IMG/VR virus record: IMGVR_UViG_3300041809_000237
Span: 1 to 23,544 of that record
DNA: 23,544 nt
Strand: one strand, 5' to 3'
Source: a virus
The notes under the pieces were generated by a model. It worked only from the letters and a program-made list of their open reading frames with translations, made no database searches and was not told the DNA's origin. Of the stretch, positions 1 through 23,544 are shown one piece after another. The translations under genes and the position numbers were made by a program. The stretch's first letter is position 1; every line of letters begins with the position of its first letter.

Positions 1-170
1 CCTCGGCGATCACTGGCGGCTCGCTGACGGTCGGCGGCAGCGCGGACGCGGCCCTTCCCGTCGAGGTCCTCGACATCCAGAGTACGAACTGCGAGACGGT
101 CAGCTACAGCGCGTCCACCGGCTTCGCGACCTACAACTACAACGGCGCAGCCGCCGTCATCCAAATCTGA
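1..170 (+). CDS. Capsid cement/decoration protein, C-terminal part (partial)
   Basis: The frame with codons starting at base 3 is open from the window edge to TGA at 168-170, giving the last 55 residues. The tail reads LPVEVLDIQSTNCETVSYS, followed by TGFATYNYNGAAAVIQI. This style (V-x-V-L, S-x-T-V-S-Y, TGFATYN, AVI-I) is what I associate with the gp24-like structural cement proteins of tailed phages, which sit on the capsid surface and stabilise it. Its place directly before the major capsid gene fits that role. The N-terminus is outside the window, so total length is unknown. The family call is recognition by eye, not a search. Confidence 0.6.
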   Translation, partial: SAITGGSLTVGGSADAALPVEVLDIQSTNCETVSYSASTGFATYNYNGAAAVIQI

Positions 171-192
171 GTTCGCAGCAGGCGGAACGAAG

Positions 193-206
193 GCGGCCTA
201 GGCCGC
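193..206 (+). promoter_or_regulatory. Perfect palindrome upstream of the capsid gene
   Basis: GCGGCCTAGGCCGC is a perfect 14-base palindrome and can fold as a 5-bp GC stem with a CTAG loop. It lies 13 bases before the AGAGGAG ribosome binding site of the capsid gene. No T-run follows, so it is not an intrinsic terminator. A 5' mRNA stabiliser, processing site or protein-binding site are possible; the function is inference. Confidence 0.35.
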
Positions 207-228
207 AACTGAAAGAGGAGCTAACGCC

Positions 229-1251
229 GTGTCATTGCAGGCCCACGCCTACGTCACGCTCAACCCGAACTTCATGGAACCCGAGATCCTGATGCAGTAC
301 AGCCAGGCGTCGGGCTTCGTCGACACTCTCGCCGGTGGAACCATGCGGACGCGCCTCGGCGAGGACGATCTCATCGTCTACATGAAGCAGATGAATCTTC
401 GCACGAAGATGGCCGCAGCCACCGCAACGGCGAATGAGCTTCCGGGTGTGGACATCTCGGCGACCATGCTCTCCGCGCCTACCTACATGCAGCGGGTGCG
501 GGCGACTTACGATCACCACGACGTCGCCGCAGGTGGACGTTGGGGCTTCTCTGTCGTCGAGGCTTATCGGCTCGGCTGCCGCCAGGGCCACTACCAGCTC
601 GCCCGGGACGCCAACCTGTTCGGCTTCAACCCGCAGAACGGCGAGGGCCTCATCAACACGCCCGGCGCGCTGTCGACGAACCTGCCGGCGGACACGAATG
701 GCAATGACACCGTCCTGACCTACGACAACGGCCAGATGGCGTTCTACCTCGCGCAGATCATCCTCGGCATCAAGACGCGGACGAACCAACTCGGCCTCGG
801 CCGGAAGTTCACGATACTCGGCCCGCAACGGACGCTCGGCGTGTTCCAGTACAACGTCGTGCAGCTGGTGCAATATCAGCGCGTCGGCGCCGGCACGGCC
901 TCGACCGCCGGGACGCTGAAGTCGATCGTGATGGACAACGGCGACGAACTGACGTGGGCCTACGACGACACGCTGCAGGGCGCAGCGGGCTCGTCCGACA
1001 CCGATTATGTCATCGTTGCGATGCCGGAGGTCGAGAAGCCAGCCGGCGGTGAGGTCAACACCAACATCTTCGCGTCGCTGAACCCAAGCAATCCGGTTTG
1101 CATCACGCAGTATTGCGATATGGCGGCCCCGCGGGAGATCATCTCCCCGCTCGCCGGCGGCGCGACCGATTTCCTGCAGGAATGGCGCATCACGTCGGGA
1201 TGGGCGCCGCGCTACCAGGCGTTGACTCTAATCTCGATGACGTACTCGTAA
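229..1251 (+). CDS. Major capsid protein
   Basis: This 340-residue protein should form the phage shell. The start is GTG at 229, preceded by a strong AGAGGAG site about seven bases upstream. The sequence resembles the DUF2184-type HK97-fold capsid proteins. After an N-terminal arm (residues 1-65), the region around 85-130 (YMQRVRATYDHHDVAAGGRW, then a VVEAYRLG helix) looks like the E-loop/spine area. The C-terminal part carries the usual MPEVEKPAGG segment and the closing WRITSGWAPRYQALTLISMTY. Its position after a cement gene, the strong site and the terminator right behind it all suit the most abundant head protein. The exact capsid family is less certain than the role. Confidence 0.8.
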   Translation: MSLQAHAYVTLNPNFMEPEILMQYSQASGFVDTLAGGTMRTRLGEDDLIVYMKQMNLRTKMAAATATANELPGVDISATMLSAPTYMQRVRATYDHHDVAAGGRWGFSVVEAYRLGCRQGHYQLARDANLFGFNPQNGEGLINTPGALSTNLPADTNGNDTVLTYDNGQMAFYLAQIILGIKTRTNQLGLGRKFTILGPQRTLGVFQYNVVQLVQYQRVGAGTASTAGTLKSIVMDNGDELTWAYDDTLQGAAGSSDTDYVIVAMPEVEKPAGGEVNTNIFASLNPSNPVCITQYCDMAAPREIISPLAGGATDFLQEWRITSGWAPRYQALTLISMTYS

Positions 1252-1281
1252 GTCAGCGACGACGAAAACTCGCGTTTTGTC

Positions 1282-1315
1282 CGGCCGCCGCTAAGTCTTG
1301 GCGGCGGCCGTTTTC
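1282..1315 (+). terminator. Strong intrinsic terminator after the capsid gene
   Basis: A perfect 10-bp GC stem (CGGCCGCCGC at 1282-1291, GCGGCGGCCG at 1301-1310) with a 9-base loop is followed directly by TTTTC. It begins 30 bases after the capsid stop codon. Such an element would truncate part of the late transcript and keep capsid mRNA in excess over the downstream genes. Confidence 0.85.
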
Positions 1316-1348
1316 TTCCGTAAGCAGCAACAGGGGAGACTTAAGACC

Positions 1349-1972
1349 ATGATCCAAGGAAGCATAATGGAAGGCGGCGACAAGACTCTCTACATCGCCA
1401 ACACGACGAAGCAGCCGCAGGAGGTTTACTACCGGCTTGACTTCACGCAGGCGGGCCAGCCGGAGATCAAGTTCCGGCCGGCGAACAAGGTCGTGATCCA
1501 GCCGGGACGGCAGATGCCGATCGGTGGATTTCGCAAGCTGCACATGATGCAGGTCGAATCGATCGTCCAGCAGCTCACGAAGCACGGGCTGATCGGAACG
1601 GTCGACGTTCCCCGGCATCGCGGCAAGATTCGCTACGTCTTCAGTGTCGACAAGCCGGTGCCGTCAGACCTGATCCAGCGACTGATGGATCAGAACGACG
1701 GCATTCTCGTGCAGGAAGGCGCGCTGCGCCGGAAGCACGCGGCGATCGTCGTCAATGATCAGGTCGCGAAGGCCGTCGAAGCGGAGTTCCAGAACCGCGG
1801 CATCCCGAAGGACCCGACGCAGGACGTCGACGTCGAGGTCGAGCAGCTCGAGCAGAGCGAGATGGGCGAAACCCGGATCGAGGAGGGCGTCCGCGTCCGC
1901 GCCGATGCTCCGGAAGACACGCCGCAGAAGCCTCGCGTCAACAAGAGCGGCAATCGTCGCGGCATGAAGTAA
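1349..1972 (+). CDS. Phage virion-region protein, unrecognised
   Basis: A 207-residue protein. I place the start at ATG 1349 because GGGGAG lies about ten bases upstream; an earlier in-frame start at 1298 would fall inside the terminator stem. Residues 1-50 look like a compact beta domain (KTLYIANTTKQPQEVYYRLD, then KFRPANKVVIQPGRQMPIGG). The middle is helical, and residues 155-207 are acidic then basic and probably disordered (DVDVEVEQLEQSE...). Lying between the capsid and neck genes, it may be a head-completion or head-associated protein, but I do not recognise the family. Confidence 0.7.
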   Translation: MIQGSIMEGGDKTLYIANTTKQPQEVYYRLDFTQAGQPEIKFRPANKVVIQPGRQMPIGGFRKLHMMQVESIVQQLTKHGLIGTVDVPRHRGKIRYVFSVDKPVPSDLIQRLMDQNDGILVQEGALRRKHAAIVVNDQVAKAVEAEFQNRGIPKDPTQDVDVEVEQLEQSEMGETRIEEGVRVRADAPEDTPQKPRVNKSGNRRGMK

Positions 1973-1992
1973 GAGGCAGGAAGGAGGCCCTG

Positions 1993-2517
1993 ATGCCTGG
2001 GCCCACGCTCGCCGGCTTCAACTCCTTCCTGACAAACGTCGTCGGCGTCAGCTCCGAGGACCTTGCCGCCAACGCGGCGACCGCGGCAATGGCGCTCGCG
2101 GTCGCGCTCGGGATCGTCAATCAGGCGCTCCAGTGCGTCGCAATCCCGCAGACCGATTCGTCTGGCGTGGCACTCAACGGCGGCGGCGTGACGGTCTACA
2201 ATCTCGCGACCTACAACCTAGCCGCAAGCAACTTTCTCTCCTACGCGCAGGACCCGCCGGACGCGCCGATCATTCCCGGCAGCGGCGATCCTGGTCTGCC
2301 GTTCTTCCAGTATCTGCGAAAGCAGTGGGGCTTGAACGCCTTCGTCTCCGGCGTCGTGCAGTCGACCTCCGACGAGGGAACGTCGACGTCGCTCGTCGTG
2401 CAGGAAGCGGCGAAGAATTTCACGCTGGCTAATCTCACTCAGTTAAAAGACCCTTATGGTAGACAGTATCTCAGCCTAGTTCAGAGTTACGGTCCGAGTG
2501 TATGGGGGATGTCTTGA
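1993..2517 (+). CDS. Phage head/neck-region protein, unrecognised
   Basis: A 174-residue protein starting at ATG 1993 after a good AAGGAGG site. An Ala-rich helical N-terminus (NAATAAMALAVALGIVNQAL) is followed by a beta-rich section with Tyr/Asn repeats and a helical end. It contains PFFQYLRKQWGLNAFVSGVV and ends YGRQYLSLVQSYGPSVWGMS. A packing role at the head-tail junction is plausible from position only. The last 28 or so codons (from about 2430) use A/T-ending codons quite unlike the rest of the gene, suggesting that its 3' end was replaced or belongs to a recombined patch. Confidence 0.65.
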   Translation: MPGPTLAGFNSFLTNVVGVSSEDLAANAATAAMALAVALGIVNQALQCVAIPQTDSSGVALNGGGVTVYNLATYNLAASNFLSYAQDPPDAPIIPGSGDPGLPFFQYLRKQWGLNAFVSGVVQSTSDEGTSTSLVVQEAAKNFTLANLTQLKDPYGRQYLSLVQSYGPSVWGMS

Positions 2518-2618
2518 GCGAAGTTGGCTCTAAAGCGCAGCGGGAAGCGTGGATCAGAAAACGGTCTTTAGCCGTTTCCATGAAACAAATCATCAGTTTC
2601 GGATTTCAAATTTCATGA
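2502..2618 (+). CDS. Possible 38-residue basic peptide in an AT-rich patch
   Basis: An ATG at 2502 overlaps the end of the previous gene and opens 38 codons, MGDVLSEVGSKAQREAWIRK onward to ...SLAVSMKQIISFGFQIS, ending at TGA 2616-2618. The ribosome binding site of the next gene (GAGGG 2617-2621) overlaps this stop, which would suit coupled translation, but there is no clear Shine-Dalgarno before 2502. Codon use is A/T-rich against the neighbours. An internal inverted repeat (AAACGG 2559-2564 with CCGTTT 2572-2577) could fold in the mRNA. It may be a real small gene, a remnant, or chance. Confidence 0.3.
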   Translation: MGDVLSEVGSKAQREAWIRKRSLAVSMKQIISFGFQIS

Positions 2619-2628
2619 GGGCCGCAGC

Positions 2629-2826
2629 ATGACGATCGGAATGACCTTCCCGGTGAAGGGCGACGAAAAGATCAAGAGCGTGCCGTGGGGGCTAGTTGAG
2701 CCATTCCGCCAGGACGTCGTCGCGGCCCACGGCACGTCGCTGGAGCGGCTCTACGCGCTCGGCGGCCTTTCCATCGCCGAACTCGCGAAGCTCACCCACG
2801 CGCCGGAACTGCCGGAACGGGAATGA
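2629..2826 (+). CDS. Small phage protein, unrecognised
   Basis: A 65-residue protein beginning at ATG 2629 with GAGGG seven bases upstream. It reads as a short beta start (GMTFPVKGDEKIKSVPWGLV) followed by a helical part with LERLYALGGLSIAELAKLTH, which resembles a short helix-turn-helix or coiled interaction segment. The stop overlaps the next start by four bases (ATGA, 2823-2826), so the two are probably translated together. G/C-ending codons return here after the AT-rich patch. No function can be assigned. Confidence 0.6.
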   Translation: MTIGMTFPVKGDEKIKSVPWGLVEPFRQDVVAAHGTSLERLYALGGLSIAELAKLTHAPELPERE

Positions 2827-3281
2827 AGCTTCACTTCGGAGTTTTCGACGTTCCGTATCGGCTGGCTCCGTCGCGCCGGCAACGCAAGGCTCGCGCCGGG
2901 ACGGTCACGACGAGCGACGTCGCTGGCTTCCTCGAGAACAAGTACGGACTGATGGAAGCTTTTTTCGAGAGCCAGAAGGACGGGATCGTCGGTGACCTAG
3001 AAGAGGGACTTCAAGGCGTGCTGGAGAGCTTCCTGATGGGAGCGCCGCCGCAGCTCGACGCGTTCGGCTCCGGCGTCGCCAAGATCGAGGACCGCTTCAA
3101 GCAGTTCCTGTCGACGCAGAAGGCGGAGCAGGTCGGCATCCCCGGCGTTCCTACGGAAGCCGCGCTGGCAGGCGTCAACCCGCGCCTGAAGCGGCCGCAC
3201 GCGAAGGGCAACCCGCGGCGACCTTCTTTTATCGCGACGGGATTGTTTCAAAGCTCGTTCAAGGCTTGGGTAACGCGCTGA
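2823..3281 (+). CDS. Putative head-tail joining/neck protein
   Basis: A 152-residue protein coupled to the preceding gene by an ATGA overlap. The N-terminus reads HFGVFDVPYRLAPS followed by a basic stretch (RRQRKARAG). A long helical centre follows (DVAGFLENKYGLMEAFFESQ, GDLEEGLQGVLESFLMG), then a Pro/Arg-rich end with FIATGLFQSSFKAWV. Size, order and the FQSSFKAW motif suggest a neck or tail-completion protein of the gp10/Neck1 kind. This is inference from context; I cannot confirm homology. Confidence 0.5.
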   Translation: MKLHFGVFDVPYRLAPSRRQRKARAGTVTTSDVAGFLENKYGLMEAFFESQKDGIVGDLEEGLQGVLESFLMGAPPQLDAFGSGVAKIEDRFKQFLSTQKAEQVGIPGVPTEAALAGVNPRLKRPHAKGNPRRPSFIATGLFQSSFKAWVTR

Positions 3282-3318
3282 TCTAAGTTATGGTCAGCGC
3301 GCGCAGGGAGTTCGCCCG

Positions 3319-3741
3319 ATGCCGATCGCCAGACCTCGCCCCGCCTTCCTCGTGAACCGCTCGACCGCGATGCAGCGTCGCACGCATCATCAGTTCATGC
3401 CCGGGCTCGGCTACGTCGCGCACTCTGGACCGCCAGACCTCCCGCCAGGAGCTAACGGCAAGGCGAACTGCGATCCGCCCGCAGGCACCGCCGACGGCTC
3501 CGTGCACGTCATGCAGCCGCCGCGGCCTCATCCGCCGATGCTGATGGTCTGGATCGCCGCGGAGAAGGCGTGGGCCTCGCAGCGGCCGGAGCGCGGCAAC
3601 CGGCTCGCGTGGCCGCCGGGCCATCTGTCGAAGGCCGGCTGGGAGTACGACAGTCCCGCCACCGCCGCGCCGTCGATCATCCGGCCGTCCGGTCCCGTTC
3701 CGGTCGCCGCCGGGCCGCGGCCGGCGCCTAAAAGCTCATGA
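3319..3741 (+). CDS. Pro/Arg-rich phage protein, unrecognised
   Basis: A 140-residue protein from ATG 3319 with AGGGAG nine bases upstream. It is unusually rich in Pro, Ala, Gly and Arg. There is a central hydrophobic/tryptophan section (PPMLMVWIAAEKAWASQRPE, then RLAWPPGH), and the last 30 residues are probably disordered (SIIRPSGPVPVAAGPRPAPK). The stop overlaps the next start (ATGA 3738-3741). The strong site, the overlap and the position between neck genes argue that it is translated, but no family or function is recognised. Confidence 0.55.
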   Translation: MPIARPRPAFLVNRSTAMQRRTHHQFMPGLGYVAHSGPPDLPPGANGKANCDPPAGTADGSVHVMQPPRPHPPMLMVWIAAEKAWASQRPERGNRLAWPPGHLSKAGWEYDSPATAAPSIIRPSGPVPVAAGPRPAPKSS

Positions 3742-4793
3742 GCACCGCTCAGGAAGCCCTCGGCGCGAAGTCCCCGATGGGGGCAGACCTCGCGGCCGGC
3801 GTCGAGGCGCTGTCGCTCGACCAGGTCATCACGTTCACTCGCTACCAGCGGCTCGTGCTTCCTCTCGACGGGTTCGTTTTTTGGGTAAAGGCTGGAATTC
3901 TCACGCCGTCGGCACTCTATAATTCGGCCCGTTTCAACGCCGCTCGATACAACCAGTCGCCGTCAAACATCTCAACCACGACGACGTTCGACGTGACCGG
4001 ATCGCTTCACCACGCCACCGACATCAGGCAGGAGGAAGCCAAAACCTACGCTGCGAACCGGATGATCTTCACCGCACTCGAACAGGTCAACGACCTTAAT
4101 GTTGTCGCCCCGGACACGCTGTGGATCGGGACGCTGCCGCCTGACGGCGACTTCCCGGGCCTGAAGTTCGCGTTCTCCAGCCGCGGGTCGTTCTACCAGC
4201 AGGCGGATCTCTTTCACTACGTCGGCTTCGCGGTCTATCCGGACATGGAGCCGCAGATCATCGATTCGCCGGCCGGCTTCGATTCGCGCAGCCTCATCGT
4301 CTCCAACAGCCTGCCGGCGTGGCTGGCGCTTAATTCTTATGCGCCGTTCTACGGCTTCGGCATGCCGCCAGGACTGACACTCTTCCCATCGTTCCTCGCC
4401 CCGAAGAATGAGCCGCCGCCGTTCGGTGCGGTCGACATCCCGCCGGAAGGGACCATCGGTCTCGCCTCGGCGCCGACGATCGATTTGGCGACGCGGTCGC
4501 ACTACCAGCTCACGAAGGATCGAGTTAAGGTTACGCTCTGGGGGACGCGGAACTACAACGCGCTCGACTTCGTCGACTGCGTCAACCAGTACAGCACGGA
4601 CGTCGGCGCCTTCGGAATCATGAACATCCCGATCATCCGGGACGAGAAGCGGACGCAGTCGGAGCTGGCGACGATCGCGATGAAGAAAAGCGTGGAGTTT
4701 GAGGTTTCATACCTTCAGAACCGGGTCAACGACATCGCTCGCGGGCTCATCAAGTCGTCGATCATCAACTGGACGATCTCCGAGGCCGCCTGA
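3738..4793 (+). CDS. Conserved virion structural protein (neck/tail-attachment region)
   Basis: A 351-residue protein that starts within the stop of the preceding gene. The sequence is globular with no membrane segment. A beta-rich middle (DTLWIGTLPPDGDFPGLKFA, PDMEPQIIDSPAGFDSRSLI) is followed by a well-defined C-terminal part: KVTLWGTRNYNALDFVDCVN, then IMNIPIIRDEKRTQSELATI and SYLQNRVNDIARGLI. I associate this C-terminal pattern with a large conserved protein found between the head and sheath genes in Bcep781-like myoviruses. A role in the neck or in head-tail attachment fits the location, but the biochemical function is unknown to me. Confidence 0.65.
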   Translation: MSTAQEALGAKSPMGADLAAGVEALSLDQVITFTRYQRLVLPLDGFVFWVKAGILTPSALYNSARFNAARYNQSPSNISTTTTFDVTGSLHHATDIRQEEAKTYAANRMIFTALEQVNDLNVVAPDTLWIGTLPPDGDFPGLKFAFSSRGSFYQQADLFHYVGFAVYPDMEPQIIDSPAGFDSRSLIVSNSLPAWLALNSYAPFYGFGMPPGLTLFPSFLAPKNEPPPFGAVDIPPEGTIGLASAPTIDLATRSHYQLTKDRVKVTLWGTRNYNALDFVDCVNQYSTDVGAFGIMNIPIIRDEKRTQSELATIAMKKSVEFEVSYLQNRVNDIARGLIKSSIINWTISEAA

Positions 4794-4868
4794 TCCCTCT
4801 AGTGCGCCGCGTCGATCCGGTGTAAAAGCGTGAATCGCTTGCCGCTCCCAAACCGGAGACTGACGCAG

Positions 4869-5366
4869 ATGAAACGCTTCCTGCCCGTCCTTCCCTTCCT
4901 GCCAGCATTCCTGTTCGGCGCTGCGGTCATTGCGTTGGTCGTCGCGTACACGACCACCAAACAAACGGCGCTCGCGGACGTCCAGGACAACCTCACCGGC
5001 GTCGCGACGATCACCAACTCCACCGCCGGTCCCGGCACGACCTCCATAATCGGCACCCGCAACACCGCCGCGAACGGCGTCATGTGCACCTTCAACCAGA
5101 CCGCAAACGTCGGCACCCCTAGCACGGTCATCTACGTCGACGGGGAAGATTCCGTGAGCGGTGCTTGGCAGAACCTCGCCGCCTCCGGCGCGGTGACCAC
5201 GAACGTTTCAGCCAGCGTCGAGGTCTACCCCGGCGCGGTCGCGACCTCCGTGCCTTCGGGCTTGGCGGTCGCAGGCCTCAAGCTGCCCGCGATCTGGCGG
5301 CTTCGGCAGATCATCACCGGCGGGACGTCGTCGACGAGCACGGCGAGCTGCGACCTCCTGCGATAA
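4869..5366 (+). CDS. Membrane-anchored or exported virion-like protein
   Basis: A 165-residue protein. ATG 4869 is preferred over an in-frame ATG at 4830 because GGAG lies about ten bases upstream and the protein then starts with a clean export signal: MKR, a hydrophobic run (LPFLPAFLFGAAVIALVVAY) and a possible cleavage site at ALA-D near residue 36. The rest is a beta-rich domain (residues 40-165) with VIYVDGEDSVSGAWQNLAAS and SVEVYPGA. It resembles small phage virion proteins that normally lack a signal. Two Cys residues remain in the exported part. It opens the island with the surface-polysaccharide gene, so it may act in the host envelope. Function is inferred. Confidence 0.6.
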   Translation: MKRFLPVLPFLPAFLFGAAVIALVVAYTTTKQTALADVQDNLTGVATITNSTAGPGTTSIIGTRNTAANGVMCTFNQTANVGTPSTVIYVDGEDSVSGAWQNLAASGAVTTNVSASVEVYPGAVATSVPSGLAVAGLKLPAIWRLRQIITGGTSSTSTASCDLLR

Positions 5367-5378
5367 ATATGGGTCTTC

Positions 5379-5462
5379 TTGACCGCGATGCTTGCGCCTG
5401 CGGCGGTCCTCGGTGGTTTGGCGGCGTTCGGTCTGATACGTTCTCCCTTCCGTCCTCATTGA
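5379..5462 (+). CDS. Possible tiny membrane peptide (27 residues)
   Basis: TTG at 5379, or ATG at 5388, opens a frame ending at TGA 5460-5462. From the ATG it reads MLAPAAVLGGLAAFGLIRSP and ends FRPH. This is a single hydrophobic helix with a small-residue face (GGLAAFG) and a basic end, a typical one-span peptide. The ribosome binding site is weak. Another frame over the same bases (ATG 5369, 36 residues) has no such character. Support comes from its hydrophobic pattern and from the next, better supported, tiny membrane peptide. Confidence 0.35.
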   Translation: MTAMLAPAAVLGGLAAFGLIRSPFRPH

Positions 5463-5475
5463 AGGATGCAGCGAA

Positions 5476-5568
5476 ATGATCCTCATCGCGATGATACCGG
5501 CGGCGTTGCTGGGCGCGTTCATGGTGGCCGTCGGCATCGCGGCCTTGATGCGCCTGCGCGCGGCGTGA
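5476..5568 (+). CDS. Tiny membrane peptide (30 residues) upstream of the polymerase-like gene
   Basis: ATG 5476 with AAGGA nine bases upstream encodes 30 residues: MILIAMIPAALLGAFMVAVG, then IAALMRLRAA. It is one transmembrane helix with a Pro kink, Gly-x-x-x small-residue spacing and a basic C-terminal end, so the basic end probably stays cytoplasmic. The TGA lies 12 bases before the start of the O-antigen polymerase-like gene. In phage D3 of Pseudomonas a peptide of about this size (Iap) inhibits the host O-antigen polymerase and sits with a phage polymerase gene. The likeness in size, type and neighbour is suggestive only. Confidence 0.5.
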   Translation: MILIAMIPAALLGAFMVAVGIAALMRLRAA

Positions 5569-5580
5569 TCGGGCGGCTTG

Positions 5581-6651
5581 ATGCCGCTCGCCGTCCTCGG
5601 TTTCCTGGTCGCCATCGCCTACGCGCCGATCCCGAGCGCGGTGTCGACGCCACGCTGGCTCGTGGTTGAGGTCGGCTCTTTCCTGCTCCTGCTTTCCACC
5701 CCCGCTCGCGCGCCGCACTGGCTCGCGATCGCGTTCCTGGCGTGGTGCGCGGCGACCGTGGCATGGTCCGCGTCCCCGCTGGATTCGGTCGGCGCGATGA
5801 TCCAGCTCGCGGCGCTCGCCGCCGCGTTCCAGGTCGCCGCAGAAACCGATGACCTGCGTCCGTTCTGGATCGCCATCGCCGCCGGAAGCGCCATCAACGC
5901 GGCCATCGCGGTCGCGCAGGTCGCCGGTCTCCACGTTTTCGACGTGGGCGGCAACGCCGCTGGTCAGCCGATCGGCCTGTTCGGCAACAAGAACTTCCTC
6001 GCCAACTTCGGCGCGCTCGCCCTGGTCGGGTGCTTGGCGCTGCGCGGCCCGCTGGCGGTCGCGCTCGCCGTCGGCGCCGCGACGGCCGCCCTGCTGCCGC
6101 TTTGCAGGGGGGCGATGCTGGCGCTCCTCGTCGCCGGCTTGGTCGCCAAGCGGGCCTCTCTCGCGGCTTGGCTGCTGTGCGCCGGGGCCGCGGTTGGCGC
6201 CGTCGCGGTCGATCTTTGGGTTCACCCGCTCCGCCTCTTCCTCAGCGTCACGCCGCGCGCGGTCACGTGGGAATGGACGGTGACGAACCTGAAGCCCTTC
6301 GGATGGGGGATTGGAACCTATGGAACGATCTTTCCGGTGGAGCACGCGTTCAACGATCTTCTTGAGTTCGTCTTCGAGGTCGGTGCCGGTACGGTTCTTC
6401 TGCTCGTCCTCCTCGCCCGTTGCTTTGCGGTTCCTGGACGCGCCGCAGAGAAGGCGGTTCTGGCGGCGATCCTCGTCGAAGGCATGTTCGCTTTTCCGCT
6501 CCATCAGGCGGCGACGGCCTTCGTGGCCGCTGTTTGCGCGGGTCATCTGTCTGGCAGCCGCGCTCGCGTTCGCGACGCTGAACGCGGCGGCGGAGATCGC
6601 AGCGTCTGGGGCCTTCTCAACGCCGGGCCTTTCGGCGTCAGAGCGATATGA
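5581..6651 (+). CDS. O-antigen polymerase/ligase-like (Wzy/WaaL family) membrane protein
   Basis: A 356-residue, very hydrophobic protein with about ten predicted membrane spans. It belongs by motif to the Wzy/WaaL group, which polymerise or transfer lipid-linked glycans on the outer face of the inner membrane. Family marks in order are LFGNKNFLANFGAL near residue 140, CRGAMLALLVAGL (in place of SRG), RAVTWEWT...PFGWGIGTYG near 225-245, and EHAFNDLLEFVFEVGAGT near 260, followed by a final span with FPLHQAATAF. Where WaaL has His-[NSQ] this protein has Phe-Asn; the preceding His is kept. ATG 5581 is chosen; TTG 5578 is possible, and the binding site is weak. The last 20 residues are Arg-rich and look out of frame (see 6530-6748). 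Confidence 0.75.
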   Translation: MPLAVLGFLVAIAYAPIPSAVSTPRWLVVEVGSFLLLLSTPARAPHWLAIAFLAWCAATVAWSASPLDSVGAMIQLAALAAAFQVAAETDDLRPFWIAIAAGSAINAAIAVAQVAGLHVFDVGGNAAGQPIGLFGNKNFLANFGALALVGCLALRGPLAVALAVGAATAALLPLCRGAMLALLVAGLVAKRASLAAWLLCAGAAVGAVAVDLWVHPLRLFLSVTPRAVTWEWTVTNLKPFGWGIGTYGTIFPVEHAFNDLLEFVFEVGAGTVLLLVLLARCFAVPGRAAEKAVLAAILVEGMFAFPLHQAATAFVAAVCAGHLSGSRARVRDAERGGGDRSVWGLLNAGPFGVRAI

Positions 6652-6748
6652 GCGGCTCGCCTTCGCCGCCAAGCTGTTTCCCTTCGACCGGAATCTGCGC
6701 GGTGGTGCCGAACGGTTCTGGCGCGCGGTGATGAAAGAGAAGAGGTGA
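6530..6748 (+). other. Out-of-frame C-terminal extension of the polymerase-like gene, or an overlapping small membrane protein
   Basis: In the +1 frame relative to the polymerase-like gene, the bases from about 6530 encode a hydrophobic span (LFARVICLAAALAFATLNAA) and then a tidy soluble tail, LSASERYERLAFAAKLFPFD followed by RNLRGGAERFW, ending at TGA 6746-6748. The polymerase frame over the same bases turns Arg-rich and stops at 6651. The frame is open from 6311, but its upstream part is only a shadow of the polymerase coding sequence. A TTG inside it would give a basic N-terminus before the span. A genuine or programmed frameshift, a sequencing error or an overlapping gene would all fit. 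Confidence 0.5.
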
Positions 6749-6791
6749 CCGCGCCGACGACTTGCTGTAGAAGGGGAGAGGGAATGAATCG

Positions 6792-6822
6792 GAGGCTAGT
6801 CGCCTCGGTCCAGTGAGGACCG
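6792..6822 (+). promoter_or_regulatory. Two tandem hairpins between the island and the tail genes
   Basis: GAGGC (6792-6796) pairs with GCCTC (6802-6806) around a 5-base loop. Next, CGGTCC (6806-6811) pairs with GGACCG (6817-6822) around AGTGA. The two stems share one base. There is no T-run behind them, so a simple intrinsic terminator is unlikely. They lie 22 bases before ATG 6844 and could be an mRNA processing or regulatory structure. Confidence 0.35.
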
Positions 6823-6843
6823 CTTCAACAGGAGCGCCCGCAG

Positions 6844-7155
6844 ATGCCGCAGACCCCCATCTACAACCCGAACATCGCTGCCTACGGAGCCAAGAGCGTT
6901 CCGGCGTTCACCGCCGCGACGCTCATCAAAGCGGCCAAGGGAACGCTTCTCGGCATCCAGGTCCTCGTCGCCGGCTCCGCGCCGGGAACGGTGAACGACG
7001 TCGCGACGCTCGCCGGCGTCGCTTCCGACAACGAGGTCGCGACCATCCCCAACTCGGTCGGCGCCGCGTCGCTGCCGGCGCCCGGCATCCCGTGCCTGAA
7101 CGGCATCGTGGTCACGCCGGGGACCGGGCAGACCTTGGCCGTCTTCTACATCTGA
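6844..7155 (+). CDS. Small virion-type protein preceding the tail sheath
   Basis: A 103-residue protein from ATG 6844, with AGGAG nine bases upstream. It is a compact beta-rich sequence: a mobile N-terminus (QTPIYNPNIAAYGAKSV), then LIKAAKGTLLGIQVLVAGSA, PGTVNDV and a closing strand pair with GIVVTPGTGQTLAVFYI. This style is common in small phage structural or fibre-associated proteins that decorate virions, but I do not know the exact family. It sits 38 bases before the sheath gene and after the tandem hairpins, so it may be the first gene of the tail sub-operon. Confidence 0.55.
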   Translation: MPQTPIYNPNIAAYGAKSVPAFTAATLIKAAKGTLLGIQVLVAGSAPGTVNDVATLAGVASDNEVATIPNSVGAASLPAPGIPCLNGIVVTPGTGQTLAVFYI

Positions 7156-7193
7156 CGGGAAGCTGATCTAGACCGCGGCGAAGGGACCGACAG

Positions 7194-9071
7194 ATGGCTA
7201 ACCCGATCGTAAACGTCACCGTGTCGCAGCAGATCGCTCCGGCGCCGTCGACCTTGCAGAAGAGCGGCGCCCTGATCTCACAAGGCGGCACGAACACGTC
7301 GCCGGGGACGAAGTCGCTGCTGACGCAGGATTCCAGCCTGACGAGCCTCTTGGCGGCGCCGCTGGCGCTGTCGGCGCTCAGCTGGTCCGGCGGTATCGCC
7401 ACGGCGACGGCGGCTGCGACCACGATCGCGAGCGGCACTTACAACGAAATCACCGGGCTCGTCACGCTGACCTTGACCGCGCCGATCGGGCTCGCGGTCG
7501 GGAGCCCGGTCGTCGTCAGCGGCGTGACCGGCACCGGCTCTTACGCCGACGTCGACGGCAGCTACGTCGCGGCGGTCGGCAGCGGTGGCATGACGCTCGA
7601 GTACACGATCGCGACCACGCTGACGCTCACGATCACCGGCGGCACCGTGACGCTCGGCCACGGCATTACGGTCGGCGATCAGTTCCTCACCACGATAGCG
7701 GGGGCGGTCCCGTCGAACTACGACGGCACGTTCCTCGCGACCTCTGCGACCGCGACGACGTTCACCTACCAGCTCGCCTCCGACGGCGGGACGTCCCCGG
7801 CGACGGGAACGATCACCTACACGCCGCGCGGCGTGGTTGAGCTTTCCGCGATGGCGGGAACCTTTTTCGACCAGGGAACCGCGCAAGCGGTCTGGGTGCT
7901 CGAACTTGGTCCCGGCGAGCCGTCTGCCGGCGTCTCGTTCCTGACGACTTGGATCGCGGCTAACCCCGGAGTTTTCTATTCTTACCTGGTGCCGAGATCG
8001 TGGGACGGCGTCGGTGCCTTCCTGACGATGCTCGCCGGCTTCGAGGCGACGACGTCGAAGACCAACTTCTTCATCACCACGACGCTGGCGACCTACAAGC
8101 TCTACACCGCGCTCATGAAGTGCGCGTTCACGCTGATCGAGGCGCCGGCTTACGGCGTCTGGCCGGCGAACGTCTTGACGGCGCTGTCGCAGATCAGCGG
8201 CGTCGCCACCGCGGTAACGACGACGAACCACGGCGTCCAGCCCGGGCAATGGTTCCAGCTTTCCGGCAACCTGCCGTCCGGCTGGAACGGCTGGTTCCTT
8301 GCGCTGCCGGGCACGGCGACGAACTCGATCACCTTCGACATCTCGTCCTCGATCGGCGCGGAGACGCAGCTCGGCACGCTGGTGACGAGCTACTACTCGT
8401 CGGCCGGCGTTCCCGCGACCGAGTTCTCTTGCGCGGCGCCGTTTCAGGTGACGCTCGACTATGCGCCGGCGTCGTCGAACCGCGTGACGCCGCTGAACCT
8501 GTCCTACCTGTTCGGCGTGACGCCGTTCCCGACGCAGGGCAACTCCGCGCTGCTGACGACGATCAACACCGCGAACGTCAACGTCATCGGCACCGGCGCG
8601 CAGGGCGGGATTTCAAACACCGTCCTGATCGGCGGCAACATGATGGACGGGAACCCCTTCAACTACTGGTACTCCGTCGACTGGTTCCAGATCACCGGGC
8701 AGCAGGCGGTCACGGCGGTGCTCATCAACGGCTCGAACAACCCGCAGAACCCGGTGTACTACGACCAGGCCGGCATCAACGCGCTGCAGGGCGCGCTGGT
8801 CACGGTCGCGAACAACGGCATCAGCTACGGGCTCGTGCTCAACCCGGTGCAGCCGACGCAGTTCTCGGCTGCGGCGTTCGAGGCGGCGCTCGACGCGGGG
8901 ACGTTCAACGGCTACACCGCGGTCAACGCCGATCCGTTCGCGAGCTACGTCGCGGAGAACCCGAACGACTACGCGACGGGGACCTATAACGGCCTGTCGG
9001 TCGACTACGTGCCGCTGCGCGGCTTCGAATCGATCACGATCAACATCACGGTTAGCAACTTCGCTTCGTAA
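7194..9071 (+). CDS. Contractile tail sheath protein with inserted beta modules
   Basis: A 625-residue protein that should form the contractile outer tube. ATG 7194 has AAGGGA seven bases upstream. The N-terminus (residues 1-55) and the parts around 210-320 and 400-625 read as a sheath scaffold. The closing section has INALQGALVTVANNGISYGL, then a region rich in Asn/Tyr, and ends with the beta strand SITINITVSNF needed for the sheath handshake. Two insertions interrupt it: a double beta module at about 60-210 and another at about 328-398. Both resemble FCCH-like modules and occur elsewhere in this window. The next gene is the tail tube, as expected. The sheath call rests on order, size and style. 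Confidence 0.75.
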   Translation: MANPIVNVTVSQQIAPAPSTLQKSGALISQGGTNTSPGTKSLLTQDSSLTSLLAAPLALSALSWSGGIATATAAATTIASGTYNEITGLVTLTLTAPIGLAVGSPVVVSGVTGTGSYADVDGSYVAAVGSGGMTLEYTIATTLTLTITGGTVTLGHGITVGDQFLTTIAGAVPSNYDGTFLATSATATTFTYQLASDGGTSPATGTITYTPRGVVELSAMAGTFFDQGTAQAVWVLELGPGEPSAGVSFLTTWIAANPGVFYSYLVPRSWDGVGAFLTMLAGFEATTSKTNFFITTTLATYKLYTALMKCAFTLIEAPAYGVWPANVLTALSQISGVATAVTTTNHGVQPGQWFQLSGNLPSGWNGWFLALPGTATNSITFDISSSIGAETQLGTLVTSYYSSAGVPATEFSCAAPFQVTLDYAPASSNRVTPLNLSYLFGVTPFPTQGNSALLTTINTANVNVIGTGAQGGISNTVLIGGNMMDGNPFNYWYSVDWFQITGQQAVTAVLINGSNNPQNPVYYDQAGINALQGALVTVANNGISYGLVLNPVQPTQFSAAAFEAALDAGTFNGYTAVNADPFASYVAENPNDYATGTYNGLSVDYVPLRGFESITINITVSNFAS

Positions 9072-9083
9072 GGAGCTTGAGAG

Positions 9084-9563
9084 ATGGCCGGCACGAACCC
9101 GCTGATCCAGCAAGGCACGCTCAACCGCCTGCTGGCGAGCGTCGTCTGGACGAACTTCCCGGGCCTGAACGTGACCGCCTCCTACCTCGACAAGGAGGGC
9201 ATCAAGCTCGCGCTCGAAGGCGTCTCGTCGCTTCAGCACGGCACGATGACCGGCATCGTCCAGTCGCCGGAGCCTTACCTGCCGATCTCCGTCACGATCA
9301 ACCTTCTGAAGACGCAGCAGCTGGCGAACGCCTACAAGACCCAGATGGAATCTATCTCGCTGATCGGCGCGGGCATGGTGTACCCGGACGTCAACCAGAA
9401 CGGCAACGCGCTCACGCAGGCCGGCGGCCTCGGCGCCTATCAGCTCCAGAACATGTCGATCCAGAGCACGCCGGAAATTGACTTCAGCGGCACCACGCCG
9501 GTGTACCGGGTCACCTTGACCGGCTACTACATAATCAACAACGCCCTCTGGGGCGGCTTCTAA
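9084..9563 (+). CDS. Tail tube protein
   Basis: A 159-residue protein, the right size for a contractile-phage inner tube subunit, starting at ATG 9084 after AAGGAGC. It alternates beta strands with one helix. Recognisable stretches are TLNRLLASVVWTNFPGLNVT, the strand PYLPISVTINLLKTQQLANA and the closing PVYRVTLTGYYIINNALWGG. It lies directly behind the sheath and before the assembly chaperone, the standard order. It should stack as hexamers around the tape measure protein and line the DNA channel. Confidence 0.8.
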   Translation: MAGTNPLIQQGTLNRLLASVVWTNFPGLNVTASYLDKEGIKLALEGVSSLQHGTMTGIVQSPEPYLPISVTINLLKTQQLANAYKTQMESISLIGAGMVYPDVNQNGNALTQAGGLGAYQLQNMSIQSTPEIDFSGTTPVYRVTLTGYYIINNALWGGF

Positions 9564-9591
9564 GCTTCGTCAGCAGCAGGGAAACCGAACC

Positions 9592-10281
9592 GTGAAGATC
9601 GACAAGAGACTTCATCTCGTCGTGCCGATCTACGACGAGGACGACGACAAGAAGGTCGTCGCCCACGTGCATTCTACGCCGCTTCCGGCGGAGATGGTGG
9701 ACGAGCATTGGCTCCTGCTTTCGCAGACGTTCTCGCAGGTCTACTCGCAGGGCCTCGGCCGCGCCTCTGGTCCCGCGGTCGCGATGCGGCTGCTGCGGGT
9801 GGTTGCCCAGAGCTCGAAGACTTGGCAGCGGGAGGATGGCACGCCGGGGCCGGCGCAGGATCTCATCGAGGAGATCAGGCGGCTGACGATGGTCGTCGTC
9901 CCGACCACCGACGGCAAGGCGTGGGTCGCGGTCCCGCTCGACGTCGCGGTCAATCAGCAGCGGATCAGCCTGGAGGACAAGGCGGAGGTCGAGAACGCCA
10001 TCGTTTTTTTTATTGCAAGCTGTGCCACGCTGCCGCGGGCGCAGCGCCGCGAAACGGTGACGGACGCTGCCGAACTCTGGGGAGCGCGGATCACGTCGTT
10101 GAACTCTACGGCGTTCGCAGCTTCCTTGACGACGTCGATCGCGACCGACAGTTCTGGCGCGACGGCTCCGTCTGCTGCTGCTCCCGCGCCGCCTGCTCCT
10201 CAAGCGCCGCCGCCGACGGTCCGGGAAGGACGGCGTGCGACTGTGGCGGTGGACGGGAAACCTGCGTCGGTGCCGCACTGA
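9592..10281 (+). CDS. Tail assembly chaperone, short (unshifted) form
   Basis: A 229-residue protein from GTG 9592, with AGGGAA eight bases upstream. The N-terminal two thirds are charged and helical (DEHWLLLSQTFSQVYSQGLG, LIEEIRRLTMVVVPT). The C-terminal 40 residues are Ala/Pro-rich and disordered (APSAAAPAPPAPQAPPPTV). Position between tube and tape measure and the embedded slippery run mark it as the G-like chaperone that coats the tape measure protein during tail assembly and is absent from the mature tail. Confidence 0.8.
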   Translation: MKIDKRLHLVVPIYDEDDDKKVVAHVHSTPLPAEMVDEHWLLLSQTFSQVYSQGLGRASGPAVAMRLLRVVAQSSKTWQREDGTPGPAQDLIEEIRRLTMVVVPTTDGKAWVAVPLDVAVNQQRISLEDKAEVENAIVFFIASCATLPRAQRRETVTDAAELWGARITSLNSTAFAASLTTSIATDSSGATAPSAAAPAPPAPQAPPPTVREGRRATVAVDGKPASVPH

Positions 10282-10412
10282 GCTGGGCGGCCGAGGACGG
10301 CTTCGCGGAGTTGTCTGGCGGCCGCTTCGAATCGGCACACGAATACCGGCAGAGGTTCCAGGTCGGGGCGGTGAACCGGCTGGCCGCGGCGCTCGGCGTC
10401 AAGCGGGGATGA
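9592..10412 (+). CDS. Tail assembly chaperone, long form made by -1 frameshift
   Basis: A ribosomal slip of one base back on the T-run at 10004-10011 joins the 140 codons before it to the -1 frame, which stays open to TGA 10410-10412 (about 273 residues). The shifted part begins YCKLCHAAAGAAPRN and includes HVVELYGVRSFLDDVDRDRQ. It has a strikingly Cys-rich section (CCCSRAACSSS, CDCGGGRETC) and a helical end (AHEYRQRFQVGAVNRLAAAL) beyond the short form's stop. This GT-type fusion normally links chaperone to tail tube. It ends eight bases before the tape measure start. Confidence 0.75.
10004..10011 (+). promoter_or_regulatory. Slippery T8 run for programmed -1 frameshifting
   Basis: Eight consecutive T residues in a GC-rich gene, read as GTT TTT TTT ATT in the zero frame. 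Both P- and A-site codons re-pair perfectly after a one-base backward slip (T TTT TTT). It sits late in the gene between tail tube and tape measure, exactly where chaperone frameshifts occur in tailed phages. Confidence 0.8.
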
Positions 10413-10419
10413 AGGCGCG

Positions 10420-12306
10420 ATGGCGGTCAAGAGCATCTTCGAGGTCGAGATCGATCGTGACGGAGCTTTCCGCCGCTTCGCCGCCGACTACGGCAAGTTC
10501 GAGAAGTCGCTTCGCTCCCTTCCGGAGGCCTGGAAGCAGGTCAACGAGAAGGTCAAGGGAACGCGGGCGGAATTTTCCAAGATGGTCGACGGGATGGTTG
10601 CGGCGAACGTCCAGACCAAACTCCGGTTGCGTGCGCAACAGGAGGCCAACCGCCTCACGCAAGAGCAGCTGACGGTCACCCAGCGGTTGGGCTCCTCATG
10701 GGACGCCGTCGAGCGGACCACCGGAAGGCTCGCCGTCAACCTCCGGTCCATCACCGGGTCGCTGCTGAAGTGGGGGACGATAACCGGTGTCGCCGGGGGC
10801 CTTCTCGGCGTCGGCGGCCTGTTCGGCCTCGACCGGCTCGCGGGCGACGTCGCCGGCCGACGGCGGACCTCGCTCGGGCTCGGCACCAGCTACGGGGCGC
10901 CGCAGGCCTTCGCCGCGAACTTCGCGCGCTTCGTCGATCCGGCAAGCTTCCTCGCCGACGTCGCGGAGGCGAGGCTCGACATCACGAAGCGCGTCGGCCT
11001 GATCGGGGCGGGGCTCACCCGCGGCGAACTCGCCGGCGACACGACGGACACCGCGGTCGCGCTGTTGCGGCACCTGAAGCAGATCGCGGACACGACCGAC
11101 CCGGCGCTCTACGCGCAGGTCATCGGGGCGCGGCGGCTGCCGACGACGGCGCAGGAACTCCAGCGCCTGCGCGGGACATCGGCGGTGGAGTTCGCCAGCC
11201 TCGTGCGAGGCTTCCACGAGAATCGCGGCGCCTTCAACATCCCCGACGACGTGGTCCGGAAGTGGCAGGAGCTGACGACCACGCTCACTCGCGCCGGGCA
11301 GGGGATCGAGAACACGTTCGTCCGCGGCCTGGCGCCGCTCGCTCCGGCGCTTGGGCACCTTTCGGAATCGTTCGAGAAGGTCGTGCGCGCCTTCCTCGCC
11401 AGCCCGATGCTGGAGCATTGGATCGCCGCCAGTTCGGACGCGCTGGAGCGGTTCGCGAAGTTCATCGGGACCGACGAGTTCCAGGATGATGTCAAGGGCT
11501 TCGTCGACGGGCTCAGCAAGATCGTTTCCGCCATCGGGACCTTCCTGTCGTGGTTCAGCAGCAAGACCGGGACCACGACGACGGGACCGGAGGGCGCGGC
11601 CCCGCACCCGCGGGTCGGCCACGGCATGCTCTTGGGACCGATCCTGTTCGGCGAGGACAAGGTCGGGCCGCGCTTCAGCGGCGGCTACGGCGGCGGCTAC
11701 GTTCCCCCGGTGGGCCTAGACAAGATCGTCGCCGGCCTCGTCGCGCGCGGTTTCACGCCGGGCCAGGCCGCGGCGATCGCCGGCAACCTCGGCGCCGAAT
11801 CAGGGTTCCGCCCGGAGGCGATCAACCCGGAGTCCGGCGCCTTCGGCCTAGAGCAGCTCCTCGGAAGCCGGAAGAGCGGCTTCTTCGCCTTCGCCGCTGC
11901 GACCGGCCGAAGCCCCTATGACCGTGAAGCGCAACTCGACTGGTTGAAGCTGGAACGGACCGGGGAATCGGTGAAGTACGGTGGCAGCGACGAGCGGGCA
12001 GCCTACGACAAGGCGTTCGCCGGCGGCGACGTCTCGAAGATGACCGCCAGCTTTGGTGCCTATGTCGAGCGACCTTCTGCCAGCGACCTAGCGTCGTCGA
12101 TGGCGAAGCGGCAGGCGTTCGCGGCCGCGGCGGCGAAAATGAACGCCGACTTCGCGAAGTCCGCGGTCGAGCGGAAAGGCGCGGCGGCCGACCCGAAGTA
12201 CACGACGGGGCCGTTCGGCAACACTGGCTACGTGCCGACGGTGGTCACGATCGAGAACAATACTGGCGGCAGCGCGGTCGTCTCCGTCAACGGGCTGAAG
12301 AACTGA
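10420..12306 (+). CDS. Tape measure protein with C-terminal lysozyme-like domain
   Basis: A 628-residue protein starting at ATG 10420, eight bases after the long chaperone form. Residues 1-110 are charged and coiled (KSLRSLPEAWKQVNEKVKG). Around 112-140 lies a Gly-rich hydrophobic span (LLKWGTITGVAGGLLGVGGL), and 150-390 is helical. After a Gly/Pro linker, residues 430-560 match the phage tail lysozyme pattern: GFTPGQAAAIAGNLGAESGF, with the likely catalytic Glu near 460, then AFGLEQLLGSRKS. The protein sets tail length and the enzyme domain would help penetrate peptidoglycan. The non-enzymatic part, about 430 residues at 0.15 nm each, suggests a short tail near 65 nm (inference). Confidence 0.85.
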   Translation: MAVKSIFEVEIDRDGAFRRFAADYGKFEKSLRSLPEAWKQVNEKVKGTRAEFSKMVDGMVAANVQTKLRLRAQQEANRLTQEQLTVTQRLGSSWDAVERTTGRLAVNLRSITGSLLKWGTITGVAGGLLGVGGLFGLDRLAGDVAGRRRTSLGLGTSYGAPQAFAANFARFVDPASFLADVAEARLDITKRVGLIGAGLTRGELAGDTTDTAVALLRHLKQIADTTDPALYAQVIGARRLPTTAQELQRLRGTSAVEFASLVRGFHENRGAFNIPDDVVRKWQELTTTLTRAGQGIENTFVRGLAPLAPALGHLSESFEKVVRAFLASPMLEHWIAASSDALERFAKFIGTDEFQDDVKGFVDGLSKIVSAIGTFLSWFSSKTGTTTTGPEGAAPHPRVGHGMLLGPILFGEDKVGPRFSGGYGGGYVPPVGLDKIVAGLVARGFTPGQAAAIAGNLGAESGFRPEAINPESGAFGLEQLLGSRKSGFFAFAAATGRSPYDREAQLDWLKLERTGESVKYGGSDERAAYDKAFAGGDVSKMTASFGAYVERPSASDLASSMAKRQAFAAAAAKMNADFAKSAVERKGAAADPKYTTGPFGNTGYVPTVVTIENNTGGSAVVSVNGLKN

Positions 12307-12343
12307 CGCCGACGTGATACTCTAGCGTCGAACGAGGACCGCT

Positions 12344-12367
12344 ATGAGCATCAGTCTTGGGCTTGCC
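12344..12367 (+). repeat. 24-base duplicated gene start, copy 1
   Basis: It encodes MSISLGLA at the start of the endonuclease. It is 21/24 identical to 13087-13110, and all three differences are synonymous third-position changes (CTT/CTA, GGG/GGC, GCC/GCG). Confidence 0.85.
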
Positions 12368-13086
12368 GCTTACTTTTACGTTTATATTTATTTCGATCTC
12401 GACGGCATCCCGCTTTATGTCGGCAAGGGACATGGCAAGCGTTGGGAGAGGCTTGATCCGCATAGTTGTCGGAATCCGCATTTCCTACGCAAAGTCGCCA
12501 AAGCACGGCGCGAAGGCCGCGAACTACCCCGCCTTAAGGTCCGCGATAATCTTACCGAAGCAGAGGCCTTCGAGATCGAGATGGCCTTGATTAAGGCCAT
12601 CGGTCGACGCGTGACGGGAGACGGCCCGCTACTTAATCTCACCGAAGGCGGCCAAGGTATAAGCGGTTTTAAGTTCTCAGAAGAAACTCTCGCTAAAATG
12701 CGTAGCGCGGCACTAGGCCGGGTCGTATCTGTCGAAACGAGAGCAAAGATTAGCAAGACATCGAAAGGCCGACCAAAACATCCCGGACACGGTGCTAAAG
12801 TGTCCGCTGCTCGAAAAGGAAAGTTCCCGCACACAGCAGAATCGCGCGCGAAAATTTCGGCTGCGAGAACTGGTAAAAAATATGGTCCTCGCGGCCCAAT
12901 TTCCGAGACCGTACGGGAGAATCTTCGTTTAAAAAATTTGGGGAAAAAAGCATCGGCGGAGACGCGGCGAAAGATGAGCGCGGCCCACCTTGGAAAGCCT
13001 CTTGGTCCAATGCGCGAAGAAACGAAGGCCAAATTAAGAGCCGCCAGACTTGGTAAGAAGATCCCACAAGAACAATGGGTGCTCTT
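12344..13086 (+). mobile_element. Homing endonuclease insertion at the start of a baseplate-region gene
   Basis: The insert lies between the tape measure gene and the 13087 gene and is bounded by two copies of a 24-base start sequence. Removing 12344-13086 would restore the ribosome binding site GAGGACC (12335-12341) directly in front of ATGAGCATCAGT of the downstream gene. The lower GC content supports later arrival. The boundaries are inferred from the duplication. Confidence 0.7.
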
Positions 13087-13090
13087 ATGA
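12344..13090 (+). CDS. GIY-YIG homing endonuclease with NUMOD3 repeats
   Basis: A 248-residue free-standing endonuclease. The catalytic module (residues 5-95) has YVYIYFDLDG and LYVGKGHGKRW (the GIY and YIG strands and the catalytic Arg) and AEAFEIEMALIKAIGR with the metal-binding Glu. Residues 105-245 hold repeated DNA-binding NUMOD3 motifs: FSEETLAKMRSAALG, VETRAKISKTSKG, AESRAKISAARTGK, AETRRKMSAAHLGK and EETKAKLRAARLGK. Its bases are AT-richer than the neighbours (about 48% GC by hand count over 12841-12960). It begins MSISLGLA, the same eight residues as the next gene, and ends in an ATGA overlap with it. Confidence 0.92.
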   Translation: MSISLGLAAYFYVYIYFDLDGIPLYVGKGHGKRWERLDPHSCRNPHFLRKVAKARREGRELPRLKVRDNLTEAEAFEIEMALIKAIGRRVTGDGPLLNLTEGGQGISGFKFSEETLAKMRSAALGRVVSVETRAKISKTSKGRPKHPGHGAKVSAARKGKFPHTAESRAKISAARTGKKYGPRGPISETVRENLRLKNLGKKASAETRRKMSAAHLGKPLGPMREETKAKLRAARLGKKIPQEQWVLL

Positions 13091-13110
13091 GCATCAGTCT
13101 AGGCCTTGCG
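13087..13110 (+). repeat. 24-base duplicated gene start, copy 2
   Basis: It encodes MSISLGLA at the start of the downstream baseplate-region gene and pairs with copy 1 at 12344-12367. The bases from here to about 13200 are still somewhat AT-rich, as expected for a co-transferred flank. Confidence 0.85.
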
Positions 13111-13842
13111 AGTTTTAAGCTCAGCTTTTCCTTATCGCCAATTCTGCTTTCAGGCGGAATCGCAGCCGCGATGCCCGGAGGAATTTTGCCGATCATCGCG
13201 CTGACCGAAACTTTGAACTTCCCCGCCGGCATCCTCAGCGGCGGCTCTGATCTTCTTGACCTCGACGACTTCTTCGCGACCTTCGTCCCGCTCCCAGGGT
13301 CAACGCTGATCGACAACAAGTATGGGCAATTCCCGTTCGCAAACCAACAGGTCGCGGCGAACGCGGTGATCACGCAGCCGCTGGTGATCTCCTACCGGAT
13401 GATCTGCCCGGCGCAGAACGAACTCGGTTACCCGCTGAAGCTGGCGACGATGACGGCGCTGCAGGCGTCGCTGGCGCAGCACGGCGTCTCTGGCGGGACT
13501 TACATCTGCGCGACGCCGTCGTTCTTCTACACGAACTGCGTGATGCTCGGGATGCGCGACACGTCCGATTCGCGGAGCCAGCAGGCGCAGAATACCTACC
13601 AGCTCGACTTCTGGCAGCCGCTGCTGACGCTTCAGTCCGCGCTGCAGGCGCAGAACAACCTGATGTCGCAAGTCACCGGGCAGACGCCGGTCCCGGCGAC
13701 CGACGGCGCGGTCTCGTGGTCTGGGCTTTCGCCGACGACCGGCAACCCGGCCAGCATTGCCGGGCCCAGCGTCATCCCGGCGGCGGCGCCGCTCGCCGGC
13801 GCCGGAACCGCGGCTCCGGGAATGGGAGGGCCGCTCCCTTGA
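13087..13842 (+). CDS. Tail/baseplate hub-region protein
   Basis: A 251-residue protein. ATG 13087 overlaps the endonuclease stop (ATGA), and the first eight codons duplicate those of the endonuclease, so this is the likely original start; ATG 13075 is an in-frame alternative. The N-terminus is hydrophobic (FSLSPILLSGGIAAAMPGGI). The core at 65-195 contains NAVITQPLVISYRMICPAQN, ALQASLAQHGVSGGTYICAT and NTYQLDFWQPLLTLQSALQA, a pattern seen in proteins linking tail tube and baseplate. The last 45 residues are Ala/Pro/Gly-rich. It sits between tape measure and baseplate plug; a Dit- or gp53-like role is a guess. Confidence 0.6.
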   Translation: MSISLGLASFKLSFSLSPILLSGGIAAAMPGGILPIIALTETLNFPAGILSGGSDLLDLDDFFATFVPLPGSTLIDNKYGQFPFANQQVAANAVITQPLVISYRMICPAQNELGYPLKLATMTALQASLAQHGVSGGTYICATPSFFYTNCVMLGMRDTSDSRSQQAQNTYQLDFWQPLLTLQSALQAQNNLMSQVTGQTPVPATDGAVSWSGLSPTTGNPASIAGPSVIPAAAPLAGAGTAAPGMGGPLP

Positions 13843-14333
13843 CGACCTTCGTTCCGTTCTCGCAGCCGGCGGCCGGCAACTTCCAGTTCAACGCGACGCT
13901 CAACGGCGCGCAGTACCGCTGCGTCGTGACTTGGAACGTCTTCGGGCAGCGGTATTACCTGAACGTCTACGGCCTCGACGGCACGCTGATGGTGTCTGAG
14001 GGGATGTCCGGCTCGCCGACCGGCTTCCAGATCGAGGCGATCACCTGGAACGCCGCCGCGGTGACGGTGAAGACGTCCGTTCCCCACGGCTACAAGATTG
14101 GGAGCATGATCAGCCTTTCTATCGATGGCGTGGCGCCTTCGGCGTATAACGGCCGCTATGAGATGATCGTGACAGGGCCGAGCATGCTGACCTTCCCACT
14201 GGCGAGCAACCCAGGGCCGGCGACGGTGTTCGGGACGCTCAGCTACGACGTCAACCTGGTGGGCGCGTACTTCGCGCCGCCGACGAGCTTGGTGTTCCGC
14301 CAGCAGTCGCAGCAGTTCGAGATCGGGCCTTAA
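13839..14333 (+). CDS. Baseplate plug protein with an inserted beta module
   Basis: A 164-residue protein starting at TTG 13839, which overlaps the previous stop (TTGA). GGGAGGG lies eight bases upstream, and there is no in-frame ATG with better support. Residues 10-55 (FQFNATLNGAQYRCVVTWNV, then GQRYYLNVYGLDGTLM) match the Pam3 gp18-like baseplate plug domain as I know it, and 137-164 complete it (FAPPTSLVFRQQSQQFEIGP). Between them, residues 66-136 form an extra module (AITWNAAAVTVKTSVPHGYK to ATVFGTLSY) of the kind found in the sheath and J-like protein here. The plug would close the tail channel before DNA ejection. Confidence 0.65.
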   Translation: MTTFVPFSQPAAGNFQFNATLNGAQYRCVVTWNVFGQRYYLNVYGLDGTLMVSEGMSGSPTGFQIEAITWNAAAVTVKTSVPHGYKIGSMISLSIDGVAPSAYNGRYEMIVTGPSMLTFPLASNPGPATVFGTLSYDVNLVGAYFAPPTSLVFRQQSQQFEIGP

Positions 14334-14356
14334 AGAAGGCGGCATGCTCGCAACAC

Positions 14357-14372
14357 GGAGGGTCGTCCGATT
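14357..14372 (+). promoter_or_regulatory. Shine-Dalgarno site pointing to an ATT start codon
   Basis: GGAGGG (14357-14362) is the only strong ribosome binding site before the hub gene. Seven bases later, in the hub frame, comes ATT (14370-14372), followed by codons for RYYSLILTNP. No ATG or GTG exists in that frame nearby. TTG 14391 is possible but has no binding site and would cut off a typical hub N-terminus. Confidence 0.5.
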
Positions 14373-15407
14373 CGTTATTATAGCCTGATTTTGACCAATC
14401 CGAACACCGGGCAGCTGTTCGAGCCGCCGGGCTTTCAAGGCTTGCTCGGCGGCGCGAGCTATACGTCGTTCGTCAACGGCGCCACGCTCCCGAACGCCTG
14501 GAACGTCGAGCTGGACATCCCGACAATCGGACAAGCGACGCCGCAGGGCGGCGGGCTGATCCGCATTTGGGGCATCAGCCTTCAGGAGATCGCGCAGGCG
14601 TCGAACCTGAAAAATTACAACGTCAAGGTCTTCGCCGGGATGCAGAAGGGCCTCCCGCTGGCGAACCCCGCGCAGGCGGGTTTGATCGCGCAGGGCTACG
14701 TCTTCCAAGCCTTCGGCAATTGGGTCGAGACGGACATGACGCTCGATTTCGTGATTTATCCCGGCACCGCGCCTGGAACGGGATCGACGGCACCGACCGG
14801 GACCGGAACGCTTTCGCAGCCGGCCAACCTAGTTTTGAACTGGAAGGCCGGGACGCCGCTCGGCACGGCGCTGTTCCCGACGCTCACGACCGCCTTCCCC
14901 GGCTATCCGCCGACGATCAACATCAACTCCGGGATCGTAAAGCCGAACGACCAGGTCGGCTACTTCCCGACGCTCGAGCAGCTCGCGCAGTATTGCGCGC
15001 AGGTCAGCAAGGACGTCATCAAGACCTCTGGCTATCCCGGCGTCAGCATCGTCATGACGCCGAACAATACCATATCGGTCTTCGACGGTTCGGCCCCGGC
15101 GGCGAACCCGAAGCAAATCGCTTTCCAAGACCTGATCGGGCAGCCGACTTGGATCGAATCGCCGAACATCCAGTACAAGACGGTGATGCGCGCGGACCTC
15201 AGCGTCGGCGATTCGATCATGCTACCGCCGACGTTGATCACGAACACGGCCGCGGCAGCGTCATCATTGGTCAACCAGCAAGCATCGTTCCAGGGCGGTT
15301 TCACACTCGTTTCGGAACGTCATGTCGGGAACTTCCGCGCTCCGCAGGCGGACGCTTGGGTTACAGTGTTTGAGGGAGCGCCGAACCAAGTCAGCGGAAC
15401 GACCTGA
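14370..15407 (+). CDS. Baseplate hub protein (gp27/gp44-like)
   Basis: A 345-residue protein if it starts at ATT 14370 (338 if TTG 14391 is used). Recognisable parts are the N-terminal strand RYYSLILTNPNTGQLFEPPG, ELDIPTIGQA, the domain with RIWGISLQEIAQASNLKNYN and VKVFAGMQKGLP, and the C-terminal PNIQYKTVMRADLSVGDSIM, which is typical of hub domains. The hub connects the tail tube to the spike and is the scaffold on which the wedges assemble. It lies between the plug and spike genes, the order expected for the Pam3-type baseplate. Its stop shares one base with the next start (TGATG). Confidence 0.7.
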   Translation: MRYYSLILTNPNTGQLFEPPGFQGLLGGASYTSFVNGATLPNAWNVELDIPTIGQATPQGGGLIRIWGISLQEIAQASNLKNYNVKVFAGMQKGLPLANPAQAGLIAQGYVFQAFGNWVETDMTLDFVIYPGTAPGTGSTAPTGTGTLSQPANLVLNWKAGTPLGTALFPTLTTAFPGYPPTININSGIVKPNDQVGYFPTLEQLAQYCAQVSKDVIKTSGYPGVSIVMTPNNTISVFDGSAPAANPKQIAFQDLIGQPTWIESPNIQYKTVMRADLSVGDSIMLPPTLITNTAAAASSLVNQQASFQGGFTLVSERHVGNFRAPQADAWVTVFEGAPNQVSGTT

Positions 15408-16036
15408 TGCCCAACGATGCCCAGAAGACGCCGATAGCTCGGACGCTCAACCAGTTCGCGGAGAAGAAGGTTCGCGGCTACATCGAGTTGACTGGCAAGG
15501 CGCTCCCGGCGCAGGTCACGGCTATCTCCGGCTCGATCGTCACGGTCAAGTTTCTGATCGCGAGCACGCCGAACTCGCCATACACGCTTCCGCCGGTCAC
15601 GGTCCCGCTCGCGGGGCCGCAGTGGCAGCGCGCGCCGACGCAACTGAACGACCAAGGCGTTGTGATCCCGGCGGATACCTATCTCGGCGGTATTTCTGGC
15701 CTCGGGGGTGGTTCGGCGGATCTGTCGCTTCAGGCCAACCTCTCCTCGCTGGTCTTCCTTCCGGTCGGCAACAAAGGCTGGACGCCGCCGATCAACCCGA
15801 ACGCTTATGAGCTTTACGGCCCGGAGGGCGTTATCCTTCACGATGAGCCGCAAACCGTTCGCTTGACGCTGGGAAGCGCGAGCGTCAGCATAGTAGGCAG
15901 CGGCGCCGCGCTGTCTCTCATTCTTTCGACGTTCCAGTCGTTCTTCAACGCGCATGTTCACCAAGACGACGGCGCCGGGCCGCCGACGATCCCGATGCCG
16001 AACTCGATGCTGACCACGGTCCTGATGGCGGAATAG
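15407..16036 (+). CDS. Baseplate central spike protein (Gp138 type)
   Basis: A 209-residue protein. The N-terminus (TLNQFAEKKVRGYIELTGKA) leads into an OB-fold-like beta domain (residues 25-125: LPAQVTAISGSIVTVKFLIA, ADTYLGGISGLGGG, LVFLPVGNKGW) as in Gp138 N-terminal domains. A beta-helical neck follows (ILHDEPQTVRLTLGSASVSI), and the end carries NAHVHQDDGAGPPTIPM. The His-x-His at 183-185 is the kind of motif that holds iron at spike tips. As a trimer it would form the membrane-piercing needle below the hub. Translation is probably coupled to the hub gene by the TGATG overlap. Confidence 0.85.
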   Translation: MPNDAQKTPIARTLNQFAEKKVRGYIELTGKALPAQVTAISGSIVTVKFLIASTPNSPYTLPPVTVPLAGPQWQRAPTQLNDQGVVIPADTYLGGISGLGGGSADLSLQANLSSLVFLPVGNKGWTPPINPNAYELYGPEGVILHDEPQTVRLTLGSASVSIVGSGAALSLILSTFQSFFNAHVHQDDGAGPPTIPMPNSMLTTVLMAE

Positions 16037-16038
16037 CG

Positions 16039-16401
16039 ATGTTAAGGACGTATGGTAGGGTCTACGACGCGGAAAGCAACCCAATCGGGTGGCAGGTCGT
16101 CACGACCGACGCCAATGGCTTCGACGACTACGTCTGGATCACGACGCTGATCCAGTGCTTCCTGCTCTTCCTCGGCGAATCACCGTTCTACGCGCAATAC
16201 GGAATCCCGGCGAAGGCGACCATCGTCTCGCAGACGCAGCCGGACTTCTACATCTCGCGGCTCCAGCAGTTGTTCGCGCCGAAGTTCGCGAACCTCGCGA
16301 TCGCCAAGGTTCAGGACAACCCGCCGACCTACAACGTCGCGATCACGACCCACCAGGGTACAAAGGTCACCGTGACGGTCTATGTGCCGTCGTCGGGCTG
16401 A
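16039..16401 (+). CDS. Baseplate wedge protein (gp25/W-like)
   Basis: A 120-residue protein starting two bases after the spike stop. Typical features of the W/gp25 group are the size, the QCFLLFLGESPFYAQYGIPA stretch, the helix PDFYISRLQQLFAPKFANLA and a final beta hairpin (PPTYNVAITTHQGTKVTVTV). In contractile tails this protein bridges the first sheath ring and the wedge complex with the J and I proteins, which follow here. Its ribosome binding site is weak, which suggests coupling to the spike gene. Confidence 0.7.
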   Translation: MLRTYGRVYDAESNPIGWQVVTTDANGFDDYVWITTLIQCFLLFLGESPFYAQYGIPAKATIVSQTQPDFYISRLQQLFAPKFANLAIAKVQDNPPTYNVAITTHQGTKVTVTVYVPSSG

Positions 16402-16421
16402 CGTGATAAGAAGGAGCCGGC

Positions 16422-17900
16422 ATGAGCAACGTCGACTTCAACTTCAACCCGAACCTTCCGCTCGTGGTCACGGCGGCCGGCGCACAACCGACGCCGCCGA
16501 CGGCGCTCTTGGCGCAGCTCATCGCCGCGGTGTCGGCGCAGGTTCCCGGCTACACGGCGAACCTGCCTGGCTCGCTCATAGAGGACATCTCGTCCACCGA
16601 CGTCGGCGCGCTGGTCATCATCGATTCGGCGCGCGTTGAAACGACGAACTCGCTGACGCCGCTGACGGCGAACGCCTACGTGCTGAGCCAGCTCGGGCAA
16701 ATCTACATCGGCCCCGGCTCCGCGCCGGCGGTGCCGACGAACACGTCGGTCTACGTCCAGTTCACCGCGATCGACACGCTCACGAGCTCGCCGGCGCCGG
16801 GACTCGTGATCCCGCGCGGCTTCACGGTCAGCGACGGGACCTACCAGTACGTCGTCCAGGACGGCGGCGTGACAGCCTCCGACGGCGTGACGCTGCCGCT
16901 GTTCTGCCAAGCGACGATCCCCGGATCATGGACGGTGCCTTCAAGCTCGGTTTCGCAGATCGTCACGTCGGCGCCCACCGGGATCGGTCTGACGTGCTTC
17001 AACCCGGAGCCGGGGATCAGCGGCGGCCCTGCGGAAACGCAGGAGCAGTACCTCGCCCGCGTGCTTCAGGCCGGGATGGCGATCGCGACCGGAACGTCGC
17101 AGCTCGTCAAGACGCTGCTCGCGCAGGTCCCCGGCGTGCAGCAGCGGCTGATCTCGGTCGTCCAGCAGGTCGGCGGCGGCTGGGAGGTCATCTGTGGCGG
17201 CGGCGACCCGTACCTGACGGCCGGCGCGATCAACGCCTCCGGCCTCGACATCTCGACGCTGGTCGGCTCGACGCTGGCGATAACGAACATCACGCAGACC
17301 GCTCCGGGCGTCATCACCACTGCGCTGAACCATGGCTACGCCACCGGGCAGCGGGCGACGGCGTCCGGCATCGTCGGGATGACGGAGCTCAACGCCGTCA
17401 CGTTCACGGTCACGGTCATCAACGAGAAGCAGTTCAGCATCGGGATCGACACGACCGGCTACCTCCCCTACGTCAGCGGCGGCGTGCTGACGCCGAACCC
17501 GCGCAACGTCACGGTCAACCTCTCGTATCCGCCGGACGTCTATGCCGTCCCGTTTGTCAACCCGCCGGCGCAGACCGTGACGATGACGGTCACCTACCAG
17601 ACGACGGCGATCAACTTCACGTCGCAGGGCGCGGTCGCGCAGGACACCGCGCCGGCGATCGCCGCCTACGTCAACGCGATCCTCGTCGGCGGACCGATCA
17701 GCCTGCTCGACCTCGGGACGGCCTTCGCCGAAGCGTGGACGCAGGCGACCGGGCTTGACCCGTCGCTGATCTCGTCGCTAACCTTTGAGATCTTCATCAA
17801 CGGCGTCGAAACCAGCGCGGTCGGACAGCTCATCCTGGGCGACCCGGAATCGTACATGACCGCGACGACCGCCGGCATCACGGTCTTGCAGGCTTCCTGA
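16422..17900 (+). CDS. Baseplate wedge protein, J-like (gp6 family)
   Basis: A 492-residue protein from ATG 16422 after a good AAGGAG site. N-terminal and middle segments typical of baseplate J proteins include LPGSLIEDISSTDVGALVII, SLTPLTANAYVLSQLGQIYI, GGPAETQEQYLARVL and VKTLLAQVPGVQQRLISVVQ. The C-terminal part has TVTMTVTYQTTAINFTSQGA and helix AIAAYVNAILVGGPISLLDL. An extra beta module interrupts it at about 287-360 (ITNITQTAPGVITTALNHGY to VSGGVLTP). The protein forms the wedge core that transmits fibre signals to the sheath. Confidence 0.85.
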   Translation: MSNVDFNFNPNLPLVVTAAGAQPTPPTALLAQLIAAVSAQVPGYTANLPGSLIEDISSTDVGALVIIDSARVETTNSLTPLTANAYVLSQLGQIYIGPGSAPAVPTNTSVYVQFTAIDTLTSSPAPGLVIPRGFTVSDGTYQYVVQDGGVTASDGVTLPLFCQATIPGSWTVPSSSVSQIVTSAPTGIGLTCFNPEPGISGGPAETQEQYLARVLQAGMAIATGTSQLVKTLLAQVPGVQQRLISVVQQVGGGWEVICGGGDPYLTAGAINASGLDISTLVGSTLAITNITQTAPGVITTALNHGYATGQRATASGIVGMTELNAVTFTVTVINEKQFSIGIDTTGYLPYVSGGVLTPNPRNVTVNLSYPPDVYAVPFVNPPAQTVTMTVTYQTTAINFTSQGAVAQDTAPAIAAYVNAILVGGPISLLDLGTAFAEAWTQATGLDPSLISSLTFEIFINGVETSAVGQLILGDPESYMTATTAGITVLQAS

Positions 17901-17901
17901 C

Positions 17902-18981
17902 GTGGCCCCGCTTCCGATCACCCCGTACCCGCTGGCGTTCAACAAGATCCAGAGCGGCGGCGCCGCCGTCGCGGTGGCATTCGGTCCGCTCGCCGGCGGC
18001 TTCATCGTCAACCCGAGGACGGCGGCCGATCAGGGCATCGCGGTCGTCGAGGCGATCTTCGTCGACGTCACCGGCAACCCCGCGGTGACGCGGGAGACCG
18101 CGACCTGCGTGCCGGTCCAGCCCGGCGGGGTGTTCGTCATCCCCGCCGGGCTGACCACCGACGTCAGCGTCAACGCGCTGACCTCCGGGCACTCCTTCGG
18201 CGGCGTGGTCTACCAGCCGTCGACGCCTTTCCCGCCGGTGCCGCAGCCGGGGACTTTCCCGCCCACCGGCCCGACCACGCTGACGCAGACTTTGCCGTCA
18301 TACCTTTACAAAGAATACGACGACGACGAATCGCTTCAGGCCTTCGTCGCCGCGTACAACGTGCTTGCACAGGTATACGTGACTTGGTTCGCGACCGTGT
18401 GCCTGGCGAACTACACGAACGCGGCGATCACCGGACCGCTGCTCGACTGGATCGCGGAGGGGCTCTACGGGATGTTCCGGCCGGCGCTGTCCTCCGGGCA
18501 GAACCGCGACGTCGGACCGCTGAACACGTACCCGTACAACACCCTGGCGATGAACGTTCGCAAGTTCGTCGGCCCGAACAACGTCACCATAGCCAGCGAT
18601 GACGTCTTCAAGCGCGTGATGACCTGGAATTTCTACAAGGGCGACGGAAACGTCTTCAGCGTCGAGTGGCTGAAGCGCCGGATCATGCGCTTCTTGATCG
18701 GGGAGAACGGCACCGCGCCGAACGTTGACCAGACCTACGCCATCAGCGTGACCTGGGGCAACGGCATCATCGTCATCAGGATCACCGCCGGGACCAGGAC
18801 GATCACCGGCGGCGCTCTTTACAACCGCTTCGGCTTCAACAGGATGACTTACAACGGCTTGAAGACGGTGTTCGCGCCGTCGCCGCAGCCGCAGTTCGCC
18901 CTGGAGCCGGTGTTCCAAGAGGCGATGGATTCGGGCGTGCTTATCATGCCGATTAAGTTTAAGGTGTCAGTCCTGATCTGA
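17902..18981 (+). CDS. Baseplate wedge protein, I-like, with an extra N-terminal domain
   Basis: A 359-residue protein from GTG 17902, one base after the J-like stop. Residues 1-105 are a beta domain (GGFIVNPRTAADQGIAVVEA, TSGHSFGGVVYQ) clearly related to the whole small protein at 20658-20975. A Pro-rich linker (PFPPVPQPGTFPPTGPTT) follows. Residues 130-359 form the wedge part: LLDWIAEGLYGMFRPALSSG, DVFKRVMTWNFYKGDGNVFS and WLKRRIMRFLIGENG, ending with a strand pair. Position after J fits the I/gp7-like wedge, which carries the fibres at the baseplate rim. The N-terminal domain may be a fibre-docking or decoration unit. Confidence 0.7.
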   Translation: MAPLPITPYPLAFNKIQSGGAAVAVAFGPLAGGFIVNPRTAADQGIAVVEAIFVDVTGNPAVTRETATCVPVQPGGVFVIPAGLTTDVSVNALTSGHSFGGVVYQPSTPFPPVPQPGTFPPTGPTTLTQTLPSYLYKEYDDDESLQAFVAAYNVLAQVYVTWFATVCLANYTNAAITGPLLDWIAEGLYGMFRPALSSGQNRDVGPLNTYPYNTLAMNVRKFVGPNNVTIASDDVFKRVMTWNFYKGDGNVFSVEWLKRRIMRFLIGENGTAPNVDQTYAISVTWGNGIIVIRITAGTRTITGGALYNRFGFNRMTYNGLKTVFAPSPQPQFALEPVFQEAMDSGVLIMPIKFKVSVLI

Positions 18982-18994
18982 GGAGGGAGCGGCG

Positions 18995-19627
18995 GTGGCC
19001 ATCTTCATTTTCGCGAACGACGCTTCGTCAGACCTCGCCGCCCCGATCGCGAGCACGGCGACGACATGCACGGTATCGTCGGGCACCGGGGCGCTCTTTC
19101 CGAACCCGTCCGCGGGCCAGCAGTTCGCCTTCACGTTCAACGATGCCGCCACCGGGCTCCTGACCGAGATTTGCTATGTCACCACGCGCAGCGGCGACGT
19201 GATGTCGACGATGGTGCGGGCGCAGGAGGGCACGGTCGCGCTCAACTGGCTCGCCGGCGATCTCTGCGCGAACCTCGTGACGGCGGGGCAGATGGCTGCG
19301 ATGCAGCAATCGGCCGCCGTCTATCCGGCGCGCATCGTCACGGCGAGCGGCCCGTTCACGATGACGACCGCCGACGTCACCGGCGGCGTCGGCTTGAATC
19401 GGACGACGTCAGTCAACGTCTCCTCGACCACGCTGCCTGCGGGCGTGGCGCAAGGGCAAATCTACGCGATCGAGGACTTGGCGGCGAACTTCAATGCGTA
19501 TCCGGTGACGGTCAACGCCCCGGCCGGGATGACGATCGCCGGCGCGGCGAACGAGCTGCTGAACGTGAACCGGCAGTGCGCCTACTTCCGCTACTACGGC
19601 AGCAACATCTGGAGCTTCAAGCCATGA
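18995..19627 (+). CDS. Tail fibre base/attachment protein
   Basis: A 210-residue protein from GTG 18995, with AGGAGGGA starting at the stop codon of the preceding gene. Residues 1-100 are a domain seen at the start of many phage tail fibres: IFIFANDASSDLAAPIASTA, SSGTGALFPNPSAGQQF and TMVRAQEGTVALNWLAGDL. Residues 105-210 are a second beta domain ending FRYYGSNIWSFKP. It probably docks on the baseplate and receives the fibre proteins encoded downstream. Its stop overlaps the next start (ATGA 19624-19627), so the next product is made in step with it. Confidence 0.65.
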   Translation: MAIFIFANDASSDLAAPIASTATTCTVSSGTGALFPNPSAGQQFAFTFNDAATGLLTEICYVTTRSGDVMSTMVRAQEGTVALNWLAGDLCANLVTAGQMAAMQQSAAVYPARIVTASGPFTMTTADVTGGVGLNRTTSVNVSSTTLPAGVAQGQIYAIEDLAANFNAYPVTVNAPAGMTIAGAANELLNVNRQCAYFRYYGSNIWSFKP

Positions 19628-20628
19628 TCGCCGACCTTCTGCGCCGCAGCCTCGTCGCGCTGTCCGTCGCCGCGGCGCTGATCTTCTCCGGCGCCACGGC
19701 GAGCGCGCAATTCGCCGACCAGGCCAACTTCGCCAGCACTGGATCGGTTACCGGAGGCAACCCGAACGCGCAAACGCTGACGCTGAACAACGTCCTGTCG
19801 TTCGCGGACATCCTCGGCGTACCGATCCGGTACATCCCTTCGACTCCCAACACCGGCTCGGCGACGCTCTCGGTGATCGGCCAGAACACGCTGACGCCGA
19901 CGACGATCCAGAAGAAGACCAGCGCGGGCCTTGTGAACCTCGTCGGCGGCGAGCTGCAGGCCCAGATCGCCACGGTGACCTATGACGGGTCGGTTTTCGA
20001 ACTGGAGACGATAAACGCGGCGCCGCCGGTGACGACCTACATCACCAGCAGCGGAACTTACAGCACGCCCACCGGAGCGACCAGCCTAGAGATCACGGAG
20101 ATCGCGGGCGGCGGCGGCGGCGGCGGCAACGGGACAGGAACTAGCGCCGGAGGCGGAACTCAGGGCGGCAGCACGTCGATCGGCGGGGTGTCCGTTGCTG
20201 GCGGCGGTCCCGGCGGACAAAACGGCGGCACCACCGGCGGACTTGCAGGATCGCCACTATCAGGCACCGGCTCCGGAACTTATCTTGAAAGGTTTCCCGC
20301 CGGCGCCGGCCAGCCTGGACTTAACCAAGAATCGGGCACTGGCGTCGTCGACTTGGCGAGTTCGCTGGGAGGCGGTTCATGTCTGGCGTCCAGCAACAGT
20401 ACTAGCCCGGGCGCCGGCGGCAACGGGGCGGGCTCCGGCACCGTTACCATCGGTACTTCCGGCGGCGGTGCTGGCGGCGAATGCGCCACCTTCACGATTA
20501 TCAGCCCGTCGTCTTCCTATTCCGTTACGGTCGGAGCCGGTGGTGCTGGCGGATTGGCTGGAACGTCGGGAGGAAGCGGCAGGGCAGGAGTTCTCGGCTT
20601 GGTGATCGTTAAGGCCTTCTTCAACTGA
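19624..20628 (+). CDS. Glycine-rich adhesin/fibre protein with a Sec signal
   Basis: A 334-residue protein from ATG 19624. It opens with a textbook signal peptide: basic start (MIADLLRRS), hydrophobic core (LVALSVAAALIFSG) and an ASA-Q cleavage site near residue 28. Residues 45-130 are a common phage fibre domain (NTGSATLSVIGQNTLTPTTI, then LVGGELQAQIATVTYDGS). From 160 to about 325 it is extremely Gly-rich (AGGGGGGGNG, GGTTGGLAGSP, GAGGAGGLAGTSGGSG), like the glycine-rich domain of T-even-type gp38 adhesins that forms the receptor-binding tip. A receptor-binding role is likely; the export signal is unusual for a cytoplasmically assembled tail part. Confidence 0.65.
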   Translation: MIADLLRRSLVALSVAAALIFSGATASAQFADQANFASTGSVTGGNPNAQTLTLNNVLSFADILGVPIRYIPSTPNTGSATLSVIGQNTLTPTTIQKKTSAGLVNLVGGELQAQIATVTYDGSVFELETINAAPPVTTYITSSGTYSTPTGATSLEITEIAGGGGGGGNGTGTSAGGGTQGGSTSIGGVSVAGGGPGGQNGGTTGGLAGSPLSGTGSGTYLERFPAGAGQPGLNQESGTGVVDLASSLGGGSCLASSNSTSPGAGGNGAGSGTVTIGTSGGGAGGECATFTIISPSSSYSVTVGAGGAGGLAGTSGGSGRAGVLGLVIVKAFFN

Positions 20629-20657
20629 GCAGCACGCAGCAACGGTAAGAAGCTCCG

Positions 20658-20975
20658 ATGCCGACCCTCAACGTTCCGTCCGTCACTCCCGTCGCCGGCA
20701 CTGCGGTCGTGACGACCGGCGGCACGCCGGTGCTGGCGGCGCCGGGGAACGTCAACGGCGGCTTCATAACCAACCCCGTCGCGGCCGCGGACCAAGGGCT
20801 CGCGACGGCGGAGCCGATCTACGTCAGCCCGGTCGGCGCGGCATCGCTCGAAGGAAACGGGACTACGTTTCGGATCGACCCGGGCGGGACGTGGGAGATG
20901 ATCCCCGGTCAGACGACGCCCACCAGCGTGAACGCGGCGTCGAACGGCCACGCCTTCTCGGTCGTCTACTACTGA
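20658..20975 (+). CDS. Small virion-type protein, stand-alone copy of the I-like wedge N-domain
   Basis: A 105-residue protein from ATG 20658; its ribosome binding site is weak. It is a beta-rich domain that aligns over its length with residues 1-105 of the I-like wedge protein at 17902: GGFITNPVAAADQGLATAEP against GGFIVNPRTAADQGIAVVEA, IDPGGTWEMIPG against VQPGGVFVIPAG, and a shared SVNA...GH.F..VVY end. No membrane segment is visible. Lying between two fibre genes, it may be a decoration or adapter subunit using the same fold as the wedge domain. Function is inferred. Confidence 0.65.
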   Translation: MPTLNVPSVTPVAGTAVVTTGGTPVLAAPGNVNGGFITNPVAAADQGLATAEPIYVSPVGAASLEGNGTTFRIDPGGTWEMIPGQTTPTSVNAASNGHAFSVVYY

Positions 20976-20987
20976 GGGCCCAAGCAG

Positions 20988-23544
20988 ATGATGATGCGGA
21001 CGCTCCTCGCCTTCGTCCTTTCCGCCGCCGTCCTCTCGACCGCGGCGCTGGCGCAAGGCCCGGGTAGCGGCGGGCCAGGACCGGGACCGACGCAGCCGTG
21101 GATCATCAACGGCGGGAACATCGAGTACAACAACGGCTGCGTCCTGGTCCCGTCGACGGTCTCCGGCGGATGCCAGGGACAGACCTATGGCGTGGCCGCC
21201 GCCTTCATCGGGGCCGGACCGTCGACGACGGGCGGCGCGAGCTTCAACATCGTTCCCGGCACGCCGCCGACGTCTCCGTTCAACGGCAACGTCTGGATCA
21301 CGTCGGCCGGCATGTTCTACCGCGCCGGCGGCGCCACGGTTGGTCCACTCGTCGGCGGCGGCTCGTCGCCGCTGTTCACGGTCCCGGTCACCATCGACCT
21401 CAACACCGCCGCGGCACCGACGCCGCTGACCGGCAGCGCGCTTCAGATAGTCGGCCCTTCGGGCACTACGGTGCGCGCCGAGCTGGACGCGGTCGCGTCG
21501 ATCCCGCGCTGGTCGTGCGTCCGCGGCGACGGCACGCTGGCGTCGCCTACGGCGGTGCAGTCCGGCGATGAGTTGTGCTCGCTCAACACCTTCGGCATCG
21601 CCGGGACGTCATGGACGCCGGTCGGCCCGCAGGCGGCGTTCCGGACCTACGCGAGCCAAAACTGGTCGAGCGGGAACAACGGTACCTACGCCGACCTCGC
21701 GCTGACGCCGACCGCCTCCTCGACGCTGACGGAAGTCGTGAAGTGGCAGGCGCTGTCGACCGGCGGCGGCAGCCAGACGATCTTTGACAACGGCATCGGC
21801 GCGACCTCGACCGACGGCCTCGTGCTCTCCAACGTCACGGCGGCGGCCTCCAGCGCGCAGCAATGGTCGCCGCGCGTTCACTGGACTGGCGCCGGCTGGA
21901 AGACCGCCTCGACGGCCGCGAGCCAGGTCGTCGACTTCATCGAGGAGCTGCAACCGATCCAAGGTTCGTCGGCCCCGACCGGGGCGCTGGCGTGGTCATC
22001 GCAGGTCAACGCCGGTGGTTACACCGCGCTGATGGCGCTCTACACCGACGGCGGCCTCGCGCTCGGAAGCCCGAGCGGCGGCGATGAAGGCGCCGGGACG
22101 GCGAACCTCGCCGGGGCGCTCTACAACAACGGCACGGGACCGACCGGGACCGGCGGCTACGTCCGGGCGACGTCGCCGTCCTTGGTCACCCCGGCGCTCG
22201 GCGTCGCGACCGGCACGTCGCTCGCGCTCGGCGGCGCGACCATCGGCTCGAACGCACTCGCAGTGACCGGCACTACAGCCCTGGGCGGGGCCGTGACCGT
22301 TACTTCGAATGCTGCGGCTGCGTTCGCAGTCGGTGCGAACGGCGCGACCAACCCCGTGCTCCAGGTCAACGCGGCAACATCCACCGTTGTCACCGGCCTG
22401 GACATCGTCGGTGCGGCCAGCGGCGGCGGGCTCGCGCTTTCGGTCATCTCCAGCAACTCCGCCGAAGCCCTGACGATCAACGCCAAGGGCACCGGCACCA
22501 TCGGGATCGGCAACGTCTCGACCGGAGCGGTCACGATCACGCCGGCGACGAACGTGATCGGCGCGTTCACCCTCGGCACGCAGCAGACGACGCAAGGCTC
22601 CGTCGTCCTCGCCAACACCGCGGCGGGGGCCTACGCGACCACGCTGAAGTCTTCGAACAGCGCGACCGCAGCCTCGACGCTGGTGCTCCCCGTCGCGCTC
22701 GCGGGTTCCGGCCCCGTGGTTCTGACCGACACGGTCGGCAACGGCATCCTGAGCTGGGTGTCGCCCGCTGCGGCGAGCAGCATCGCGGTCGGCTCGACCA
22801 ACGTCGGCAGCGCGCTCGCCAGCAACGACATCCTGACGACCGGACCCGTCATCGCCGGGACCGGGGTCTTGGCCGACAGCGGCTTCACGCTCGCCGGCGC
22901 GCTCTACAACTCCATCGGCGGATTGGGGCTGTCGAACGACGCGACGACGCCGAACAGCATCATCGACGTGGCGAAGGGCGCGGCGGCCGACAGCACCAAC
23001 GTGCAGATGATCGCGCTCAGCGCGTTCACCAAGACCACCGGCGGAACGTGGGTCACCGGAAGCGGCAACGCCGGGCTGGACATCGGGGCGGTCATCGCTT
23101 CGACTTGGTACCACGTCTATGCGATCTGGGGCAGCGCCAAGACCAACGACATCTTGTTGTCGCAGGCTCCAAACCTCAGCGGCGTGTCGGTCACCTGCAC
23201 CAATGCGTCGCCGATGGTCTGCACCTGGACCGGACTGGCGACCGGACAGGTGCCGCCGTTCCAAAACGGCACACCATTTCAGTTCACGTCGGGCACGCCG
23301 CCGACTGGCGGACCGACGTGGGCGCTGAATACGGTTTATTATGCTGTCGCCGTCTCCACCTCGACGGGAACCTTCGAGCTTTCGACGACGCAAGGCGGGA
23401 CCGCCGGCAACTCGACTTCCACAGGCTCCGCGCTGGTCGGCAAGGTCATCCCGATCCTGCCGAGCGGCTACACGCTCTTGCGCCGCATCGGCTCGGTTGA
23501 GACCGACGCCTCATCACATATTCTGGCGTTCACGCAGACGGCCA
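20988..23544 (+). CDS. Long tail fibre protein with a Sec signal (partial, runs off the window)
   Basis: An open frame from ATG 20988 (GAGGG nine bases upstream) has no stop before the window ends: 852 codons and one base. It starts with a signal-like peptide (MMMRTLLAFVLSAAVLSTAA, then LALAQ). Residues 55-300 are beta domains with SSGNNGTYADLALTPTASST and WKTASTAASQVVDF. Residues 370-640 are repetitive Ala/Gly/Thr/Val-rich fibre shaft (ALGVATGTSLALGGATIGSN, LTTGPVIAGTGVLADSGFTL). Residues 734-818 carry another FCCH-like beta module (ALNTVYYAVAVSTSTGTFEL). This layout fits a receptor-binding side fibre; the C-terminal tip or chaperone domain is not seen. Confidence 0.7.
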   Translation, partial: MMMRTLLAFVLSAAVLSTAALAQGPGSGGPGPGPTQPWIINGGNIEYNNGCVLVPSTVSGGCQGQTYGVAAAFIGAGPSTTGGASFNIVPGTPPTSPFNGNVWITSAGMFYRAGGATVGPLVGGGSSPLFTVPVTIDLNTAAAPTPLTGSALQIVGPSGTTVRAELDAVASIPRWSCVRGDGTLASPTAVQSGDELCSLNTFGIAGTSWTPVGPQAAFRTYASQNWSSGNNGTYADLALTPTASSTLTEVVKWQALSTGGGSQTIFDNGIGATSTDGLVLSNVTAAASSAQQWSPRVHWTGAGWKTASTAASQVVDFIEELQPIQGSSAPTGALAWSSQVNAGGYTALMALYTDGGLALGSPSGGDEGAGTANLAGALYNNGTGPTGTGGYVRATSPSLVTPALGVATGTSLALGGATIGSNALAVTGTTALGGAVTVTSNAAAAFAVGANGATNPVLQVNAATSTVVTGLDIVGAASGGGLALSVISSNSAEALTINAKGTGTIGIGNVSTGAVTITPATNVIGAFTLGTQQTTQGSVVLANTAAGAYATTLKSSNSATAASTLVLPVALAGSGPVVLTDTVGNGILSWVSPAAASSIAVGSTNVGSALASNDILTTGPVIAGTGVLADSGFTLAGALYNSIGGLGLSNDATTPNSIIDVAKGAAADSTNVQMIALSAFTKTTGGTWVTGSGNAGLDIGAVIASTWYHVYAIWGSAKTNDILLSQAPNLSGVSVTCTNASPMVCTWTGLATGQVPPFQNGTPFQFTSGTPPTGGPTWALNTVYYAVAVSTSTGTFELSTTQGGTAGNSTSTGSALVGKVIPILPSGYTLLRRIGSVETDASSHILAFTQTA

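Follow-up and report, generated by a model that had tools for sequence, protein, structure and literature searches.

The window analysed here is a stretch of 23,544 nucleotides and represents a complete viral record (23.5 kb). The tail sheath gene marks it as a contractile-tailed phage. Between a conserved upstream gene to which no function is assigned and the sheath, and on the strand of the late genes, lie two tiny open reading frames, a multi-pass membrane protein gene and a short tail frame (Table 1). The reading frames reported in the preliminary description were all present, and its placement of them within a late operon, 5' of the tail sheath, was borne out. Of the flanking genes it named, the sheath was correct, whereas the label 'neck' for the upstream gene derives from position alone.

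Table 1 Features of the analysed window and the basis of their assignment
Feature	Position	Strand	Basis or remark
Major capsid gene	229-1251		
Conserved gene, function not assigned	3738-4793		phrog_6359
p4872, secreted or membrane-anchored beta protein, gene 5' of the enzyme	4869..5366	+	Homology, AF2 model
27-codon hydrophobic mini-ORF	5379..5462	+	Window only; TTG start, ATG at 5388
30-codon hydrophobic mini-ORF	5476..5568	+	Window only; ATG with GAAGGA upstream
Wzy_C/WaaL-superfamily multi-pass membrane protein, frame 0	5581..6651	+	Homologs, PF04932 matches, AF2/WaaL match; TTG at 5578 is an alternative possible start
Phe257, His position before the Asn of the WaaL signature	6349..6351	+	23-homolog alignment and sequence
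Invariant Gly321 codon, frame 0	6541..6543	+	Codon-position information content
C-terminal TM and TPR-like tail, +1 frame	6542..6748	+	Homologous +1 tail in 23/23 loci, TPR hits; frame open from 6311
Small beta-type protein, next gene 3' of the tail frame	6844..7155	+	
Tail sheath	7194-9071		phrog_205, E 4.8e-26

Searched on its own, the protein encoded at 5581-6651 gave nothing convincing by HMM in Pfam, PHROGs, NCBIfam, PDB sequences or the phage collection, and no relative among the viral contigs. Weak 'Colicin' and pyocin matches were rejected as chance hydrophobic resemblance. None of the 14 relatives found by the capsid gene carries the enzyme gene. The family was reached by way of the capsid protein, which led to phage relatives in genome contigs, including L024, a phage-like contig of a Rhizobiales MAG with an enzyme homolog (36% identity over 226 aa). 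The alignment of the window and L024 proteins retrieved 7 viral loci, and the enlarged alignment brought these to 22 in all. With L126 being a duplicate of L121, 23 distinct loci were obtained, the window and L024 included, and 22 of them are uncultivated viral contigs; these counts do not represent independent events, and the host information comes from one MAG. The Pfam family PF04932 (Wzy_C) was matched by six of the eight homologs aligned first (best 2.7e-10), and WaaL (7tpg) was the sole significant PDB match of the AF2 model of the window enzyme (mean pLDDT 67, pTM 0.75; Foldseek E 7.3e-5, prob 1.00). By homology and predicted fold, the protein is a member of the O-antigen ligase/polymerase (Wzy_C/WaaL) superfamily, so that the family call made earlier holds, although no HMM hit it directly.

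Cellular matches in Alphaproteobacteria were weaker and came from longer frames (470-541 aa, compared with about 335-400 aa in the phage enzymes); the C-terminal addition is absent from those inspected. Among the 289 genomes taken at class level and the 398 at order level around the MAG of L024, the sole strong match was the L024 contig itself. No match came from cultured phages, searched with four members of the family and two of the partners, or from predicted viral structures, searched with Foldseek.

WaaL-type enzymes transfer lipid-linked glycans in the periplasm. Their catalytic-type residues are R215, R288 and H338 in E. coli WaaL and R224, R298 and H349 in Neisseria PglL (PMC3643930), and the conserved residues of the phage family correspond to this set by order. 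The alignment of 23 homologs revealed conservation of R176, R226, a GxGxG motif, N258 and E266. R176 and R226, each kept in 22 of the 23 homologs, are the window's counterparts of the two conserved arginines (R215 and R288 in E. coli). The motifs GNKNFLAN, CRG and HAFND...EVG, noticed earlier in the window, were confirmed and coincide with conserved alignment columns. The phage enzymes share with WaaL the fold and the order of the two Arg, GxGxG and the H/F-N-x-x-L...G motif, and differ from it in being shorter and phage-encoded and in having a TM/TPR-like C-terminal part in the +1 frame.

A further difference is confined to the window copy. Position 257, which matches E. coli WaaL H338 and Neisseria PglL H349 by order, is occupied by Phe in the window and by His in 22/23 homologs. 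The codon TTC is at least two base changes away from CAC or CAT and is therefore not a single-base error. Since Phe257 replaces a conserved catalytic-type His, the window enzyme may be inactive or altered. The copy could even be catalytically dead or decaying and possibly kept to bind a partner, in a family otherwise working in either of the glycan-transfer roles considered below; the insert of 210 nt with the mini-ORFs, which parts the enzyme from its partner gene p4872 in the window but not in the relatives, would fit such a course. We consider it unlikely, given that both frames are intact, that the tail scores like the others and that MagA-type Wzy proteins have Asp at the seemingly corresponding place, which indicates that the His position can vary (PMC3485256).

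The Pfam domains Wzy_C_2 and PglL_A were matched by neither the window protein nor the aligned homologs, and the PglL-specific residues (Q178, N180, H400, E404, P406) were not found. By eye, the place of Q178/N180 in PglL is taken by N-x-N in the window, and nothing corresponding to H400/E404 could be made out. For this reason, the enzyme was not filed as PglL.

The 'short membrane-tethered tail' had been listed as a separate member of the cassette; it is instead the C-terminal TM (and TPR-like) part of the Wzy-like gene. A homologous C-terminal membrane span in the +1 frame, overlapping the frame-0 enzyme, was found in all 23 loci. The span is followed by a short domain, often with TPR-like repeats, and longer versions match TPR models (in L135, Pfam TPR_19 with 8.5e-6). 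With held-out profiles, the window tail scored 45.5 bits in the +1 frame against -2.3 in frame 0 and 5.8 for the best shuffle; across all loci, the +1 scores ranged from 10.7 to 83 bits and those of frame 0 from about -3 to 2. According to the codon-position information content, the constraint switches from frame 0 to the +1 frame at the invariant Gly321 codon (invariant GG).

Two modes of tail translation were weighed. A programmed +1 frameshift was our first reading, and it is favoured by the start codons: none is conserved at the junction (ATG occurs at +4 in 7 loci), and ATG, GTG and TTG are absent from -116 to +60 of the junction in the window. It was lowered because Shine-Dalgarno-like GGAG/GAGG with TTG was found at -53 of the junction in 8 of the 23 loci, compared with 1 and 0 in the other frames. 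These starts, together with an excess of TTT at the same place (12 observed, 6.0 expected), speak for an internal start of the tail. Neither a known slippery motif nor a signal of a stimulatory structure (mean z -0.04) was seen at the frame switch, which counts against a classical frameshift. The +1 frame is open for at least 25 codons upstream in 23/23 loci; this test is uninformative for the choice, since the +2 frame is equally open in about 19-20 of them.

The recurrent neighbour of the enzyme, overlooked in the preliminary description, is a secreted phage protein. Immediately 5' of the enzyme, 14 of the 22 scorable loci (15 with L127, where an HNH-like gene is in between) have a gene with a Sec-type signal peptide, and 20/22 have one on at least one side of it; in 6 loci it is downstream only and in 2 none was within range. 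The heuristic used to call signal peptides was simple and home-made, and its false-positive rate is roughly 10%; it gave background rates of 12% for the other genes of the same loci, 7% for relatives without the enzyme and about 12% (13/111) for D3, lambda and Mu. Any ORF ending near the enzyme start was scored, and the chance rate at that position is consequently somewhat above these figures. The enrichment beside the enzyme still stands, most of the signal peptides being plain by eye.

The partner in the window, p4872, has a hydrophobic N-terminus and is 30% identical to L024:4952-5449 (BLASTP E 2e-13), which has a clear Sec-type signal peptide, and about 30% identical to L128:7429-7989. Its AF2 model (pTM 0.60) is an eight-strand beta protein (beta sandwich) with weak jelly-roll matches only. 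No Pfam or PHROG match was obtained for p4872, and a scan with two proteins of this type found no relative. The small protein encoded 3' of the enzyme in the window (6844-7155) has look-alikes by eye in L121, L122 and L126, and these bear a Sec-type signal peptide. A small protein between neck and sheath of a Nitrospira MAG contig (L026:13373-13870) also has one, whereas its window counterpart at 6844-7155 does not. In the relatives, the signal-peptide gene for the most part directly adjoins the enzyme gene or overlaps it. The p4872-type partner and the enzyme lie upstream of the capsid gene in L024, i.e. at another genome position, and are paired in L128 as well; in other loci, the unit is near terminase- or portal-like genes. 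As this type of partner stays with the enzyme at different genome positions, the two move together between phage lineages. The partner proteins are of several unrelated-looking types, and no hit identified them as pilins.

Wzy proteins carried by phages are known for serotype conversion during lysogeny, and the locus had been likened to a cassette of this kind, that of phage D3 (iap, acetylase, wzy-beta). Both phages encode a polymerase-type protein as well as a peptide some 30 residues long. A cassette of the D3 type is not supported. The occurrence of the same small peptides next to polymerase-like genes in related phages had been put forward as a check, and the 27- and 30-residue peptides were found beside the enzyme in none of the other loci. 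Neither of them aligned with D3 Iap, and D3 Wzy-beta is not a close relative of the enzyme family (hhalign probability 0.8%). Moreover, iap and wzy-beta of D3 are antisense to the late genes, with the acetylase between them, and are sited between the tail and lysis genes. Of the + strand mini-ORFs of 22-45 aa in the window, these two peptides alone contain a strong hydrophobic segment, and when an interval of equal length was Markov-shuffled 2000 times, just 0.1% of the shuffles gave even one such mini-ORF. They are non-random-looking and may be real, outside the conserved unit.

A change of the host surface glycan, which the preliminary description had proposed, would not require these peptides. 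The enzyme would ligate or polymerise O-antigen or capsule late in infection, and the benefit would be blocked superinfection or progeny freed from receptor debris. The WaaL/Wzy family membership agrees with this, as do the phage-borne Wzy proteins of D3 (PMC4815439) and of Acinetobacter phages (wzyPh1; PMC9241936), which alter surface glycans. WzyPh1 is likewise phage-encoded and present in unrelated prophages, but it is a capsule polymerase in prophages of isolates, and the available part of that report describes neither a link to exported proteins nor a +1 tail (PMC9241936). The slot that separates the 3738-4793-like gene from the sheath, a short gap in most relatives, also bears on the question. 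It contains an NAD epimerase and a methyltransferase (both by Pfam) and a transferase-like gene (by eye) in the closest relative, L041, a transferase-like gene (by eye) in L004/L005, and a TPR protein with a methyltransferase (the latter by Pfam) in L084. Glycan-related cargo at this slot is plausible, Pfam backing the epimerase and the methyltransferases alone. The relatives lack an Iap-like peptide, however, the D3 cassette is built and oriented otherwise, and a surface-glycan change on its own leaves the linkage to exported proteins of the phage unexplained; we regard it as the main alternative, with the odds against it.

A non-enzymatic late role of a recruited membrane protein, for example excluding superinfection at the inner membrane or assisting lysis or export, would suit the late-operon position, the high hydrophobicity and the tiny membrane peptides adjoining in the window. 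It seems improbable, as the conservation of the family is concentrated on the WaaL catalytic-type residues.

In its signal-peptide linkage, the locus is closer to dedicated protein O-glycosyltransferases (TfpO/PilO, PglS) than to the D3 cassette. The genes for the substrates of TfpO, TfpM and PglS lie near those of the enzymes (PMC12645811), and pglL homologs adjoin pilin genes in 21/31 cases (PMC3643930). These are WaaL-type enzymes often encoded beside the exported protein they modify. They are bacterial, however, and PglL and PglS have a periplasmic C-terminal domain, Wzy_C_2 (PMC12645811), whereas the phage family shows neither a Wzy_C_2 hit nor the PglL-specific residues and no hit makes its putative acceptors pilins. 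The repeated association with exported proteins of the phage and the precedent of dedicated O-oligosaccharyltransferases (PMC12645811, PMC3643930) led us to favour protein glycosylation over a surface-glycan change. We tentatively propose, at somewhat short of even probability, that the phage enzyme transfers glycans to exported proteins of the phage. It would be a phage-specific branch of WaaL/Wzy whose catalytic, multi-pass part is written in frame 0 and whose single-span, often TPR-bearing part is written in an overlapping +1 frame. Sitting in the host inner membrane, it would take a lipid-linked glycan, presumably made by the host, and pass it on at the periplasmic side, most likely to the Sec-exported phage protein encoded alongside, in the manner of TfpO/PilO or PglS acting on a neighbouring pilin. 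Against this count the missing PglL-specific residues, the diversity of the partners, the 6 loci with a downstream partner only and the 2 without one, the heuristic signal-peptide calls and Phe257 of the window.

Several other features of these genomes were observed. In the window, a GIY-YIG-like nuclease gene (by eye; 12344-13090) precedes the tail gene 13075-13842, and MSISLGLA occurs at or near the start of both, as though the downstream gene's start had been duplicated by an insertion. Residues about 46-155 of the sheath recur with 35% identity (E 2e-8) in L002:9474-9806, a different protein near the capsid gene, which suggests a shuffled beta domain. An 837-aa head-region protein with a Nudix-like stretch (by eye) is encoded just 5' of the capsid gene in L024 (6799-9312). 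At the end of the tail genes of the window, two fibre-like low-complexity proteins (19624-20628 and 20988-23544) have Sec-type signal peptides, e.g. MIADLLRRSLVALSVAAALIFSGATASAQF. Fibre-like proteins with signal peptides are also encoded in L069, L126, L127, L132 and L135. Nothing pertinent on exported phage fibres was found in the literature.

A wider reading, which we hold to be doubtful, is that of a mobile phage protein-glycosylation unit, an oligosaccharyltransferase with a +1 TM/TPR part dedicated to Sec-exported, including fibre-like, phage proteins. If it were true, host glycan would cover phage proteins that are exported or bound to the virion. The family also raises the question of why phages export fibre-like proteins at all, and its tail offers a clean overlapping-frame case in which internal initiation can be set against frameshifting. 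This WaaL-type family belongs to uncultivated phages, is missing from the cultured collection searched and would point to periplasmic-side protein glycosylation by phages.
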